Positions 1-64,000 of a DNA stretch of 64,000 nucleotides are shown piece by piece. The stretch is from Kordia sp. GTDB lineage: Bacteria; Bacteroidota; Bacteroidia; Flavobacteriales; Flavobacteriaceae. The stretch lies in the NCBI RefSeq assembly GCF_022447245.1, contig NZ_JAKVBC010000015.1, positions 1 to 64,000 of the forward strand. Direction: 5' to 3'. Both the position numbers and the translations under genes were made by a program. Position 1 is the stretch's first letter. Every line of letters starts with the position of its first letter. Below the pieces are notes generated by a model, which saw only the letters and a list, made by a program, of their open reading frames with translations, made no database searches and was not told where the DNA came from.

Positions 1-26
1 TACGGCGAAATATCGCTGAACAATTT

Positions 27-133
27 AAGGTGGTTATAGCAATGGGGCTCACCTCTTACCATTCCGAACAGAGAAGTTAAGCCCATTAGCGCAGATGGTA
101 CTGCAGAAATGTGGGAGAGTATGTCGCCGCCTT
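27..133 (+). rRNA. rrf: 5S ribosomal RNA
   Basis: The segment shows the Bacteroidota 5S core (GGTGGTTATAGC near the 5' end, CCGAACAGAGAAGTTAAGCC in the middle). Its ends pair: AGGTGG at 28-33 with CCGCCT at 127-132, extended by one A-T pair. A hairpin terminator follows at once, so this is the distal end of an rRNA operon whose 16S and 23S genes lie left of the window. Bases 1-26 are presumably 23S-5S spacer. Confidence 0.96.
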
Positions 134-138
134 TTTTT

Positions 139-173
139 AAAACCCTTATCATAACTGATAAGGGTTTTTTTTA
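139..173 (+). terminator. rRNA operon terminator
   Basis: A 12-bp perfect stem (AAAACCCTTATC with GATAAGGGTTTT) and a 6-base loop run straight into a T-tract, six bases after the 5S gene. This is a standard intrinsic terminator for the rRNA operon. Confidence 0.9.
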
Positions 174-304
174 TGGAAATACCCGGAGTTTAAAAATATT
201 TTTTTTCAGATGAGTACTAATATTACTGTCATGATTCCTAATATATGCTAAGTAAATAGTAGATTCATAGTTTTTTAGTATATTGACATACATAAATTTT
301 GCTC

Positions 305-823
305 ATGAATACTGTTGTTATAAACTCTCTTCTAATTACATTATATAAGTCTAAAAAACTTTTGAACGATTTGAATGATAATTCCTATTGTTGTAAGGAA
401 GTGGGACCTTATTATTCTAGTGTTGGATCCCATATTCGACATGCATTGGATTTTTATAAATGTATTTTTAAAGGTTTAGAAAGTAAGCATGTAAATTTGA
501 CTTCAAGAGATCGAGATAAAAGAGTGGAAAATGATTGTAATTGCGCAATTTCAGAAATTGAATTTATTGCAGATAAAATTAAAGGGCTTCATTCAGTAGA
601 TTTAAATCTGGTATTAGATGTAGAAGATAATTTGGGAGATGGAAATATTACATTGCAATATACTTTAGGAGCTTTATTAGCACAAGCAAACAGTCATACA
701 ATTCATCATTATGCTATCATTGCATATGTTTTAGATCGTTTAGATGTAGAAATTAAGGATGAAAACTTCGGATATAATCCCACTACTCCAATGCATGTTT
801 TAAAGCATACAAAAGCTAGTTAA
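305..823 (+). CDS. DinB-like (YfiT fold) four-helix protein
   Basis: A protein of about 172 residues that looks like the DinB/YfiT metal-binding four-helix-bundle superfamily. The N-terminal helix holds an H-x3-H-type segment (SHIRHALDF, about residue 44), and a second histidine cluster (SHTIHHYA, about residue 130) lies where the family places its remaining metal ligands. Members include bacillithiol- or mycothiol-dependent transferases and many proteins of unknown activity, so no reaction is assigned. ATG at 305 is preferred to TTG at 299. The gene follows the rRNA terminator by about 130 bp and converges with the DUF6095 gene, with an 8-bp overlap of the 3' ends. Confidence 0.7.
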   Translation: MNTVVINSLLITLYKSKKLLNDLNDNSYCCKEVGPYYSSVGSHIRHALDFYKCIFKGLESKHVNLTSRDRDKRVENDCNCAISEIEFIADKIKGLHSVDLNLVLDVEDNLGDGNITLQYTLGALLAQANSHTIHHYAIIAYVLDRLDVEIKDENFGYNPTTPMHVLKHTKAS

Positions 824-1040
824 ACATTGAATCCATTATTTTTTTAAGACCTTTAAAGGCTAGAAATATTGCTGCTGCTGCAATCAATAGACCAACTATT
901 AGTACAGGGATATAGAGAGGGTGCTCTTGGTTTTTAAATGCTGAATTTATAATTATAGGTCCAGCAAACATACATAATAAAGAGCCAAACATTAGTTTTA
1001 ATCCTTTAGAGAGTACTTCTTTATTTGTTCTTTTTGTCAT
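816..1040 (-). CDS. DUF6095 family small membrane protein
   Basis: A 74-residue protein with two hydrophobic helices (about residues 16-35 and 43-62) and a basic N-terminus (MTKRTNKEVL), fitting the two-TM DUF6095 family that I recall from flavobacteria. The ATG at 1040 is chosen because it gives the conserved family start; an upstream in-frame ATG at 1064 would add eight unconserved residues inside murQ. It overlaps the end of murQ by 20 bp, so the two are probably translationally coupled. Function unknown; inner-membrane location is inferred from the helices. Confidence 0.75.
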   Translation of the reverse strand: MTKRTNKEVLSKGLKLMFGSLLCMFAGPIIINSAFKNQEHPLYIPVLIVGLLIAAAAIFLAFKGLKKIMDSMFN

Positions 1041-1842
1041 AACTATTAATTGCTTTTCGTACATTTTGATGTTCTGCTAATAATTCTTTTGCAGTTTCTA
1101 TAGATACTTGTAATTCTGACATGATCATTTTAATACCTCTGTCTACTAATTTATGATTACTAAGTTGCATATCAACCATTTTATTTCCTTTTACTTTCCC
1201 TAGTTGAATCATCACGGCAGTTGAAATCATATTGAGTACAAGTTTTTGAGCTGTTCCAGCTTTCATTCTAGAGCTTCCAGTTACAAATTCTGAACCTACA
1301 ATTACTTCTATGGGATGTTTTGAAATATTTGATAATGGACTATTATGGTTGCAAGTAATACAACCAGTTAGAACATTATGTTTATTACATTCTTTTAATG
1401 CACCAATTACATAAGGAGTTGTTCCTGAAGCAGCAATACCTATAACAGTATCATTTTCTGAAATATTTTGTTCTTTTAGGTCTTTCCATCCTTGAGTAGT
1501 ATCATCTTCAGCGAATTCAACGGCTTTTCTAATGGCAGAATCACCACCAGCAATAAGTCCAACAACAAGCTCATGTGGAACTCCAAATGTTGGTGGACAT
1601 TCAGAAGCATCAACAATACCAAGTCTTCCGCTTGTTCCAGCACCAATGTAGAACAAACGACCGCCATTTTTCATTCTTACTGCAATTTCTAAAATCAATT
1701 TTTCAATGGACGGGATAGCCTTTTCAACAGCTAATGGAACGGTTTTGTCTTCATTATTGATATTCATAATTAGCTCAAAAACAGTCATTTTTTCTAAATG
1801 ATTATATTTTGAATCTTGCTCTGTTGTTTTGATGAATTCCAT
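1021..1842 (-). CDS. murQ: N-acetylmuramic acid 6-phosphate etherase
   Basis: MurQ cleaves the lactyl ether of MurNAc-6-phosphate to GlcNAc-6-phosphate and D-lactate in cytoplasmic peptidoglycan recycling. The SIS domain spans about residues 45-230, with the family signature GAGTSGRLGIVDASECPPTF at about 68-87, including the Ser/Thr-rich phosphosugar loop and the catalytic-region glutamate of ASECPP. A second conserved segment (TGSSRMKAGTAQK) lies near residue 190. At 273 residues it is slightly shorter than E. coli MurQ (298) because the C-terminal tail is short. It is first in a two-gene unit with the overlapping DUF6095 gene; no PTS or AnmK gene is nearby. Confidence 0.95.
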   Translation of the reverse strand: MEFIKTTEQDSKYNHLEKMTVFELIMNINNEDKTVPLAVEKAIPSIEKLILEIAVRMKNGGRLFYIGAGTSGRLGIVDASECPPTFGVPHELVVGLIAGGDSAIRKAVEFAEDDTTQGWKDLKEQNISENDTVIGIAASGTTPYVIGALKECNKHNVLTGCITCNHNSPLSNISKHPIEVIVGSEFVTGSSRMKAGTAQKLVLNMISTAVMIQLGKVKGNKMVDMQLSNHKLVDRGIKMIMSELQVSIETAKELLAEHQNVRKAINSYDKKNK

Positions 1843-2038
1843 GTTTCAAAAATACATTATTTTGAGTATTTATTGAATGGTTTTCTACGTTATAAATAAA
1901 AGCTTTATCGAAACTATTTTTTAAGAAATCATCTCTATTAAATTACCTATATTTTGATGAAATCGAAAATATGGAATATTTACATTTGATTGGACATAAA
2001 GAAGAGAGTTTTATATTCACACATTAAAACTTAGAATT

Positions 2039-2218
2039 ATGTCAAAAAGACAAGCACGACATTACACAGAAGAATTTAAATTAAAAGCCGCAAAACTTAG
2101 TCAAGTCAATGGCAATATCAGTTAAACCAGCAGAGAGTTAAATGTCCCTTATTCTGTATTACAGCGTTGGCGTAAAGAATATGATACATATGGTGAGAAT
2201 AGTTTCACTGCAATTTAA
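2039..2218 (+). pseudogene. IS3-family transposase OrfA remnant
   Basis: The frame from ATG 2039 reads like the N-terminal helix-turn-helix of IS3 OrfA proteins (MSKRQARHYTEEFKLKAAKL, later LQRWRKEYDTYG). TAA at 2123-2125 interrupts it at codon 29, and it ends at 2216-2218 where a normal OrfA would continue for about 40 more residues. It is both interrupted and truncated, so inactive. It faces the OrfB remnant tail to tail; in an intact IS3 element both frames lie on one strand with an overlap. Confidence 0.85.
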
Positions 2219-2261
2219 GTCTTTTAACGAAAGTGGACTTATTTAGGAAAAAAATAAGAGA

Positions 2262-2864
2262 TTAATTTAATATGGATACTACCTGATTTTTTCTTCTAAG
2301 TTTCATTGTTTTTGTTTTGATTTTTGCTCTTTGTTTTAATAGTTGTTGATCTCTTCCAAAAAACACATCAGCAGGTGTTACATTATTAATAGATTCATGG
2401 TATCTGTAATGGTTATAATATTCAACAAATTCTGCTAAACGATCTTTAAGTTCTTTCGGGCTGTAATAATTTTCTAGTTTGACTACATTTTTCATAGAAC
2501 GATGATAACGTTCTATTTTCCCCTGTTTCTGAGGATGATTAGATTTTTCCCGAACATGCTTGATGTGTTTTTCATCTAAATAGACACCTAGCTCGTTACT
2601 GATGTAACATGAACAGTTATCAGATATCAATCTTGGTCTGTTATTAGGAGTTATATCTGTTTTTTCTGGTGCAGCTTCTACTGATCTCTTCACATCAGTA
2701 GTTTTCATAGTAGAACAAAGTTCCCAATGAATAATATAACGGCTGTAATCATCCAAAACAGTAGATAGATAATACCAACCCCACCCTATGATTTTAAAGT
2801 ACGTAAAATCAGTCTGCCACATTTGATTCACTCTAGTGGTTTTATCTTTGAACTCATTGCTTGC
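2262..2864 (-). pseudogene. IS3-family DDE transposase OrfB, N-terminally truncated
   Basis: The frame keeps most of the integrase core: first Asp in WQTDFTYF, second Asp in LISDNCSCY, and Glu in QGKIERYHRS, followed by the typical IS3 C-terminal tail. The longest ATG ORF starts at 2831, but homologous sequence (NEFKDKTTRVNQ) runs upstream to a TAG at 2865-2867, and the HTH_21 region that normally precedes it is absent. The glycine of the usual SDNG motif is Cys. With the opposing OrfA fragment this marks a rearranged or nested IS3 insertion, probably inactive. Confidence 0.85.
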
Positions 2865-2920
2865 CTACTTTTATCTGAAAATTTACATTTAACCTATTTA
2901 GAAATGACTATGAGAGATGA

Positions 2921-3034
2921 TACAGGCTTTTGTTATCTCATAGTTCAAAAGAGGTGCTGCGAAGGCATTATATCAATGAAGATGTGGTGTTGAAAGCTAT
3001 GAGAGAAGTTGAAGTATTTATGCAAAGACAGTAA
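2921..3034 (+). other. Short decayed coding fragment, unidentified
   Basis: A 37-codon frame without its own start reads SKEVLRRHYINEDVVLKAM near its middle and ends in FMQRQ. A second frame over 2910-2995 (LEMTMRDDTGFCYLI) also looks protein-like, as if one gene had suffered a frameshift. It lies between the IS3 OrfB remnant and the tRNA, so it may be the 3' end of a gene broken by the IS. I do not recognise the family. Confidence 0.3.
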
Positions 3035-3172
3035 TCCTAATTAGCCCTGAGGTCTTAAAATTGAGGTCTGATGCATAAAAGGCTGATTAAGTGAATGCTA
3101 TAATATATGAAAAAATTAAAAAGGTACTCCTAACAGTACTGGAGTACTGAAAATGAAGCTGTCTAAAATGAA

Positions 3173-3199
3173 ATAACCCACTCAAAATGAATGGGTTAT
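3173..3199 (-). terminator. Probable terminator of tRNA-Met
   Basis: An 8-bp perfect stem (ATAACCCA with TGGGTTAT) separated by 11 bases starts five bases beyond the tRNA 3' end. On the minus strand it is followed by TTCATTTT, a weak T-tract. Confidence 0.6.
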
Positions 3200-3203
3200 G
3201 TTG

Positions 3204-3277
3204 TAGCGAGATCGGGAATTGAACCCGAGACCTCCGGGTTATGAATCCGACGCTCTAACCAACTGAGCTACCTCGCC
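3204..3277 (-). tRNA. tRNA-Met (CAT anticodon, elongator type)
   Basis: The minus strand folds into a full cloverleaf: acceptor GGCGAGG with TCTCGCT, D-arm GCTC/GAGC, anticodon loop TTCATAA giving CAT, and T-arm TCGGG-TTCAATT-CCCGA. The first acceptor position pairs G-U in this fold, and A31-C39 in the anticodon stem is mismatched. CCA is not fully encoded (the 3' end reads ACA). An elongator tRNA-Met is more likely than tRNA-Ile2, which also has a genomic CAT. Confidence 0.93.
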
Positions 3278-3290
3278 GTGTTTGCGGGTG

Positions 3291-3320
3291 CAAATATAGG
3301 AACTATTTTTTTTTGAGCAA
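3291..3320 (-). promoter_or_regulatory. Bacteroidota promoter of tRNA-Met
   Basis: The minus strand has TTG (complement of 3318-3320), a 19-bp spacer and TATATTTG (complement of 3291-3298), matching the Bacteroidota housekeeping consensus TTG-N19-TAnnTTTG. It lies 13 bp upstream of the mature tRNA 5' end. Confidence 0.8.
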
Positions 3321-3409
3321 ATATTCCACAAAAATTATTTTTTTTGTTCTTTTCTTTTAAACTTATTAATTAATGTATATATTGTCAAAACATAATCAAG
3401 AAATACAGT

Positions 3410-3796
3410 ATGTCTGATAAAATTAAATACGAAATCGAGTTCCCAATCCAATCTTCTCCTCAGCTTTTATTCCAATATTTGTCTACACCGTCAGGATTGT
3501 CTGAATGGTTTGCAGATAATGTGAATTCACGTGGAGAAAATTTTACATTTATTTGGGACGATAGTGAAGAAATGGCAAAGCTCCTTGGAAAGAAAAACAA
3601 TGAACGCATCCGTTTCCAATGGGAAGATGATGAAGATACCTCGTATTATTTTGAAATGAAAATAGTCGTTGATGAAATTACGAAAGATGTATCTTTAATA
3701 GTTATTGACCACTGCGAAGAGGATGAATTAGAAGAAGCAAAAATGTTGTGGGAAAATCAAATTGGAAGTTTGAAACAAGTTTTAGGTTCACGCTAA
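3410..3796 (+). CDS. START-like domain protein (AHSA1/SRPBCC fold)
   Basis: A 128-residue acidic cytoplasmic protein with the START/AHSA1-like pattern: N-terminal strand (YEIEFPIQSSPQLLFQYL), the helix region SGLSEWFADNV, then strands such as FTFIWDD and RIRFQWEDD, and a C-terminal amphipathic helix. Proteins of this size and sequence are widespread in Bacteroidota without an assigned ligand. ATG 3410 is the natural start. A strong terminator 26 bp after the stop separates it from the aminotransferase gene, so it is probably monocistronic. Confidence 0.8.
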   Translation: MSDKIKYEIEFPIQSSPQLLFQYLSTPSGLSEWFADNVNSRGENFTFIWDDSEEMAKLLGKKNNERIRFQWEDDEDTSYYFEMKIVVDEITKDVSLIVIDHCEEDELEEAKMLWENQIGSLKQVLGSR

Positions 3797-3822
3797 GAAA
3801 ATCATTTATTAAAACCATATTT

Positions 3823-3848
3823 GCCTTGAGAAAATCAAGGCTTTTTTT
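3823..3848 (+). terminator. Intrinsic terminator abutting the next start codon
   Basis: GCCTTGA (3823-3829) pairs perfectly with TCAAGGC (3835-3841) across a GAAAA loop, followed by seven T residues (3842-3848). The last T is directly next to the ATG of the aminotransferase gene at 3849, leaving no room for a leader or ribosome binding site after the terminator. Confidence 0.85.
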
Positions 3849-4688
3849 ATGATTAATTTTAATGGAAACATCAGCAACGATACAACTATCTTAGATGCAG
3901 AAAATAGAGGGATAAAGTATGGAGATTCACTTTTTGAAACCCTGAGAGTCGTTGCCAATAAAATCCTTTTTTGGGAAGATCATTATTTTAGGTTAATGGA
4001 ATCGATGCGTATTCTAAGAATGGAAATTCCTATGAATTTTACTATGGAACACCTAGAAGAAGAAATTCTCAATACCTTAAAAGCAAATGAGCTTACAAAT
4101 GCACGTGTGCGTTTAACGATTTATAGAGGAAATGGTGGATTATATTTACCAGATTCTAATGATATCGAATATATAGTTACTGTAAATTCACTTGCGTCTC
4201 CTTTTTATTTACTATCTGAAGAACGATTTGAAGTAGATTTATATAAAGATTTTTATGTCAACAAAGGATTGCTTTCTACTCTTAAGACCAATAATAAAAT
4301 TGTAAACGTATTAGGGAGCATTTATGCGAAAGAAAATGATTTGGATAACTGTTTGCTTGTAAATGAAGATAAAAGTGTCATAGAAGCGCTTAATGGGAAT
4401 ATTTTCTTGGTAAAAGGGAATGTTATCAAAACACCTCCAATTACCGATGGATGTTTAAAAGGAATTCTGCGTAAGCAATTGGTTGAAATTTTAGAAAAAA
4501 CCTCCGACTACGAATTAAAAGAAGAAAGTATCTCACCTTTTGAAATTCAAAAAGCAGATGAATTCTTTGTGACGAATGTAATTCGAGGAATTGTACCAAT
4601 TACAAAATACCGCAAAAAACAGTTTGCAGCTACGGTTGCAAGAGATTTAATAGCGAAGTTGAATATGAGAATCAGGTTAGGAGCGTAG
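3849..4688 (+). CDS. PLP-dependent class IV aminotransferase
   Basis: Fold-type IV PLP enzyme of the BCAT / D-alanine aminotransferase / aminodeoxychorismate lyase superfamily, 279 residues. Visible motifs are GIKYGDSLFETLR at about 21-33, a likely PLP lysine K146 in STLKTNNK, the Glu region IEALNGNIFLV, and the C-terminal cofactor loop TPPITDGCLKGILR. A separate role as 4-amino-4-deoxychorismate lyase (PabC) in folate synthesis is plausible, since the lysine context resembles PabC more than IlvE, but sequence alone does not settle the substrate. The start at 3849 fits family N-termini even though a terminator T-tract touches it; no RBS is visible. Confidence 0.88.
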   Translation: MINFNGNISNDTTILDAENRGIKYGDSLFETLRVVANKILFWEDHYFRLMESMRILRMEIPMNFTMEHLEEEILNTLKANELTNARVRLTIYRGNGGLYLPDSNDIEYIVTVNSLASPFYLLSEERFEVDLYKDFYVNKGLLSTLKTNNKIVNVLGSIYAKENDLDNCLLVNEDKSVIEALNGNIFLVKGNVIKTPPITDGCLKGILRKQLVEILEKTSDYELKEESISPFEIQKADEFFVTNVIRGIVPITKYRKKQFAATVARDLIAKLNMRIRLGA

Positions 4689-4806
4689 CTTAAAAACGCT
4701 TTTTTCTTTGGCACAAGTAAAATATTAAAGAAATAACTCACAAAAAATCAAGAGTGTAATTTACAACTTTTGATGTTTTATGAGTTATAAATTTAAAATG
4801 CTAAGC

Positions 4807-5376
4807 CTAATTGTGACTCGGATTTTCGGGCGCATTTGACCAAATCAAATATTCGCCACCAAATTCCATCATCTTATTACGCCAAATAGACTTGCACGAC
4901 TTGGAAATGATTTCCTTTTTGAATTCATTTTCCACAATGATCCAAGAATTTGAATTCAATTCTTCACTCAATTGATTCGCATGCCAGCCCGAATAGCCTA
5001 AGAAAAACTTAATATCATCTTGCTGTAATTTATCTTCTTCCAATAATTTAATAATAGAAGAAAAATCGCCGCCCCAATAAATCCCCAGCGAAATTTCTAT
5101 ACTATTAGGTACCAAATGTGGTATTTTATGAATAAAATATAAATTATCTTGTTCTACAGGTCCGCCATTATACACTTTAAATGTGGTTTTAGCGTTTGAA
5201 AATTGCGGAATTAAGTCAGAAAGATGAACGTTTAATGGTTTGTTTAAAATAAAGCCAATAGATCCTTCTTCAGTATGGTCAGCAAGTAAAACAACTGATC
5301 TGTTGAAAGATACGTCTCCAATAATAGATGGTTCAGCAATTAAAAGATGTCCTTTATCGGGTTTTAAGGCTATCAT
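4807..5376 (-). CDS. yqgE: YqgE/AlgH family protein
   Basis: UPF0301 (YqgE/AlgH) protein of 189 residues, the usual length. It carries the hallmarks GHLLIAEPSIIGDVSFNRSV near residue 9-28, GFILNKPLNV at about 42, the NGGPV motif, and the aromatic FFLGYSGWHANQL segment at about 125. AlgH was named in Pseudomonas as an alginate regulator, but the biochemical role is unresolved. In many flavobacteria it is linked to HU and the class IV aminotransferase gene, as here. A terminator separates it from HU upstream. Confidence 0.93.
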   Translation of the reverse strand: MIALKPDKGHLLIAEPSIIGDVSFNRSVVLLADHTEEGSIGFILNKPLNVHLSDLIPQFSNAKTTFKVYNGGPVEQDNLYFIHKIPHLVPNSIEISLGIYWGGDFSSIIKLLEEDKLQQDDIKFFLGYSGWHANQLSEELNSNSWIIVENEFKKEIISKSCKSIWRNKMMEFGGEYLIWSNAPENPSHN

Positions 5377-5460
5377 TTGCGTTTTTTTAGGTTACTTAAA
5401 TCTATAAAAAAAAAACGAAATAATCAAATATGATACTTTTTAATACAGTTATAAAAACGA

Positions 5461-5486
5461 AAAAGCACTCAATTTTGAGTGCTTTT
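5461..5486 (-). terminator. Terminator of the HU gene
   Basis: An 11-bp perfect stem (AAAAGCACTCA with TGAGTGCTTTT) and a 4-base loop lie 25 bp past the HU stop codon. A-rich plus-strand flanks give U-tracts on the minus strand. Confidence 0.88.
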
Positions 5487-5510
5487 TGCCTAATTTATGT
5501 ATAAATACAA

Positions 5511-5783
5511 TTAGTTTACTGCTTTTCCTAAATCAGATCCTGCTTTAAACTTTACTACTTTTTTAGCAGCAATTTGGATAGTTTTTCCAGTTTGTGGATT
5601 TCTTCCCTCTCTTGCAGCTCTTTCTGAAACTGACCAAGATCCGAATCCTACTAGAGAAACTCTATTTCCTTTTTTTAAAGCTCCTTCTACATTTCCTAAA
5701 AATGATTCCAATGACTTTTTAGCTGCAGCTTTAGAAATTCCTGCATCAGCAGCCATTGCGTCAATTAATTCTGTTTTGTTCAT
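5511..5783 (-). CDS. HU family DNA-binding protein
   Basis: Histone-like nucleoid protein of 90 residues, the standard HU length. It starts MNKTELIDAMAADAGISKAA, followed by the dimerisation helices, the VSLVGFGSWSVSERAAREGRNPQ saddle with the conserved GFG and the R-N-P intercalating loop at about 58-63, and a basic C-terminal end (AKKVVKFKAGSDL). As in other HU proteins it should bend DNA non-specifically and shape the nucleoid. It has its own strong promoter and terminator, so it is monocistronic. Confidence 0.96.
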   Translation of the reverse strand: MNKTELIDAMAADAGISKAAAKKSLESFLGNVEGALKKGNRVSLVGFGSWSVSERAAREGRNPQTGKTIQIAAKKVVKFKAGSDLGKAVN

Positions 5784-5832
5784 AATCGTTGAATTATTAA
5801 TTGTTGGTTAAACATTATTTTTAAAAGCACTA

Positions 5833-5862
5833 CAAATTTATACGGATTTCTTTGCCATGCAA
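5833..5862 (-). promoter_or_regulatory. Promoter of the HU gene
   Basis: On the minus strand TTG (complement of 5860-5862), a spacer of exactly 19 bp, and TAAATTTG (complement of 5833-5840). This matches TTG-N19-TAnnTTTG and would give a leader of about 45 nt before the HU ATG. Confidence 0.78.
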
Positions 5863-5965
5863 GTAATAGCGCGGGAAAAGCCGGTTTTTGTTGATAACTT
5901 CATGCGATTGTTAATAAACAAGCCCATTTTTTGTTGTTTTTCTCTCATATCAGTAAACATAAGGG

Positions 5966-6913
5966 TTACGAGACTGTTGCCTCTTTTTCGAAAGTAAAAC
6001 CATTTAATAAGGAACTAATTTCCATAGAACGCTTTCCTGGAAGCTGTAAAACTCTAACAATAATGTATCCTTCTTTTACCGCAATTTTTACTTCTTTTTT
6101 AGAACTAACAACACTTCCCACAGCACTTGAATGCGATTCTTCTACCTTTTCTACCTCATATATTTTAATGGTATAGGTTTTGTCTCCATTATATAAGGTA
6201 GTCCAAGAAGCTGGATATGGACTCAACCCACGAATCTTATTATATATATTGTCTATGGTATCTGTCCAATCAATTTTACAAGTATCTCTGTGAATTTTAT
6301 ATGCGGTCTTTATATTCTCTGAATTTACTTGAGTGGTTGTTGTGACATCATCCTTTTCTATGTGTTGAACGGTTTTTACAACTAAGCCACTTCCAATGTT
6401 CATTAATTTGTCATGTAAAGAACCTGCATTTTCTTTTGGATCAATAGCAAGTTCTTCCTGAAAAATCATAGCACCAGTATCAATCTTTTCATCAATAAAG
6501 AATGTTGTAACACCCGTTTTTGTTTCACCATTAATAATAGCCCAGTTAATTGGTGCAGCGCCTCTATAATTTGGAAGTAACGAAGCATGTAAGTTAAAGG
6601 TTCCGTATTTGGGCATTTGCCAAACCACTTTGGGTAACATTCTAAAGGCAACTACAATTTGTAAATTCGCATTTAACGCTTTTAATTCTTCCACAAAAGA
6701 AGTGCGCTTTAAGTTGGTGGGTTGTAAAACGTTTAAGTTGTTTTCTAAGGCAAACTTTTTTACGGCAGATTGGTGCAACTTACGTCCACGACCAGCAGGT
6801 TTATCTGGCGCAGTAATAACACCAACCACATTATATTTTGCATCTAATAATGCTTTTAGTGTTGCAACGGCAAAATCGGGCGTACCCATAAAAACGATTC
6901 TCAAATCTTTCAT
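5966..6913 (-). CDS. fmt: Methionyl-tRNA formyltransferase
   Basis: Fmt transfers the formyl group of 10-formyl-THF to initiator Met-tRNA. At 315 residues it is full length: formyltransferase N-domain (about 1-190) with MGTPDFAV at residue 9, the hydrolase-like core FNLHASLLPNYRGAAPINWA (about 108-127; catalytic Asn and His) and the catalytic Asp in IDTGAM (about 144), then the OB-like C-domain (about 208-305) with KIRGLSPYPASW. It lies 3 bp downstream of recQ on the same strand, so the AAA ATPase, recQ and fmt genes probably share a transcript. Confidence 0.97.
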   Translation of the reverse strand: MKDLRIVFMGTPDFAVATLKALLDAKYNVVGVITAPDKPAGRGRKLHQSAVKKFALENNLNVLQPTNLKRTSFVEELKALNANLQIVVAFRMLPKVVWQMPKYGTFNLHASLLPNYRGAAPINWAIINGETKTGVTTFFIDEKIDTGAMIFQEELAIDPKENAGSLHDKLMNIGSGLVVKTVQHIEKDDVTTTTQVNSENIKTAYKIHRDTCKIDWTDTIDNIYNKIRGLSPYPASWTTLYNGDKTYTIKIYEVEKVEESHSSAVGSVVSSKKEVKIAVKEGYIIVRVLQLPGKRSMEISSLLNGFTFEKEATVS

Positions 6914-6916
6914 ATA

Positions 6917-8815
6917 TTATATGGTATAAGTGTTTGTTTCTGATAATGTAATTGTTTCAGCTTCCAAAAGTAATTGAATTATCTCTAAAATAAGATTTTC
7001 TCTATACGGTATAACAGCACAAATTTCAGTTGAGGTCATAGGTTGTTGTTTTAGTACTTTTAAAATCTCATCACGTACGAGCAACTGCAATTCATTTGTC
7101 GGCGTACTTGCTTTTTTTGTTTTACAAACAGAACAAATTCCGCAAGCTTTCTTAGTGGTTTCTCCAAAATAGGAGAGTAGTTGTATATTTTTACAGGTGC
7201 CAGTGTCCTTTATATAATTGATAACAGCTTGAACACGCTTCTTTTTTAATTCGTTTTGTTGCCTAACTTCTTTTGCGATTGGATGAATGGTTTTATCATC
7301 TTCACGAGCTACTAAAAAGGTAACTTCGGCATCGGTTTGTAGTTCGTCTAAAAGAATGATTTCATCTTTTGCCAACTGCTGGATGGTCTCCGTAATTTTA
7401 TTTTTGGGAATGCCTAATTTTTGTGCTAAGAAGTGTGTGTTGATGTTTATCTTCTGTTCAAAAGCGCCGCCATAGGTCCTTAAAATAGCTAGTGCTATCA
7501 AGCTTACGTTAGCATTCTTATCTAAATACTGCATTAGGTTGAATTGATCGACATTGAATCGTAACGAAGTTTTTCGATGAAAATTTTGCGAAAGTTGAAT
7601 CACACTATGTCTATCCAATAATTGTAATGCTGTATATGTTTTTTGTGTGGGAAATTGATAAGCTTTACAGAATTCATAAAAAGTCAATGCGTGTTTGGTA
7701 TCATAACCTTCACCATAAGCAATTTGAAAGAAGCTGCACATTTTGCGGAATACAAGCTTCAAAAAATCAACACTTGGTAAGTTGTGTATGAATTGTCTTT
7801 GTAAAGTATCAATATCGTTTGCATCTGTTAGAATGATAGCATTTGCATACTCACCATTTCGTCCTGCACGTCCTGCTTCTTGATAGTAATTTTCTAAGCT
7901 ATCTGGCAATTGCACATGAATCACATTTTTTACGTCAGGTTTGTCAATCCCCATTCCAAAGGCATTGGTGGCTACGATTGTTTGTACTTTTCCGCTCAAC
8001 CATTTTTGAAGATTGCTTTTTTTCTCTTCTGACGAAAGTCCACCATGAAAATATACACTTGTAAATCCTTTTCTGGAAAGTGATTCGTGAATCGTAATCG
8101 TACTTTTTCGATTGCGCGTATACACAATACAAGATTGTGGGTATTTGCGCAAGGTTTTTTCAATAGTGAGTATCTTGTTTTCAGTTTCTAAAACTGTGTA
8201 GGCTAAATTTTCACGTGCAAACGATTGTTGAAACTTCGCTGTATTTTTTAAGTGTAAACTCGTTTCAATATCATCAATTACCGTTGGTGTTGCTGTTGCC
8301 GTTAATGCAATACAAGGTATATTGGGTAGTAATTGTCTTAGCGTATTGATGTTTTTATAGGCTGGACGAAAATCATTTCCCCATTGTGAAATACAGTGTG
8401 CTTCATCTACAGCAATTAGATTGACAGGCATTTGTTTGATACGTTCCTGAATGATTTCTTGCTGTAAACGTTCAGGTGATATGTATAAAAATTTATAATC
8501 TCCGTATACACAATTGTCTAATAAATCACTTATTTCAGAAGCTTTCATGCCTCCTGTTAAGGCAATCGCTTTAATTCCATTAATTTTTAAATTGGCAACC
8601 TGATCTTGTATCAAAGCCACTAAAGGAGAAATCACAATGCAAATTCCGTCCATAGCCAAGGCAGGAATTTGAAAGCAAACAGATTTTCCTCCGCCAGTAG
8701 GTAATAAAGCTAAGGTATCATTTTGTTGAATAACCGCGTTTATAATTTCTTCTTGTAAAGGACGAAACGAAGTATGTCCCCAATATTTTTCTAGAAGTGC
8801 AAGCGGTTTGGTCAT
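6917..8815 (-). CDS. recQ: ATP-dependent DNA helicase RecQ
   Basis: Superfamily 2 3'-5' helicase of 632 residues. Walker A is LLPTGGGKS (about 38-46), Walker B DEAH at about 139-142 (AVDEAHCISQWG), motif VI QEAGRAGRNGE. The zinc-binding cysteines of the RecQ C-terminal domain are visible (ACGICSVC near 550, with an earlier Cys). The winged helix follows, but a full HRDC domain is not evident, as in the shorter of two RecQ types often found in Bacteroidota. Expected role: DNA repair and recombination fork processing. It overlaps the AAA ATPase upstream by 4 bp (ATGA), indicating translational coupling. Confidence 0.96.
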   Translation of the reverse strand: MTKPLALLEKYWGHTSFRPLQEEIINAVIQQNDTLALLPTGGGKSVCFQIPALAMDGICIVISPLVALIQDQVANLKINGIKAIALTGGMKASEISDLLDNCVYGDYKFLYISPERLQQEIIQERIKQMPVNLIAVDEAHCISQWGNDFRPAYKNINTLRQLLPNIPCIALTATATPTVIDDIETSLHLKNTAKFQQSFARENLAYTVLETENKILTIEKTLRKYPQSCIVYTRNRKSTITIHESLSRKGFTSVYFHGGLSSEEKKSNLQKWLSGKVQTIVATNAFGMGIDKPDVKNVIHVQLPDSLENYYQEAGRAGRNGEYANAIILTDANDIDTLQRQFIHNLPSVDFLKLVFRKMCSFFQIAYGEGYDTKHALTFYEFCKAYQFPTQKTYTALQLLDRHSVIQLSQNFHRKTSLRFNVDQFNLMQYLDKNANVSLIALAILRTYGGAFEQKININTHFLAQKLGIPKNKITETIQQLAKDEIILLDELQTDAEVTFLVAREDDKTIHPIAKEVRQQNELKKKRVQAVINYIKDTGTCKNIQLLSYFGETTKKACGICSVCKTKKASTPTNELQLLVRDEILKVLKQQPMTSTEICAVIPYRENLILEIIQLLLEAETITLSETNTYTI

Positions 8816-9489
8816 TCGTGCGTATTAAGTGTATTTAGGATGAATGAAACACGTTCTGAAATTGTTCCGAAAGGAACATCTATCAAAGAATAGCCATAAC
8901 TTTCATACGCAGTAATCAAGTACTTTTGAATGGTTTCTGCTTGTTCAAAACTTTCATAGCGTTCGTTATCTTGCTCATAAATTTCTTTCCAAGGCGCTAA
9001 CATAAAAGCTACATCATACACGTGGTCTTTGCAGGCATCTCGGAACATATCAGGATATTCGTCTCCAGTGTAATCCATGTATGCAGCAACATCTGGAATA
9101 CCACGATCGTAAAAAGCATAGCGATTGTTGAGTGTTCCTGCATCTTTGAATTGTTGAATTCTACCTTTTAGTAACAACTCGCTAAACAACAATGGTTGCG
9201 TTAAAAATAATTGTTCAATGCCTTTCTTTTGTGCTGCAGCTGTTACTTCTCTTGAAATTTCATGAAAGCAAACATGTCCTTTTTCTTCCAATGCTGTAAT
9301 TAAGGTAGATTTCCCTGTGCCAGGTCCACCAAAAATAAGTATTCTTTTCGTGTTCAATCTGAATAATTTATGGGGTAAAATTACGCAAAATGATAGGAAT
9401 ATGAAATTTTTTGTTTTTGCTTGGTGGTTCCATTGTAAAAGAAAATCACATAAATCAATTAATTCGTCTGTACGGTTTTGTAAGCTCAT
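8812..9489 (-). CDS. AAA/P-loop ATPase (AAA_28-like)
   Basis: A P-loop NTPase with Walker A GGPGTGKST (about residues 54-62), then EISREVT, a kinase-like YDRGIPDVAAYM segment (about 127) and ERYESFEQAETIQKYL. This pattern is typical of the small NadR/AAA_28-like ATPases of flavobacteria, whose substrate is unknown to me. Family members usually begin only a few residues before the P-loop, so the true start may be TTG at 9357 (giving NTKRILIFGGPG); the ATG at 9489 adds 44 residues of doubtful origin. The stop overlaps the recQ start by 4 bp. Confidence 0.82.
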   Translation of the reverse strand: MSLQNRTDELIDLCDFLLQWNHQAKTKNFIFLSFCVILPHKLFRLNTKRILIFGGPGTGKSTLITALEEKGHVCFHEISREVTAAAQKKGIEQLFLTQPLLFSELLLKGRIQQFKDAGTLNNRYAFYDRGIPDVAAYMDYTGDEYPDMFRDACKDHVYDVAFMLAPWKEIYEQDNERYESFEQAETIQKYLITAYESYGYSLIDVPFGTISERVSFILNTLNTHE

Positions 9490-9848
9490 AAAAATGGAAA
9501 AAACTCATAGATAATATTTTATTTATGTTTTATAAAAACGCAATTGATCTTTTATAAAACACCAATTACATTCCTTTTTTTATAGGCATCAACACATTTA
9601 CTTTGAGTCAACATTTATTCAGAATATGTAATGTTATAAAAATATTTTGAAATATAAAAGATGTTGAGTGAACGAGAAAAACTTATACCCAAGTTCGGAA
9701 AATTAATAGAGCAATCTAAAATGAGAAAACAGCGAAACAACATTTCATTTTTAGTATGCACTTGAAGAGAGTTTACAAAAATGGATTGCTAAAATCAAAC
9801 AAGAATATAGCTATATCACATTTAATACTAACATTAAAAATACACATT
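9490..9848 (+). other. AT-rich intergenic region with one doubtful small ORF
   Basis: This 359-bp stretch separates the divergent AAA ATPase and precursor-peptide genes and must hold promoters for both, but I see no convincing TTG-N19-TAnnTTTG pair. A 34-codon ATG frame at 9661-9765 (starting MLSEREKLIPKFGK) reads protein-like but has no recognised relatives; it may be a real small gene or the remnant of a larger one. Confidence 0.4.
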
Positions 9849-10079
9849 ATGAAAAAACAAAATTTAAAATCATTAAAGCTTAACAAGCGATTAGTTTCCA
9901 ATTTTCAGTTTACACAATTAAAAGGAGGTTACAGAGGTACAGAAGATGTTACTAATTGTATGGGAGTTAATTGTCCAAATGAACAACCAAAAAGTCTTGA
10001 TGGCTGTGACACTTTTGGGACACATACAAGTAGAAACCCTGAAGGAGGAGTACCTACTAATTGTGATGTTGGTGGTTAA
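9849..10079 (+). CDS. Double-glycine leader peptide precursor (RiPP/bacteriocin-like)
   Basis: A 76-residue precursor-like peptide. The leader (about 1-27) is rich in Lys and Leu (KSLKLNKRLVSNF) and ends in LKGG at 24-27, like the GG-leader family of Bacteroidota natural-product precursors (TIGR04149-type, peptidase-domain ABC exporter substrates). The core has four Cys, many Thr/Ser and Gly, and ends DVGG. The ATG at 9849 matches the MKK- start of the similar peptides at 45.1-46.4 kb; a longer in-frame ATG at 9756 has no such support. No modification enzyme or transporter is adjacent; a terminator follows. Whether it is modified is unknown. Confidence 0.72.
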   Translation: MKKQNLKSLKLNKRLVSNFQFTQLKGGYRGTEDVTNCMGVNCPNEQPKSLDGCDTFGTHTSRNPEGGVPTNCDVGG

Positions 10080-10089
10080 AAAATGTTTC

Positions 10090-10115
10090 AAGCGAACTTC
10101 TGTTCGCTTTTTTTC
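10090..10115 (+). terminator. Terminator after the precursor peptide gene
   Basis: AAGCGAAC pairs with GTTCGCTT across a TTCT loop and is followed by a T-tract, 10 bp past the stop. Similar hairpins follow two of the minus-strand precursor genes near 45 kb. Confidence 0.88.
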
Positions 10116-10198
10116 TCTCTATTCTGAAAATGCATATACATACAATTAGAAATACTTTAAAATATAACCATACCATATCTAATATTAAAATCATCATT

Positions 10199-11131
10199 AT
10201 GAAAACAAAAAATAACTTACTCTTAATAATAAGTTTAATAATAGTAAACTTTACGTATTCTCAAACAAATATATTTCCAGATGATGGGAATGTAGGTATT
10301 GGGACTGTAACTCCAACAGCAAAAACAGACATTATTCTTCCTGAAGAAGCAACAATGGAATCAGGTTTGAGAATAACGAGTCCATTTACATTTCTTGCTG
10401 GTAGTAATATAAATACATTATTCCATCTACGAAAATCAGGATTTAACCAAGGATCATATTTTAGTCAATTTGTAGTAAGAACTAATGGAAGAGTAGGAAT
10501 AGGAGAGGAGAACCCCAACAGTAAGCTTCATGTCCATAATGGTAGAATTCAAATTACAGGAAACAATTCTTATGGCGGACCTATGATGGTCTTTGGAGGA
10601 GATGTCAATGCTCCAAATGGTCAATGGGGAATAGAGTATGTGTCTAATGGTGTTTCTGGACTTAATTTTTGGAAACCAGATGGAAGTACAAATGGAAATA
10701 ATGGAGATGGTTTTGGAAATCATTTTTTGTTCTTGGCAGATAACGGAAAAGTAAGTATTGGACTTGATCCAAATAATCCAAACAGTTTCCCAAGAGCTAC
10801 TTTATCGGGAGATTACAACTTATATGTAGGAAGAGGAATTTTAACTGAAAAAGCGAGAGTAGCAGTTAGATCAAGTGATGATTGGGCCGATTACGTTTTT
10901 AAAGATGACTACCATTTATTAACGCTTTCTCAAGTCGAAAAACACATTCAAGAAAAAGGACATTTACCAAATGTTCCAAGCGCAGAAGAAATTGTAAATT
11001 CAGGAATTGATGTTGCTAAAATGGATGCCAAACTCATGGAAAAAATAGAAGAGCTAACACTCTATGTGATTCAACTTAAAAAAGAAAATGAAGAAATAAA
11101 AGCCTTATTAAAAAATAAAAATATCAAATAA
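10199..11131 (+). CDS. Secreted fibre-like protein with C-terminal coiled coil
   Basis: A 310-residue exported protein. The ATG at 10199 gives a clean signal peptide (MKTKNNLLLIISLIIVNFTYS, cleaved about residue 21) and is preferred to 10130. The body repeats motifs typical of Bacteroidota tail-fibre or S74-like proteins: GNVGIGTVTPTAKTDI, GRVGIGEENPNSKLHV, GKVSIGLDPNNP. The C-terminus carries the common HIQEKGHLPNVPSAEEI motif and then a coiled coil (MEKIEELTLYVIQLKKENEE). Such endings resemble the intramolecular chaperone region of peptidase S74 proteins but no catalytic site is claimed. It is 12 bp upstream of the 1045-residue T9SS protein, so the two are likely co-expressed. Confidence 0.75.
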   Translation: MKTKNNLLLIISLIIVNFTYSQTNIFPDDGNVGIGTVTPTAKTDIILPEEATMESGLRITSPFTFLAGSNINTLFHLRKSGFNQGSYFSQFVVRTNGRVGIGEENPNSKLHVHNGRIQITGNNSYGGPMMVFGGDVNAPNGQWGIEYVSNGVSGLNFWKPDGSTNGNNGDGFGNHFLFLADNGKVSIGLDPNNPNSFPRATLSGDYNLYVGRGILTEKARVAVRSSDDWADYVFKDDYHLLTLSQVEKHIQEKGHLPNVPSAEEIVNSGIDVAKMDAKLMEKIEELTLYVIQLKKENEEIKALLKNKNIK

Positions 11132-11143
11132 TATTGAGCAATT

Positions 11144-14100
11144 ATGAAAACGACATATAAAATACAAGTTATAATTTTCTTGCTCTTGTTTCAAGTTTCT
11201 TTTGGTCAAAATACCTCAAGAGAAGGTAGAGAGAATCCAAATGAATCCTATCAATTTATTTTGGGAGAAAATAATTTTATCGATATAAAAAAAGAAGGCT
11301 TAGAATTTTACAAAAAAAAGATTGAAACTTATGGAATTGAGCGAGTGGCAACAGAAGGTAGTCCATACGTTGATTTTATAAGATTTATTTCAGATTGGGA
11401 AATAAAACTAGCAAGTTATGATTATAGTTTGAAACGTTATTTTTCTTCGTTAGATAGTAAATCAGATATTAAGAATTTGTCAGTAAAAGGATGCGAGTGG
11501 GAAGAATTTGGACCAGTAGTAAAATCTTCTGGAAGTCAATTAAATCCTACTACAGGGACTCAAACTCGTTTAAATGGAATAGGCCATACTGAATTTATTA
11601 GAATAGATATGAATGATCCATTAAGCATGTTAGTAGGATCTACATTTGGTGGTCTTTTTTATAGCAGTAATGGAGGAGAGTTATGGACTTGCGTTAGCGA
11701 TAATTGGGATACTTCTGCAGTAGCATGGGCAGAATTTTCTGAAGCCTATCCTGGTACTATCGTAGCTGTTTCAACATTAGGAGGTGACCTTAATGGAAAA
11801 TCTCATCGTTTAGGTGTTGATGGTGGAATTTTAATTTCTAGAGATTATGGGCAAACCTGGCATAAACTACTATCTGCAAATATAGTATCTTATGGTAAGA
11901 TAAATAAAGTAATCTTTAATCCAGATAATCCAGACGAAATTTTTATTGCCAAGTCCAAAGGGTTATATAAGTATACCGATATTAATGATCCTGATAACCC
12001 GAATAAATTAGAAGAAGTTTTTATTCCTTCGTCTCCAAATGGTTTTAGTATGATTGAATGTCTCGATGTAGAAATTATAAAATCTGACGAACTATTTCCA
12101 GATGGAAATTTTTTTGCAACTAGTTTTCAAGTAATAGAAAATTTTGGCACGGCAAACGTCTCTAGTGTAAAGACGTATGTAACACAAAATGGTTGGCAAA
12201 CAAGTCAAGAAGTATTCAGTTCCATTGAGAAAGAAGCAGCCACATTTGAATTTTCTCCATCTAATTTATCCTCAGGCGCAGATCCATACAAAGCAAAGAT
12301 ACATTGCAATATTAAGACAGGCAATTTGAAACAAGTTTGGTCTTTACGATTGTTTAATCTTTCAGAAGATATGTTACAATCTCAATTTGAAGGCTCATCA
12401 AATTTCGGTGCTTGTTTTGCTTTTGCCGTAAATCCATTTGATGATAAAAAAATTATTTATTCTTTTAAACTAGGATTATCTGGAACCAATAATGGTTTTG
12501 TTAATAATATAGGGAAACCTACAAACAGCGGACTACACGATGATAAAGAATATTTTTTATGGCATCCACATTCTCAACATCAAAATGAAGTATGGGTGGC
12601 GCATCATGGAGGTATATCTAAATCTGTAGATAATGGCGTAACATGGGAAAGTAAAGACCTAGGGCTAGGAGTTGGTATGGTTCAAAAGTTTGATCATAGT
12701 GAAAATGATCTGAATAAAATATTACTTTCTTTAGATCATGATGGTACAACCCGATTAAATAGTTCGTATAACCAACCGAACTTAACACATGACTGGAATA
12801 TGTTCTCTGGCATATCAGATGGAGTCGGTGCTACTATAATTGATGAGGATGAATATCAATTTTATTTTGCCAGTGGTCAAACAGGAACAACGGATTTTGT
12901 TTCGGTAAATTATTATGCTCCATCTGTAGATTTAGATTTCCCGTCGGCGTATTCAACTAATTATAATGGATGGTATGAACCTGCTCAGGATGGAACTGTA
13001 TTATATACGCATGGAGTGGAGAATAGTGTTAACTTTGGGAATGTTTATAAAACTGAACTGGTCCCTGGAATCATTCCAACAACTAGAACCAAGATATCTA
13101 ACTTTTCTCAATTTTTACCCAATGGTAACGACCTTATACTAACACAACTAAGTGCTTCACAAAAAAATGATAATGTTCTATTTGCAAATGGTGTAGAATT
13201 TACTCCAAATGGAGGTAACCAAGTGTTGTTCTATTGCAATAAAGCTAATAATTCAGATCCTCAGGTAGTTATGAATAGCTGGGTTGAAATTAAAATGCCT
13301 TATGACACAGGGCAGCCTATTATTAACACAGCGTTCGGAAGTGTAAAAGAGAGCCATTATATAGATGGCAGGTATTATTTTACCACTAGTGGTAATACTG
13401 ATGCTTCTTATTCAGAGTATAGAGCAGTTATGCTTGATATAAATAGTCAAGGAGATATGATATATACTGACATTACTGGTAATTTACCCAAATGTGGTGT
13501 TAAACATGCAAATGATTATAATATTGCCATTGAACAAGGTACTCATGAAGGAATTTATGTGGTTCAAGATTGTGGCGTTTTTTATTTACATGGAAGTGAT
13601 TTAGATACAGGAAACTACAACTGGACACTAGTAGGAACTGGTCTTCCTAATATTGAAAAAAGAGGCATAAAACCATACAATATACAAAATAAATTGCGAG
13701 TAGGAACTTTTGGTAGAGGACTTTGGGAAGGTTGTTTTGTTTGTCCAGAAGACGAAATATTTTATGAGTCTGGAACATATGGGAATTCATATGTCTTTAA
13801 AGAAGCTCGTAGACAAATTCATTCAATTGCAACAATACAAGCTGAACAAAATGTGAAATACAGAGCAGGAGATTTTATTGATTTACATCCAGATTTTATT
13901 GCTCAAAATGGAAGTGTATTTGATGCATTTATCCATCCTTGTGAGCCTAACAGGTCGAATAGCTTTAAGTCTGAGCGTACAAGTCCTTGGGAAAATTTAG
14001 TCTATAACACAGATGAGAGTAAAAGTAGAACCTTAGAGGCTGCGTCAGAAAACCTTTCCTTGTTTCCAAATCCAGTCACAGATATAACAACAATTTATCT

Positions 14101-14281
14101 TGAGAATTTTGATGGGCAATATCAGGTAGAAATAATTAATTTTCAAGGACAAAAAATTAAAATATTTGAAATGAAAGAACCAAAATTAGAGCTTGATGTA
14201 AGTAATTTGAGTAAAGGTGTTTATTTAATTAAAGTCTCAAACGGAGTACATATTCAAACGGTTAAATTGCTTAAGAAATAG
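11144..14281 (+). CDS. T9SS-secreted Asp-box beta-propeller protein
   Basis: A 1045-residue secreted protein: signal peptide at 1-21 (ends SFGQ); a large beta-propeller-like body with Asp-box/BNR-like hairpins (SSNGGELWT about 177, SRDYGQTW about 236, SVDNGVTW about 490); and a C-terminal type IX sorting domain (about 970-1045) with the signature LFPNPVTD near its start and LSKGVYLIKV near the end. The propeller resembles sialidase/Vps10-type folds but catalytic residues are not evident, so a binding or structural role at the cell surface is as likely as an enzymatic one. T9SS would export it and PorU cleave the sorting domain. Confidence 0.85.
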   Translation: MKTTYKIQVIIFLLLFQVSFGQNTSREGRENPNESYQFILGENNFIDIKKEGLEFYKKKIETYGIERVATEGSPYVDFIRFISDWEIKLASYDYSLKRYFSSLDSKSDIKNLSVKGCEWEEFGPVVKSSGSQLNPTTGTQTRLNGIGHTEFIRIDMNDPLSMLVGSTFGGLFYSSNGGELWTCVSDNWDTSAVAWAEFSEAYPGTIVAVSTLGGDLNGKSHRLGVDGGILISRDYGQTWHKLLSANIVSYGKINKVIFNPDNPDEIFIAKSKGLYKYTDINDPDNPNKLEEVFIPSSPNGFSMIECLDVEIIKSDELFPDGNFFATSFQVIENFGTANVSSVKTYVTQNGWQTSQEVFSSIEKEAATFEFSPSNLSSGADPYKAKIHCNIKTGNLKQVWSLRLFNLSEDMLQSQFEGSSNFGACFAFAVNPFDDKKIIYSFKLGLSGTNNGFVNNIGKPTNSGLHDDKEYFLWHPHSQHQNEVWVAHHGGISKSVDNGVTWESKDLGLGVGMVQKFDHSENDLNKILLSLDHDGTTRLNSSYNQPNLTHDWNMFSGISDGVGATIIDEDEYQFYFASGQTGTTDFVSVNYYAPSVDLDFPSAYSTNYNGWYEPAQDGTVLYTHGVENSVNFGNVYKTELVPGIIPTTRTKISNFSQFLPNGNDLILTQLSASQKNDNVLFANGVEFTPNGGNQVLFYCNKANNSDPQVVMNSWVEIKMPYDTGQPIINTAFGSVKESHYIDGRYYFTTSGNTDASYSEYRAVMLDINSQGDMIYTDITGNLPKCGVKHANDYNIAIEQGTHEGIYVVQDCGVFYLHGSDLDTGNYNWTLVGTGLPNIEKRGIKPYNIQNKLRVGTFGRGLWEGCFVCPEDEIFYESGTYGNSYVFKEARRQIHSIATIQAEQNVKYRAGDFIDLHPDFIAQNGSVFDAFIHPCEPNRSNSFKSERTSPWENLVYNTDESKSRTLEAASENLSLFPNPVTDITTIYLENFDGQYQVEIINFQGQKIKIFEMKEPKLELDVSNLSKGVYLIKVSNGVHIQTVKLLKK

Positions 14282-14552
14282 ACGGATTAATTATAATTTT
14301 AAGTGGATAATAAAAGCTTTGCTAGTTGCTTGGTGATTACTTCTTCTTGGTAATAGTTTATTCCTACACATTGGTAGTTCTATCCGTTTTGTGAAAACAA
14401 GCAATTCCTACTGATAAAAACAAGAAGAATGGTCGCATCTTTAAATTGTTGTAAAGATTAAATAATGAATTCGTTATTCTCTTTTTTGATTTTTACAGGT
14501 GAAACCCGAAAAGCCAATTTTAAACAGAGTAGGAAACCTAAAATTATAAATT

Positions 14553-14864
14553 ATGAACAATTTTGTTATTGCAACAAATTCTGACGGACGTGTACAAGCT
14601 TTTTATGTTGACGAAGCAAAGAATGTAGCGCACACATGGCAAATAGAAGCAGGAAATAAATTAGTATGGTCTCAAGCAGAGGTACTTTTCGGAGTTGCAG
14701 GAGGTTCGAGAGAACCTTTGAATGGAGCTGTCAGAGTAGCTGCTACAACTGATTTGAGAGGTCAAATTCAGGTAGTAGCGCTTACTGAAGCAGGAGAATA
14801 TTTTACATGCTATCAAACAGGAGGTGTATGGAATGGCTGGTTTAAAATTGAACAACAACAATAA
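14553..14864 (+). CDS. Small one-blade lectin-like protein
   Basis: A 103-residue protein without a signal peptide. Its pattern (NFVIATNSDGRVQAFYVD, later HTWQIEAGNKLVWS, then VAATTDLRGQIQVVALTEAG and GGVWNGWFKI) is that of two beta-propeller blade repeats of the tectonin/PLL-type fucose-binding family, in which each blade reads bulk-strand, D-G-R/G-Q, aromatic-W. Full lectins have six or seven blades in one chain, so this short form must act by oligomerising or be a fragment. It stands alone, 271 bp after the T9SS gene; the gap shows no clear feature. Confidence 0.6.
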   Translation: MNNFVIATNSDGRVQAFYVDEAKNVAHTWQIEAGNKLVWSQAEVLFGVAGGSREPLNGAVRVAATTDLRGQIQVVALTEAGEYFTCYQTGGVWNGWFKIEQQQ

Positions 14865-15084
14865 TACAAGATTTTAATGAATCTTAATGGTGCCCTGCAT
14901 GTATATTTGGGTATGATGTGGTCTGCTTTTTTTATCTTCCATTCGGTATTTCAGTAGCTATTCATTTTTGTGAAATTAACTTCGATTGAAAAGTCTAAGT
15001 AGATTAAAATTGCTAAAAGTAATACGCGTCTAAGAAGTCTACCAAGACAACACAATAAGTAATTTATCCCCATACAAGTTTCCT

Positions 15085-15114
15085 TTGCAAGTTGTGTAAC
15101 TTTCCCTACATTTG
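15085..15114 (+). promoter_or_regulatory. Promoter of the cyanophycinase-like gene
   Basis: TTG (15085-15087), a 19-bp spacer and TACATTTG (15107-15114) match the Bacteroidota consensus exactly. The long ORF begins inside this promoter (15112), which supports ATG 15133 as the real start. Confidence 0.78.
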
Positions 15115-15132
15115 AAATTCACGACTTTATTT

Positions 15133-16437
15133 ATGAAAACGAACTTTACCTTTGCTTTATGCTTATTATTTACGCTAAACAGCTTTGCACAATCATATAC
15201 ATCTTACAGAACAGGAAGTGCCACAAGTCTTGAGCAAACTCCCTTAGGTCGTTCGTGTTTAATGGGCGGAGCTTCGGAGTCTGACGAAGCAATGCAATGG
15301 TTTTTGCAACGTGCCAATGGTGGAGACGTGTTGGTGCTTCGTGCGAGCGGATCAGACGGATATAATAATTATATGTATTCGGAATTGGGTGTGACGGTGA
15401 ATTCTGTGGAAACGATTGTATTTAACAACAGTACGGCGAGCAATGATGCTTACGTATTGCAAAGAATTCAAGAAGCAGAAGCCATTTGGTTTGCTGGTGG
15501 AGATCAGTGGAATTATATCTCGTATTGGCGTGATACAGAAGTGCAAAATTTAATCAATAACGCTGTCAATTTTGAAAACTTAGTCATAGGTGGTACCAGT
15601 GCAGGAATGGCAATTTTAGGTAGATTTTATTTTTCAGCAGAAAATGGAACAATTACTTCTGCACAAGCTTTGGCAAATCCGTACGATAGTGATTTAACAG
15701 TTCCAAATGCTCCTTTTTTGAATAATTGGTATTTAAATGATGTGATTACAGATACACATTATGATGATCCTGACCGTAGAGGTCGTCATACCACATTTTT
15801 AGCCCGAATACTTGCGGATTATAGTAGTGCTGGTTTTATTCACATGAAAGGAATTGCTTGCGATGAATATACAGCGGTTTGTATTGATGAAAATGGTGCA
15901 GCTAGAGTTTTTGGCGATTATCCTTCTTTTGATGATAATGCCTACTTCATTCAGGTAAATTGTGAACTTTCTGATATGCTACCAGAAACCTGTGAACCCA
16001 ATACTCCTTTACATTGGGATAGAGGTGGACAAGCATTGAAAGTTTATAAAGTAAAAGGGACTACTACTGGAAGTAATGCCTTCGATTTAGGAGATTGGAA
16101 AACTGGATCTGGCGGAACTTGGGAACATTGGTCTGTAAATAATGGAACACTAGTGATAGAACCTGGTACACAGGTTAATTGCGTTTTAAGTGTAGATGAA
16201 GTTACTGAATATACACTACAAATTTTTCTAAATCCTGTGGAAAATCAACTTTCTATAACTTCTAAAAAACCTATACAAGCTATTGAATTACTTGATAGTT
16301 TTGGTAGAATGCTAACAAAAAAAGAAGTGTCTAATTTACAAGTAACTAGTATTGATGTCACACAATTAAGCTCTGGAACTTACTTCTTAAAGGTGACGAT
16401 GAATAATGCAATAATGATCAAAAAAGTAATCAAATAG
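15133..16437 (+). CDS. T9SS-secreted cyanophycinase-like peptidase (family S51)
   Basis: A 434-residue secreted protein. ATG 15133 gives a signal peptide (ending SFAQS, about residue 18). The peptidase S51/cyanophycinase domain spans about 30-320: GRSCLMGGASESDEAMQWF, the WFAGGDQWNY segment (about 122), the nucleophile Ser in GGTSAGMAI (about 152-160), and DTHYDDPDRRGRHTTFLARI with the conserved Asp/His/Arg. A T9SS C-terminal sorting domain follows (about 365-434, ending SGTYFLKVTMNNAIMIKKV). Cyanophycinases hydrolyse cyanophycin or related beta-Asp-Arg polymers; an extracellular member would suit scavenging of released polymer. The substrate is not provable here. Confidence 0.87.
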   Translation: MKTNFTFALCLLFTLNSFAQSYTSYRTGSATSLEQTPLGRSCLMGGASESDEAMQWFLQRANGGDVLVLRASGSDGYNNYMYSELGVTVNSVETIVFNNSTASNDAYVLQRIQEAEAIWFAGGDQWNYISYWRDTEVQNLINNAVNFENLVIGGTSAGMAILGRFYFSAENGTITSAQALANPYDSDLTVPNAPFLNNWYLNDVITDTHYDDPDRRGRHTTFLARILADYSSAGFIHMKGIACDEYTAVCIDENGAARVFGDYPSFDDNAYFIQVNCELSDMLPETCEPNTPLHWDRGGQALKVYKVKGTTTGSNAFDLGDWKTGSGGTWEHWSVNNGTLVIEPGTQVNCVLSVDEVTEYTLQIFLNPVENQLSITSKKPIQAIELLDSFGRMLTKKEVSNLQVTSIDVTQLSSGTYFLKVTMNNAIMIKKVIK

Positions 16438-16501
16438 CAGAAACAGCAAAAGTTTTCAAAGAAGCTGTATCTTTGCCGTTCATTTAGAAAAAAAAGACAG
16501 C

Positions 16502-16792
16502 ATGAGTTTAAAAAACGATCCAGAAGCGTTTTATGCAAAATTAAAAACACAGTTAGAAGATACTACAAAGTTTCCAGCGCTGTATATGTACAAATTCATT
16601 GTACCTTCTAGTGATGAAAAAATAAAAGAAGTACACCAAATTTTTGATAACCTTGGAGCTGTAATTGATACAAAAAAGTCTTCAAAAGGAACATACACAA
16701 GCGTAACTATTACCGCAAAGATGAAAAGCGCAGACGCCGTTATTGAAAAATATAAGGAAGCAAGTCAAGTAGAAGGCATAATTTCTTTATAA
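16502..16792 (+). CDS. DUF493 (YbeD-like) family protein
   Basis: A 96-residue protein of the DUF493/YbeD family: a small ACT-like alpha/beta fold with the typical FPALYMYKFIVPS strand after the N-terminal helix, a middle helix (KIKEVHQIFD), the KSSKGTYTSVTITAKMKS strands, and a final helix. E. coli YbeD is a structurally known protein of unclear function. It is followed by DUF4290 and murA on the same strand, a neighbourhood I recall as common in flavobacteria, but about 100 bp separate it from DUF4290, so it may have its own transcript. Confidence 0.85.
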   Translation: MSLKNDPEAFYAKLKTQLEDTTKFPALYMYKFIVPSSDEKIKEVHQIFDNLGAVIDTKKSSKGTYTSVTITAKMKSADAVIEKYKEASQVEGIISL

Positions 16793-16895
16793 CTACTGAC
16801 ATATATAGATTTTTTTTACTATTTTGCAATCACAAAATAATCTTCACACGAACTTTATTTTACTTCAATAACATACCTTACTAATACATTTTATT

Positions 16896-17534
16896 TTGAT
16901 TGAGCAGCTAGAGTACAATACAGAACGCCATCGATTGATTATTCCTGAATATGGTCGACATATTCAAAAAATGGTCGATATTGCCGTAGCTACAGAAGAT
17001 GCAGCAGAGCGAAACAAGCAAGCAAAAGCCATTATTGGCGTTATGGGAAATTTACAACCACACTTACGTGATGTACCTGATTTTCAACACAAATTGTGGG
17101 ATCAGTTGTTCATTATGTCTGACTTTAAATTGGATGTAGAATCTCCATTTCCAAAGCCTTCTAAAGAGTTATTACAAGAGCGTCCGGAACCACTTGGATA
17201 TCCACAAAACTTTCCTAAATATCGTTTCTATGGAAATAATATCAAACGAATGATTGATGTGGCTAATAGTTGGGATGAAGGCGAAATGAAAGAAGCTTTA
17301 GAGTTTGCTATTGCAAATCACATGAAAAAGTGTTATTTAAATTGGAATAAAGATACGGTTGAAGATGCTGTTATTTTTAAACATTTACTTGAATTGAGTA
17401 ATGGGAAAATCGATTTAGCAGCAAAAGAAGAAGACTTATCAGACGCTTCAAATCTGATGAAACAAAAGAAGAAGTTTTCTAACAAAAATCAACAACGAAA
17501 TAACAAAAATCGTAACAGTAGAAAACGTTACTAA
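16896..17534 (+). CDS. DUF4290 family protein
   Basis: A 212-residue cytoplasmic protein matching DUF4290, which is restricted to Bacteroidota and usually encoded just upstream of murA. It begins with the family motif YNTERHRLIIPEYGRHIQKM (residues 7-26), continues through FPKYRFYGNNI, and ends in a low-complexity basic tail (KKFSNKNQQRNNKNRNSRKRY) that could bind nucleic acid or the envelope. Only a TTG start (16896) precedes the conserved motif. It is 21 bp upstream of murA, so the pair is probably co-transcribed. Function unknown; the linkage suggests a role in cell-wall synthesis. Confidence 0.88.
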   Translation: MIEQLEYNTERHRLIIPEYGRHIQKMVDIAVATEDAAERNKQAKAIIGVMGNLQPHLRDVPDFQHKLWDQLFIMSDFKLDVESPFPKPSKELLQERPEPLGYPQNFPKYRFYGNNIKRMIDVANSWDEGEMKEALEFAIANHMKKCYLNWNKDTVEDAVIFKHLLELSNGKIDLAAKEEDLSDASNLMKQKKKFSNKNQQRNNKNRNSRKRY

Positions 17535-17555
17535 CAAAATTCATTATCATATTTT

Positions 17556-18863
17556 ATGGGGACTTTTAAGATTGAAGGTGGTCATCAGTTAAAAGGAAGT
17601 ATTCAACCACAAGGCGCAAAAAACGAAGCATTACAAATTTTATGTGCTGTTTTATTGACATCTGAAAAAGTGACAATTAGTAATATCCCTGATATTGTTG
17701 ACGTCAATAAACTCATCATGCTTTTAGGAAACCTAGGCGTGAAAACTCAAAAAAATGGACCTGGATCGTATACTTTTCAGTCCGATGATATCAATCTTAA
17801 ATATTTAGAATCTGAACAATTTAAAGAAGAAGGACGAGGACTTCGAGGTTCTATCATGATTGTTGGACCTTTATTGGCACGTTTTGGAAAAGGATATATT
17901 CCAAAGCCTGGAGGAGATAAGATTGGACGTAGAAGATTGGATACGCACTTTGAAGGTTTTATAAAATTAGGTGCAAAATTTAGATATAATAGAGAAGATT
18001 ATTTCTACGGAGTAGAAGCGGAAAAGTTACATGGAACGTATATGTTACTTGACGAAGCTTCTGTTACCGGAACTGCAAACATCGTAATGGCTGCTGTCTT
18101 AGCAGAAGGAACGACAACAATATATAATGCTGCTTGCGAACCTTATTTACAGCAATTGTGTAAAATGCTGAATCGAATGGGAGCTAAGATTAGTGGTGTT
18201 GGCTCTAATTTATTAATAATTGAGGGTGTTGAAGAATTAGGCGGAACAGATCATCGAATGCTTCCTGATATGATTGAAATTGGAAGCTGGATTGGATTGG
18301 CAGCCATGACGCGAAGCGAACTCACTATTAAAAATGTAAGTTGGGACGATTTAGGTCAAATTCCTGATGTATTCAGAAAATTAGGAATTACAGTAGAACG
18401 TCAAGGAGATGATATTTATGTTCCTGCACATACAGATGGTTATGAAATTCAAAACTATATAGACGGTTCTATCTTAACCATTGCCGATGCGCCTTGGCCA
18501 GGGTTTACACCAGATTTATTAAGTATTATATTGGTAGTAGCAACACAAGCACGTGGAAGTGTCTTGATACATCAAAAAATGTTTGAAAGTCGTTTATTCT
18601 TTGTAGATAAATTGATTGATATGGGCGCAAAAATCATTTTGTGCGATCCGCATAGAGCAAGCGTTATTGGACACGATTTTAAATCACAATTAAAAGCAAC
18701 TACAATGGTTTCGCCAGATATTAGAGCAGGAATCTCATTATTAATTGCTGCATTATCTGCCAAAGGAACTTCAACGATTCATAATATTGAACAAATTGAT
18801 AGAGGTTACGAAAATATAGACGAACGTTTACGTGCTATTGGCGCAAAGATTGTTCGTTTGTAA
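17556..18863 (+). CDS. murA: UDP-N-acetylglucosamine 1-carboxyvinyltransferase
   Basis: MurA adds enolpyruvate from PEP to UDP-GlcNAc, the first committed step of peptidoglycan synthesis. The 435-residue EPSP-synthase fold is full length. KNEALQ (22-27) holds the conserved Lys/Asn of the active site. The catalytic loop reads PGGDKIGRRRLD (118-129): the residue that is Cys115 in E. coli is Asp121 here. Cys-to-Asp MurA enzymes are active but are not alkylated by fosfomycin, so intrinsic fosfomycin resistance of this target is expected. A terminator follows at 18889. Confidence 0.96.
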   Translation: MGTFKIEGGHQLKGSIQPQGAKNEALQILCAVLLTSEKVTISNIPDIVDVNKLIMLLGNLGVKTQKNGPGSYTFQSDDINLKYLESEQFKEEGRGLRGSIMIVGPLLARFGKGYIPKPGGDKIGRRRLDTHFEGFIKLGAKFRYNREDYFYGVEAEKLHGTYMLLDEASVTGTANIVMAAVLAEGTTTIYNAACEPYLQQLCKMLNRMGAKISGVGSNLLIIEGVEELGGTDHRMLPDMIEIGSWIGLAAMTRSELTIKNVSWDDLGQIPDVFRKLGITVERQGDDIYVPAHTDGYEIQNYIDGSILTIADAPWPGFTPDLLSIILVVATQARGSVLIHQKMFESRLFFVDKLIDMGAKIILCDPHRASVIGHDFKSQLKATTMVSPDIRAGISLLIAALSAKGTSTIHNIEQIDRGYENIDERLRAIGAKIVRL

Positions 18864-18888
18864 AAAGTACTTTTAGATAAACATATAG

Positions 18889-18928
18889 AAATGAATCATT
18901 TTATAAAGATAAGATGGTTCATTTTTTT
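18889..18928 (+). terminator. Terminator of murA
   Basis: An imperfect AT-rich hairpin (AATGAATCAT with ATGGTTCATT, one G-T pair) followed by seven T residues, 26 bp after the murA stop and before the convergent OmpA-like gene. Confidence 0.72.
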
Positions 18929-18944
18929 ATGAAGAAAATTTATA

Positions 18945-19778
18945 CTACACTTTCGTGATTTTAATCTCAACACGTCTATTGGCACTACGATCTCTAATTC
19001 CTTTTTCAGGATAGCGCAAAGGTAACTTAAACCCATATCCTTTATAGGTAAGTCGTTCTTTAGAAATTCCTCGACTTATAAGATATTTATAAATAAAATA
19101 CGCTCTATCTACAGAAAGTGTTTGCAAACCTGTATCACTATTTAATGCATCAGAATCGTCATTGCCACCACAGCATACATGACCTTGTATTTCAATATGA
19201 ATGTTTCGGTTTTTCTTTAAAAATCTAGCAAGCTTTTCTAGTTCTTTTTTAGATGATTTGATTAGTGTAACTCTACCCGTTTTAAAGTTAATTTTACCAA
19301 AAGAATAGGAAGCGCCAACACGTAATTTTTTGACAGGAACTACATAAATATTCTGCTTTTGTTTGACTACTTTGGGTTTATGATCATTTTTAGAAACAAT
19401 TACAGATACTTTTCGATGTTTTTTAACACCAATACGTTCATTTTGCTTTTCTTCCTCGGTAGGTAATTCGCCTTTGGCTTCTTTTTCAATAGAGTTGATT
19501 AAAGGTTTATAGTTGTTTTTAAGAAAAGTAGTCACTGAACTCGCTCTATTTTTAGATAACTCAAGATTGAAATTTTCGGTATCTACAAAATCAGTATAAC
19601 CTTTAACAACAAAATTATAGGTTGTTGTGCTATCCAAACTAGACAATTCTTGGTTGATTCTTTTGGTGTGTTTTTTAGATAATGTAAACTTTCCAGAATC
19701 AAAATAAATATCAAACGCAATATCTTGTGCTTGACAAAAACTAATACTACATAACACTATAATAAGTAGTTGTTTCAT
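18945..19778 (-). CDS. OmpA-family outer-membrane/periplasmic protein
   Basis: A 277-residue protein with a signal peptide (MKQLLIIVLCSISFCQA). It holds two OmpA-like modules: an N-terminal one (about 20-130) with IYFDSGKFTLSKKHTKRI and SKNRASSVTTFL, and a C-terminal one (about 155-277) with INFKTGRVTLIKSSKKEL, IEIQGHVCCGGNDD, SVDRAYFIYKYLISRG, RLTYKGYG and the RSANRRVEIKI peptidoglycan-binding motif. Role: anchoring the outer membrane to peptidoglycan. The doubled OmpA-like module without a beta-barrel is less usual than the TPR-OmpA form of this phylum. It is divergent from nothing close; a 13-bp dyad lies 45 bp upstream of its start. Confidence 0.87.
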   Translation of the reverse strand: MKQLLIIVLCSISFCQAQDIAFDIYFDSGKFTLSKKHTKRINQELSSLDSTTTYNFVVKGYTDFVDTENFNLELSKNRASSVTTFLKNNYKPLINSIEKEAKGELPTEEEKQNERIGVKKHRKVSVIVSKNDHKPKVVKQKQNIYVVPVKKLRVGASYSFGKINFKTGRVTLIKSSKKELEKLARFLKKNRNIHIEIQGHVCCGGNDDSDALNSDTGLQTLSVDRAYFIYKYLISRGISKERLTYKGYGFKLPLRYPEKGIRDRSANRRVEIKITKV

Positions 19779-19822
19779 GGGCTACCTTTTGGAATCAAAA
19801 AGGTACAAAATTATATCAATAA

Positions 19823-19854
19823 ATAAGGGTAACTAAACAAATAGTTACCCTTAT
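19823..19854 (-). terminator. 13-bp perfect inverted repeat, likely terminator
   Basis: ATAAGGGTAACTA and TAGTTACCCTTAT form a perfect 13-bp stem with a 6-base loop. It sits between the fasciclin relic and the OmpA-like gene, both on the minus strand, so it most likely ends fasciclin transcription. T-tracts are weak (TTATTTATTG), so an operator for the OmpA-like gene cannot be excluded. Confidence 0.6.
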
Positions 19855-19889
19855 CAGTCTTAAAAATGGTTTTTTTGAATCTAATACAC

Positions 19890-19990
19890 CTAATTTAGAT
19901 TCGGTAATATAACCTTATTAACAACATGAATTACACCATTCACTGCCTGAACATCAATGACTAGCGTCATTGGTTCTATTGTAATAGTTC
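19890..19990 (-). pseudogene. C-terminal relic of a fasciclin-domain gene
   Basis: The minus strand encodes VIDVQAVNGVIHVVNKVILP followed by a stop at 19890-19892, nearly identical to the C-terminus of the intact fasciclin protein immediately upstream (VTDVQAVNGVIHAIDKVILP). An in-frame TGA closes the frame about 33 codons upstream, and nothing of the rest of a FAS1 domain is present. It is the tail left by a partial duplication or deletion. Confidence 0.85.
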
Positions 19991-20068
19991 ATAGAATTCA
20001 AATTCTATCAACTGTATATTGTCAAAATATTTAATATAACTAAAGCGGTTAAATTCATTAGTTATATA

Positions 20069-21040
20069 TTATTCTAAACTTGGTAAAATTACTTTGTCAA
20101 TAGCGTGAATTACACCATTCACTGCTTGTACATCTGTCACTATAATATTACCAGTTCTTCCGTTTAAATCTGTAAAAGTTGCTCCATTAGTTGTGTTTAT
20201 AGTAAAATTATCACCTAATGTGCTTACGATCATTCCATCTGTTAATGTAGATGCTAATACATTTGCTTGCGCAACAACGTGCGTGTTTAAAGTGGCTTCT
20301 AGTGTAGCTGTTGGAATATCTGCTAAAGAATTTACTCCATCTAATTCCGCAACTAAATCAGCAAACGCTTGATCTGTTGGCGCAAAAACTGTAAATGGAG
20401 CTGGAGATGTCTTTGTACTTAGTGTAGCTACATATGTAAATGAATCCTCTCTTGTTAGTGCAGCAACCAAAGATCCAAAAGTTGAGTCAGCAGTAGCAAA
20501 AGTTACTACTGTAGGTAAATCAATTACTGCATCTACAGCATGGATAACACCATTATCAACATCTACATTGGCTGTTGTTACTGTAGCCGCTCCATTTAAT
20601 ACAACACCATTGCTAGTATTTACATACATACTTAGTGTGTTTTGTGTGGTTGCTTCTTCTGCCAATGTTTTGATATAACCAGTACTTAAATCAGAAGAAG
20701 TGTTTGTTCCACTCACTACATGATTCAATAACACTTGTGTCAATACATCAGTTGGTACAGCTTCTAAGTTAGCAAACCCATTTGATGCTAAAAATGCATC
20801 AAATGCTGCATTGTTTGGAGCAAATACTGTATAGGCTGTTGTACCATCTAATACTCCTGTTAATCCAGCTCTGTCTAAAGCTGCTCCTAGAGAACTAAAG
20901 TCAGAGTTTGCAGCAACGAAATCTGCGATAGTATTACTTGGTATTGGAGTAACAACATTATTATCATCGTCACTACACGAGGTTAGTGTGAATAATGAGA
21001 TTACAAAAGCCATAAGGATAAGTGTTTTTTTCTTTTTCAT
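20069..21040 (-). CDS. Fasciclin (FAS1) domain lipoprotein
   Basis: A 323-residue exported lipoprotein: lipobox LTSC with Cys22, a short Asp/Asn linker, then two FAS1 domains (about 38-180 and 185-322). Each has the FAS1 hallmarks FAPNNAAFD or FAPTDQAFA in the H1-like region and NGVIHAVDAVI or NGVIHAIDKVI in the H2 region. FAS1 domains mediate adhesion, and in bacteria some are light- or stress-induced. The gene sits directly downstream of the photolyase block but has its own promoter region, with a TATATTTG -7 element and a dyad also found before folE. Confidence 0.93.
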   Translation of the reverse strand: MKKKKTLILMAFVISLFTLTSCSDDDNNVVTPIPSNTIADFVAANSDFSSLGAALDRAGLTGVLDGTTAYTVFAPNNAAFDAFLASNGFANLEAVPTDVLTQVLLNHVVSGTNTSSDLSTGYIKTLAEEATTQNTLSMYVNTSNGVVLNGAATVTTANVDVDNGVIHAVDAVIDLPTVVTFATADSTFGSLVAALTREDSFTYVATLSTKTSPAPFTVFAPTDQAFADLVAELDGVNSLADIPTATLEATLNTHVVAQANVLASTLTDGMIVSTLGDNFTINTTNGATFTDLNGRTGNIIVTDVQAVNGVIHAIDKVILPSLE

Positions 21041-21085
21041 AACAATTTGTTGCTTTTTGTGATTAGTTTTTTTTAATGATCGTCA

Positions 21086-21135
21086 CAAATATAAATAATT
21101 TTGTTTAAAGAAAATTAAATAATGTTAAACAAAAT
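21086..21135 (-). promoter_or_regulatory. Promoter and 11-bp dyad of the fasciclin gene
   Basis: On the minus strand a TATATTTG -7 element (21086-21093) has no TTG 19 bp upstream. A perfect 11-bp inverted repeat, ATTTTGTTTAA at 21098-21108 and its complement at 21125-21135, with 16 bp between the arms, covers the place of the -33 element. A weak -33 with a dyad over it suggests regulation by a dimeric factor. The core GTTTAA-N16-TTAAAC recurs upstream of folE. Confidence 0.55.
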
Positions 21136-21188
21136 GTGTTAATTGTTTGTTAAAAACAATGAAAGTTTAAACAAAACAAGGATTGGTT

Positions 21189-22493
21189 TTAGGTTTCAAT
21201 TCCACTTTTGTATCTCTCTAAGCAGCGTATACGGGCTTCTTTGTGTTCTACAATTTGAGTTGGATAGGTAAATTCTTGATAATCAGGAACCCATTTTCGA
21301 ATATATTCGTGTGCTTTATCAAACTTTTGGATCTGAGAAGTTGGATTGAAAATTCTAAAATATGGAGAAGAATCGCAGCCAGTTCCTGCAACCCATTGCC
21401 AATTCCCAACATTTTGAGCCAAGTCAAAATCCAGTAATTTTTTTGCAAAGTATGTTTCTCCCCATTTCCAATCAATTAGTAAATGTTTACATAAAAAACT
21501 TGCTGTAATCATACGAACTCTGTTATGCATATAGCCAGTTTCATTGAGTTCGCGCATACCTGCATCTACTAGAGGATACCCTGTTTTCCCTTCGCACCAA
21601 GCTTTATATTCTTGTTCGTTGTTACGCCACTTGATACCATTGTATTTTAGTTTGAAATTGTTTGTGACTGATTCAGGGAAATGCCAAAGAATCTGCATAA
21701 AAAACTCTCTCCAAATGAGTTCTTTTAAAAAAGTATTTTCTTCAGATAATAATCCGTTCTGTACACATTGTCGAACACTTACAGTACCAAATCGCAAATG
21801 TGGACTTAATTTGGAAGTTCCTTCTATAGCAGGGAAATTTCGAGTGGATTCATAATTAGCAATGATGTTCTCAGTCATTGTATATGGAAGTACTTTAATA
21901 GTAGACTTTATAAATCCGATCTCTTCAAGAGAAGGAAAATTGAAAGATGTTTTAGCAAAGTTTCCGTAATGAGCACTACAATTAACACTTTCATAATCAA
22001 ATTTCTTAAGAGTGGCTAGCCATTTTTTTGAATATGGAGTATACACTGTATATGGTTTACCATCTGCTTTTACAATTTCATTGCGTTCAAAAATGACTTG
22101 ATCTTTAAAGCTGTGAAATGCAATATTTTTGGTCGCTAGAAATTCACGCACTTTTTCATCTCTGGCAATAGCATACGGTTCATAATCATGATTAGTATAT
22201 ACAGCCGTAATGGTAAATTTTTGTGTTAGTTTATGAAAAATTTCTAAAGGATTTCCATGTTGAACCATGAACGAAACTCCATAGTTTTCTTGAAGTGTAT
22301 TATTGATTTTTTCTAATTCTTCATGTATAAACGTAACACGAGCGTCATCTTGTGGTAAATTACTTAAAATGTCTTTGTCAAATATAAATAATGGGATCAC
22401 TTTACTACCACAAGTTAAAGCTTTGTATAAACCAATATTATCTTCGATACGTACATCTCTTCGATGCCAAAAAAGTACATAATTATCCTTCAT
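21189..22493 (-). CDS. phrB: Deoxyribodipyrimidine (CPD) photolyase
   Basis: Light-driven repair of cyclobutane pyrimidine dimers. The 434-residue protein has the N-terminal antenna domain (about 1-130, FWHRRDVRIEDN at the start) and the C-terminal FAD domain (about 190-420) with LIWREFFMQILWHFP, GYPLVDAGMRELNETGYMHNRVRM and NVGNWQWVAGTGCDSSPYF, which includes the WQW segment of the Trp electron-transfer chain. ATG 22493 is chosen over 22502 because MKDNYVLFWHRR fits the family. It overlaps the SRPBCC gene by 11 bp and is the last gene of the folE-TspO unit. Confidence 0.95.
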   Translation of the reverse strand: MKDNYVLFWHRRDVRIEDNIGLYKALTCGSKVIPLFIFDKDILSNLPQDDARVTFIHEELEKINNTLQENYGVSFMVQHGNPLEIFHKLTQKFTITAVYTNHDYEPYAIARDEKVREFLATKNIAFHSFKDQVIFERNEIVKADGKPYTVYTPYSKKWLATLKKFDYESVNCSAHYGNFAKTSFNFPSLEEIGFIKSTIKVLPYTMTENIIANYESTRNFPAIEGTSKLSPHLRFGTVSVRQCVQNGLLSEENTFLKELIWREFFMQILWHFPESVTNNFKLKYNGIKWRNNEQEYKAWCEGKTGYPLVDAGMRELNETGYMHNRVRMITASFLCKHLLIDWKWGETYFAKKLLDFDLAQNVGNWQWVAGTGCDSSPYFRIFNPTSQIQKFDKAHEYIRKWVPDYQEFTYPTQIVEHKEARIRCLERYKSGIET

Positions 22494-22971
22494 ACGTTCC
22501 AAATAGTTCAGTTAATTTTTTAGTTCGGTATTCAAATATTTCTTTCAATTTGGGTTTAACTAAAATAGGATACATCAATCGCCCCAAGAAACCAAGTGGA
22601 ATTTTATAATCTATAATATCTTCCATTTCTACACCGCCGGGAATTTCTCTGATAAAATGCTTGTGATGCCACATAGAATAAGGTCCAAAGCGTTGTTCGT
22701 CAACAAAATAATGTAGGTGCTTTACTTGTGTAATTTCAGTAACCCAATGTATTTTTATCTTAAAAATGGGCGTTACAATGTATTGGATAATTTGACCGGG
22801 ATACATTTTGCCCAAATCTTCTGTGAGAATGTCAAAACTCATATAATCAGGCGTAATGGTTTTTAAATTCTTTGGATCTGACAAAAAATCCCATGCCTCT
22901 TCAAGAGATATGGGAAGGTTTTGTTTGCTGTGTAACCGATACACAATTCCTTTCGTGCTAAATTTTCGCAT
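22483..22971 (-). CDS. SRPBCC family protein
   Basis: A 162-residue helix-grip (SRPBCC/START-like) protein. It shows an N-terminal strand (GIVYRLHSKQNLPISLEEAW), FLSDPKNLKTITPDYMSF, and the strand HFVGPYSMWHHKHF-like region FGPYSMWHHKHF, ending in a helix (EIFEYRTKKLTELF). Close relatives are often annotated as cell-division-inhibitor-like or ligand-binding proteins and recur beside photolyase, TspO and SDR genes in light-induced clusters of other bacteria. Ligand unknown. It lies 6 bp after tspO and overlaps phrB, so it is part of one operon. Confidence 0.85.
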   Translation of the reverse strand: MRKFSTKGIVYRLHSKQNLPISLEEAWDFLSDPKNLKTITPDYMSFDILTEDLGKMYPGQIIQYIVTPIFKIKIHWVTEITQVKHLHYFVDEQRFGPYSMWHHKHFIREIPGGVEMEDIIDYKIPLGFLGRLMYPILVKPKLKEIFEYRTKKLTELFGTYEG

Positions 22972-22977
22972 AAAATA

Positions 22978-23439
22978 TTAATTCATAAATAAAATATAGC
23001 CGTTTAAAGAATTGGCTACGATCAACCATGTAAAATAGGGCAGTATAAATATGCTGTATATTTTTTCTTTAGGTCTAGTTGTAAATGTCATCATGGTAAT
23101 CAACGCAAATAGTACAATTAAATTTACCATTCCAAGAGAGATGTTGTGTTGGTTAAAAAAGACATAATTCCAACTTATATTCAATATAAATTGAAAAGTA
23201 AATACTAGTATTAAAACTTTATTGATTTTAGTATCCGTGAGTTTAGCCATGAATATTGAAAAACATATCATTACAGTTGTCCACGCAAAACCAAAAACCC
23301 ATCCTGGCGGTGTCCATGGAGCTTTATCTAAGTTTAAATACCAATCAGTTCTTGGTCCATCATTCATTAAAATAATGCCTATACCTAATGCTCCAAAGTT
23401 GATGATTAAGAACAGGATAAGACGTGCAATAAAGTTCAT
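22978..23439 (-). CDS. tspO: TspO/MBR family protein
   Basis: A 153-residue inner-membrane protein with five hydrophobic helices and the aromatic TspO signatures: APWTPPGWVFGFAWTTVM (about 40-57) and ISWNYVFFNQHNISLG (about 105). TspO proteins bind porphyrins and are linked to tetrapyrrole and oxidative-stress or light responses; Rhodobacter TspO modulates photosynthesis gene expression. The setting between an SDR (3 bp) and an SRPBCC gene (6 bp) in a photolyase operon fits a photo-protective role. Confidence 0.93.
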   Translation of the reverse strand: MNFIARLILFLIINFGALGIGIILMNDGPRTDWYLNLDKAPWTPPGWVFGFAWTTVMICFSIFMAKLTDTKINKVLILVFTFQFILNISWNYVFFNQHNISLGMVNLIVLFALITMMTFTTRPKEKIYSIFILPYFTWLIVANSLNGYILFMN

Positions 23440-23442
23440 AGT

Positions 23443-24126
23443 TTATAATTTTAAACTCACAATTCCACAGTCAATCGTAAAAATTTGACCTGAAGTAGAA
23501 CCTGCCTTGTCAGAGATTAAAAAATCTGCCATATCTGCTACTTCTTGTGGTTGCAAAAACTTTTTTAAAGGATGGCGTTCTGCAATGTTCTCAATCATTT
23601 TTTCATTTCGCAACAACTTGCTCGCAAGCGTAGTATCGGTAACAGTTGGCGCAATGGCATTAACACGAATGACAGGAGCAAACTCAGCAGCCAATGTTTT
23701 CACCAAGCCTTCTACAGCAGATTTTGCGGCAGCAATACTTGCATGAAAAGGCATTCCTAAATGAGTAGCTACTGTGCTAAACAATAATATATTAGGGTTT
23801 GTTCCTTTTTTTAAAATAGGAAGATATTTTTGAATTGACTTTACTGCACCTATGACATTGATTTCATAATCATTTCTAAAATCGTCAATTTTTAGTCGTG
23901 AAACAGGTTTTAAGTTGATACTTCCCGGACAATAGATAAGTGTATCAATTGATGCTATATCAGGAAGTTCATCTTCAAGGATATCACAACTATAGTGCGT
24001 TAAGTTATTGGAAGTTATTTCAGGAGCGGTTCTACTAATATTAATCACATTGTGATGTTGTATCTGGGAATGAACAATAGCAGCACCAATACCTTTACTA
24101 CCTCCAATTACTACAATATTTTTCAT
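23443..24126 (-). CDS. SDR family oxidoreductase
   Basis: A classical short-chain dehydrogenase of about 227 residues: NAD(P)-binding GGSKGIGAA near the N-terminus, NVIGAVKS, and the catalytic region LFSTVATHLGMPFHASIAAAKSAVEGL, in which the usual YxxxK appears as HASIAAAK, so the catalytic Tyr is replaced. The C-terminus has VRVNAIAPTVTDT and the final SGQIFTIDCG. The missing Tyr suggests altered catalysis or a binding role. ATG 24126 (MKNIVVIGGS) is chosen; the ORF opens at 24180 but that stretch overlaps a hairpin. Lies 3 bp before tspO. Confidence 0.88.
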   Translation of the reverse strand: MKNIVVIGGSKGIGAAIVHSQIQHHNVINISRTAPEITSNNLTHYSCDILEDELPDIASIDTLIYCPGSINLKPVSRLKIDDFRNDYEINVIGAVKSIQKYLPILKKGTNPNILLFSTVATHLGMPFHASIAAAKSAVEGLVKTLAAEFAPVIRVNAIAPTVTDTTLASKLLRNEKMIENIAERHPLKKFLQPQEVADMADFLISDKAGSTSGQIFTIDCGIVSLKL

Positions 24127-24169
24127 TTGTTTGGATTGATAGGTTGTTGTTGTTGTTTTACTCATTGAA

Positions 24170-24204
24170 AACAATGCCAATAAGGGCTAATTATTAGCAT
24201 TGTT
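24170..24204 (-). terminator. 14-bp inverted repeat between the 67-aa gene and the SDR gene
   Basis: AACAATGCCAATAA pairs with TTATTAGCATTGTT (13 of 14 positions, one G-T) with a 7-base loop. On the minus strand it is followed by TTTTC, so it could act as an internal terminator or attenuator dividing folE plus the small gene from the SDR-TspO-SRPBCC-photolyase genes. An operator role is the alternative. Confidence 0.5.
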
Positions 24205-24226
24205 TAACCTTGAGTTCGGGGTAAGT

Positions 24227-24430
24227 TTATTTTAAACGTTTTTCATACTTTCTTTTAAGCACAGTCAAACGCTTCATAATTTCCATAATTGCAGGATCTT
24301 TTTTCTGCTTATAAATTTCATTCAATCCTAAGATTAAACGCTTTGCTTCTCGGGTTGCAGTGATTTTATCACTTCTTGATATGAACTTTGTTTTCTCAAA
24401 GTCCGATACTTCTGAAAAAATAGTTGCCAT
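24227..24430 (-). CDS. Small conserved-looking helical protein
   Basis: A 67-residue basic protein that appears all helical (ATREAKRLILGLNEIY and IMEIMKRLTVLKRKYEKRLK). It starts 3 bp after the folE stop, so it belongs to the folE transcript. I do not recognise a family. Its position between folE and the SDR suggests a role in the same response, possibly as a small DNA- or RNA-binding or adaptor protein; this is inference from charge and context only. Confidence 0.65.
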   Translation of the reverse strand: MATIFSEVSDFEKTKFISRSDKITATREAKRLILGLNEIYKQKKDPAIMEIMKRLTVLKRKYEKRLK

Positions 24431-24433
24431 AAT

Positions 24434-25135
24434 TTAATTGTTTAAAAAGTTTTGTAATTCTAGAATTTTTTCGGGAGTGTTGAATACACCACCATAATAG
24501 GATGTAATTGTTGTAGAAGAGTCATCTTTAACTCCTCTTGATGAAACACATAAGTGTTTGGCATCTATAATTACAGCTACGTCTTCAGTTTGTAATATTT
24601 CGCATAATTCAATAGCAATCTGGTTAGTCAAGCGTTCTTGTACCTGAGGTCGCTTTGCGTAATATTGAACAATTCTGTTTAGTTTCGATAATCCAATTAC
24701 TTTCCCGGAGGAAATATATGCTACATGCGCTTTTCCCATGATTGGGACAAAGTGATGTTCACAATTTGAATAAAATTGAATGTTTTTCTCAATAAGCATT
24801 TGATTGTATTGATATTTGTTATCAAACAATGCTATTTTAGGTTTGTTTTTTGGGTCAAGCCCAGAGAAAATTTCTTCTATGTACATTTTAGCAACTCGCT
24901 TAGGAGTTCCTTTTAATGAGTCGTCAGTTAAGTCAAGACCTAACGTTTCCATAATTTCCTGAAAATGATAGGCAATTTTTTGTTTCTTTTCCTTGTCTGG
25001 CATTTCGAAAGCATCTGTACGCATAGGAGTTTCCATACCTGTAAGTAGGTGTTCATCCCCAATTTCATCATGATCAAACCCATTCAAGGACAGGGAAGTA
25101 TCACTCAATTGGTTTAAAACGTCAGCAGTTTTCAT
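24434..25135 (-). CDS. folE: GTP cyclohydrolase I
   Basis: FolE converts GTP to 7,8-dihydroneopterin triphosphate, the entry to folates and pterins. At 233 residues it has the family core: PKRVAKMYIEEIFSGL, zinc ligands in SNCEHHFVPIMGKAHVAY (about 122-139), GLSKLNRIV, and the third ligand in DAKHLCVSSRGVKDDSS (about 192). The first 40 residues are an extra tail. In light-response clusters FolE is thought to supply methenyl-THF or pterin antenna cofactor for photolyases; two photolyases flank it here. It heads the second unit and has its own promoter region with a GTTTAA-N16-TTAAAC dyad. Confidence 0.96.
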   Translation of the reverse strand: MKTADVLNQLSDTSLSLNGFDHDEIGDEHLLTGMETPMRTDAFEMPDKEKKQKIAYHFQEIMETLGLDLTDDSLKGTPKRVAKMYIEEIFSGLDPKNKPKIALFDNKYQYNQMLIEKNIQFYSNCEHHFVPIMGKAHVAYISSGKVIGLSKLNRIVQYYAKRPQVQERLTNQIAIELCEILQTEDVAVIIDAKHLCVSSRGVKDDSSTTITSYYGGVFNTPEKILELQNFLNN

Positions 25136-25147
25136 ATATTAAAAAAA

Positions 25148-25177
25148 TGTTTAATTATTTGAATATAAAGTTAAACA
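25148..25177 (-). promoter_or_regulatory. GTTTAA-N16-TTAAAC dyad upstream of folE
   Basis: TGTTTAA (25148-25154) and TTAAACA (25171-25177) are separated by 16 bp, 13-42 bp upstream of the folE ATG. The same half-sites and spacing occur before the fasciclin gene (21103-21130). A common dimeric regulator is plausible. No clean TAnnTTTG element is visible between the dyad and the start. Confidence 0.5.
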
Positions 25178-25249
25178 AAATAAAATAGATTTAAAAAAGA
25201 ATCATAGCTTTTTTTACTAATACTTGTATAAGGAAAAGTTATGATTGCT

Positions 25250-25528
25250 TTATCGTTTGGCTATTTTGTTGTTATTTATAGTACTTTGTCGAGAACACTT
25301 GAAACGACCTTTCATAAAATCACGTTTTTTTTGATGCTTTGTTTTGCGACCTTGTACACGCTTTCTCCACATTTTAAAACTAGAATTTTTCATTTGAGAA
25401 CGCATTAAATCGATAACTTCTTGTTCTTTGAGTCCAAATTGAAACTTTATAGCATCAAACGTAGTACGATCTTCCCAGGCCATTTCTATAATTCTATCAA
25501 TTTGTATGGCGTTTAAGTTGTGTTTCAT
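25250..25528 (-). CDS. TIGR03643 family protein
   Basis: A 92-residue basic protein with the TIGR03643 pattern: IQIDRIIEMAWEDRTTFDAI (about 9-28), FGLKEQEVIDLMRSQMK, then FKMWRKRVQGRKTKHQKK. The first half resembles a helix-turn-helix. This family is regularly encoded beside photolyase/cryptochrome genes; its role is unknown. It overlaps the upstream gene by 4 bp (ATGA) and is the last gene of the TetR-headed unit, followed by a 114-bp gap to folE's promoter region. Confidence 0.9.
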   Translation of the reverse strand: MKHNLNAIQIDRIIEMAWEDRTTFDAIKFQFGLKEQEVIDLMRSQMKNSSFKMWRKRVQGRKTKHQKKRDFMKGRFKCSRQSTINNNKIAKR

Positions 25529-25953
25529 CCTTGATAATAATCTGTAGCGTTAAGTACTGTATTTTTTTGTGTCTGCATTTTTTCTATGAATGCTTTATTT
25601 TCTTTGTAGAGTTTGTTTTTTTTAAACTGAATAAAGTTACCATTTGCATGAATGCTAAAAAATGAGGAATTGTAAATTTGAAGTCTGTAATAAGGAACGA
25701 TCCACGAAAAGCTATTCAGTTTTTTGTGAATATGAACAATGATGCCTTTTGGACGTAATTCAATATTTCCATAATTAAGATCATCAACGGTATTTAGATA
25801 GGGTTTCATTTTTGGGCTTACATTATGAATAATCATTCGTTTAGAGCCAATTCCTTTCATTTTAATACGTTGTATAATTGAAAAAGCTTCACCTAAGTGT
25901 GTATCAATTATTTCAGCAGTTTCTTTGTTTTTGTAGGTTGTATTAACAATCAT
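25525..25953 (-). CDS. Hypothetical protein in the photolyase operon
   Basis: A 142-residue soluble protein of unknown family. It starts with a helix (NKETAEIIDTHLGEAFSIIQ), then basic strands with IELRPKGIIVHIHKKLNSFS, and ends in a Lys-rich helix (KENKAFIEKMQTQ). The beta-rich centre looks like a small PH-like or ligand-binding fold, but this is impression only. It overlaps the photolyase stop by 1 bp (TAATG) and the TIGR03643 start by 4 bp, so translational coupling ties it to both. Confidence 0.75.
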   Translation of the reverse strand: MIVNTTYKNKETAEIIDTHLGEAFSIIQRIKMKGIGSKRMIIHNVSPKMKPYLNTVDDLNYGNIELRPKGIIVHIHKKLNSFSWIVPYYRLQIYNSSFFSIHANGNFIQFKKNKLYKENKAFIEKMQTQKNTVLNATDYYQG

Positions 25954-27440
25954 TACGAACTTTTTTTGCGGTTCTTTAGGGTATGTTTTTTTAAGATTCT
26001 GAAGTTTTCTTCAATGACTGTGGTTTCATCTTTCATATTCCATAAAATGTCACTTGCATATTTTCTAGTTTCTTGTAAATCAACAATAGGTTTAGGATAA
26101 TTTTTCCCTATAAAAAAGTTTGCCATTTGTTGTTCCATGGGAGTCATACGAGATGGTTCGTGTACAAAAGCTGTTTCTAGGTTTTCTAATTCAGGAACCC
26201 ATTTCTTAATAAAGATACCTTCAGGATCATGTGTAATACCATTTTTTGTTGGATTGTACATTCGTAATAGATTTACACCAGTTTCTCCTGCTTGCATTTG
26301 AATTTGTGGAAAATGTATGCCAGGTTCAAAATCTAAAAAGTATTGAGATAAGATAATCGTTGCTTTTTGCCATGGTTGCCATAAATTGTGCGTAAAGAAG
26401 GATACTACAAGCGCACGCATTCTAAAATTCAAATATCCTGTTTCCTTCAAACAGCGCATGCAAGCATCTACCAATGGATAGCCCGTCATTCCGTTTTTCC
26501 AAGCTTCTATATAGCGTTCAGAAATCTGTTTTTTTAGCTTTCTGTATCCTTTGTTTATACTCACGAATTCCATTTCGTCTTCCATTTCAAATTTTTGAAT
26601 GAAATGCGCTTGCCAACGCAAACGCGATCCAAAGGATTCCATTTGTTTTTTGTGAATGTTTTGGTCAATACAACGTTTTGTTTCTTTTATTACTTGTCGT
26701 ACCGATAAATTTCCCCAAGCTAAATATGGAGACAAACGGCTACAGCTTCTTCGAGCTAGTAATGGCTTGGAAATATGTGCATTGTAGTTTTTTCCACGAT
26801 CCTTAAAAAAGGTATTCATATACTTCATCGCCATTGTAGTTCCACCTTTTTGAAAAGGAGCATCAGGATTGGTTTCTAAGTTTGGAAGCTGAAAAAAAGT
26901 TGTCAAATGCGCGACCTCTTCTTTTGTAAACAATTGATCTTTTTTTGGACGAAAGTCAAATAATGGTTGATTCATGAAATCTTCCCAGAGTTCTATCCAG
27001 TTTTCACGATCTTTTAATCCTCTGAAAACTCCGTTATTTATATTTTCTACCCAAGTAATCATATTGTTCAGTAGAAAACGTTTCAAACCTTTATCACGAT
27101 CATAAGTAACTTTGATGCCTGTTTCTTGATGCGAATACAGATGCGAAATTTTGTAAGTTTCCTGAATGATCTGCAAAGTTCTGTTAAAGTTTGATTGTAC
27201 AATTAATAGTTCACTATTGTGCAAACTCAAAGAATTATTCAAGTCGATTAATGATTCTTTAATAAAGTTCCAGTGACGTTCACTATAGTGCGGATCATTT
27301 AAAAGAATATCTTCAAAAACAAATACAAACAACGTTTTCCGTCCTGTAATGAGTGCATTGTGAATCGCCTCATTATCTTGGAGTCGTAAATCACGCTTAA
27401 AAAGGACAACATTAATTTCTATTTTGTTTTTTTTTGACAT
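25953..27440 (-). CDS. Divergent cryptochrome/photolyase family protein
   Basis: A 495-residue flavoprotein with an antenna domain (about 8-130, VVLFKRDLRLQDNEA) and an FAD domain (about 270-480): LARRSCSRLSPYLAWGNLSV, WQAHFIQKFE, GYPLVDACMRCLKETGYLNFRMRA. The segment that in CPD photolyases reads NxxWQW is here PGIHFPQIQMQAGETG, so the FAD-proximal Trp of the classical electron-transfer triad and the neighbouring Asn are replaced. It is a distinct clade from the phrB product in the same block. DNA repair of an alternative photoproduct or photosensing are both possible. It is in the TetR-headed operon, 8 bp after the upstream gene. Confidence 0.9.
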   Translation of the reverse strand: MSKKNKIEINVVLFKRDLRLQDNEAIHNALITGRKTLFVFVFEDILLNDPHYSERHWNFIKESLIDLNNSLSLHNSELLIVQSNFNRTLQIIQETYKISHLYSHQETGIKVTYDRDKGLKRFLLNNMITWVENINNGVFRGLKDRENWIELWEDFMNQPLFDFRPKKDQLFTKEEVAHLTTFFQLPNLETNPDAPFQKGGTTMAMKYMNTFFKDRGKNYNAHISKPLLARRSCSRLSPYLAWGNLSVRQVIKETKRCIDQNIHKKQMESFGSRLRWQAHFIQKFEMEDEMEFVSINKGYRKLKKQISERYIEAWKNGMTGYPLVDACMRCLKETGYLNFRMRALVVSFFTHNLWQPWQKATIILSQYFLDFEPGIHFPQIQMQAGETGVNLLRMYNPTKNGITHDPEGIFIKKWVPELENLETAFVHEPSRMTPMEQQMANFFIGKNYPKPIVDLQETRKYASDILWNMKDETTVIEENFRILKKHTLKNRKKSS

Positions 27441-27448
27441 TTATATTT

Positions 27449-28870
27449 TTAATTTTTTTTGACAAGTTTATTAATCATTCCCTTGAATATAAAACCGTGA
27501 AAAGGCAGTACTGCATACCAATACAATCGACCCCAAATCCCTTTTGGTCTAAAAACAGCACGTTGTAATAAATGTTCTTTTTCAATTTTAAATTCTAACC
27601 AAGCTTCACCTGGTAATCGCATTTCTGCAAATAACAGCAATCTTTTTTCTTCTTTATTAGCGTATAAAACTCTCCAAAAATCTAACGGATCACCTGCATT
27701 AAGTGTAGTTTGGTCTCTGCGGCCACGACGCAATCCGATACCGCCGAATAGTTTATCGAGATATCCACGAATTTTCCACAGAAAGGTTGCATGGTACCAA
27801 CCTGTTGTGCCGCCAATTGCCCAAATTTTGTCAATGGTGAGTTGTTCGTCAACCACTTTGCGTCTTTTGATATCTTTAAAACAACCATATTCTGGCACTT
27901 TGATATAGCGCGATATTTTTTCACGAAAACGCCCACTTATCAACGAATCTTTCCAACTTGAGACAACGCTGTTTTGTTCAATTTTGATGAATGCTTTTTG
28001 TACAGCTTCTTTGTAAGATATTGGTTGAATGTTTAAAAGTTCATTGATATTGCTTGGTTTTCCAATGACTTCTACTTTCATACTATCCACTAGGTTTTTT
28101 GCCAGCTTGTAAGAAGTTGTTGTGATAAAATATAACCAATAAGAGGAAAGCTTCGGAGTCATTACAGGAACGGTAAAAATAGAACGCTTTAACCTTCTAA
28201 CTTCTGCAAATTGTAACATCATGTCTTTATACGTTAGTGTATCTGGACCAAAAATATCGTAAGATTGATTGTATACATGTTCATTTCCAATAGCTTTTGT
28301 TAAATATTGCAGTACGTTTCTAATGGCAATAGGTTGCGATTTTGTTTTAATCCACTTTGGTGCTATCATGACCGGCAGTTTCTCTGTAAGATCACGAATA
28401 ATTTCAAAAGAAGCACTTCCGCTACCAACAATGATTCCTGCGCGAAATGTAGTTAGTTTGTATAGACTTGACTGCAATATGTTTTCAACATTTTTTCGCG
28501 ATTGTAAATGTTTTGATAATTGTTGATCATTGACAATTCCACTTAAATAAATAACTTGCTTTACTTTGGTATTCTGCATATACGTTTTAAAGTGTACAGC
28601 ACAATTGCGTTCCAGTTTTTCGAATTTCATAGAAGATGACATGGAGTGAATTAGATAGAACGCCACATCAATATTTGTTGGAATTCGGTACAAACTACCC
28701 AAGTTTAAAAAATCAACTTCAATCACATCAATTCGTTCATGTGAAATGATTTCATGAGGCACACGTTGTTTATCTCTCACACAGCAAACTAAGGAATGTC
28801 CCATTTCCAAAAGAATTGGAATGAGTCGTTTCCCTATATATCCTGTTGCGCCAGTGAGTAGAATTCGCAT
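27449..28870 (-). CDS. NAD(P)-binding SDR-like protein with DUF2867 tail
   Basis: A 473-residue two-domain protein. The N-terminal Rossmann part (about 1-300) opens LLTGATGYIGKRLIPILLEMG and continues with AFYLIHSMSSSM and VIYLSGIV, typical of extended/atypical SDRs. The C-terminal part (about 320-470) matches the DUF2867 pattern: KVVDEQLTIDKIWAIGGTTGWYHATFLWKIRGYLDKLFGG, AGDPLDFWRV, EMRLPGEAWLEFKI. Such proteins are common in light-induced gene sets of other bacteria; substrate unknown. It lies 8 bp after the flavin reductase. Confidence 0.9.
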   Translation of the reverse strand: MRILLTGATGYIGKRLIPILLEMGHSLVCCVRDKQRVPHEIISHERIDVIEVDFLNLGSLYRIPTNIDVAFYLIHSMSSSMKFEKLERNCAVHFKTYMQNTKVKQVIYLSGIVNDQQLSKHLQSRKNVENILQSSLYKLTTFRAGIIVGSGSASFEIIRDLTEKLPVMIAPKWIKTKSQPIAIRNVLQYLTKAIGNEHVYNQSYDIFGPDTLTYKDMMLQFAEVRRLKRSIFTVPVMTPKLSSYWLYFITTTSYKLAKNLVDSMKVEVIGKPSNINELLNIQPISYKEAVQKAFIKIEQNSVVSSWKDSLISGRFREKISRYIKVPEYGCFKDIKRRKVVDEQLTIDKIWAIGGTTGWYHATFLWKIRGYLDKLFGGIGLRRGRRDQTTLNAGDPLDFWRVLYANKEEKRLLLFAEMRLPGEAWLEFKIEKEHLLQRAVFRPKGIWGRLYWYAVLPFHGFIFKGMINKLVKKN

Positions 28871-28878
28871 AGTTTCTG

Positions 28879-29493
28879 TTATTTGGGACGTTGATACGGA
28901 TAGCGTGTTTGTTGTTGTGGTATCGCATATCCATCAAGTCCATTAATGGTGGCGGTTTCAGCTTTCGCAAGATTTATAAAACCGTCCGTTTCTAAAATAG
29001 TATCGTTGATATGTATCTGTTCTATAGTGCCAATCACTAAAATGGTATTATTTTCTGCAATCAAATATTCATTCATGTAACGCATGCCAATTTGTACATG
29101 ACATCCTTTTACATACGGAGCTGCAAAATCACTTTTATATTCAGTTTCTAAATCTGTTTGATCAAACTCTGAAATAAATTTTGGATATTTTGCTGAGGTA
29201 TGATGTGCATCCTTGGTTATCGTTTTGTGAATATGATTGATCGTATATTTTCCTGTTTCTTTTATGTTTTCATACGTGTTTCTCGGAACAACATTTGGTC
29301 GCGTAATAAACCCTAGTAATGGCGGATTAGAACCTAAATGTGTCACAGAGCTAAATACTGCAACATTTGTGTAATCTTCTGATGATTTTGTTGCAATTAG
29401 ATTTGCCGATTTATAACCAGAGCAACTATTGATCAAGTTGATTCGGTATATTTTTTCCATTGCTTCAATATCAGCAGAAGTGATGATAGCCAT
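28879..29493 (-). CDS. Flavin reductase family protein
   Basis: A 204-residue flavoprotein of the FMN-binding split-barrel (flavin reductase-like) family: YRINLINSCSGYKSANLIAT with the NVAVFSSVTHLGSNPPLLGF binding region (about 46-65), RPNVVPRNTYENIKETGKY and AYVKGCHVQIGMRYMNEY-like strand near 130. It may reduce free flavin or bind FMN for the flavin-dependent proteins nearby. It overlaps the UbiB-type kinase gene by 1 bp (start codon at 29493), so expression is coupled. Confidence 0.9.
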   Translation of the reverse strand: MAIITSADIEAMEKIYRINLINSCSGYKSANLIATKSSEDYTNVAVFSSVTHLGSNPPLLGFITRPNVVPRNTYENIKETGKYTINHIHKTITKDAHHTSAKYPKFISEFDQTDLETEYKSDFAAPYVKGCHVQIGMRYMNEYLIAENNTILVIGTIEQIHINDTILETDGFINLAKAETATINGLDGYAIPQQQTRYPYQRPK

Positions 29494-30806
29494 TATGATA
29501 TATTTTTAAAATTATTAATGATTACATTTTCAGCTTTCAAATCATGCAATAAATTATAGAGTCCAAAAAATGTTCTGTTCATGTAAATAAAATGCTTTGA
29601 GCCTCTGTTTCCGTTCATATTACGTAATTGTGTGTTTTTAGCATAACGTTCACCGATATCTGCAATTTTTCCGAAAAACTCTTCATCCGAAAAATCAAAA
29701 ACTTCCGTATTAAAGGGTGTTGTAAACAATCCAAGTAATTCGTGAAACATCTCTGTAAAAAATGCTAGTTCTTCTTTAGTATCGTCTTCACGAAGTATTT
29801 CTAATTCGTATAACTTATTTACAAACAATTCATGATCGTTCAAAGTTTCGTTGTTTGCCAATTCGAAGTAAGGGATGTAAAAATCTTCTGGAATAGCTTT
29901 CATACAGCCAAAATCCAATGCAATCAATTCATGATTTTCTGAAACCAAGAAATTCCCAGGATGTGGATCTGCATGTACTTTACGGTATTTATGAATTTGA
30001 AACATATAAAAGTCCCAAAGTGTTTGTCCTATTAAATTCGCTTTTTCCTGATCGGTATTTCGAGCGGTAAATTCAGATAAATGTTCCCCTGTCATCCAAT
30101 CCATGGTTATGATTCGCTCCGAAGAGAGCGAATCATAGTATGTGGGAAAAAGTATGTTTGGCAAATGCTTGCAAGCTTCAGATACATCTTTACTTTGTTT
30201 AATTTCAAGTAAATAGTCGGTTTCTTCGATCAATTTCTCTTCCACTTCCTTAAAATATTTATCAGAACCTTTTCCGGTAATGTTAAACATTCGAATCGCA
30301 ATAGGTTTTACAAGTGCCAAGTCAGTAGAGATGCTTTTGGCAACTCCAGGATATTGAATTTTCACAGCAAGTTTTTTCCCGTCTTTTTCGGCAACGTGTA
30401 CTTGTCCTATACTTGCGGCATTCATGGAAGTGGAATTGAATGAATCGTAAATTTCACTTGGATGTTTGCCAAAATATTTTTTAAATGTTTTGATGACTAG
30501 TGGTGGAGACAAAGGTGGTACAGAGAATTGTGATAATGAAAATTTCTCCACATAGGCACGTGGCAAAATGTTCTTTTCCATACTCAACATTTGTGCTACT
30601 TTTAATGCACTTCCTTTCAACTTTTTTAGTCCGTCATAAATATCTTCCGCATTGGATTCGTTTAAGCGTTCTTTTGCTTTTTCTTCAGAATTTATGAGTT
30701 TGTCACCATAATATTTTAAATAATTTACACCAACTTTTGCACCAGTCGTAACTAACTTACTGGCACGTTGGATTTTGGTGATTGGGATTTTATCAATTGT
30801 CTTCAT
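29493..30806 (-). CDS. AarF/ABC1/UbiB kinase family protein
   Basis: A 437-residue atypical kinase-like protein. Visible are the ABC1 KxGQ-like motif region (LKGSALKVAQMLSMEK about 65-80), ALASIGQVHVAEKDGKKLAVKI-type segment ASIGQVHVAEKDGKKLAVKI (about 135), and the catalytic-loop motif HADPHPGNFL followed by ALDFGCMK (about 290-310). UbiB/ABC1 members take part in ubiquinone or menaquinone metabolism and, in plants, in light-stress tolerance of plastids. It overlaps the TetR and flavin reductase genes by one base on each side. Confidence 0.93.
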   Translation of the reverse strand: MKTIDKIPITKIQRASKLVTTGAKVGVNYLKYYGDKLINSEEKAKERLNESNAEDIYDGLKKLKGSALKVAQMLSMEKNILPRAYVEKFSLSQFSVPPLSPPLVIKTFKKYFGKHPSEIYDSFNSTSMNAASIGQVHVAEKDGKKLAVKIQYPGVAKSISTDLALVKPIAIRMFNITGKGSDKYFKEVEEKLIEETDYLLEIKQSKDVSEACKHLPNILFPTYYDSLSSERIITMDWMTGEHLSEFTARNTDQEKANLIGQTLWDFYMFQIHKYRKVHADPHPGNFLVSENHELIALDFGCMKAIPEDFYIPYFELANNETLNDHELFVNKLYELEILREDDTKEELAFFTEMFHELLGLFTTPFNTEVFDFSDEEFFGKIADIGERYAKNTQLRNMNGNRGSKHFIYMNRTFFGLYNLLHDLKAENVIINNFKNIS

Positions 30807-31465
30807 TAAGCTCTAATATCTAATTTTTCTTTTAGGATGAATTTTCCAAAGTCTACGATGCTTCGTAGTGGCGTATTGTCAATTAAATCAAAACTAGCGT
30901 TTACAGATTTTTCAATGTACTGATCGGTTTTATCAAAACTTGGAGATGTATCATCTAACCAAAATTTTATAGTCATTAAAAATTGTACCCAAGCTGTTTC
31001 GTTGATAGCTCTATTTTGAAGTTTTTCTAAGCGTTCTTGATTCAAATCGAGCGTTTTGATGTCTAAATTCTCAATAAAATCTGAGAATACTGTTTTTAGT
31101 CCTTTCAACAACTTTAGGGATTGAAGTTGATTTTTATTTGCAGTCAAACTATGTACTACGTAACTTCTATTGGCGGTAACTTGCTCAAAAAAAGTATAAT
31201 AAAAGCTCAATAATTTATTTCGTGCATCAAATGTTGCAAATTCCTCACTATTGGCTAATGCAGCAATAGTGTTTGTGCCAAATGTGGTAAATATGTTTTC
31301 TTCTAATACTTGAAACGAACTGAAAAATTCGTAAAATTTTGCTTCATCAAAATTGTTGTTTTTTGCAAAAGCATATACATTTTTAGGTTGTGTACCATGT
31401 TCTAAGACATGATCCATATATGCTGAAATAATAAAAAGTGGTGTAATATTTTTTTTCTTTGCCAT
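30806..31465 (-). CDS. TetR-family transcriptional regulator
   Basis: A 219-residue regulator. The N-terminus (about 5-55) has a TetR-type helix-turn-helix outline (TPLFIISAYMDHVLEHG, then NVYAFAKNNNFDEAKFYEFF), and the rest is all helical and ends in the TetR C-terminal-like bundle. It is the first gene of a seven-gene unit with near-zero spacing, and a perfect 11-bp dyad lies 11-42 bp upstream of its ATG, so it probably autoregulates the operon. Ligand unknown; a light- or flavin-linked metabolite is a guess. No B12-photoreceptor (LitR/CarH) gene is present in the window. Confidence 0.85.
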   Translation of the reverse strand: MAKKKNITPLFIISAYMDHVLEHGTQPKNVYAFAKNNNFDEAKFYEFFSSFQVLEENIFTTFGTNTIAALANSEEFATFDARNKLLSFYYTFFEQVTANRSYVVHSLTANKNQLQSLKLLKGLKTVFSDFIENLDIKTLDLNQERLEKLQNRAINETAWVQFLMTIKFWLDDTSPSFDKTDQYIEKSVNASFDLIDNTPLRSIVDFGKFILKEKLDIRA

Positions 31466-31475
31466 GTTGTAGAGT

Positions 31476-31507
31476 TTAAACAGTATAAAAATACAAATAC
31501 TGTTTAA
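31476..31507 (-). promoter_or_regulatory. Candidate TetR operator (11-bp perfect dyad)
   Basis: TTAAACAGTAT (31476-31486) is the exact reverse complement of ATACTGTTTAA (31497-31507), with 10 bp between. The site is 11 bp upstream of the TetR ATG and overlaps the only possible promoter of the seven-gene unit. A symmetric site in this place is typical of TetR autorepression. Confidence 0.7.
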
Positions 31508-31614
31508 CTTATTTTGAAATTAGTTGAACAAAAAAAATGAAAGCATTGTTAAAGTTTTCTTAAAACGGTAATTAAGAAATCTAAATATGGAGAAGAAATG
31601 AGGTTATTTATGCT

Positions 31615-32274
31615 TTAACAGTCAGCGTCACAGCAATTTTCGGCTTTTACCAATTTGCAACTCACCACGGCAGTCAAAGCTCCTAAAATTGGTGCGACAA
31701 TGTACAGCCACAAATGTGTGAGCTGTCCAGAGACTAATGCAGGACCAAGAGAACGTGCAGGATTCATAGAAGCTTTGGTCATAGGACCAGCAAACATGGC
31801 TTCTAATAAAACGATTCCTCCAATAGCAATTCCAGCCATAGTACCTATTTCCTTACTTCCTGTTGATACATTTATAATGGTTACCATTAAGAAGAAGGTG
31901 AGCAAGAATTCTAAAATCAAAGCTTTCCAAGGGACAATGGATGGAATAGTAGCTCCTAAGGTTTCGTTTTCGGGCCAAAACATAAATACTAGCAGACTTG
32001 CGCAAATAGCACCTAAACATTGTGATAGAATATATTTTGGAACTTCTTTCCAAGGAAATTTTTTAGCATAGGAAAAAGCAATTGTTACTGCGGGATTAAA
32101 ATGTGCTCCAGAAATTTCTCCAAATGCATAAATCATTCCCATGACAATTAATCCCCAAGTAATAGCAACACCAGGATGTGTGATTTCCCCTGCAATATCA
32201 TTGACTACCATCGCAGCAGTTCCACAAAAAACCATGGTAAATGTTCCTAGAAATTCCGAAATATAATTCTTCAT
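31615..32274 (-). CDS. aqpZ: Aquaporin (MIP family, AqpZ-like)
   Basis: A 219-residue inner-membrane channel with six hydrophobic helices and both NPA boxes: GAHFNPAVT with NPA at 60-62 and MNPARSLGPA with NPA at 171-173 and the conserved selectivity Arg174. The other filter residues look like the narrow water-specific type, so water transport rather than glycerol is expected. The C-terminus ends in a Cys-rich tail (NCCDADC). Promoter elements are weak (TATTTTTG on the minus strand near 32305). It is 150 bp downstream of the TetR gene's start and transcribed the same way, so independent. Confidence 0.93.
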   Translation of the reverse strand: MKNYISEFLGTFTMVFCGTAAMVVNDIAGEITHPGVAITWGLIVMGMIYAFGEISGAHFNPAVTIAFSYAKKFPWKEVPKYILSQCLGAICASLLVFMFWPENETLGATIPSIVPWKALILEFLLTFFLMVTIINVSTGSKEIGTMAGIAIGGIVLLEAMFAGPMTKASMNPARSLGPALVSGQLTHLWLYIVAPILGALTAVVSCKLVKAENCCDADC

Positions 32275-32395
32275 CGTTGGTATTTTTTTTTAGAAATCAA
32301 AAATACTATTTCTTATTTTAAGTATTTGTTAACATTTACGCTTAAGGTTTCTGCGTAAATTCGTCAGCATAAAAAAATCTAAAATAAGAACAGAG

Positions 32396-33238
32396 ATGAA
32401 AAAACTACTTTTGGCATGTTTCTTAGTCGCGGGAATCAGTGTTCAAGCACAAATAGAAACGCCTCAACCTAGCCCAAGTTCAAAATTGATCCAAACTGTT
32501 GGTTTGACAGAAGTAACTGTTGAGTACTCAAGACCAGCAGTAAAAGGAAGAAAAGTATTTGGTGATTTAGTTCCTCACGGAAAATTATGGAGAACTGGTG
32601 CAAATTTAAATACGAAAATTACATTTGGTGACGATGTTACTATTGGAGGTACTTCTGTGAAAGCAGGAACGTATGCTATTTTTACAACACCAGGAGCAAA
32701 AACGTGGGAAGTTGTTTTATACAGCGATGCTAACAATTGGGGAACTCCAAGAAATTGGGATGACTCTAAAGTTGTAGCAAAAGCAGTAGCACCTGTAAAT
32801 ACTATGCCTTACAGTACAGAGTCATTTACAATTGACATTGCAAACCTTAAGAGCAATGGAGCAGATATTGTTTTCATGTGGGAGAAAACATTAGTTGTGG
32901 TTCCTTTCGTGGTTCCTACTGATAAGAAAGCAACTGCTAGTATAGAAAAAATGATGGGTGGACCAGCACCAGGAGATTATTTTTCAGCTGCTAGATACTA
33001 CTTAGAAGAAGGAAAAGATATGGATAAGGCTAAAATGTGGATTGATAAAGCAACAGAATTGACAAAAGATCAGCCAAGATTTTGGTACTTAAGACAACAA
33101 TCTTTAATCTATGCTAAGATGGGTAAAAAAGCTGAAGCAGTTAAGATTGCAAAAGAATCATTAGCATTAGCTGAAAAAGCTGGAAATAAAGATTATGTAA
33201 AGATGAACAAAGATTCTATAAAAGAGTGGTCAAAGTAA
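32396..33238 (+). CDS. DUF2911 domain secreted protein
   Basis: A 280-residue exported protein: signal peptide (MKKLLLACFLVAGISVQAQ), then a DUF2911 domain (about 25-165) with SSKLIQTVGLTEVTVEYSRP, GRKVFGDLVPHGKLWRTGA and KAGTYAIFTTPGAKTWEVVLY. The C-terminal 90 residues look like a TPR-type helical pair (KMWIDKATELTKDQPRFWYL, then KMGKKAEAVKIAKESL). DUF2911 proteins are abundant in Bacteroidota and their function is unknown; a periplasmic location is predicted. A strong terminator follows. Confidence 0.92.
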   Translation: MKKLLLACFLVAGISVQAQIETPQPSPSSKLIQTVGLTEVTVEYSRPAVKGRKVFGDLVPHGKLWRTGANLNTKITFGDDVTIGGTSVKAGTYAIFTTPGAKTWEVVLYSDANNWGTPRNWDDSKVVAKAVAPVNTMPYSTESFTIDIANLKSNGADIVFMWEKTLVVVPFVVPTDKKATASIEKMMGGPAPGDYFSAARYYLEEGKDMDKAKMWIDKATELTKDQPRFWYLRQQSLIYAKMGKKAEAVKIAKESLALAEKAGNKDYVKMNKDSIKEWSK

Positions 33239-33260
33239 TCAGAGCTCTCATACATATTAG

Positions 33261-33291
33261 AAAGCCTTTCCGAAACGGAAAGGCTTTTTTA
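33261..33291 (+). terminator. Terminator after the DUF2911 gene
   Basis: A 12-bp perfect stem (AAAGCCTTTCCG with CGGAAAGGCTTT) with a 3-base loop, followed by T residues, 22 bp past the stop. Confidence 0.92.
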
Positions 33292-33379
33292 CGGTGTTTT
33301 CTGAAGTAATTCTCCGTTTTTTTATGTGTAGTTGTGAAAAATAAAGTAAATTCATCACCTAAATCAACAACCTAACAAC

Positions 33380-34756
33380 ATGAGATTTTATTTTAGAGTG
33401 CTATTTATAGTGCTTACCATTACTATGGTATCTACTTCTTGTTCAAATGAACAACTTGATGCTACGGTACAACCTACTACACCTGTGGTTACAAATGATA
33501 TTACGCAGGTGATTCTTGATTGGAATCAACTTTGGTGCGAATTAGATCGATATGCAACAGGCATGCGACCAAATGCAACTACTCGTGCTTTGGCATATAT
33601 CCATTTGGCAGCTTTTGAAGTTTGTGTGGAAGATATGGTTAGTTATACTTCTAATAAAGATCGATATGCCGAATTGGAGATCGACTTTTCTCAACGTCAA
33701 CCTAATGTAAATGTAGCTATTGCATTAAATGCTTGTTATGCAGCTTCTATGGATCATTTTATGTATAATGTACGACCAGATATTGATGCTAAAATTAATA
33801 TTTTGCGTCAGGAAAAAGAAGCAGATTTGACACAAGGAGTTAATGCAGATGTGGTCCAAAATTCTCAAGATTGGGGAAATTATATCGCACAACAAATAAT
33901 TGCCTATAGCCAAACTGATACAGAAGCAGAAACACAAATTTTAAGTCCACAACCAAATTCGTATGAACCTCCTATTGGTGAAGGTTTTTGGACCTATAGT
34001 GATGAAGCTGAAAGAGGATTGTTTCCGTATTGGTCATCTGTGCGTACATTTGTAATTTCAACGGAAGAAACATCTACAATTCCGCCTGCACTTATGTATA
34101 GTGAAGATACTTCAAGTCCTTACTATGCTGCAATGGAAGAAGTGTATGATGCCAGTGAAGCAGCGCGAACGACAGATACAGAGGGATTGTGGATTGCAGA
34201 ATTTTGGTCCAATGATGTAGAGAATTTAATGATGAGGCCACCAGGAAGACAAATTTCTATTGCCAATCAATTGATAACACAGTACAATGTAGATCATCAA
34301 ACAGCTTTAGTTATCTTACTAAAATTAGGATTTTCATTGAATGATGCAGCCGTTTCTACATGGGCAGATAAGTATGAATATATGGTGATGCGACCAAGTG
34401 TATACATTCAAAATTTTATTGATCCAGATTTTCAAACCAATTTGTTTCCGTTCATTTCTTGGCCAAATCCTACATTTCCAAGTTATCCATCAGGACATTC
34501 AACGTTTGCTTCTGCAGCTGCAGGAATTTTTATTCATCATTTTGGTAATAATACAGATTTCACAGATCGTTCTCACGAAGGAAGAACAGAGTTTCGTGGC
34601 GATCCAAGAAGTTATACAACTTTTTCAGATATGGCTGCAGAAAATGCATTTTCACGTTTGCCTTTAGGTGTACATTTGCGTATTGATTGTACCGAAGGTT
34701 TGCGTTTGGGATACGAAATATCAGATGCGGTTAATAATTTTGACCTTTCGCAGTAG
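33380..34756 (+). CDS. Vanadium-dependent haloperoxidase/PAP2-like lipoprotein
   Basis: A 458-residue exported protein of the PAP2/vanadium haloperoxidase superfamily, with a lipobox TSC (Cys21). Conserved vanadate/phosphate-binding elements are present: the K-x6-R type motif KYEYMVMRPS (about 330), SYPSGHSTFASAA (about 370-382) and RLPLGVHLRIDCTEG (about 433), containing the His that ligates vanadate or forms the phospho-intermediate. Haloperoxidases oxidise halides with H2O2 and are typical of marine bacteria, but acid phosphatases share the site, so activity needs assay. It seems monocistronic; the next gene converges. Confidence 0.88.
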   Translation: MRFYFRVLFIVLTITMVSTSCSNEQLDATVQPTTPVVTNDITQVILDWNQLWCELDRYATGMRPNATTRALAYIHLAAFEVCVEDMVSYTSNKDRYAELEIDFSQRQPNVNVAIALNACYAASMDHFMYNVRPDIDAKINILRQEKEADLTQGVNADVVQNSQDWGNYIAQQIIAYSQTDTEAETQILSPQPNSYEPPIGEGFWTYSDEAERGLFPYWSSVRTFVISTEETSTIPPALMYSEDTSSPYYAAMEEVYDASEAARTTDTEGLWIAEFWSNDVENLMMRPPGRQISIANQLITQYNVDHQTALVILLKLGFSLNDAAVSTWADKYEYMVMRPSVYIQNFIDPDFQTNLFPFISWPNPTFPSYPSGHSTFASAAAGIFIHHFGNNTDFTDRSHEGRTEFRGDPRSYTTFSDMAAENAFSRLPLGVHLRIDCTEGLRLGYEISDAVNNFDLSQ

Positions 34757-34770
34757 TCTTAATAGCGAGT

Positions 34771-35586
34771 TTAACTGTCAAAAAACTCACGTGAAGAAAA
34801 ATAGAAAGCAATAATTTCTCCAAGAGACCAAATGATAAATGCAGCAACTGGAACGACTTTTTCTTCTATGTTGAATATCTTTTTTAGGTATTTAGAGAGT
34901 TGAATGATAAAGTAACTTGGTATTAGTAACAGCAAAAAAATAGCCAAAACTGCAAACAAAAGTGCTATTACGTCCAATATAATTATGATTAAAACCAATA
35001 ATCCTTTTGTTGCAAATAGATACGTTTTGTAAAGATATACCCAAATATTTTGGATATCACTATCTATGTTAAATGTACTAAAGAAGCCTTGATAACTAAT
35101 TACAAATTGCTCTGCATTATAATCGGCTAAAAAACTATTGATGATAGAGACTTTTGGGAAAATATCACAAATCCATTCTAATGGATAGGCTAATGTTATT
35201 ATCCAAGATTCAGGAATGATCCACTGTTGTAAAACTGAGAAAATGATGGCAATAAGGAGTATATAAATATTGTATTTAGAGATTATATTTGAATATCTAG
35301 AGCCAATAATTCCGATTGCAATACATAGGATTACTAAAAAAATACTTCCATGCGCTAAAAACAATAATGTTAGTGAAATAACAAAGAAGTAAATTGTGAG
35401 TTTCTTTGCTATATCAGGAAGCTTTTTTGTAACCCATTGTTCTATTTTTTGTTTATGTTGATCACTTAAAAATTCAAATGCAGCTGCAGGAACTGAAAAA
35501 AACTTTAAGACTTCCGAGATGTAAAGTATAGTAAGTTTTGTTGTAATGTGAAATTCACAAGGAAAATACAAAAAAAACCTTTCCAC
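34771..35586 (-). CDS. Hypothetical multi-pass membrane protein
   Basis: A protein of up to 271 residues with about five hydrophobic segments (among them LTIYFFVISLTLLFLAHG, IYILLIAIIFSVLQQWII, ALLFAVLAIFLLLLIPSYFI), so an inner-membrane protein. The start is uncertain: the ATG at 35586 yields an odd N-terminus that overlaps a hairpin, while the conserved-looking part (VLKFFSVPAAAFEFLS) begins some 25 residues later, with no ATG nearby. No family recognised. It converges with the haloperoxidase gene with a 14-bp gap. Confidence 0.7.
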   Translation of the reverse strand: MERFFLYFPCEFHITTKLTILYISEVLKFFSVPAAAFEFLSDQHKQKIEQWVTKKLPDIAKKLTIYFFVISLTLLFLAHGSIFLVILCIAIGIIGSRYSNIISKYNIYILLIAIIFSVLQQWIIPESWIITLAYPLEWICDIFPKVSIINSFLADYNAEQFVISYQGFFSTFNIDSDIQNIWVYLYKTYLFATKGLLVLIIIILDVIALLFAVLAIFLLLLIPSYFIIQLSKYLKKIFNIEEKVVPVAAFIIWSLGEIIAFYFSSREFFDS

Positions 35587-35607
35587 ACATGTAGAAAGTT
35601 TTTTTTT
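35577..35607 (-). terminator. Weak terminator beyond the decaying lipoprotein gene
   Basis: An imperfect hairpin (AACCTTTC with GAAAGTTT on the plus strand, one mismatch, a loop of about 10 bases) is flanked by A- and T-runs on both sides, so it could terminate minus-strand transcripts of the pseudogene. It overlaps the N-terminus of the upstream-annotated membrane protein, which adds to doubt about that start. Confidence 0.35.
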
Positions 35608-35658
35608 AAGAGTTTATGTTTTTCACTGACAACAATCTCCTTCGAACATATTTTGTAT

Positions 35659-37831
35659 TTAAGGATTGTATCCATTATTCCCAATAGCTATATTTATTTG
35701 AGTATTTGTAGTGCTGCTATTTAAAAAGTCATTTCGTACTGCGCATAAATCTACTAAGTTTGGATCAGGAGCTGGTTTGTTAGTATCACAATATGGAGTG
35801 ATTCCTACAGCTACTTCGGGTTGAAATGCGCTTTCTAAAATAAAATTTAAATTCTGTAAACCATCCAAACTTACTAGAGCATCATTATTTAGTATCCATA
35901 AAGTGCTTAGTGTTGTAATTTGTTCTAAACCTGTAAGATCTATCAACTGAGGATTGGCATCTATTTCTAAAATAATTAATTCTGTTACACTATTTACACC
36001 AGATAATGAAGTCAAAGAATCGTTAGAACGAACTCTAAGAAAATCTAATTGCGTTACATTTTCAAGACCAGCTAAGGAGGTTAAATTATTATTATCTTCT
36101 ATTATCACACTTACAATAATGGTCGTTAAACTTTCCAATCCTGTTAGTGATACTAATTGTTCATTGTCAACAACCCTCAGAACTTGTACGTACGTTATGT
36201 TATCTAATCCTGCTAAAGAAGGTAAGTGTGAATTCCTTTGAATATTAAGTGTTCCTATTATTATTTCTAAAGAAGCTAAAGTAGATAGGTCAATAATGCT
36301 GTTGGTATGTAATTCAGGTCCTATGGTTAAATTTCCATCTATTTCAGCGAATCAATATATTTCGAAATCATTTATTTCTTGCTGTGTTTCTAGTGTAACA
36401 TCTCCATAATAAATACCACCATTGGATTCACATGTACTCACAGTGCCTAATTTTATGTTAGCACCTTCCTCAGTTACACTTTGAACAACGGTCCATAGAC
36501 TTGTATTAAAATCTAATACTTCAATTGAAACTACATCTACAGAACAACTTGTATATACAATGTCTATAGTTCCGTCAGTAATACTAAAAGTGTCAGCATC
36601 GTTTATGTAAATGTATCCATTCGTAATTGGTTCACCATCACAATTTGTAGCAATTTCAGTAATGGATGTCGTAGTGACTTCTTCTGTAAATGAAATTTCA
36701 ACAGTAGTATCGGTAGCATATCCTCCAAGTGTTTCAGAGTCTACTAATTGTTGATCACAGCTATCACTTTGACTATCGATAGAGACTAAAATTTCCTCAT
36801 TTCTTGGGACTAAGCCACATTCTGTTTCGCAAGCAAATATGTCTCCAGCATAAATTATTTGATCATTTGAAGCACGTTTGATGATCACATAGTATGGAAT
36901 TGTTGTATCGGAATGAGATGGATTTATTGAAAAACAGAAATTAATAGCATCGAAAGGAATGTCGTAATTCCACCAAGTAAAGTGTGAAACTTCTGCTACA
37001 TATTTGTTTCCTTCTTTCGTAGCTTGTCCTTCTTCTTTCCAATAGCCTTGTGCTTCATCAAAATACCATAGATTAATCGTTTCTGGAGCAATACTAGTTT
37101 GACTTACATCTACAGGAAATTCAATGGTTGCAGGACTATTGCTATTTATATTTAATTCTTCTCCAGAAGGAGAAAACAAATTCACAGAAATCATTCCGTA
37201 AGTTTCCAAAGCGCGTGCTTCATTGGAAGCTTTTTGCGCTAAAAAGTTTCCTGATGCTTCTGTAAATGTTGCTAAAGCATATGGTCGTACATAGTGCAAT
37301 AAAACATCAACGGGACCTACATACGGACTTCCATCCGCAATAATAAAATCGCTAGAGAATCTCACTTTTGTAGTCCCAAGACTAACCTCTGATACAATTC
37401 CAGATTGAATACGTTGTCTAATTTCTCTTTTTATAAGTGTAATACTGATTTTGTTTGTGCCATTCGTTTTAGGAATGACAACTCTAGAACCGTTGAGGTA
37501 GCCATCTTTTTGTGCTTTGATGTATGCAAAATTTTCAAAGACTTGTGCATTGCTTACAATAAACATTCCATTACGGTCTGTTAAGGTTGTGGTATTGCCT
37601 ACAGTCACCAGTACATTTTCAATCTTATCGCCGTTTTCGTCAATGATGATTCCCATGAAGTTTCCAGTTATGGAATTTCCAAAGTTTCTGATTGAAATTG
37701 TTGGTCACGGAGTTCTTCTGCAATGGGTTGTGGACTTGTTGGTGTGGTATCACCATTAAAGTCATCGTCATTACAGTTTTGTAATCAGATAAAACAAAGT
37801 ACAGCAAAAAACAGCTTGGTTAGTTTTTCAT
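35659..37831 (-). pseudogene. Decayed tandem copy of the LRR-like lipoprotein
   Basis: This reads through as a paralogue of the intact 783-residue protein upstream. Four lesions break it: a 1-nt loss in an A-run at codon 3 (about 37823); TGA at 37785-37787 where the intact copy has the signal-peptide Trp; a 1-nt loss near 37686; and TGA at 36352-36354 between the N-terminal and repeat parts. The longest surviving frames are 36352-37656 (carboxypeptidase regulatory-like domain and Ig-like region) and 35659-36138 (leucine-rich L-domain-like repeats). Sequence between 36139 and 36351 also stays open in frame. Some copies of the gene may have been lost at the 3' end. Confidence 0.9.
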
Positions 37832-37914
37832 ATTTTTTTTCGGTTTTACATATGATGTAGAAAATTCGAAAAGACTGCTTGAAAACTTAACTAATTTGTT
37901 TTATTTGCGTACAA

Positions 37915-40266
37915 TTACTGATTGCAATTACCATCAATGATATCTTGGATACTAGGATTGAATGGATTGTTGATAATTTCTACACCATTAAAAATACTAG
38001 TAGGTGGATCAATATATGTTCCGTTTGTAAATAGATTTTGCAAGGCACAATAATCAACCAAACTTTGATTTGGTGCATCATTGATAACATCAAATTCAAA
38101 GTCGCGTCCAATTAAAATCCACTCAGAAGTGGTTACATTATCTAAACCGTCTAGACTTGTTAACGCATCATTTCCTCCAATTGATAAAAAGTCAACTGTA
38201 ACTAAATTGCTAAGTTCAGCTAGGTTTGTGAGTCCGTCATTATAACTTATTCTGAGGAGACCAACACTTGTAAGTTGATTCAAACCTTCAAGAGAAGTAA
38301 GTAATGGCATATTATAAATTTGAATACTTGTTGCTGTTGTAATACTGCTCAATGCAGCAATCGAATTTAAAGATGGATTGTTATCAATCACTAATCTTCC
38401 CACAGTACTTAACGATTGTATGGCATCAATAGAAGTTAATGATTGATTGCTAATGACTCCAAAAAAACCTGCTGTTGTAATTCCGTTTAAGCCATTTAGA
38501 GACGTGAGCGCATTATTTCCAATCACAGAAACTGTTCCTTCAATCTCAGTGAGATTACTGAGTGGTGTCAATGATACTAATGAAGGATTGGTTTGAATAA
38601 ATATTCCGCCTACAGAAACTAAATTTTCTAAACCATTTAGTGTTCCAAGTGATTGATTTGAAGAGATGACAAGATTTCCAGTGACTTCTTCTAAAGACAT
38701 CAAAGGTGTGATATCGTTGATGTTTCCTGGAGAAGCAGAATCTCCAATACGTAAATCACCATTAATGGTACTAAAGTTTATCGATCCAAAACTACTAACT
38801 TCACTCTGCTTCAACAATGTAACATTGCCATTATAAATACCGCCACTTTCATCACATGTACTTAGATTTCCAATATTGATAAGATTCCCATCCATCAAGA
38901 CATCATTGACAATTGTCCACTGATTGGTATCAAAATCAAACAATTGTACCGGAAGTGTTTCTGTCACATTTGCACAGGTTTGTACCGCAATATTAATGGT
39001 CCCATCTATAATATTGAACGTGTTTACATTGTTTATGTATATATATCCATTCGTAATTGGATCTCCAGCACAATTCGTTGCTATTCCTGCAATCGGTGTA
39101 ATGGTAGTATCTTCTTGGAATGAGATGTTTGCTGAAGTTGATGTAGCATAACCACCTAGTACTTCTTGATGAATTTGAGAACCATTACAGGTTTGTGAAT
39201 CGATACCACCAGTTACAGAAATTTCTATTTCTTCATTTCGTGGAATTAGTCCGCATTCGGCTTCATAGGATGATACAAGTCCGTAATAAATGAATTCACC
39301 TGAAGAAATACGTTTGATACTTACAAAATATGGAGTTGACTCTGTATTGTTTTGTGGTGTGAGCGTGAAGCAAAATTGCACAGCGTCAAAAGGAATATCA
39401 CAGTTCCACCATGTGAAATGTGTCACCTCACCTATATATTTGTTACCTTCTTTTACGGCTTGACCTTCTTCTTTCCAATAGCCTTGTGCTTCATCAAAAT
39501 ACCATAATTGGATAGTTTCAGGCGCATCTTCTGCTTGTGTATAATCAACTGGAAATGTGATTGTAGCTGGAATTTCAGGGTTGATGTTTATTAATTCTCC
39601 AGAAGGAGAAAATAGATTTACATTCACCATTCCGTAAGTTTCCAAAGAGCGTGCTTCATTGGAAGCTGTTTGCGCTAAAAAGTTTCCTGGTGCTTCTGTA
39701 AATGTAGCTAAAGCATTTGGTGGTACATAGTGCAATAAAACATCAACGGGACCTACATACGGACTTCCATCCGCAGTAATAAAATCGCCAGAGAATCTCA
39801 CTTTTGTAGTCCCAAGACTAACCTCTGATACAATTCCAGATTGAATACGTTGTCTTATTTCTCTTTTTATAAGTGTAATACTGATTTTATTTGTGCCATT
39901 CGTTTTGGGAATGACAACTCTAGAACCGTTGAGGTATCCATCTTTTTGTGCTTTGATGTATGCAAAATTTTCAAAGACTTGTGCATTGTTTACAATAAAC
40001 ATTCCATTACGGTCTGTTAAGGTTGTGGTATTACCTACAGTCACCAGTACATTTTCAAGCTTATCACCGTTTTCGTCAATGATGATTCCCATGAAGTTTC
40101 CAGTTGTGGAATTTCCAAAGTTTTCAGCTTTAAATTGCTCATCTATCAGAGACTCAGTATCTGGGTTTGGATCATTTCCAATTCCATCAGTAAAGTCATC
40201 ATCATTACAACTTTGTAGCCATAGAATACATGCTAACGCAATGATTAGTTTGGTGAATTTTTTCAT
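37915..40266 (-). CDS. Large lipoprotein: CarboxypepD-like domain plus L-domain repeats
   Basis: A 783-residue surface lipoprotein. Lipobox LQSC with Cys20, then an Asp/Asn spacer; a carboxypeptidase regulatory-like (Ig-like) domain (about 55-140, GIIIDENGDKLENVLVTVG, TLTDRNGMFIV); a middle region with WKEEGQAVKEGNKY and HFTWWNCDIPFDAV; and from about 510 a receptor-L-domain-like series of leucine-rich repeats (LNGLENLVSVGG, LTSLNGLNGITTAG, LTSLDGLDNVTTSE). The repeats suggest protein or glycan binding at the cell surface. The next copy downstream is a decayed duplicate. A surface lipoprotein of this type is usual in flavobacteria; ligand unknown. Confidence 0.85.
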   Translation of the reverse strand: MKKFTKLIIALACILWLQSCNDDDFTDGIGNDPNPDTESLIDEQFKAENFGNSTTGNFMGIIIDENGDKLENVLVTVGNTTTLTDRNGMFIVNNAQVFENFAYIKAQKDGYLNGSRVVIPKTNGTNKISITLIKREIRQRIQSGIVSEVSLGTTKVRFSGDFITADGSPYVGPVDVLLHYVPPNALATFTEAPGNFLAQTASNEARSLETYGMVNVNLFSPSGELININPEIPATITFPVDYTQAEDAPETIQLWYFDEAQGYWKEEGQAVKEGNKYIGEVTHFTWWNCDIPFDAVQFCFTLTPQNNTESTPYFVSIKRISSGEFIYYGLVSSYEAECGLIPRNEEIEISVTGGIDSQTCNGSQIHQEVLGGYATSTSANISFQEDTTITPIAGIATNCAGDPITNGYIYINNVNTFNIIDGTINIAVQTCANVTETLPVQLFDFDTNQWTIVNDVLMDGNLINIGNLSTCDESGGIYNGNVTLLKQSEVSSFGSINFSTINGDLRIGDSASPGNINDITPLMSLEEVTGNLVISSNQSLGTLNGLENLVSVGGIFIQTNPSLVSLTPLSNLTEIEGTVSVIGNNALTSLNGLNGITTAGFFGVISNQSLTSIDAIQSLSTVGRLVIDNNPSLNSIAALSSITTATSIQIYNMPLLTSLEGLNQLTSVGLLRISYNDGLTNLAELSNLVTVDFLSIGGNDALTSLDGLDNVTTSEWILIGRDFEFDVINDAPNQSLVDYCALQNLFTNGTYIDPPTSIFNGVEIINNPFNPSIQDIIDGNCNQ

Positions 40267-40355
40267 AATTTTTGTTTCGGTTTTACGTCTATGATGTATA
40301 AAACCTAAAAAGGTTGCGTTGATAAATAAACTAATTTTAGCAATTTAGCTACGAT

Positions 40356-42149
40356 TTATACTACTTTCTTTTCTGTTGACTGGATAATCATTGCAATAAA
40401 CATCACTAACACACAACCAACTAAGTTTAACCATAAGAATGGCATAATGTCAATATACCAAATTCCAACAATAAGGATTTGTGTGATTAAAGCTGCAGTA
40501 AAAACAGCATTTCCTTTTACTTTCTTTACAAAGAATGCTAATAAGAAAATACCCAAAACATTTCCATAGAAAATAGAACCAATAATATTTACCAATTGGA
40601 TTAAGTTTTCGGCTAAACTTGCAAAACATGCAATGATGATTGCTAAAATTCCCCAACCTAACGTAAATAATTTGGTTGCTTTTACATAATGGGCATCGTC
40701 TTTTTCTTTGACTTGATTTCGCTTGTATAAATCCATCGAGGTAATGGTGGCTAAGGCATTGATTTCAGAAGCCGTTGAAGACATTGCTGCTGATAGAATT
40801 ACCGCTAATAACAATCCAATTAATCCGTGTGGTAAATATTTTAGAATGAACGAGATAAACATATAATCTCTATCATTGGTTTCATTATCCTTTGCTGCTT
40901 CTTTAAATAATGCTTTTAATTCTGCCTTTTTCTCTTTGTATGCCTCACTTTCAGGATTTTTTTCAAGGATAGCTACTTCTTCCTTCAGAATGTCATATTC
41001 AGCACTATATTCAGCATCAATAGTGCGTTTGATGAGGTATTTTGATTCAGCTCTGTAGCTTTTTTCAATACTGTCTAAACGTAATAATTGCTTTTTATCT
41101 GCATCATTGTATGATTTTGCTAATTGTAAGCTAACTTTTTTTTTCTGTTCGAATAATTTAGCTTGCTTTTCTTGTAATGTCTTGTATTCAGCACTGTACT
41201 CAGAAGCCAATACTTTCTCTGTAGAAGCATCAATAAAGTTTAATGGAGCTGGATTGAATTGATAAAATACAAATACCATGATTCCCACCAATAATATGAA
41301 AAATTGCATAGGTACTTTCAACAATCCATTAAACATCATTCCCCAACGCATTTCCTTTACAGATTTTCCTGAAAGATAGCGTTGTACCTGACTTTGATCG
41401 GTTCCGAAGTAGGAGAGTGCCAAGAAACTTCCTCCAATAATTCCTGTCCAAACCGTATATCTATTGTCTAAATCAAATGAAAAATCTAACACTTCCATTT
41501 TCCCACTAGCACCTGCAATATCTAAGGCTTGAGTAAAACTTACATCATCTGGAATTAAATCTAAAGTGATAAAAAAAGCGGCAAACATCCCTGCAAAAAT
41601 GACAAACATTTGCTGTTTTTGTGTCACACTCACAGCTTTGGTTCCTCCTGAAACGGTATAAATAATTACGAGAATTCCAATAATGATATTGAGTGTAATT
41701 AAGTTCCAACCCAATACAATAGATAGAATAATAGCTGGTGCAAAAATGGTAATTCCTGCAGCCAGGCCACGTTGAATTAGGAATAATGTAGCGGTTAAAC
41801 TTCTGGTTTTTAAATCAAAACGATCTTCCAGAAATTCATAAGCAGTATATACTTTAAGTTTGTGATATAGTGGAATAAACACCATACATATAATCACCAT
41901 TGCTATGGGAACACCAAAATAGAATTGTACAAATCCCATTCCGTCACTAAACGCTTGCCCAGTAGTAGATAAGAAGGTAATGGCACTTGCTTGTGTTGCC
42001 ATGACAGACAAACCAATAGTCCACCATTTTGTAGTGCTTCCACCACGAATATAGTCTTCGGAATTTTTACTTCCGCGTGTTTTCCATGTTCCATAACCAA
42101 CAATCGCGGCTAGGGTTCCAATTAATACAGTCCAGTCTAATGCTTGCAT
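40356..42149 (-). CDS. Sodium:solute symporter (SSS family)
   Basis: A 597-residue inner-membrane symporter of the SSS/SLC5 family: WTIGLSVMATQASAITFLS in the first core helices, GVPIAMVIICMVFIPLYHKL, YTAYEFLEDRFDLKTRSL, and GTDQSQVQRYLSGKS. Between two C-terminal-half helices it carries a hydrophilic, helical insertion (about 305-420) with an internal repeat EYSAEYKTLQEKQ / EYSAEYDILKEEV that most SSS proteins lack. Downstream of a PIG-L deacetylase and a 34-residue membrane protein in one operon. Substrate unknown; the deacetylase suggests an amino sugar or its product. Confidence 0.93.
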   Translation of the reverse strand: MQALDWTVLIGTLAAIVGYGTWKTRGSKNSEDYIRGGSTTKWWTIGLSVMATQASAITFLSTTGQAFSDGMGFVQFYFGVPIAMVIICMVFIPLYHKLKVYTAYEFLEDRFDLKTRSLTATLFLIQRGLAAGITIFAPAIILSIVLGWNLITLNIIIGILVIIYTVSGGTKAVSVTQKQQMFVIFAGMFAAFFITLDLIPDDVSFTQALDIAGASGKMEVLDFSFDLDNRYTVWTGIIGGSFLALSYFGTDQSQVQRYLSGKSVKEMRWGMMFNGLLKVPMQFFILLVGIMVFVFYQFNPAPLNFIDASTEKVLASEYSAEYKTLQEKQAKLFEQKKKVSLQLAKSYNDADKKQLLRLDSIEKSYRAESKYLIKRTIDAEYSAEYDILKEEVAILEKNPESEAYKEKKAELKALFKEAAKDNETNDRDYMFISFILKYLPHGLIGLLLAVILSAAMSSTASEINALATITSMDLYKRNQVKEKDDAHYVKATKLFTLGWGILAIIIACFASLAENLIQLVNIIGSIFYGNVLGIFLLAFFVKKVKGNAVFTAALITQILIVGIWYIDIMPFLWLNLVGCVLVMFIAMIIQSTEKKVV

Positions 42150-42158
42150 AGGGTAAGG

Positions 42159-42263
42159 TTAGGAGAAAATTTTCATGATTAGGTAGAAGAAAAGTATGTA
42201 CGCCAAGTTGGCCGCCAAAATGATCGTATACATTTTTTTCCAGACAAATTTTTCAGTGTTCAT
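42159..42263 (-). CDS. 34-residue single-span membrane protein
   Basis: A small gene. The peptide starts MNTEKFVWKKMYTII, has one long hydrophobic helix (LAANLAYILFFYLIMKIFS), and ends at TAA. It lies 3 bp after the PIG-L stop and 9 bp before the symporter start, so it is an operon member. The frame is intact, the start and spacing fit, and a positively charged region before the helix predicts a cytoplasmic N-terminus. I recall similar short proteins beside SSS symporters in Bacteroidota; a role as accessory subunit of the symporter is inference. Confidence 0.75.
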   Translation of the reverse strand: MNTEKFVWKKMYTIILAANLAYILFFYLIMKIFS

Positions 42264-42266
42264 GGC

Positions 42267-44798
42267 TTAGTTTTTTAATTGTTTCTTGTTTATGATTTGT
42301 GCTTTTCCAATAGAAATCATATTAGTAAACAATTTATAAGCACCAGGAACTCCCGCAGGTAATTCACGGAAGAAACTCAATCCTGTATAGATGTAGTTTC
42401 CTTTTCCATATTTGGCCACTAATAAACTTCCTTTTTTTGCAGTTTCTCCTTTGTCATGCATTGACAGAATTGGCGTAAATTCAGTTCCCCAACTATTTGG
42501 GAAATACAATCCACGCTCTTGTACCCAACCGTCAAAATCTTTAGCTTCTATTTTGTTAGGGAAGTTCACCAACGAATGATCTTTGGCAATAACTTCTACC
42601 TTTGCATTTTCATCAGTTACACGATCTCTCGATAACTCTAATTTATAAGGAGCGAGTTCATTGCGTTCAACTTTGATGCGGCGATTAGTGTTGTACTGAA
42701 CAATTACATTTCCACCATTTTTTACATATTCTAGAATGTATTTTTGCTTGAATTTTAATTCGTCAACGGTATTATAAGCACGAATTCCTACCACAACCGC
42801 ATCGTATTTTTGAAGCGATTCGCCATTAATTGTTGATGGGTCAATAACTTCTACATCGTATCCAATTTGACGCAAACTCTCAGGAATGGCATCTCCTGCA
42901 CCTTGAATGTATCCAATATATTGTCCACCTTTCTGAATGTTTAGGCGTACTACTTTTGTTTCCGCTGGCAATAACACAGATTGCTTAGGAATATGATCGT
43001 ATTCAATTTCGTTTAAAGCTTGTGTATATTTTTTATTGTCAATAACAACTTCAGGAGTTAAAACACCTTCACTTTGTGTAGATGGAGGAACTACTGTGAA
43101 CATTAACGTTACTTCATCTCCTTTTTGTTGAATATTTACTTTTTGTTTTGCAGGATATACTTTCCAACTGTATGGGTGTTTGATAGAAACGTAACCATCA
43201 ATATTGTCTTTTCCTGCTTTTATAGTTACTGGAATTTCTTTGGTTTTATCGTCAGAGAAAATAATTACTTTATCAGCAAAACTCGCTGTTACTTCTGGCA
43301 ATATTTCAAATGGTTGATACAACTCACCTTTGTCAGGTTTTGAATAACGGTATACAACAGGTTTTGTAATTGTGATAGGTTTACCTTCAATAGTTAAATT
43401 GAACTTTACCATTGCTGGTCTTGGCGTTTCTGGTAATCCACGTAATTGTTGGTCTGCTACCTTGTACATTCCCAGTGTTCCTTTTTCAAATAACCAATAT
43501 GGTGCAGAAAAATCGTCTGTAGCTAAATTGATATCTAGATTTAGATTTTCTCTTTTATTTGAAGATAAATCTAAATTTTTGGTTTCCGTTTTATTGTCGC
43601 TAGTAGAAGTTATTGAAACCAATTTAATTGTTGCTGTGCTTCTGTTTAACGCTTCGATATTGACAGCTATATTAGCTCTAGGAGTGGCGCTTGACGCTGC
43701 TGCAGAAGCTTCTAAGTACAATCCAGCGCAAGCCTGAATAATTGTTTCAATTTCAGCTAATTTAATCGTTTTCCAATGCTCATCTTCTAATTGTTGAATC
43801 ATTCCATAAGCTTCCATTAATTTTGGTAAATGCGTAGCCGGATTTACAAAGTCAAAATCTTTTTCAATCGCATGTAGAATGTTTCCAATAGCTTTTCCAC
43901 CTTTTACACGATTCCAAGACGTATCAATTCCTGAAAAAATATCACTTTTATCTTCTGGAAAATCACCTTTTAAAAATTCTATATATTCTTGTTGTGTTCC
44001 TCGTGAAGTCAGTCGACCAAAACCTTGACATAAATGTTGACTGCTCGCAATAGAAGCCAACTCATTGTTAGATAATCCTTTTATCGGATAATATACTCCA
44101 ATATCAAAATTCAGCATTTTGCTTTTATCAGCTTCTTCAAACTTTTTACGACTTCCGTAAAACCACCAAGATGTATTAAAAAATAAACGTGTAGGTTGCC
44201 AAGCGTCATAAGTTGCTAATTGAGAAGGATATTTTGTTTTATCACCTGCTAAATCAAAAGCTTCTACACTCAACATCGCTGATGCTGTATGGTGTCCATG
44301 CGTTCTACCAGGTGTTCTATGATCAAAACGATTGATGATTACATCAGGTTTAAACCTTCGAATTGCCCAAACCACATCGCTCAACACTTCATCTTCATCC
44401 CAAATATCAAAAGTTTCATCTGGATGTTTGGAATAGCCAAAATCATTGGCACGTGAGAATAATTGTTGCCCACCATCAACACGGCGCGCTGCCAATAACT
44501 CTTGTGTGCGAATAACACCTAATTGCTCACGGATTTCAGGACCAATTAAATTTTGTCCACCATCACCGCGTGTTAACGATAAATAGGCTGTTCGTGCTTT
44601 TACATTATTTGCTAAATAGGCGATGAGTCGCGTATTTTCATCATCAGGATGTGCAGCTATATATAGTGCAGAACCTAGAAAGTTTAATTTTTGTACTTTC
44701 TCGTAGATTTCATTGGAGGAAAGTTTATCAGGTTTCTGTGCAAAACTGGTCGATACTATAGCATAAGTCACAAAAATAAACAGTAATAATTTTCTCAT
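42267..44798 (-). CDS. PIG-L family deacetylase, secreted
   Basis: An 843-residue exported protein. ATG 44798 is chosen because it gives a good signal peptide (MRKLLLFIFVTYAIVSTSFAQ). The PIG-L/LmbE Zn-dependent deacetylase domain (about 30-290) has the metal-binding AAHPDDENTRL, the conserved RGDGGQN loop and GRTHGHHTASAML with the third ligand. A long C-terminal half (about 320-840) looks like beta-sandwich and a GATase-like flavodoxin part (about 640-840, VVVGIRAYNTVDELKF). Family members deacetylate GlcNAc derivatives. It heads an operon with a 34-residue membrane protein and an SSS symporter, fitting sugar processing and uptake. Confidence 0.9.
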   Translation of the reverse strand: MRKLLLFIFVTYAIVSTSFAQKPDKLSSNEIYEKVQKLNFLGSALYIAAHPDDENTRLIAYLANNVKARTAYLSLTRGDGGQNLIGPEIREQLGVIRTQELLAARRVDGGQQLFSRANDFGYSKHPDETFDIWDEDEVLSDVVWAIRRFKPDVIINRFDHRTPGRTHGHHTASAMLSVEAFDLAGDKTKYPSQLATYDAWQPTRLFFNTSWWFYGSRKKFEEADKSKMLNFDIGVYYPIKGLSNNELASIASSQHLCQGFGRLTSRGTQQEYIEFLKGDFPEDKSDIFSGIDTSWNRVKGGKAIGNILHAIEKDFDFVNPATHLPKLMEAYGMIQQLEDEHWKTIKLAEIETIIQACAGLYLEASAAASSATPRANIAVNIEALNRSTATIKLVSITSTSDNKTETKNLDLSSNKRENLNLDINLATDDFSAPYWLFEKGTLGMYKVADQQLRGLPETPRPAMVKFNLTIEGKPITITKPVVYRYSKPDKGELYQPFEILPEVTASFADKVIIFSDDKTKEIPVTIKAGKDNIDGYVSIKHPYSWKVYPAKQKVNIQQKGDEVTLMFTVVPPSTQSEGVLTPEVVIDNKKYTQALNEIEYDHIPKQSVLLPAETKVVRLNIQKGGQYIGYIQGAGDAIPESLRQIGYDVEVIDPSTINGESLQKYDAVVVGIRAYNTVDELKFKQKYILEYVKNGGNVIVQYNTNRRIKVERNELAPYKLELSRDRVTDENAKVEVIAKDHSLVNFPNKIEAKDFDGWVQERGLYFPNSWGTEFTPILSMHDKGETAKKGSLLVAKYGKGNYIYTGLSFFRELPAGVPGAYKLFTNMISIGKAQIINKKQLKN

Positions 44799-45096
44799 TA
44801 GGACATTTTTGGTTTGGATAGCATCAAAAATAGAAAAGTTCATCTACGGACTTCTATTTTTAACGTTCTTTAACTTTCATTAGAATTTTTGCATAGAAGT
44901 GATTTAAACATTATGATATAGGTGAGAATTTATTTTGTTTTGTTCTTGTTTCGACTTTTTTCTTTAAAGTAGCTAAGGCTATCTTACTCAAAAAAAGACT
45001 TCATTAAGCCAAAAAAAATCTAGATTTTAAGTTTCAAAAATAGTTTAAAGATCCTCGCAAACTCATTATGAAGCTAAAAAGATTAAAGTTATAAAA

Positions 45097-45118
45097 AAAG
45101 CGAACCGAAGTTCGCTTT
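45097..45118 (-). terminator. Terminator of precursor gene B
   Basis: AAAGCGAAC pairs with GTTCGCTTT across CGAA, with an A-run on the plus strand that is a U-tract on the minus strand. It lies 22 bp past the stop of the 73-residue precursor and resembles hairpins near 10.1 kb and 45.5 kb. Confidence 0.85.
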
Positions 45119-45140
45119 GTTTGTTTACATACGTAATGCA

Positions 45141-45362
45141 TTAGCACCCTTGACATCTTGAATAACAAGCTGTGTTACAAGAGCGTGTCTTACATATTAA
45201 TTCATCCAATGAATGTGGGCAAGTAAAGCTCCAAGGAACTGGAATTGGCTCAGGACAATTTTGTGATTGTAGTGTTGTTGGCAGTCCCCCAATAACACCA
45301 TTTTCGAATGTAGAAATCGTTTTCTTACCCAAGGATAGGTGTTTAATTGTTCTTTTTTTCAT
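45141..45362 (-). CDS. Double-glycine precursor peptide B (RiPP/bacteriocin-like)
   Basis: A 73-residue precursor-like peptide. Leader MKKRTIKHLSLGKKTISTF ends in VIGG (about residues 23-26), the GG cleavage type; its Lys-Leu pattern matches the other small peptides at 45.5-46.4 kb. The core (47 residues) holds seven Cys, most in a C-terminal cluster (CKTRSCNTACYSRCQGC), and several Thr/Ser. Cys plus Ser/Thr suit disulfide or thioether bridging. No biosynthetic enzymes are in the window, so modification is speculative. A terminator follows at 45097. Confidence 0.78.
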   Translation of the reverse strand: MKKRTIKHLSLGKKTISTFENGVIGGLPTTLQSQNCPEPIPVPWSFTCPHSLDELICKTRSCNTACYSRCQGC

Positions 45363-45476
45363 TTTGATCTATTTTAAAGTTTCAATTGTCCAAAGAAAGA
45401 AATCATATATGTAAACTATGTGGGGAAAAACACGGAGTTTATAAAGGATAATCACTATAATGAAAAGTGACAAAAA

Positions 45477-45498
45477 AAAGTGAACCAAAGTTCACTTT
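45477..45498 (-). terminator. Terminator of precursor gene C
   Basis: AAAGTGAAC pairs with GTTCACTTT across a CAAA loop and is followed by a U-tract on the minus strand. It lies 25 bp beyond the stop of the 59-residue precursor. Confidence 0.82.
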
Positions 45499-45522
45499 AT
45501 AATAATTTAAGATACGATTATT

Positions 45523-45702
45523 TTAACGACATGTTCTTGGGTGAACACTTTCGCATCTTGGTTCCCAATAGCAAGCGGTAATATTTTGCTCAGAATAACA
45601 TTCTCTGTTGTTAGAGTTGCGTCCACCAATAGGATTGTTAATATCCATATTAGAAATAGACTTTTTGTTGAGTCGTAAATTTTTAATAGTTCTTTTTTTC
45701 AT
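45523..45702 (-). CDS. Double-glycine precursor peptide C (RiPP/bacteriocin-like)
   Basis: A 59-residue precursor. The leader MKKRTIKNLRLNKKSISNM shares its first seven residues except one with peptide B and ends NNPIGG (27). The 32-residue core begins RNSNNRECYSEQ and has four Cys, aromatic residues and a C-terminal CR. It is flanked by its own terminator and shares the leader family with the neighbouring genes. No export or modification gene is adjacent. Antimicrobial, toxin or signalling peptide is possible; unproven. Confidence 0.72.
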   Translation of the reverse strand: MKKRTIKNLRLNKKSISNMDINNPIGGRNSNNRECYSEQNITACYWEPRCESVHPRTCR

Positions 45703-45721
45703 GAGTTTTTGAATTTAGAAG

Positions 45722-45860
45722 TTAATTTATTTTTTCACAATCTTCACAATCTTCACAATCTTCATAATCTTCAAAGTAGCGAGAACTTCCAGATCCTCAA
45801 CCTTACTAAGTTTGGCAATATGATTACTATTTCCTTCGTCTTTTTGTTATTTTGTAATAA
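45722..45860 (-). pseudogene. Decayed precursor gene with CED repeat core
   Basis: The region looks like a broken GG precursor gene. One frame gives a leader-like IAKLSKVED; the next frame, after a shift, gives GSGSSRYFEDYEDCEDCEDC, ending EKIN and a stop at 45722. An in-frame TGA and TAA interrupt it upstream of the core. The 9-bp tandem units at 45736-45771 encode the Glu-Asp-Cys run. It is a degenerate member of the array or a dormant one; confidence is limited because the reading frame must be pieced together. Confidence 0.42.
45736..45771 (+). repeat. 9-bp tandem repeat, four units
   Basis: Four units of CACAATCTT (three exact, the fourth CATAATCTT) stand in tandem. Read on the minus strand they encode a Glu-Asp-Cys (last unit Glu-Asp-Tyr) repeat in the decayed precursor core. 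The exactness of the first three units suggests recent slippage. Confidence 0.8.
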
Positions 45861-45901
45861 TAATCACTTATAAAATTAGGATCATTAGATGGGGAATCCT
45901 G

Positions 45902-46009
45902 CTAAATGGATAAACTTTGTTGTAATTTGTATTCACCATTGGAAGCATTCATTTCTAGACTTGAAATGAATTTTTATTTAGTTGTAAACTTTTGTAGTTT
46001 TTTCCACAT
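45902..46009 (-). pseudogene. Decayed leader of another GG precursor gene
   Basis: The frame from ATG 46009 reads MWKKLQKFTTK, then a TAA stop at codon 12, then KFISSLEMNASNGE and a further short tail. The second half matches the leader pattern KKxISxLEM of the intact precursors, but the stop at 45974-45976 and the short, Cys-free tail make it non-functional. Confidence 0.55.
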
Positions 46010-46024
46010 AATTCTATTTTAAAC

Positions 46025-46198
46025 TTAACAAATACAATTTGAATTAAATAGACACTTTGTTTCTGTCTTTCCTTCCTCACAAATAATAATACTTTCTGCA
46101 TGACAAGCACGTCCTGTAGCTCCCACTATTTCTGTCATCTCTAAATTTGAAATTGATTTTTTGTTCAATTGTAAATTTTTGAATTCTCTTTTTTTCAT
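46025..46198 (-). CDS. Double-glycine precursor peptide D (RiPP/bacteriocin-like)
   Basis: A 57-residue precursor. The leader MKKREFKNLQLNKKSISNLE ends MTEIVGA (26), a Gly-Ala cleavage variant. The 30-residue core starts TGRACHAESIIIC and contains five Cys, ending CLFNSNCIC. It belongs to the same leader family as the peptides at 45523 and 45141. The GA site is accepted by many C39-type peptidases. No modification enzymes nearby. Confidence 0.72.
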   Translation of the reverse strand: MKKREFKNLQLNKKSISNLEMTEIVGATGRACHAESIIICEEGKTETKCLFNSNCIC

Positions 46199-46228
46199 AA
46201 TGAATGGGTTTAAATGAATTATAAATTA

Positions 46229-46426
46229 TTAATAACACGCATAACATTGTCCATTATGCCAAACAATTCCCCATCCAAAACATCGATCTTGTGACCAATT
46301 TATTGGCATTCCACCAGTTCCATCACATGGTCTACTAGGTCTAGGTCTTATTCCCCCACATACGGTTTTTTGTTCTTTTTTACTGAGTGCTTCAGTTCCT
46401 TTTAAATTTGAAATGTTTTTTAACAT
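46229..46426 (-). CDS. Bacteriocin-like GG precursor peptide E
   Basis: A 65-residue peptide beginning MLKNISNLKGTEALSKKEQK, ending its leader with TVCGG (25), a different leader type from B-D (it resembles the LSKKEQKxIxGG style of bacteriocin-like leaders). The core is IRPRPSRPCDG, then GMPINWSQDRCFGWGIVWHNGQ and CYACY, with four core Cys and Trp residues. ATG 46426 is preferred over 46450 because it gives the standard leader. It is the first of the minus-strand array; no maturation enzyme is seen. Confidence 0.7.
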   Translation of the reverse strand: MLKNISNLKGTEALSKKEQKTVCGGIRPRPSRPCDGTGGMPINWSQDRCFGWGIVWHNGQCYACY

Positions 46427-46593
46427 GATTGTAATTTTTATGGTTAACAAACAAAATTTATAAAAAAAAGCTAAAAGCTCAGTATGGTAATACCTTACTT
46501 AACATTTGGTTAGTCACAACTTATGTGTGTTTTTAATAATTTATGTAGTTTTGAGAAAATCACTGAAACCTTGATATAAATTCCCAAACATAC

Positions 46594-48456
46594 ATGAATA
46601 TTTTAAAGAAAACTGCTTTTTTACTGTTTACTCTTTGTGTAGTAAGTTGTACAACTACTAAAAAAGAAATGAACAAATCGAATTCTTATGCAAACGATAC
46701 ACATTCCTATGCAAAACCTAATGAAGCTGTGGCAAAGCATCTTTTATTAGATGTTGAAGTTGATTTTGATAAAGAAGTTATCAAAGGAACAGCTGCATAT
46801 AGTATAGAGAGTACAAATGCATCTGAAATCGTATTTGATGCTAAGAATTTAAAGATTCATCAAACAACTGTAGATGGAAAAGAAGTAGCGTTTTCACTTG
46901 GTACAAATGATCCAATATTAGGGCAGTCATTGACGATTCCAATTACAAAAAATGCTAAAAAAGTTGCGATCAGTTATGAAACCACTGATAAAACAGAAGC
47001 TTTACAGTTTTTAAACCCACAGCAAACAGCCGACAAAGCATTTCCATTTTTATTAACGCAAGGACAAGCTATTTTGACACGAACTTGGATTCCTATTCAA
47101 GACAGTCCACAAGTACGTTTAACATATACTGCTAAGGTAAAAGTGCCAAAAGAATTAATGGCCATCATGAGTGCCGAAAATCCAAAAGTAAAAAGTGAAA
47201 ATGGACAGTATAGTTTTGAAATGAGACAACCAATTTCACCATATTTGATTGCTTTGGCGGTTGGTGATTTGGTATATAAAGAAATTAGTCCTAGAACTGG
47301 TGTGTATGCCGAAAAATCTATGATAGATAAAGTTCATTATGAGTTTGCAGATATGGAAAAAATGGTGAATGCAGCTGAGAACTTGTATGGTACATATGTG
47401 TGGGATCAATTTGACGTTGTAGTTTTACCACCAAGTTTTCCGTTTGGAGGAATGGAAAACCCAAGATTGACATTTGCTACACCAACAGTTGTTGCGGGCG
47501 ATCGTAGTTTGACAAGTTTAATTGCACACGAATTGGCGCATTCATGGTCTGGAAATTTAGTGACCAATGCCACTTGGAATGATTTCTGGTTGAACGAAGG
47601 GTTTACCGTATATTTTGAAATGCGTATCATGGAAGCTTTATATGGAAAAGAATATGCAAACATGCTGGCGTCTATAGGAAGACAAGACTTAGCGGAGCAA
47701 TTGGAAAGTTTTCATGATAAGCCCGAAGCAACACATTTAAAGTTGGATTTAAAAGGGAAAAATCCTGATGATGGAATGAATAGTATTGCATATGATAAAG
47801 GATATTTGTTTTTACGTACCCTAGAAGAAACTGTCGGACGTTATAAAATGGATACTTTCTTGAAAGGATATTTCAATAAACATGCATTTTCAACGATGAC
47901 AACAGAGAAGTTTATTAAGTATTTGAATACAGAATTATTAGAAAAAAATAAGGTTTCTTTTAATATAAATGATTGGGTTTATAATGCTGGTGTTCCTGCA
48001 AACGCGGCAAAAATTGTATCCGATAAGTTTCAAAAAGTAGAAGAAGCGATTGAAAATTGGAAAAAAGGAACACTGAGTGATCACGAGTTGTGTGCAAAAG
48101 ACTGGAATATTCAGCAAAAGATTCATTTTATAAGAAACATTCCTGCAACGATTTCTATTGAAAAGTTTACTACTTTAGATAATGCTTGCCAGTTTTCATC
48201 TGCAACCAATTCATACATTGCAATGGTTTGGTTTGAACAAGCGATTAATCATAATTATCATGCAAATAATGTAGACGTACACATTGAAAACTTTTTGATG
48301 ACTGTTGGTCGCCGTTGGTATGTTTCTACCTTATATAGAGCATTTAAGCGTGCTGATAAATTGGAAGAAGCTAAGCGTATTTATGAAAAAGCACGTCCAA
48401 ACTATCATTCGGTAACCGTGAATACGATTGATGATATGTTAGGTGTTTCGTATTAA
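46594..48456 (+). CDS. M1 family metallopeptidase (aminopeptidase)
   Basis: A 620-residue exported lipoprotein (lipobox VSC, Cys about 19). The M1 domain has the GGMEN exopeptidase motif (about 288), and the zinc site HELAHSW with His312, Glu313 and His316, and the distal ligand Glu335 in NEGFTVYF. Residues 20-240 form the N-terminal beta-saddle; the C-terminus resembles the leukotriene-A4-hydrolase-type armadillo helices. It cleaves N-terminal amino acids from peptides, likely in the periplasm for nutrient use. It is monocistronic. Confidence 0.96.
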   Translation: MNILKKTAFLLFTLCVVSCTTTKKEMNKSNSYANDTHSYAKPNEAVAKHLLLDVEVDFDKEVIKGTAAYSIESTNASEIVFDAKNLKIHQTTVDGKEVAFSLGTNDPILGQSLTIPITKNAKKVAISYETTDKTEALQFLNPQQTADKAFPFLLTQGQAILTRTWIPIQDSPQVRLTYTAKVKVPKELMAIMSAENPKVKSENGQYSFEMRQPISPYLIALAVGDLVYKEISPRTGVYAEKSMIDKVHYEFADMEKMVNAAENLYGTYVWDQFDVVVLPPSFPFGGMENPRLTFATPTVVAGDRSLTSLIAHELAHSWSGNLVTNATWNDFWLNEGFTVYFEMRIMEALYGKEYANMLASIGRQDLAEQLESFHDKPEATHLKLDLKGKNPDDGMNSIAYDKGYLFLRTLEETVGRYKMDTFLKGYFNKHAFSTMTTEKFIKYLNTELLEKNKVSFNINDWVYNAGVPANAAKIVSDKFQKVEEAIENWKKGTLSDHELCAKDWNIQQKIHFIRNIPATISIEKFTTLDNACQFSSATNSYIAMVWFEQAINHNYHANNVDVHIENFLMTVGRRWYVSTLYRAFKRADKLEEAKRIYEKARPNYHSVTVNTIDDMLGVSY

Positions 48457-48467
48457 ATATTATGATT

Positions 48468-48932
48468 TCAATCTTGTCCTAAGAAAAAGAATTCGCCAGT
48501 TTTTCTATCTACATAACCAAATTGAGAATTTGTGTATGTGATGCTGATGACTTTTTTTTTAGCATGCCATTTTTCATCAGTAAAATAGCTGGATATCGTA
48601 TCTAAAGCAAAATATTTAATAACAGGTCTGTTGTGTCGATAAATAGGTAGTTTATTGTCTTTCCATGGATCTGTTTTCCATAGGATATTTCCAAATAGGT
48701 CGATTGCTGTGATGGTAATTTCTGTTGAGTCAACGGTAAAGGTGACGTTGTTTATAGTATCTTTTTGAGTATAGTTGTACTTACCAATGTAATTGGGATA
48801 TTTTTCATTGAACTTATTTTATTTCCATTGTGCTTTAGCTTTTTCCCAAATTTTATCCGAATTCAAAGAATTATTTTGCCCGTAAGAAATAGAGAAAACG
48901 AATACCAGTACAAAAAATAGACAGTTTTTCAT
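48468..48932 (-). pseudogene. Secreted hypothetical protein with one in-frame stop
   Basis: From ATG 48932 the frame stays open to TGA at 48468 except for TAA at 48819-48821 (codon 38). It encodes a signal peptide (MKNCLFFVLVFVFSISYGQ), then WEKAKAQWK, the stop, and a beta-rich part with NVTFTVDSTEITITAIDLFG and WKTDPWKDNKLPIY, ending FFFLGQD. With only one lesion it may be a recent pseudogene or a sequencing error. No family recognised. Confidence 0.72.
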
Positions 48933-49247
48933 CTTCGTATATTTTAGATACTTTTTTAAGTTAAATATAAAAAGACAACGATAATATTGATCATTTCTTG
49001 CATTCAGGATGCATCATATAAAAGTTAAAAAAACAGAAAGGATACAATAAGGGCATATTGTATCCTTTTCTTAATGAGATGATATCTAAGCCAGCAGGTT
49101 AAGCGTGGAATTATGACTTAAATATACTTAGTAAATAATTTATCATATTATTATCTTAAATTTCGTGAAATTTCGAAACTTCTAGTTACGGTTTTACCAT
49201 ACAACCACTACACGTTTGCAGTGATATGTAGAGTTTTTTTGTAAGAA
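48933..49247 (+). other. Intergenic region with a 12-bp inverted repeat
   Basis: A 315-bp AT-rich gap. It holds a perfect hairpin at 49037-49068: AAAGGATACAAT with ATTGTATCCTTT and an 8-base loop, followed by TC-TT on the plus strand, likely a bidirectional terminator. I see no ORF of interest and no clear promoter. Confidence 0.55.
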
Positions 49248-50189
49248 TTATAACGCTAATTTTTTTCTAAGAACGCTATCTTTTACGCTGTTTTTAGACC
49301 AATATGGACTTTTTAACTGTTTGATTTTCGTTGCTTTAGTGACCATTATTTTTGCTGAATTTCCAAAGCCACTTGAAGCAGTTTCTGTCCAACCCAAAAT
49401 ATCGTACGGAAAGCTAGAATTAAAAGAAATTTCTAATTTTCTGTTCAATTTTGGATAGTTTATAGTATATGTAGAAATGCTATCTGAATTGGTTAACGTC
49501 GCAGTTGCTTCATAAGTTTTTAATGGAATATGTTTCATGCGCAATGTTTCAAAAGCTGGAACGATTTGTTGTGAGCCTACAGGTAACTGTGAAGGGTTTA
49601 TTCGTAATTGAGTCCACAATTCATCTTCTAAAATAACTTTATCTAATGAAAACTTTTGATCAGATTCACTTTCAAAATACGAATAGGATTCCACATCAAA
49701 TATGTCTCTATTATTAAGTTGTGTAAACACATGTCCACACCATTCTTGCATAGAAGAAGTCACTTTAATTGCATGCTGATTGTTGGCAACAGGATAAAAT
49801 GTACTTGTCATTACGCTATATGGATATACACCTGTGTAGAATTTTTTAGTAGCGTTTAACTTTAAAATAGGAACATTATTGTCTCTGCGTTGATCTGCTT
49901 TTACTTGCTTTTCAGGATTAAAATCTTCCGTTACATACACCAATACGGCTTTTCCTTTATGGATTTCGCCATAACGAGCTTGTTCTAGTTCAAAAGAAGT
50001 AAGTTCTGCTTCGCCAGCATACCAATATTTATTAAAAGCGTCAGAAGTTGGCTGTGCAGCTGGTTTTTGAGGTGTTTTTAAGGTATTGTACCTAGTTGTT
50101 GTAGTGTCATTTTTTACATTAGAACACGCAATAATAGTTCCAATAACTGTGAGTCCAGCTAAAATAAGTTGTCGGGAAATGGCTTTCAT
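49248..50189 (-). CDS. Hypothetical lipoprotein
   Basis: A 313-residue exported lipoprotein with a lipobox IIAC (Cys22), a Thr/Pro/Gln-rich linker, and a mature domain beginning about residue 50 (FNKYWYAGEAELTSFELEQARYG). Further conserved-looking segments are YVTEDFNPEKQVKAD, GVYPYSVMTSTFYPV and SSMQEWCGHVFTQL. I recall related flavobacterial proteins, sometimes named after nearby Maf, but Maf motifs are absent. Function unknown; the WCGH motif with nearby acidic residues is a candidate active or binding site. Confidence 0.75.
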   Translation of the reverse strand: MKAISRQLILAGLTVIGTIIACSNVKNDTTTTRYNTLKTPQKPAAQPTSDAFNKYWYAGEAELTSFELEQARYGEIHKGKAVLVYVTEDFNPEKQVKADQRRDNNVPILKLNATKKFYTGVYPYSVMTSTFYPVANNQHAIKVTSSMQEWCGHVFTQLNNRDIFDVESYSYFESESDQKFSLDKVILEDELWTQLRINPSQLPVGSQQIVPAFETLRMKHIPLKTYEATATLTNSDSISTYTINYPKLNRKLEISFNSSFPYDILGWTETASSGFGNSAKIMVTKATKIKQLKSPYWSKNSVKDSVLRKKLAL

Positions 50190-50245
50190 CGTTTTTTTAT
50201 AAAGATATTTAAAAACGACGATACTAACAATGCTTTAACAGTCTG

Positions 50246-50548
50246 TTAAAACAATTTCAAGGTATTTTTTCGAATTCTAAAACTGATAATAATGATGATG
50301 CAAATAGCCAAAATCGCAGCAATAACACAAACAAAGCTGGTTGAAGATTCAACTTGTAGTTTAATGCTATTTCCAGTATTGGCTAGCGTACTTCCGTTTG
50401 TTGTCATTGTTTCTATTTCTGGGAATGGCATAGAGTTACTAGAAACTTCAACAACATCTACAGAAGTTTCAAGTGGTTCTTGCGCGTACATTAATGACAA
50501 CGAAGAGAAGATAATTACTATACTAATAAAATGTATAATTCTTTTCAC
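50246..50548 (-). CDS. Small membrane-anchored hypothetical protein
   Basis: A 100-residue protein with a signal peptide (MKRIIHFISIVIIFSSLSLMYAQ), a short polar region and a C-terminal transmembrane helix (about 74-92, VCVIAAILAICIIIIISF) followed by a basic tail (RIRKNTLKLF). This topology puts the polar part outside and the tail in the cytoplasm. It could also be a small cell-surface sorting-like anchor. No family recognised; it is downstream-independent of the lipoprotein. Confidence 0.6.
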   Translation of the reverse strand: MKRIIHFISIVIIFSSLSLMYAQEPLETSVDVVEVSSNSMPFPEIETMTTNGSTLANTGNSIKLQVESSTSFVCVIAAILAICIIIIISFRIRKNTLKLF

Positions 50549-50770
50549 TAAGCTGTTATTTTAGGGAATCTTCCATCAAGATACATAAAGTTATGTTAAA
50601 ATGCCGTATTTTTTTGTAAGATTACTGTATTAATGTGTGAATCGTGCCATTTTGTATATAAATGGTTATGAGTAAGATACAAATCTCATAGTTCATTTAT
50701 AGAACAACTAACAGGACAATAACCGACATGCTTCATCGATTTTTTTTCTACCCTATAAAAAGATGATTTG

Positions 50771-51364
50771 TCAGAACAGGCTTTCTATGTCTGATAAGAC
50801 TTTAAATACTAAATGCGTTGGTAATCCAACGACATTAGCATACGAACCTTGGATACGTGAAACTTTAGTATAACCAATCCACTCTTGAATGCCGTATGCG
50901 CCAGCTTTGTCAAAAGGTTTGAAATTGTTGACATAATACCAGATTTCTTCGGCTGTCATTTCTTCAAAAGTTACTGTAGTGACTTCATGTACTACTTTTT
51001 GTGAAGTTATTGTGGTAAAGCAAACCGATGTAATGACATCGTGACTTTTTCCGTTCATAGCAGCAATCATATCAAATGCTTCTTGTGCATCTTGAGGTTT
51101 TGCTAAGGAAACACCTTCATGCCAAACTACGGTATCAGACGTAACCAACACTTCGTTACCTTTTAGCTCATCTTTGAAAACAGATGCTTTTAATTGTGCT
51201 AAATAATCTGAAATTTCATGATGTTGTAAATGTGCTGGGTAGACTTCTTCTACAGATTTTAATCGGATTTCAAAGTCCAATCCTAAGTCTTTAAAAAATT
51301 GCTGTCTTCTTGGTGAGCCTGAAGCTAAAATGATATGGTATTGTTCAGAAAGTGTATTCAGCAT
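50771..51364 (-). CDS. maf: Maf family nucleotide pyrophosphatase
   Basis: A 197-residue house-cleaning pyrophosphatase of the Maf/YhdE type: IILASGSPRRQQFFKDLG near the N-terminus, EVLVTSDTVVWHEG (about 70), LAKPQDAQEAFDMI, then DKAGAYGIQEWIGYTKVSRIQGSYANVVGLP with the conserved KAGAYG and the GSY-NVVGLP motif. It hydrolyses dTTP/UTP- or modified-nucleotide-type substrates. It is the last gene of an operon with GGGP synthase, KdsC and DUF2520; the preceding gene ends 11 bp upstream. Confidence 0.95.
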   Translation of the reverse strand: MLNTLSEQYHIILASGSPRRQQFFKDLGLDFEIRLKSVEEVYPAHLQHHEISDYLAQLKASVFKDELKGNEVLVTSDTVVWHEGVSLAKPQDAQEAFDMIAAMNGKSHDVITSVCFTTITSQKVVHEVTTVTFEEMTAEEIWYYVNNFKPFDKAGAYGIQEWIGYTKVSRIQGSYANVVGLPTHLVFKVLSDIESLF

Positions 51365-51375
51365 AATTTTTTAGT

Positions 51376-52317
51376 TTAAAATAAAATATATTGGAAAACG
51401 TCATAAGACTCAAAGTAATAGAAAATTAGTGTAGATAGAATTCCAAAAAACATAATTAACTTTAATAATAATGACAGCATTCTATATTCACGTTTGGTAT
51501 CGGCTTGCCAAATTTTAACAATAAAATATAGTAGAGGTAATAGGATGGTAAGTAGAGCGTATACTGTAGTTATTGTTTTTCCTTGAAGATATTCACTTAT
51601 AACGTATAATGTGAAAAGAATGACAATTCCTGCTAAAACCGCCACAATTTTATTGACTCTGTTTCTTCCCAAAATGATAGGTAAGGTAGAAATGTTTGCG
51701 TTGTAATCGCCGTTAATATCTTCAATATCTTTTACCATTTCTCGCATCAAATTGATCAAAAAGGCAAAACTTGCGTACATATATATTGCAATAAGTGAAA
51801 CTTGATTGAAAAAATTAGGATGCTTCTCCTCAGCGCTTTGTCCATTGTCAAAAACAATCAAGATTAGGATGCTACTTGCTACTATAAGTGATACTATGAT
51901 GTTTCCTACAATTGGAATTCCTTTTAAGTGTGAACTGTATAAAAATAACAAGAAAGCAATTCCAATAAAAATCAAGGAAATCCACCAACGATTTATTGCG
52001 AAACCAACATGACTTCCCAAGCCAATTCCCACGAAAGTGAATAAAAAGTACAGTGAATAGGCGCTTTTTTTAGAAATAAATGTGCCAATAAACTGTTTAT
52101 GTGGTTTGTTGATACGATCCGTAACTACATCAAAAATATCGTTAATAATATTTCCGCCAGCAGCAATTAAAATTGTTCCTAATACCACATAATGGAATAA
52201 GTCAATTGAAATATAAGAATAGTCAGAAGAAGGTATCCAATAGTAATAAATGAGGAATTGTGTCAAGGTAATCATGACCAAGTTAGGAAAACGAATAAGC
52301 TGTAAAAACTTTGCCAT
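51376..52317 (-). CDS. Geranylgeranylglycerol-phosphate geranylgeranyltransferase (UbiA family)
   Basis: A 313-residue inner-membrane prenyltransferase with about eight TM segments. It has the UbiA Asp motifs: NDIFDVVTDRINKP (about 60) and DIEDINGDYN (about 195). In flavobacteria this gene is annotated as a digeranylgeranylglyceryl-phosphate/GGGP-type synthase, part of a non-archaeal polyprenyl-lipid pathway, but the true substrate could also be another polyprenyl acceptor. It sits between kdsC and maf with short spacings (11 bp each). Confidence 0.85.
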   Translation of the reverse strand: MAKFLQLIRFPNLVMITLTQFLIYYYWIPSSDYSYISIDLFHYVVLGTILIAAGGNIINDIFDVVTDRINKPHKQFIGTFISKKSAYSLYFLFTFVGIGLGSHVGFAINRWWISLIFIGIAFLLFLYSSHLKGIPIVGNIIVSLIVASSILILIVFDNGQSAEEKHPNFFNQVSLIAIYMYASFAFLINLMREMVKDIEDINGDYNANISTLPIILGRNRVNKIVAVLAGIVILFTLYVISEYLQGKTITTVYALLTILLPLLYFIVKIWQADTKREYRMLSLLLKLIMFFGILSTLIFYYFESYDVFQYILF

Positions 52318-52328
52318 GAATTCTGCCT

Positions 52329-52871
52329 TTAATCGTATTTAGCGTCAAAATTTTTATCCCATGTTCCTTGTACTCGCATTACTTGCGAAATCACGTCTCT
52401 TGCTGCACCTTTTCCACCATCGATATGCGAAATATACTTGCAAATTTCCAATACTTCATACGCGGCATCTTGTGGGCAACACGATAAACCAACACGCTTT
52501 AATACAGGGACATCAGGAATATCATCGCCCATATACAATACATTTTCAAGCTTTACATTTTTCTCAGCAATGTATTCTTCTAATTGTACTACTTTTTGAT
52601 GTGCTCCTAAGTAAATATCAGTAATACCCAAACCTTCCAAGCGTTTACGAACACCTTCGTTGGTTCCTCCAGAGATAATACATACATTATAACCTCTGGT
52701 TACCGCTGCTTTGAGTGCATAACCATCTTTAATATTCATTCGACGTAGCATTTCTCCTGAGGTCGTCACGGTTACAGTTCCATCTGTTAATACACCATCT
52801 ACATCAAAAATAAACGTAGTAATGTCGTTTAAGTATTCTTTATAACTCTTCTCTTCCATAAGTTTTTCCAA
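52329..52871 (-). CDS. kdsC: KdsC-like HAD phosphatase
   Basis: A 180-residue HAD-superfamily phosphatase of the KDO 8-phosphate phosphatase (C0 cap) type: FDVDGVLTDGTVTVT with the nucleophile Asp and second Asp (about 19-32), IKDGYALKAAVTRG, VCIISGGTNEGVRKRL, and YMGDDIPDVPVL with the acidic Mg2+ ligands. It makes KDO for lipopolysaccharide. Start 52871 (MEKLMEEK) is shown; ATG 52859 is as good. It overlaps the DUF2520 gene upstream. Confidence 0.93.
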   Translation of the reverse strand: MEKLMEEKSYKEYLNDITTFIFDVDGVLTDGTVTVTTSGEMLRRMNIKDGYALKAAVTRGYNVCIISGGTNEGVRKRLEGLGITDIYLGAHQKVVQLEEYIAEKNVKLENVLYMGDDIPDVPVLKRVGLSCCPQDAAYEVLEICKYISHIDGGKGAARDVISQVMRVQGTWDKNFDAKYD

Positions 52872-53604
52872 TTGATTGCGTAAGCAATGTATATATTTCT
52901 TTGTGAATGTCTTTCTCTAATTTTGCTATATGGTCGTTAATTGTTTTTTCATCGCCACGTTTTGCAGGACCCGTTTGAGCCATATATGGAGTTAGCGTAT
53001 TAAGTTTATTTGCAGTTTCCTGAATCAGCGGATTTAAAATTTTAAAAGGAACATTGTTGGCTTCGCAAATTTCATGTGCAATTCTGTATAAGTGATTGCT
53101 AAAATTATTCACAAATACTGCCGAAACATGCAAGGCACGACGTTGTTCTGAACTTATTCTATAGGAAGTACTTCCAATAGCTGCTGCCATACTATGCAAC
53201 AACTTAAAATCTGTTTTATCAGCAGCTTCTAAACATAAAGGAATCGTGGCAAAATCAACTTGTGTTCCTTTTGTAAATGTTTGTAATGGATAAAATACAC
53301 CGCGACGGTTTTTCTTGTGAAGTACATGCATGCTGGCACTTCCAGAAGTGTGTACTACAAAACGATCAGTAAATGGGATTTTGTTGGAAATACTTGCAAT
53401 AGCATCATCTGCCACAGCAATGATATATACAGCTGCTTCAACTATATCTTTTAAGTTAGTTGTTGTATGTACTGCATTAAAATATTGAAGTGCTTTTTCA
53501 GATCGATTGTATACCTGAACAACCTGTATGCTTTCTGTATTTTGAAATACAGTATAAAAGTGTTGCGCAATATTTCCTGCACCGAGAATCACCACTGTTA
53601 CCAT
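52840..53604 (-). CDS. Rossmann-like and DUF2520 domain protein
   Basis: A 254-residue protein with an NAD(P)-binding Rossmann part (MVTVVILGAGNIAQHFY, start 53604) and a DUF2520 helical C-terminal half (about 130-250) with FVNNFSNHLYRIAHEIC, NPLIQETANKLN and GPAKRGDEKTI. Family members resemble pyrroline-5-carboxylate reductase-type or 2-dehydropantoate-like dehydrogenases; substrate unknown. The earlier start at 53676 is rejected for its unusual N-terminus. It heads the kdsC-GGGP synthase-maf operon, a neighbourhood I recall as conserved in flavobacteria. Confidence 0.9.
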   Translation of the reverse strand: MVTVVILGAGNIAQHFYTVFQNTESIQVVQVYNRSEKALQYFNAVHTTTNLKDIVEAAVYIIAVADDAIASISNKIPFTDRFVVHTSGSASMHVLHKKNRRGVFYPLQTFTKGTQVDFATIPLCLEAADKTDFKLLHSMAAAIGSTSYRISSEQRRALHVSAVFVNNFSNHLYRIAHEICEANNVPFKILNPLIQETANKLNTLTPYMAQTGPAKRGDEKTINDHIAKLEKDIHKEIYTLLTQSIGKTYGREEL

Positions 53605-53776
53605 TGGGCAAAAATAGCAACACTTTGGGATTTTTGAAACTTTACTACAGATTACTTCCAAATGAGGAGTGAACAAAAAGAGTTTTTATTCCACAAAAAA
53701 GCAAAATATGACCAATATCATGTTTTTAGAATGATAGAGTGCTGACATTTGTACCAAACAAAAAAACATATACGCC

Positions 53777-54061
53777 ATGACATTACATACAAAATATTAC
53801 AACGAGTTTCATGACAAGTACACTATGTATATTCCATTAACCATTATTCTGCAAAGTTGTATCGGAGGAATTGCAGCAATGTGTATTTTAATGAATGGAT
53901 TAGATAACATTGCAGGTTTAGTAAAATTATTTTTGTGTGTAATATTTACATCGTTTTATAATGCAGCAATCTTAGCGCAGTTAAAAGATAAATGGGTGTT
54001 TAATATGTTGATATTAAGTTTACTGTTGAATACGTTGTTTATTTTAATCAACACGATATAA
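53777..54061 (+). CDS. Small membrane protein, three TM helices
   Basis: A 94-residue membrane protein with three hydrophobic helices: YIPLTIILQSCIGGIAAMCIL (split here in two parts by its length), LVKLFLCVIFTSFYNAAIL and FNMLILSLLLNTLFILI. Starts MTLHTKYYNEFHDKY. It is conserved-looking and lies 51 bp before another membrane protein and the truncated-haemoglobin gene. Function unknown. Confidence 0.72.
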   Translation: MTLHTKYYNEFHDKYTMYIPLTIILQSCIGGIAAMCILMNGLDNIAGLVKLFLCVIFTSFYNAAILAQLKDKWVFNMLILSLLLNTLFILINTI

Positions 54062-54112
54062 TTCTCTTGATTAAAAAAGAATACTTTAGCGTACTACAAA
54101 ATCGATACTCTA

Positions 54113-54559
54113 ATGTGGGATTTCTTGAAAGTACATAAATATATAATCACACTAATTTGGGTTGGAATAGTGTTGGCAATCAGCTTTATGGGAGCGCCAC
54201 TCAAATTTCAATCCGAATTGGTAGATACACGCGTAGGCGTTAGTATTGGAAGAATTGTATTTACTTTCTTGAATAGAGTAGAAGTAATTTTTTTAATCAT
54301 CTACACAATTTTGACATTGGCTTCGGGAAGTTTCAAAAGAAGTTATTTGTTGCATATATTAATTGGAATTGTACTAATTCAAACTTTTATATTATTGCCT
54401 TTTTTAGACGAAAGAGCACTGAAAATAGTACAAAAACAACCTGTAGAAGATTCAATTTTACACATGAATTATGTAATCTTAGAACTTATAAAAGTAATTG
54501 TGTTGATATGGGTAAGCGTTTACGAAATTAAAATCAAGCCAATCTTTCATGAAAAATGA
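54113..54559 (+). CDS. Hypothetical four-TM membrane protein
   Basis: A 148-residue inner-membrane protein with four hydrophobic helices (YIITLIWVGIVLAISFMGAP, VEVIFLIIYTILTLAS, LLHILIGIVLIQTFILLPFL, and LELIKVIVLIWVSVYEI). The first helix with a conserved ISFMGAPLKF segment recalls the DUF4149-like family but I am not certain. It overlaps the truncated haemoglobin gene by 11 bp, so the two are coupled. Confidence 0.75.
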   Translation: MWDFLKVHKYIITLIWVGIVLAISFMGAPLKFQSELVDTRVGVSIGRIVFTFLNRVEVIFLIIYTILTLASGSFKRSYLLHILIGIVLIQTFILLPFLDERALKIVQKQPVEDSILHMNYVILELIKVIVLIWVSVYEIKIKPIFHEK

Positions 54560-54938
54560 TATACTAAATAGAGCAGACGTTTACACATTGGTCACTACAT
54601 TTTATACTAAAATTAGAAAAGATGATGTTTTAGGTCCAATTTTTAACAATCGTATTCATGATTGGGATTCACATTTAGATCATTTAACCGATTTTTGGGA
54701 AAGTAGTTTGTTTTTTGTCAACAAATACAAAGGAAATCCTTTAGAAAAGCATGTTGAGGTAGATGCGGCTATTGATCATGTTATCAATGAACATCACTTT
54801 GGAATTTGGCTAAATTACTGGATTCAAACCTTAGATGAGCTTTTTGAAGGCGATAAAGCTAATATTGCTAAAAACAGAGCTAGGAAAATGGGAACTTTCA
54901 TCTATATCAAATTATTTGAATCCAGAACTACAAAATAA
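54549..54938 (+). CDS. Group III truncated haemoglobin
   Basis: A 129-residue two-over-two globin of the group III type: LVTTFYTKIRKDDVLGPIFN at the N-terminus, WDSHLDHLTDFWESSLF with a distal region, the proximal His within the HVINEHHFGIWLNYW segment (about 80), and KARKMGTF-like tail. Group III truncated haemoglobins bind O2 or NO and are thought to aid NO or oxygen handling. It overlaps an upstream four-TM protein and lies just before ccsBA; a common link to haem chemistry is plausible. Confidence 0.93.
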   Translation: MKNDILNRADVYTLVTTFYTKIRKDDVLGPIFNNRIHDWDSHLDHLTDFWESSLFFVNKYKGNPLEKHVEVDAAIDHVINEHHFGIWLNYWIQTLDELFEGDKANIAKNRARKMGTFIYIKLFESRTTK

Positions 54939-55000
54939 AAACGCTTCAACTTAGAATATTCCTAAATAAGAATAAATTGCGTATTAAATAGACATTAAAT

Positions 55001-55026
55001 TATGCAAAATACCGTATTTTTGCATA
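55001..55026 (+). promoter_or_regulatory. Imperfect palindrome in the ccsBA promoter region
   Basis: TATGCAAAATAC-C-GTATTTTTGCATA is a near-perfect palindrome (one extra T in the right arm), about 34-60 bp upstream of ccsBA. It contains TATTTTTG, which could be the -7 element; no TTG lies 19 bp upstream. A similar AAAATRCCGTATTTTT stretch appears near 50600. Possible operator; unproven. Confidence 0.4.
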
Positions 55027-55059
55027 TTGAAATTTTGATCTAAACGATAACGCTACACA

Positions 55060-58000
55060 ATGGGTAATATCATTAAGAATATTCTCTTCTCTACACGATT
55101 AATGGCACTTCTTTTCTTTGCATTTGCTTTGGCCATGGGAATAGGAACTTTTGTTGAAAGTGAATACAGTACAATAACCTCTAAAATATACGTCTATAAT
55201 GCGTGGTGGTTTGAGTTAATCTTACTTTTATTTATGATTAATTTCTTTGGAAACATCTTCCGTTATCGCTTATTGCGAAAAGAAAAATGGGCAACATTGC
55301 TCATTCACTTGTCATTTATCTTTATCATTCTTGGCGCGTTTATTACACGTTATGTTAGTTATGAAGGTGTGATGCCAATTCGTGAAGGAGCTACCGAAAA
55401 TACCTTTCTCTCTGAAAAAACATATATCAAAGCTTGGGTTGATGGTGAAATTGACGGAGAACCTAGAAGACGTATCTTAAAAGGTGATTACTTAATTTCT
55501 CCAGAAGGAATTGCACCGACAACTTGGGTTCAAGAAGGTTTTCCTTGGGAGCGCGATTTTAACAAGCAAGATTTTACAATTGACTATAAAGGATTTATTC
55601 AAGGAGCTGAAGAAGGAATTATACCAGATGAAAATGGTGAAGAATTATTGAAAATTGTAGAATCTGGAGGCGGAAACCGTCACAATCATTTCTTACAAGG
55701 AGGCGCAAAAGCACAAAGCATACACAATATATTAGTTACGTTCAATAATCCTGTAGACGGAGCCATCAATATCATGGCAGACGAATATGGCAACTATACT
55801 ATGAAAAGTCCGTTTGAAGGAACGAACATGATCATGCAAACGCGCATGCAACAAAAAGTACTTAAAGACAGTCTGCAACCATTTCAATTGGGGTCCTTAT
55901 ACAATTTAGCAGGATTACAGTTTGTGGTTCCACAGCCAGCAATAAAAGGAAAAATTGGCGTAGTAGAAACTCCTGAAAAACTAAAAGATCAGGCAGATGC
56001 TGTTATTCTTGAAGTCTCTAGCCAAGGAGAAACACAAGAAGTACGTGTCTTAGGCGGAAAAGGGTATGATATGAAACCTGTACAAGTGACTGTAGCTGGA
56101 CTTGACTTTTGGTTGTTTTATGGAGCAGAAAGATTGAAACTTCCGTTTAGCATGAAATTGAACGACTTTATTGCTGAACGTCATCCAGGAGCTATTAGTC
56201 AAGCGAATTACAAATCGTTTATGAGTAAAGTAACTGTAAATAATAAGGAAGAAGAGCCCTTTGATTACGATATTTATATGAATCATGTTTTAGATAATGA
56301 AGGATATCGTTTCTTTCAAGCACAATTTGATCGAGATGAAAAAGGAACGATCCTATCTGTAAGTCATGATTACTGGGGAACCAATATAACCTATTTAGGA
56401 TATTTTTTACTCTATTTAGCATTGATGGTAATTTTATTTGACAAACACACACGTTTTGGTGATTTAAAAAAGCAATTGGAAAAGGTCAAAAAGAAAAAAG
56501 CAAAGTTATCTACAGTTGTAGCATTGCTATTCACGATGGGAATGTATGCACAAGAAAATGTGGAGCAAAATTCGGTGCAAACAGAAGTTACCCAAGAGGT
56601 GAAAGATACACATCAAGGAGAAGCACATTCACCTAATGATGGACATGATCATGAAGCTATCATAAAACCATATACAGATGCGCAAATAGATTCTATTATC
56701 GTTGCCAATGCAGTTCCACAAGCACATGCCGATAAGTTTGCACGGTTGGTAATTCAAGATGAAAATGGACGTATGAAACCAGCACATACGTACGCAAGAG
56801 AATTAGTACGTAAATTAAGTAAAACAGATGATTATGCAGGCTTGTCTCCTGAACAAGTATTGATTTCGATGATTCAATATCCACAAATGTGGTATAATGC
56901 AAACATTATAAGTGTTAAGAGACAAAAACACGATAGTATTCGTAATATCATTGGAATTGAAAAAAGCGATAAATATGCGTCTATGTTGGATTTCTTTACG
57001 TCGCAAAACGAATATAAACTGAATCCATATACACAAGATGCTTATTCCACAAATAAGCCAAATCAGTACGAAAAGGCAATCAAGGAATATGATTTAAAAC
57101 TTGGTTTGTTGAGTAGATCAATTCGTGGAGATTTATTTAAAATTTTCCCATTACCGAATCATGAAAATAACAAATGGATTTCAAGTAAAGACTATGAAGA
57201 TAACCCAGGAGTTGGTTTTCAACCAAAAGATTCACTATATCAGAAATATGTTAAGAGTGCAATGAATGTGTACGCATTGATGTTAAATGCCGCACAGCAA
57301 TCAGGGGATTACTCACAAGCAGATAAAATGGTAGAGAGTTTACGCCTGCGACAACAAGAATTTGGAAGTGCTGTGTTGCCATCAGACACAAAAATAGAAA
57401 CAGAAATTATTTACAATAAAGTCAACGTTTTTGAACGATTAATGATGTATTATTTATTAGTTGGATTTTTAATGTTTGTCTTTATCATTGTTCAAATATT
57501 TAAAGATAGGAAAGGAATTGCAACTGCTATCAAGGTTTCCAAATGGCTAATTGTAGCCTTATTTGCCTGTCATACTGCGGGACTTATTGTACGATGGTAT
57601 CTTTCGGGTCATGCACCGTGGAGTGATGCGTATGAGTCCATGATTTATGTAGGATGGGCAACGATGCTTTTCGGACTGCTTTTTGGTCGAAAATCCGATT
57701 TAACGATTTCTGCAACTACTTTTGTTGTAGCCATGATTTTATGGGGAGCGCACATGAACTGGCTCGATCCAGATATTGCAAACCTACAACCTGTACTGGA
57801 TAGTTATTGGTTGCTCATTCACGTGGCAGTTATCGTAGCAAGTTACGGACCATTTGCCTTGGCTATGATTCTTGGAGTTGTATCATTATTGCTAATTATT
57901 TTGACGAATAAGAAGAACAAAGAGCGGATGGAACTCAACTTAAAAGAAATTACAACGATTAATGAAATGGCAATTACAATTGGCTTGGTGATGCTGACTA

Positions 58001-58368
58001 TTGGAAACTTCCTTGGTGGAATGTGGGCTAATGAAAGTTGGGGACGTTACTGGGGATGGGATCCAAAAGAAACATGGGCGTTAATTAGTATCATGGTATA
58101 TGCATTTATAATTCACATGCGATTAGTACCAGGATTACGTGGTCGTTGGTTCTTTAACTGGATGTCTATTTCGGCTTTTGCTTCTATTTTATTTACATAT
58201 TTTGGGGTGAATTTTGTCCTTAGCGGGTTGCACTCGTATGCGACAGGAGACGCAGTTTTAGGATTGCCATTTGTATATACAGCTACTGCAATTTGGTTAG
58301 CGTATGGCGCATTGAGTTATTGGCGTTACCAAATTCATTACAAAAACAAAAAGAAAGTAAAAGCTTAG
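55060..58368 (+). CDS. ccsBA: Cytochrome c biogenesis protein CcsBA (fused CcsB-CcsA)
   Basis: System II cytochrome c synthase, fused in one 1102-residue chain. The N-terminal ResB/CcsB part has TM helices in the first 110 residues and near 445-465, with a large periplasmic domain; a TM at about 480-505 follows. The C-terminal CcsA/ResC part (about 790-1095) has the tryptophan-rich haem-binding loop GRYWGWDPKETWALI (about 995), the His in HAPWSDAYESM and further TM helices. It delivers haem to periplasmic apocytochrome c. Fused CcsBA proteins are typical of Bacteroidota and epsilonproteobacteria. Confidence 0.94.
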   Translation: MGNIIKNILFSTRLMALLFFAFALAMGIGTFVESEYSTITSKIYVYNAWWFELILLLFMINFFGNIFRYRLLRKEKWATLLIHLSFIFIILGAFITRYVSYEGVMPIREGATENTFLSEKTYIKAWVDGEIDGEPRRRILKGDYLISPEGIAPTTWVQEGFPWERDFNKQDFTIDYKGFIQGAEEGIIPDENGEELLKIVESGGGNRHNHFLQGGAKAQSIHNILVTFNNPVDGAINIMADEYGNYTMKSPFEGTNMIMQTRMQQKVLKDSLQPFQLGSLYNLAGLQFVVPQPAIKGKIGVVETPEKLKDQADAVILEVSSQGETQEVRVLGGKGYDMKPVQVTVAGLDFWLFYGAERLKLPFSMKLNDFIAERHPGAISQANYKSFMSKVTVNNKEEEPFDYDIYMNHVLDNEGYRFFQAQFDRDEKGTILSVSHDYWGTNITYLGYFLLYLALMVILFDKHTRFGDLKKQLEKVKKKKAKLSTVVALLFTMGMYAQENVEQNSVQTEVTQEVKDTHQGEAHSPNDGHDHEAIIKPYTDAQIDSIIVANAVPQAHADKFARLVIQDENGRMKPAHTYARELVRKLSKTDDYAGLSPEQVLISMIQYPQMWYNANIISVKRQKHDSIRNIIGIEKSDKYASMLDFFTSQNEYKLNPYTQDAYSTNKPNQYEKAIKEYDLKLGLLSRSIRGDLFKIFPLPNHENNKWISSKDYEDNPGVGFQPKDSLYQKYVKSAMNVYALMLNAAQQSGDYSQADKMVESLRLRQQEFGSAVLPSDTKIETEIIYNKVNVFERLMMYYLLVGFLMFVFIIVQIFKDRKGIATAIKVSKWLIVALFACHTAGLIVRWYLSGHAPWSDAYESMIYVGWATMLFGLLFGRKSDLTISATTFVVAMILWGAHMNWLDPDIANLQPVLDSYWLLIHVAVIVASYGPFALAMILGVVSLLLIILTNKKNKERMELNLKEITTINEMAITIGLVMLTIGNFLGGMWANESWGRYWGWDPKETWALISIMVYAFIIHMRLVPGLRGRWFFNWMSISAFASILFTYFGVNFVLSGLHSYATGDAVLGLPFVYTATAIWLAYGALSYWRYQIHYKNKKKVKA

Positions 58369-58644
58369 TACTTAGCATATTTTAACTTTTTAGTACTTCT
58401 CGATATATAAATCAAGGCGAATTTTGATGCATAATTTGCTTTGATTTTTTTTATTCTTGAAAGGTTGAAATAAAAAAACAGTTTTTGTTGTAACAAGATT
58501 GTATGTCATTCGTATTACTTCTAAGTTACATCAATCAACCATCAAAAAAACGGTATCATGAGTTTTATTTTTTACTTTATAATTAAGTGTTTCTTTTAGA
58601 AGCATTTTTTTACCTTTATACGTTTATGTTTCATTTTAAGTAAT

Positions 58645-59232
58645 TTGAAGAACGTACTTTCAATATTCGTTTTGACTTTAGTTTTGGTTTCTTGCAAAAA
58701 AGAACCCAAAGTGAAAACCGAATTGGTCACATCTAAATTTGACCTCAAAACAGATATATTCCATTTTAAGAAAAAGATCAAAGAATCAGATACTATTAAA
58801 ATGAGGTTTAATCACTCTGTTTGTACATATAAAGGATATGAACGAATTGAAATCACAAAAAAGACTGATTCAATACACATAAAAGCTCTATACAAAGGAG
58901 ATACTTTTGGTAAAGAAAGCAAATGGAAAACTATTTTTCAGAAGCAAATATCTACCAATGATACAGTCTGGAAAATAGAAGAATTCTTAAAGAAACAAAG
59001 ACAGCGACAAAAATCTGAAGAAAAGAAATATGGTACGCTGCAAATTTCACATAACGAAAATAAGATTCACTTTTTTACCAATGGATTGTTAGATTTACAA
59101 AAATTCATAGTGGACTATAGTTTGACCATGAAAACATTATATCCAAAAGATGTAGAAATGTATTATTCTGTCGAAGTTCTTGAGCTAAATGACCACGTAG
59201 AAATCCTTGAGGAAGAAACGGAAATGAAATAA
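58645..59232 (+). CDS. Hypothetical lipoprotein (TTG start)
   Basis: A 195-residue exported lipoprotein with a lipobox VSC (Cys about 17) and a Lys-rich start of the mature part (KKEPKVKTELV). A mixed beta body follows (TDIFHFKKKIKESDTIKMR, YEGYERIEI-type strands, KFIVDYSLTMK) and an acidic C-terminus. The start codon is TTG (58645), because no ATG or GTG gives the signal peptide. No family recognised; a mis-called start is unlikely given the clean signal sequence. Confidence 0.7.
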   Translation: MKNVLSIFVLTLVLVSCKKEPKVKTELVTSKFDLKTDIFHFKKKIKESDTIKMRFNHSVCTYKGYERIEITKKTDSIHIKALYKGDTFGKESKWKTIFQKQISTNDTVWKIEEFLKKQRQRQKSEEKKYGTLQISHNENKIHFFTNGLLDLQKFIVDYSLTMKTLYPKDVEMYYSVEVLELNDHVEILEEETEMK

Positions 59233-59331
59233 ATATTATTTGATGAATTTTAGGTTTCAAATTAGAAGTACTAAGTTTTAATAGCAAAGTAATTCAACAT
59301 TCAACATTTAAAACTTACAATATATAATTCC

Positions 59332-60099
59332 TTACTGTTCCAGCCATTTTCTAAAATCAGAAGTTGTAGAAGAACTTGTCATTGCTTTTTCTTTGATGCC
59401 TGTAAGCTGAATAAGTAAGCGGTTTTTAAAATGACTTTCAATGTTTTCAATGTATTCAATATGTGCTATTTGACTGCGATTGATACGGAAAAACTTCAAA
59501 GGATTGAGTACTTGTTGAATACTTCCTAAATTCTGAGAAATTGGATGTTTTTTGCCAGAAGCATCTATGGCCATACAAAAATCACCAGAAGCTTCTATCA
59601 AACTAATATCACTCACATTCAACAATTGAATACCTTTCGACTTTTTAATGACGAAGCGTTTTTTATAGTTGGTCTCTTCTTGTTTTAAAGCAGATTTTAA
59701 TAAATCAATAGTATCATTATGTATAGGTTGATAACTTTCAGCCCTAAAAAAGGATTGAAACTTGTTCAATGCATGACTGATATCATCTTTCGTATACGGT
59801 TTTAAAATATACGCAATGCCGTTGGTACGAAATGCTTCAAACAAATACTCGTCGTGCGCCGAGCAAAAAATAATTGGGCAATCTATTTTTACGGTATTAA
59901 AAACATCAAAAGAAATCCCATCCAACAACTGAATGTCAGACAAAATAAAATCATAGGTTTGTTGTGCTAAAAACGCACGCGCTTTCTCTGTAGAACGTGC
60001 CCAATCATGAGCAAAAGGATCATTAAAATAAGCTTCTAAATTGGCTAAAAGTTTCTCGTAAGCAGGAATTTCGTCTTCTAAAATTAATATGTGCATCAA
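59332..60099 (-). CDS. LytTR-family response regulator
   Basis: A 255-residue response regulator: receiver domain (about 2-120) with the acidic ILEDE, the phospho-acceptor Asp in DFILSDIQLLDG (about 55) and conserved Lys in YILKPYTKDD; LytTR DNA-binding domain (about 150-250) with ISLIEASGDFCMAI, FFRINRSQIAHIEYI and the final strand. It works with the histidine kinase 8 bp upstream. LytTR proteins bind TACnTTnnnn-like direct repeats. It is the last gene of the outer-membrane barrel, kinase and regulator operon. Confidence 0.95.
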   Translation of the reverse strand: MMHILILEDEIPAYEKLLANLEAYFNDPFAHDWARSTEKARAFLAQQTYDFILSDIQLLDGISFDVFNTVKIDCPIIFCSAHDEYLFEAFRTNGIAYILKPYTKDDISHALNKFQSFFRAESYQPIHNDTIDLLKSALKQEETNYKKRFVIKKSKGIQLLNVSDISLIEASGDFCMAIDASGKKHPISQNLGSIQQVLNPLKFFRINRSQIAHIEYIENIESHFKNRLLIQLTGIKEKAMTSSSTTSDFRKWLEQ

Positions 60100-60107
60100 G
60101 GTATAAT

Positions 60108-61121
60108 TTATGATTCTTCACTAAGTTTTATAATTGGGATTTTAACCGTAAAATCATGTAACGTATCTGTGATTTCTGGTTTTTGATCAGAAAGTAATTT
60201 ATATCTGTACTCTAAGTTTTTTAAACCTGTTCCTAGTGAATCTTTATTTGTTTTTATAGTACTTTTTGTGTTTGAAATTGTGAGCCAGTCTTCATCAATT
60301 TTTAATGTAGCTTTTATGGCTTTTCCATGTTGAGCACGATTGTGTTTTGCAATATTTTCCAATAATGTCTGAATAGCTCCTGTTGGGACAAATTTATCTT
60401 CAATTAATACGTTTTTTGTAATTGTAAAATCGTAGTCGTTTCCAAAACGTGTTTTAATTAAAAAAATATAATTTTCTGCCAAATTCAATTCATCGGTCAA
60501 TTCCATGACTTCAGCATCTTTGGTTTGAATCAAATAACGGTAAATTAAGGACAAACGGTTAATGTATTCTTTAGCTTTTTCAGTATCGCTATCAATCAAA
60601 GCATCTAGCGTATTCAAATTGTTAAATAAAAAGTGCGGACTGATTTGTGAACGTAATAATTTTAATTCATTTTCTTTTTGTTTTGCAGTAATATTGCTAA
60701 AAAGTACTTGGTTTTCATAGTATTTTTTTGCGATCAATAATCCAAACGGTAACCCAATACTTTCTGAAGTACTAGAGATATATTCTAGACAATATTGAAA
60801 GTCAAATTTAAATAAGTTCCAATCTTTTCCTCCACTGTAATGACCAACTACATCTTTAACAAAACCAGAAATAGTCATTAATAAAATTGCCCAAAAAATA
60901 AAGTGAAAATACTTTTTCTCTCTAATAATAAAACTTGGCAATAACCAATACATGAAGATGAATATCATACCAACATCTAAAATGACAAATGTTGGTATGT
61001 CTAAAAAGTATTCTATCAGGTCATTTCCTCTATTGCTATATTCATAAGCATTCATAAATACAGATACACCGTAGTATATAAGGAAAAGTATAAAATCCGA
61101 TTTATTGAGTCTTGTATCCAT
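60108..61121 (-). CDS. LytS-type sensor histidine kinase
   Basis: A 337-residue membrane histidine kinase: about four to five TM helices in the first 150 residues, then the His_kinase domain with the phospho-acceptor H in SQISPHFLFNNLNTLDAL (about 170) and a degraded HATPase region (NLENIAKHNRAQHG, GTGLKNLEYRYKLL). It senses an unknown signal and phosphorylates the adjacent LytTR regulator. It lies 30 bp after the outer-membrane barrel gene. Confidence 0.94.
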   Translation of the reverse strand: MDTRLNKSDFILFLIYYGVSVFMNAYEYSNRGNDLIEYFLDIPTFVILDVGMIFIFMYWLLPSFIIREKKYFHFIFWAILLMTISGFVKDVVGHYSGGKDWNLFKFDFQYCLEYISSTSESIGLPFGLLIAKKYYENQVLFSNITAKQKENELKLLRSQISPHFLFNNLNTLDALIDSDTEKAKEYINRLSLIYRYLIQTKDAEVMELTDELNLAENYIFLIKTRFGNDYDFTITKNVLIEDKFVPTGAIQTLLENIAKHNRAQHGKAIKATLKIDEDWLTISNTKSTIKTNKDSLGTGLKNLEYRYKLLSDQKPEITDTLHDFTVKIPIIKLSEES

Positions 61122-61151
61122 AATTACTCCTTAAAAATAATTCAAATAATA

Positions 61152-63521
61152 TTATTGTTTGGTGTTTATACGATTAACTTCGTCTCCAGCACTATTTTTT
61201 CTACTTTTCTTTTTGTTGTATTTATTTCCAAAACTGTAACTTAACTGTAAAAATATATTTCTACGAGGAAAATCGCTGATGATATTTGCATTTACATTGT
61301 CATAATTGATAGCCCCGTTAAATTTTCGATCTAAAATTTCTTCCAATTCTACACTGACTTTCAACTGATCATTCATGAATTTTTTACTAAATGCGATGTC
61401 TAAACCTGCGATCCAATCAAATTCAATTTGTCCTTCAAATCCTCCTGAAGTATAATATCCAGAAACTTCTGATTGAATTCCCCATGGTAATTTGTACTCA
61501 GCACTCGTAAACCAAGTCATATTCCATTTTTTGTTGTCTAACACTGGATTTAGGTTTTCCGACATAAATCTGTTGTAATTCACAATAACTCCCGTATAAC
61601 CTTCCAAACCTTTTATAAAACTCAATGGCGCAAAAAGATTGAAACTCCAATTTTCATTTTTTGCTAAGTTGATGACAGAACGAGATGTTTCTGAAGTAGC
61701 ATCGTTTTGTGAGATCAATTCAAATAAAGTATCGTCAGTTCTGCTATAGCTTACACCAAAAAACGGTTGATTTTCATAGGTTAAGTTAAAACGAAAACTA
61801 TTAGTCAATGCAGGACGCAATGTTGGATTTCCTTGCTCAAAGGTAAATGGATCATAGTAGTAAACAAACGGATTTAAAGTTTCATAAGATGGACGTTGAA
61901 TGCGGTAACTATAGGCAACATTGGCAGCAATTTCATCCGTAATATTTCTTGAAATGCTCAAACTAGGGAAAAACTTTGCAATAGTTCTATCTAAAGAAGT
62001 ATTTAGGTTTTGAGAAGTTCCTGTAGTTTCACTTTGTTCCCAACGCAATCCTCCAGAAAATGACCATTTATCTAATTTTACATTCACTTTTGCATACGCG
62101 GCCATGATATCTTCGTCAATTAAAAAACGATTGGTTTGATTTGGATTATTTATAAAATCGCCCGTAGTGGTTTGCACCAATGATTGCAAATCGCTGTCAG
62201 AATCGACACTGGATAGTTTCAATCCTGCACGTACCGAAATGTTATCATTCAATATACGTTTGTAATCTACCTGATACGTGTAAATATTATAATCAGCATC
62301 TTGAAAATAACGTTGGTTGTCATAATCTACCATACTTTGTCCTACTTGAAATAAGTTGTTTTCATTCATAGAATTGTAATCTACATATGTGAAATCGAGT
62401 GTAATTTTATTTTTGTCATCGTCATATTCATAATACGGATCAATTACGTATAAAGTCCAATCGCGTTCAAATCTGTTATCCGTTTCTAAGACATCCAATA
62501 TTCCATTGCTAGTAATATTAGTTACATTATCCGTAACACGATTTGAAGAACTTCCGACACGCTGCACACTTATTCCTGCCGAGTGTTTTTTGTTGATGTA
62601 ATAATCCAATCCAGCATTTATACGCAAAGTATTTGGATCAAAAGGAGAACGTGAAAACTGATCATACACATCATCTCCAACACGACGAATGATTTGTAGA
62701 TCTTCTCGCCAAGAACCACGAGAGTAACTCGCGCCTGCTTGCCAGTTAATTTTTCCTTTAAAGCTTGCAATAGAAGCACTTTTTCTAAAGGTAAAATCAT
62801 CTGCATATCCTACCATGCTTTTTAAAGTTCCGTAAGTTCCTAATTTTACATTTTTCTTTAAAATAATATTGATCAATGCGCCCGAACCGTCTGCATCATA
62901 TTCTGCACCAGGTTGTTGTATTAGTTCAATTTTGGCAATATTATCGGCTGGCATTTCACGCAATAGCGTTTGCATGTCCATATAATTGGTTTGTTTTCCA
63001 TTGATCAAAATGCGGAGATTGTTTTGTCCGGCATAACTCAAATTACTACCTGTAACCAATACGCCAGGAATCTTTTTCATGACATCTCGGACATTGGAAT
63101 TCACCATTTCAGAATTCTCCAGATTCACCACAAGTTTTTCTGCATTTTGTGTAATTACAGGTTTTTTGGCTACTACCACAACTTCATCTAAATTTTCAGG
63201 GACATCTTCTTTTAGTACAAAATCGAACGTTACATTTTTAGTAGTATCAATATTTAATACAATGGAACGTTTTGTTTTATAACCAAATAAGGAAGCTTCC
63301 ACAATAAAAGTTCCGTTTTTTACATTGCTAAATGTATACATTCCGTTTTCTTCTACAATTACGGCTTTTAGTGGTGTATCGTTATTGCTGTTATATAATA
63401 CAACATTTGAAAAAGATAATATTTGATTAGCTTCATCTGTGACTTTTCCAGAGATTGTGCTTTGTGCAAGCATTGAAAAACTTGCGAAATATAAAATAAT
63501 GTTGAGTAAAGTTTTTAACAT
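61152..63521 (-). CDS. Outer-membrane beta-barrel protein (TonB-receptor-like)
   Basis: A 789-residue outer-membrane protein. Signal peptide (MLKTLLNIILYFASFSMLA), a carboxypeptidase regulatory-like domain (about 20-110, GKVTDEANQILSFSNVVLYN), a plug-like TonB box region (about 115-230, VTQNAEKLVVNLENSEM, GNLRILINGKQTN, GAEYDADGSGALINIILK), and a C-terminal beta-barrel (OMP_b-brl family, about 240-789). Such proteins are linked to import or signal sensing and here stand before a LytS/LytTR pair, suggesting sensing or regulation of its own substrate. Confidence 0.93.
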   Translation of the reverse strand: MLKTLLNIILYFASFSMLAQSTISGKVTDEANQILSFSNVVLYNSNNDTPLKAVIVEENGMYTFSNVKNGTFIVEASLFGYKTKRSIVLNIDTTKNVTFDFVLKEDVPENLDEVVVVAKKPVITQNAEKLVVNLENSEMVNSNVRDVMKKIPGVLVTGSNLSYAGQNNLRILINGKQTNYMDMQTLLREMPADNIAKIELIQQPGAEYDADGSGALINIILKKNVKLGTYGTLKSMVGYADDFTFRKSASIASFKGKINWQAGASYSRGSWREDLQIIRRVGDDVYDQFSRSPFDPNTLRINAGLDYYINKKHSAGISVQRVGSSSNRVTDNVTNITSNGILDVLETDNRFERDWTLYVIDPYYEYDDDKNKITLDFTYVDYNSMNENNLFQVGQSMVDYDNQRYFQDADYNIYTYQVDYKRILNDNISVRAGLKLSSVDSDSDLQSLVQTTTGDFINNPNQTNRFLIDEDIMAAYAKVNVKLDKWSFSGGLRWEQSETTGTSQNLNTSLDRTIAKFFPSLSISRNITDEIAANVAYSYRIQRPSYETLNPFVYYYDPFTFEQGNPTLRPALTNSFRFNLTYENQPFFGVSYSRTDDTLFELISQNDATSETSRSVINLAKNENWSFNLFAPLSFIKGLEGYTGVIVNYNRFMSENLNPVLDNKKWNMTWFTSAEYKLPWGIQSEVSGYYTSGGFEGQIEFDWIAGLDIAFSKKFMNDQLKVSVELEEILDRKFNGAINYDNVNANIISDFPRRNIFLQLSYSFGNKYNKKKSRKNSAGDEVNRINTKQ

Positions 63522-63865
63522 AACTGTCGTTTTTTGCTGTTCGTTTTAATTGATGCACAAATATGTTTTAGAAACCTTATGTAGGAAAGCAGATTCTGCC
63601 GAATTGGGATTAAAAAAAGGTGAAACGGGGATTTTTTACCGTTAAAAAAATACTATAAAAGAACACTTATATGTAGTATTTGTAGGTGTTTCTAGATGAT
63701 TGAGATAAAAATGACATATAAAATTCCCTAAAAACGAATGTTTGATTTTTCAGGTTGAAACATCGTATTGACTTGTTTTAAAAAACAAAAAGAAACAAAA
63801 ATCATGTAGTTTTTTATCAAATAGTATTTCTGTTACTTTTTAGGATAAACATATACTAACATTAC
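63522..63865 (+). other. Intergenic region upstream of the outer-membrane barrel gene
   Basis: A 344-bp AT-rich gap between the divergent barrel gene and the 39-residue peptide. It holds AAACGGGG and several T/A runs; no clear TTG-N19-TAnnTTTG promoter and no sizeable ORF. Both genes' promoters must lie here. Confidence 0.4.
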
Positions 63866-63985
63866 ATGAAAACAATTTTTATCATACTATCTATAATAGG
63901 CGTTTTTGTATTTGCTTATTTTTTTCCAAAAGGAATTAAAATATTTGGAATACCAGCCGAGATATTTTTTGGAAAGGAAAAGTAA
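63866..63985 (+). CDS. Very small membrane protein (39 residues)
   Basis: ATG 63866 to TAA 63985 encodes a 39-residue peptide with an N-terminal hydrophobic segment (FIILSIIGVFVFAYFF) and a short basic end (FGKEK). Start and frame are intact, but no family is recognised and no RBS is visible. It ends 15 bp before the window edge, so its neighbour is unknown. Confidence 0.4.
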   Translation: MKTIFIILSIIGVFVFAYFFPKGIKIFGIPAEIFFGKEK

Positions 63986-64000
63986 GATGATGATATGAAA

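Follow-up and report, generated by a model that had tools for sequence, protein, structure and literature searches.

Which factor governs a compact set of genes that resembles a light response, and what is the TetR-like protein placed at its head? The window, i.e. the whole stretch of 64,000 nucleotides that was analysed, carries thirteen such genes on its minus strand, and an earlier note had described them as a light or photo-oxidative stress module in which a TetR-type protein takes the place of LitR/CarH. The module is supported by its gene content and by a shared predicted operator; the TetR-type controller lacks such support. Sequence comparisons and structure models make it likely that a LitR/CarH light regulon includes the thirteen genes and an adjoining fasciclin-domain gene, with the TetR-like protein most likely serving as a COQ9-like effector.

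Organization and conservation of the module

All thirteen open reading frames are present at 21189-31465 in the ORF listing of the window (Table 1), and they form the two packed units already described: neighbours in unit 1 either overlap (by 1 or 4 bp) or leave gaps of 8 bp, and 114 bp separate unit 1 from unit 2. Most of the family names first given to the genes were recovered by Pfam and NCBIfam; the SRPBCC assignment corresponds to a weak Polyketide_cyc match (E 0.024), with zero matches in the NCBIfam search, and the supposed TetR protein matches only PF17931 (C-terminal TetR family), without TetR_N. The photolyase of unit 2 has 1tez/1owl, type I CPD photolyase, as best solved match (E ~3e-87), all NCBIfam models being below cut-off; for the divergent one of unit 1, the best solved matches are fly photolyase RE11660p and animal cryptochromes, in the FAD domain, at E ~4e-33 with many near-equal. 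Family-model searches with the 142-aa and 67-aa proteins gave none above cut-off. The model of the former has a pLDDT of 94 and its top Foldseek matches are mostly PH, FERM, PTB and EVH1 folds, the best reaching only E 0.016 and TM 0.51; the protein may be a PH-like domain.

Table 1. Features of the module and its surroundings in the window
Feature	Position	Strand	Basis or remark
Predicted LitR operator, unit 1, TGTTCAA-N16-TTAAACA (one mismatch)	31501..31530	-	35 bp before TetR-like start
TetR-like protein, PF17931, proposed COQ9-like	30806..31465	-	Pfam match, predicted fold
ABC1/UbiB-family atypical kinase, PF03109	29493..30806	-	Pfam E 3e-54, solved-structure matches
Flavin reductase-like protein, PF01613	28879..29493	-	Pfam
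NAD-binding protein with DUF2867 tail, PF13460+PF11066	27449..28870	-	Pfam
Second, divergent photolyase/cryptochrome, PF03441/PF00875	25953..27440	-	Pfam, solved-structure matches
142-aa protein, possibly PH-like	25525..25953	-	Predicted fold, recurrence in module
TIGR03643/DUF2805 protein, PF10985	25250..25528	-	Pfam and NCBIfam
Predicted LitR operator, unit 2, exact TGTTTAA-N16-TTAAACA	25148..25177	-	12 bp before folE ORF start
folE, GTP cyclohydrolase I	24434..25135	-	Family match
Conserved 67-aa protein	24227..24430	-	ORF, recurrence in relatives
SDR oxidoreductase	23443..24126	-	Family match; ATG 24126 or 24165; ORF opening TTG 24180
tspO, TspO/MBR, PF03073	22978..23439	-	Pfam
SRPBCC-like protein	22483..22971	-	Weak Pfam match only
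Photolyase	21189..22502	-	TTG start; first ATG 22493
Predicted LitR operator, fasciclin gene, exact	21102..21131	-	61 bp before fasciclin gene
Fasciclin-domain gene, extra regulon member	20069..21040	-	Adjoins module; own repeat copy

The module is kept in many flavobacterial genomes, Kordia being the closest relative with a name. Named relatives were the best 80 of 565 named loci, i.e. the closest relatives; one of them, with less than 150 bp upstream, was left out of the promoter and gene-presence counts (n=79), and the TAnnTTT, Lutibacter-linkage and kinase-neighbour surveys took in all 80. In the neighbourhood queries the SDR began 1 residue and the last photolyase 2 residues before the ATG, first read as M, leaving the matches unaffected. 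The 142-aa protein was found in 52 and the 67-aa protein in 50 of the 79 loci, some of which end at contig edges, and this recurrence agrees with the earlier suggestion that both are parts of the module. The TetR-like gene has a constant partner in the kinase, which follows it as the nearest matched gene, on its own strand, in 80/80 of these closest relatives. An even sample of the order has PF17931 in 37/148 genomes and the 142-aa protein in 29/148, with the kinase downstream of the TetR-like gene on the same strand in 36/37; in other families than its own, few other module genes often accompany the pair.

A shared inverted repeat

The 30-bp inverted repeat TGTTTAA-N16-TTAAACA is located upstream of unit 2, of the fasciclin gene and, with one mismatch, of unit 1; elsewhere in the genome it lies upstream of crtI, the DASH cryptochrome and rhodopsin/Blh, the last again with one mismatch. 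The window holds three copies with up to one mismatch, against a mean of 0.2 and a maximum of 1 over 40 first-order Markov windows. The own genome and its family, 21 genomes in all, gave 79 exact sites, compared with 4 of the reversed pattern and with 27 for six other spacings together (4.5 each). At two of the six exact own-genome sites (C12, C20), no regulon gene satisfied the criterion used. From the 73 exact sites in the other own-family genomes 13 were subtracted (3 each in G039 and G102, 1 in G133, 5 in G138 and one inside L252); module-type gene starts are found at 43 of the remaining 60 (raw counts: TetR-like 9, fasciclin 8, crtI 6, and litR itself 2, in two relatives, among others), and 17 have no regulon gene at the threshold used, 5 of these with a sub-threshold fasciclin match.

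The TetR-like promoters show the same picture: within 200 bp upstream, the exact repeat is found in 65/79 loci (best 80 of 565 named loci, one left out) and a copy with up to one mismatch in 73/79, while shuffles gave a mean of 0.1. In the best 80 of 565 named loci, 69/77 sites with up to one mismatch sit 28-37 bp from the start, and a TAnnTTT motif begins 5 nt downstream of the site in 57/74 (named loci, raw count). The sites of folE and crtI are unusually near the ORF starts, and in the relative L257 the operator overlaps the ORF start of the 67-aa protein. Literature-style patterns, TTACA-N-TGTAA and TGTAC, were uninformative in the window. In the even sample, the repeat with up to one mismatch precedes the TetR-like gene at 14/17 own-family loci and at 0/20 loci outside the own family, although several of the latter genomes have LitR; thus the TetR-like/kinase pair is not always under LitR-type control.

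A LitR homologue and its predicted operator

A search with PF02310, the full B12-binding domain, had given no match at E<=0.001 for the own LitR, and the genome was taken to be without LitR; this reading was overturned by a PF02607 search, which found it. The PF02310 model may be too strict, because the E-x-H-xx-G motif is present in the protein. The earlier note had set a TetR-type controller in place of LitR/CarH, whereas the genome keeps a LitR/CarH-like gene on another contig (G000:C27:6043-6939, 298 aa), behind which lie crtI, a phytoene-synthase-type gene and a hydroxylase-type gene. The protein contains PF13411 (MerR, 8e-14) and PF02607 (B12-binding_2, 3e-8); CarH NF052513 is the best of its nine NCBIfam matches, yet with 66.3 bits against a cut-off of 400. 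The upper- and lower-ligand B12 motifs of class I LitR/CarH are W-x9-EH and E-x-H-xx-G; they read WHTQTINPAHEH and EIHEIG here, and each occurs in 35/36 LitR homologues, own included. In seven genomes a distance of 6-13 kb separates LitR from the TetR-like gene, and the two are linked also in two Lutibacter loci.

The half-site cores TT, AT and CT pair with the LitR helix motifs R(I/V/M)WE, RTWE and RKWE, respectively, with N16 in each; in a diverged LitR the half-site is altered, the spacing unaltered. The TGTATAA site is missing at 2/11 RTWE loci, and the exact TGTATAA sites all belong to one family, being spread over six genomes of which five share a genus. Few or zero exact TGTTTAA-N16-TTAAACA sites occur in several families that have LitR; G109 has a variant site.

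The TetR-like protein and its kinase

In COQ9, the TetR-like fold is extended by one additional C-terminal helix. In the model of the TetR-like protein the last helix covers residues 200-218, and Foldseek returned human COQ9 chains at ranks 2, 4, 5, 8, 11, 14 and 15, rank 2 spanning 216 columns; TetR regulators score alike, and the best match is the TetR regulator 3c07 (TM 0.66, compared with 0.54-0.60 for COQ9). The COQ9 model TIGR02396 was matched at E<=1 in 16/37 relatives, weakly (best 6e-4, own 0.0068), and the own protein stays below the COQ9 cut-offs (16.3 bits vs 74.55 for TIGR02396, 13.3 vs 20.5 for PF08511); the regulators CurR (9/37, best 8e-7) and FadR (6/37, best 1e-5) were matched too. 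Searches of the PDB by single-protein phmmer and alignment hmmsearch gave no COQ9, and the family profile did match TetR regulators. It is from family models and fold comparison alone that COQ9 emerges.

As for DNA binding, TetR_N (PF00440) is absent from the own protein at E<=0.1 and from its three matches at E<=1; a genome-wide PF00440 search matched six other TetRs and not this one, and it does not appear in the listed 25 of 33 families matched by the 37 relatives. The recognition helix has a net charge of -3 to -1 in 37/37, against 0 to +2 in the six canonical TetRs (9-mers picked by eye), while the charge of the whole helix-turn-helix overlaps (-6 to +4 in the PF17931 family, -1 to +5 in canonical TetR_N). 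The TetR-like protein is most likely a COQ9-like lipid-binding effector, a regulatory role being less probable.

Its partner, the kinase, has COQ8A/COQ8B as best solved matches (E 5e-33), with a bacterial ABC1 protein close behind; its best NCBIfam model is UbiB, at 146 bits, well under the cut-off of 488. Neither a second ABC1 protein nor COQ7 was found in the genome, so any partner of a COQ9-like protein must differ from COQ7. We read the two genes as a putative COQ9/COQ8-like lipid module under LitR.

Other possible readers of the repeat

LitR could be the main light switch while the TetR-like protein adds local regulation, possibly acting on the promoter of its own gene. We hold this to be unlikely. 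In its favour, a different dyad, of the AGTATAAATTAATACT type, lies just before the TetR-like gene at 4/7 loci of family f5, in genomes without LitR, the window promoter has CAGTAT...ATACTG between the operator and the TetR-like start, and in other families 20/20 promoters of the pair are without the LitR-type repeat. Against it, the pattern used did not detect the dyad at the other 3 f5 promoters, the helix is acidic and a TetR_N match is missing.

A very improbable alternative is that the repeat is read by another factor travelling with LitR; binding by LitR is a prediction, and N16 is unlike the sites in the accessible parts of published LitR/CarH work, but the presence of sites at litR itself (two relatives) and at the crtI gene that immediately follows it, half-site changes that track the LitR recognition helix, and TGT/ACA triplets matching published LitR/CarH sites all point to LitR.

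Very improbable, too, is the control of the module by a TetR-like protein reading the shared repeat, which its fold, its position as first gene of unit 1 and the FadR/CurR matches of some family members would favour, since the repeat also marks crtI, litR, rhodopsin and DASH genes, persists as one exact copy each in the sample genomes G030 and G087, both without PF17931, and has no exact copy in the 19 f5 genomes, 7 of them with PF17931 and none with a LitR-sized PF02607 protein (an absence weak alone, the f5 controls being 3 for the reversed pattern and ~1.7 for each other spacing), and since the recognition helix is acidic in 37/37 and the constant partner is the kinase, even where other light genes are missing.

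Proposed regulon

The repeat, its spacing and distribution, its target genes, the presence of LitR and the COQ9-like features are computed directly, and the LitR reading would connect them as follows. In the dark, AdoB12-loaded LitR would bind the TGTTTAA-N16-TTAAACA repeats at the promoters and hold down unit 1, unit 2, the fasciclin gene, crtI, the DASH cryptochrome and probably rhodopsin/Blh. Light would cleave the B12 bond and release LitR, with joint switch-on of genes for DNA repair, pterin, tetrapyrrole-related and flavin functions and membrane protection; the COQ9-like protein and the COQ8-like kinase may then act on isoprenoid lipids of the membrane, of which menaquinone or carotenoid is the probable one. 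The guess of a new light controller gives way to a sequence-level regulon for many marine flavobacteria, one in which a B12 photoreceptor would be tied to rhodopsin, carotenoids and the repair of DNA. A bacterial COQ9/COQ8-like pair, with no COQ7 found, would also make the COQ8/COQ9 lipid role testable in a simple organism.

A broader proposal, possible and still rather doubtful, is that LitR of Flavobacteriales uses a fixed N16 inverted-repeat operator in which the residue following the recognition-helix arginine determines the half-site core (TT, AT or CT), and that a COQ9-like/COQ8-like pair acts as a light-induced module without COQ7. If true, the half-site rule would let the DNA code of a B12 photoreceptor be read from its sequence; and with the pair light-induced in a genome without COQ7, the alliance of COQ8 with COQ9 would predate ubiquinone synthesis or extend beyond it, and could, for example, mobilise menaquinone or carotenoid in photo-oxidative stress.

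Comparison with known systems

The accessible literature, subscription titles being mostly outside its scope, gave no account of an N16 operator or of the pair in a light response. Class I LitR/CarH systems (Thermus, Bacillus, Myxococcus CarH) share with the present one a MerR protein with a B12-binding domain bearing both motifs, carotenoid genes beside the regulator and an operator, here predicted, at the promoter. Their operators are 11-bp direct repeats, nAnnTnnACAn, in the available portion of PMC8156234, whereas an inverted repeat with 16 bp between half-sites is found here, and the targets here add the COQ9/COQ8-like pair, rhodopsin/Blh and fasciclin. Pseudomonas class II LitR (PplR, PmlR), in what is accessible of PMC9758184, is associated with light-induced phrB, folE and a cryptochrome-like gene and with T(G/A)TACA half-sites; these targets and the half-sites resemble ours, but N12 and a LOV-protein partner stand there against N16 and B12 motifs here.

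TetR repressors have in common with the TetR-like protein the fold, the operon-first position and, in some relatives, FadR/CurR matches; they differ from it in that it has no TetR_N match and an acidic recognition helix. As in the COQ9-COQ8 system of ubiquinone biosynthesis, a TetR-fold protein stands beside an ABC1 kinase and its predicted fold is near that of human COQ9; unlike that system, the pair has no COQ7 found with it, shows weak sequence similarity to COQ9, and lies in the context of a light regulon.

Organization and conservation of the gene cluster

The thirteen packed minus-strand ORFs proposed in the earlier note are borne out in this 5.24 Mb genome, with the packing as stated and the named families matched; the window is part of contig C7. 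Among the protein products, the 142-residue protein has a confidently predicted structure (pLDDT 94) with likeness to PH-type folds, although the statistics are weak (best E 0.016). The second photolyase is divergent and its FAD domain is closest to a fly photolyase and to animal cryptochromes, with many near-equal matches, while the other photolyase is closest to type I CPD photolyases. Among named organisms, Kordia periserrulae has the protein closest to the TetR-like one, with 85% identity.

A later scan retained the best 80 of 565 matching loci, which are therefore the closest relatives; some of them end at contig ends. In all these 80 loci the ABC1 kinase is the next matched gene after the TetR-like one, on the same strand, and it is followed by the flavin reductase in 59. 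The two small genes also recur in order: the 142-aa gene stands ahead of TIGR03643 in 47 of the best 80 loci, and in 40 the 67-aa gene comes after folE. In an even sample of the order, PF17931, the family of the TetR-like protein, was found in 37 of 148 genomes and the 142-aa protein in 29, and the fuller gene order is mainly confined to the family of Kordia, whereas in other families the pair formed by the TetR-like gene and the kinase often occurs with few other module genes. At loci L087-L098, from other families with PF17931 that also have LitR, the pair is retained, its promoter has no repeat and few other module genes are present. Two consecutive kinase matches, possibly due to duplication or to a broken gene, occur at both L314 and L336; a match to the aquaporin-like MIP family is present in 29 of the best 80 relatives' loci.

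An inverted repeat in the module and elsewhere in the genome

A 30-bp inverted repeat, TGTTTAA-N16-TTAAACA, is present in the promoter regions of both units. When up to one mismatch is allowed, the window contains three copies, compared to a mean of 0.2 and a maximum of 1 in 40 first-order Markov windows. The whole genome contains six exact sites, including those of folE and of the fasciclin gene; the products of crtI and of the DASH cryptochrome gene both exceed their NCBIfam cut-offs.

Copies of the repeat and neighbouring features (G000, genome of the window; C, its contigs; L, loci)
Feature	Position	Location	Match
Repeat	window 31501-31530	before the TetR-like gene	one mismatch
Repeat	window 25148-25177	before folE	exact
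Repeat	window 21102-21131	before the fasciclin gene, just beyond the thirteen-gene interval	exact
Repeat	C27	between litR and crtI	exact
Repeat	C31	before the DASH cryptochrome gene	exact
Repeat	C12	no evident regulon link	exact
Repeat	C20	within a coding frame; no evident regulon link	exact
Two repeats (L162, L163)	G000:C78:105814-105888	between the divergent rhodopsin and beta-carotene dioxygenase (Blh) genes	one mismatch each
Repeat (L157)	G000:C19:51215-51244	directly before ferrochelatase hemH	one mismatch
Repeat	C36	before a Porph_ging-domain gene	one mismatch
Second near-palindrome, TTAAACAGTAT...ATACTGTTTAA	window 31470-31510 (-)	between the operator and the TetR-like start, overlapping an operator half-site	
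Aquaporin-like MIP gene	window 31615-32274	precedes the TetR-like gene	

When one mismatch is allowed, the genome has 14 sites versus 9 for a control pattern, so isolated one-mismatch sites are weak by themselves. For the rhodopsin/Blh pair, exact sites were also found in two relatives (G056 and G072), and this recurrence suggests that rhodopsin would be under light control. The hemH site may fit a response to porphyrin photo-stress, or may be due to chance.

Specificity of the repeat among relatives

In 21 genomes of the family, including that of the window, 79 exact sites were found, whereas the reversed pattern gave 4 and six other spacings a total of 27 (4.5 each). Neighbouring genes were examined for 60 of the 73 exact sites beyond the window's own genome, and 43 of these, as a raw count, have the start of a module-type gene at most 260 bp away: TetR-like (9), fasciclin (8), crtI (6), flavin reductase (3), the 142-aa gene, DUF2867, SRPBCC, DASH, rhodopsin, SDR and litR (2 each), and the Porph_ging gene, folE and the 67-aa gene (1 each). 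Five of the 43 (DASH, rhodopsin and Porph_ging) derive from queries chosen through the sites of the own genome, leaving 38 without them.

The best 80 of the 565 loci had not been used for motif definition, although some may belong to the same species as the first set. In these loci an exact repeat lies within 200 bp upstream in 65 of 79 TetR-like promoters, and a repeat with at most one mismatch in 73, compared to a mean of 0.1 in shuffled sequences and to never more than 3 for other spacings from 10 to 22. For 69 of 77 such sites in the same set the repeat ends 28-37 bp before the TetR-like start, and in 57 of 74 a TAnnTTT element, which we take to be like the -7 element of this phylum, begins exactly 5 nt downstream. 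Information content is 1.95 bits in the half-sites versus 0.68 bits in the inner 16 bp, a gap that arises partly by construction, because sites were selected on their half-sites.

In the even sample, the repeat with at most one mismatch is present at 14 of 17 TetR-like promoters of the family (11 exact; one 208 bp upstream and two overlapping the annotated start), versus none of the 20 loci from other families, several in genomes with LitR. Thus, as far as tested, the pair is under the repeat only in the family of Kordia.

LitR as the candidate reader of the repeat

The LitR of this genome, a MerR protein of 298 aa, carries a B12-binding_2 domain, and its best NCBIfam model is CarH, at 66 bits, under the cut-off of 400. 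It contains W-x9-EH and E-x-H-xx-G, which we take to be the B12-ligand motifs of CarH, and downstream of its gene come crtI, a squalene/phytoene-synthase-type gene and a hydroxylase-type gene. LitR is encoded 6-13 kb from the TetR-like gene in seven genomes, and within the same cluster at two Lutibacter loci. Two genomes without PF17931 (G030 and G087) have LitR and one exact repeat site each.

In another family, f5, all 19 sampled genomes have a single PF02607 protein of at least 678 aa, and none has the exact repeat, the TetR-like gene being present in 7; this absence is suggestive but not strong, because in f5 the reversed pattern itself occurs 3 times and each other spacing about 1.7 times. 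Genome G143 has one large PF02607 protein and neither a PF17931 match nor an exact site. As a separate observation, a AGTATAAATTAATACT-type dyad lies just upstream of the TetR-like gene at four of the seven f5 loci (L099, L100, L101 and L103), in genomes lacking both LitR and the N16 repeat.

The best evidence for binding by LitR itself is the covariation between half-site and helix, although it comes from few lineages. At loci of the own family, 27 half-site pairs occur at spacing 16, compared to at most 3 for any other spacing from 8 to 24. The half-site core TT corresponds to R(I/V/M)WE in the LitR helix, AT to RTWE and CT to RKWE. Genome G109, with a diverged LitR, has TGTCTAA-N16-TTAGACA in the litR/fasciclin promoter, and family f8 has 15 exact TGTATAA-N16-TTATACA sites across six loci, five of them from one genus. 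Of the 11 loci whose LitR has the RTWE helix, 9 contain a TGTATAA-type site with at most one mismatch, and the other two (L119 and L122) contain none.

The TetR-like protein and the adjacent kinase

The TetR-like protein matches PF17931. A search of the genome with TetR_N (PF00440) returned six other proteins and not this one, and TetR_N is also absent from its own family matches at E<=1. Among 37 family members, the commonest NCBIfam match at E<=1 is COQ9 (TIGR02396; 16 members, best 6e-4); the TetR regulators CurR (9, best 8e-7) and FadR (6, best 1e-5) are matched as well. Searched against the PDB, the family profile matched TetR structures but no COQ9. In a comparison of the predicted structure (pLDDT 89.6) with solved ones, a TetR regulator ranks first (TM 0.66) and human COQ9 next (TM 0.60), and seven of the first fifteen matches are COQ9 chains; thus, the fold alone is indecisive. 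The helix expected to read DNA carries an invariant glutamate, and its net charge is -3 to -1 in all 37 members versus 0 to +2 in six canonical TetR proteins, whose 9-residue helices were chosen by eye; the charge ranges of the whole helix-turn-helix overlap. The acidic helix, together with the occurrence of the repeat and LitR in the two genomes lacking PF17931, leaves unsupported the proposal that a TetR-type controller had rewired the light response.

The kinase is the sole ABC1 protein found in the genome, and 36 of the 37 loci in the even sample have it downstream of the TetR-like gene, in the same orientation. Among solved structures it is closest to COQ8B and a reconstructed COQ8A ancestor (E about 5e-33), and a bacterial ABC1 protein scores nearly as well (3e-30); the top NCBIfam model is UbiB, far under its cut-off. 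COQ7 was not found in the genome by a search whose control was positive in Caulobacter. The TetR_N absence, the COQ9 matches, the acidic helix, the constant kinase partner and the COQ8 matches favour, on balance, the reading that the two form a COQ9/COQ8-like pair whose target would be an isoprenoid lipid of the membrane, though the TetR-like protein may instead be a local regulator. It falls under the curated COQ9 cut-offs and by these is not a COQ9 member, but it may work like COQ9.

Comparison with known LitR/CarH systems

The light theme assigned to the module by the earlier note is well supported. Three features seem to be new, namely how the operator is laid out, how broad the regulon is in this flavobacterial family, and the putative COQ9/COQ8-like pair within it; the putative LitR binding, light response and lipid function have a computational basis throughout. 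According to a Pseudomonas report, the light-induced genes of LitR homologues include folE, a photolyase and a cryptochrome-like gene, and the LitR site is T(G/A)TACA-N12-TGTA(C/T)A (PMC9758184); the CarH site consists of 11-bp direct repeats, nAnnTnnACAn (PMC8156234). Compared with these published sites, the repeat of the window shares the TGT/ACA triplets, whereas its layout is different, being an inverted repeat with N16 instead of the N12 of Pseudomonas LitR or the 11-bp direct repeats of CarH.
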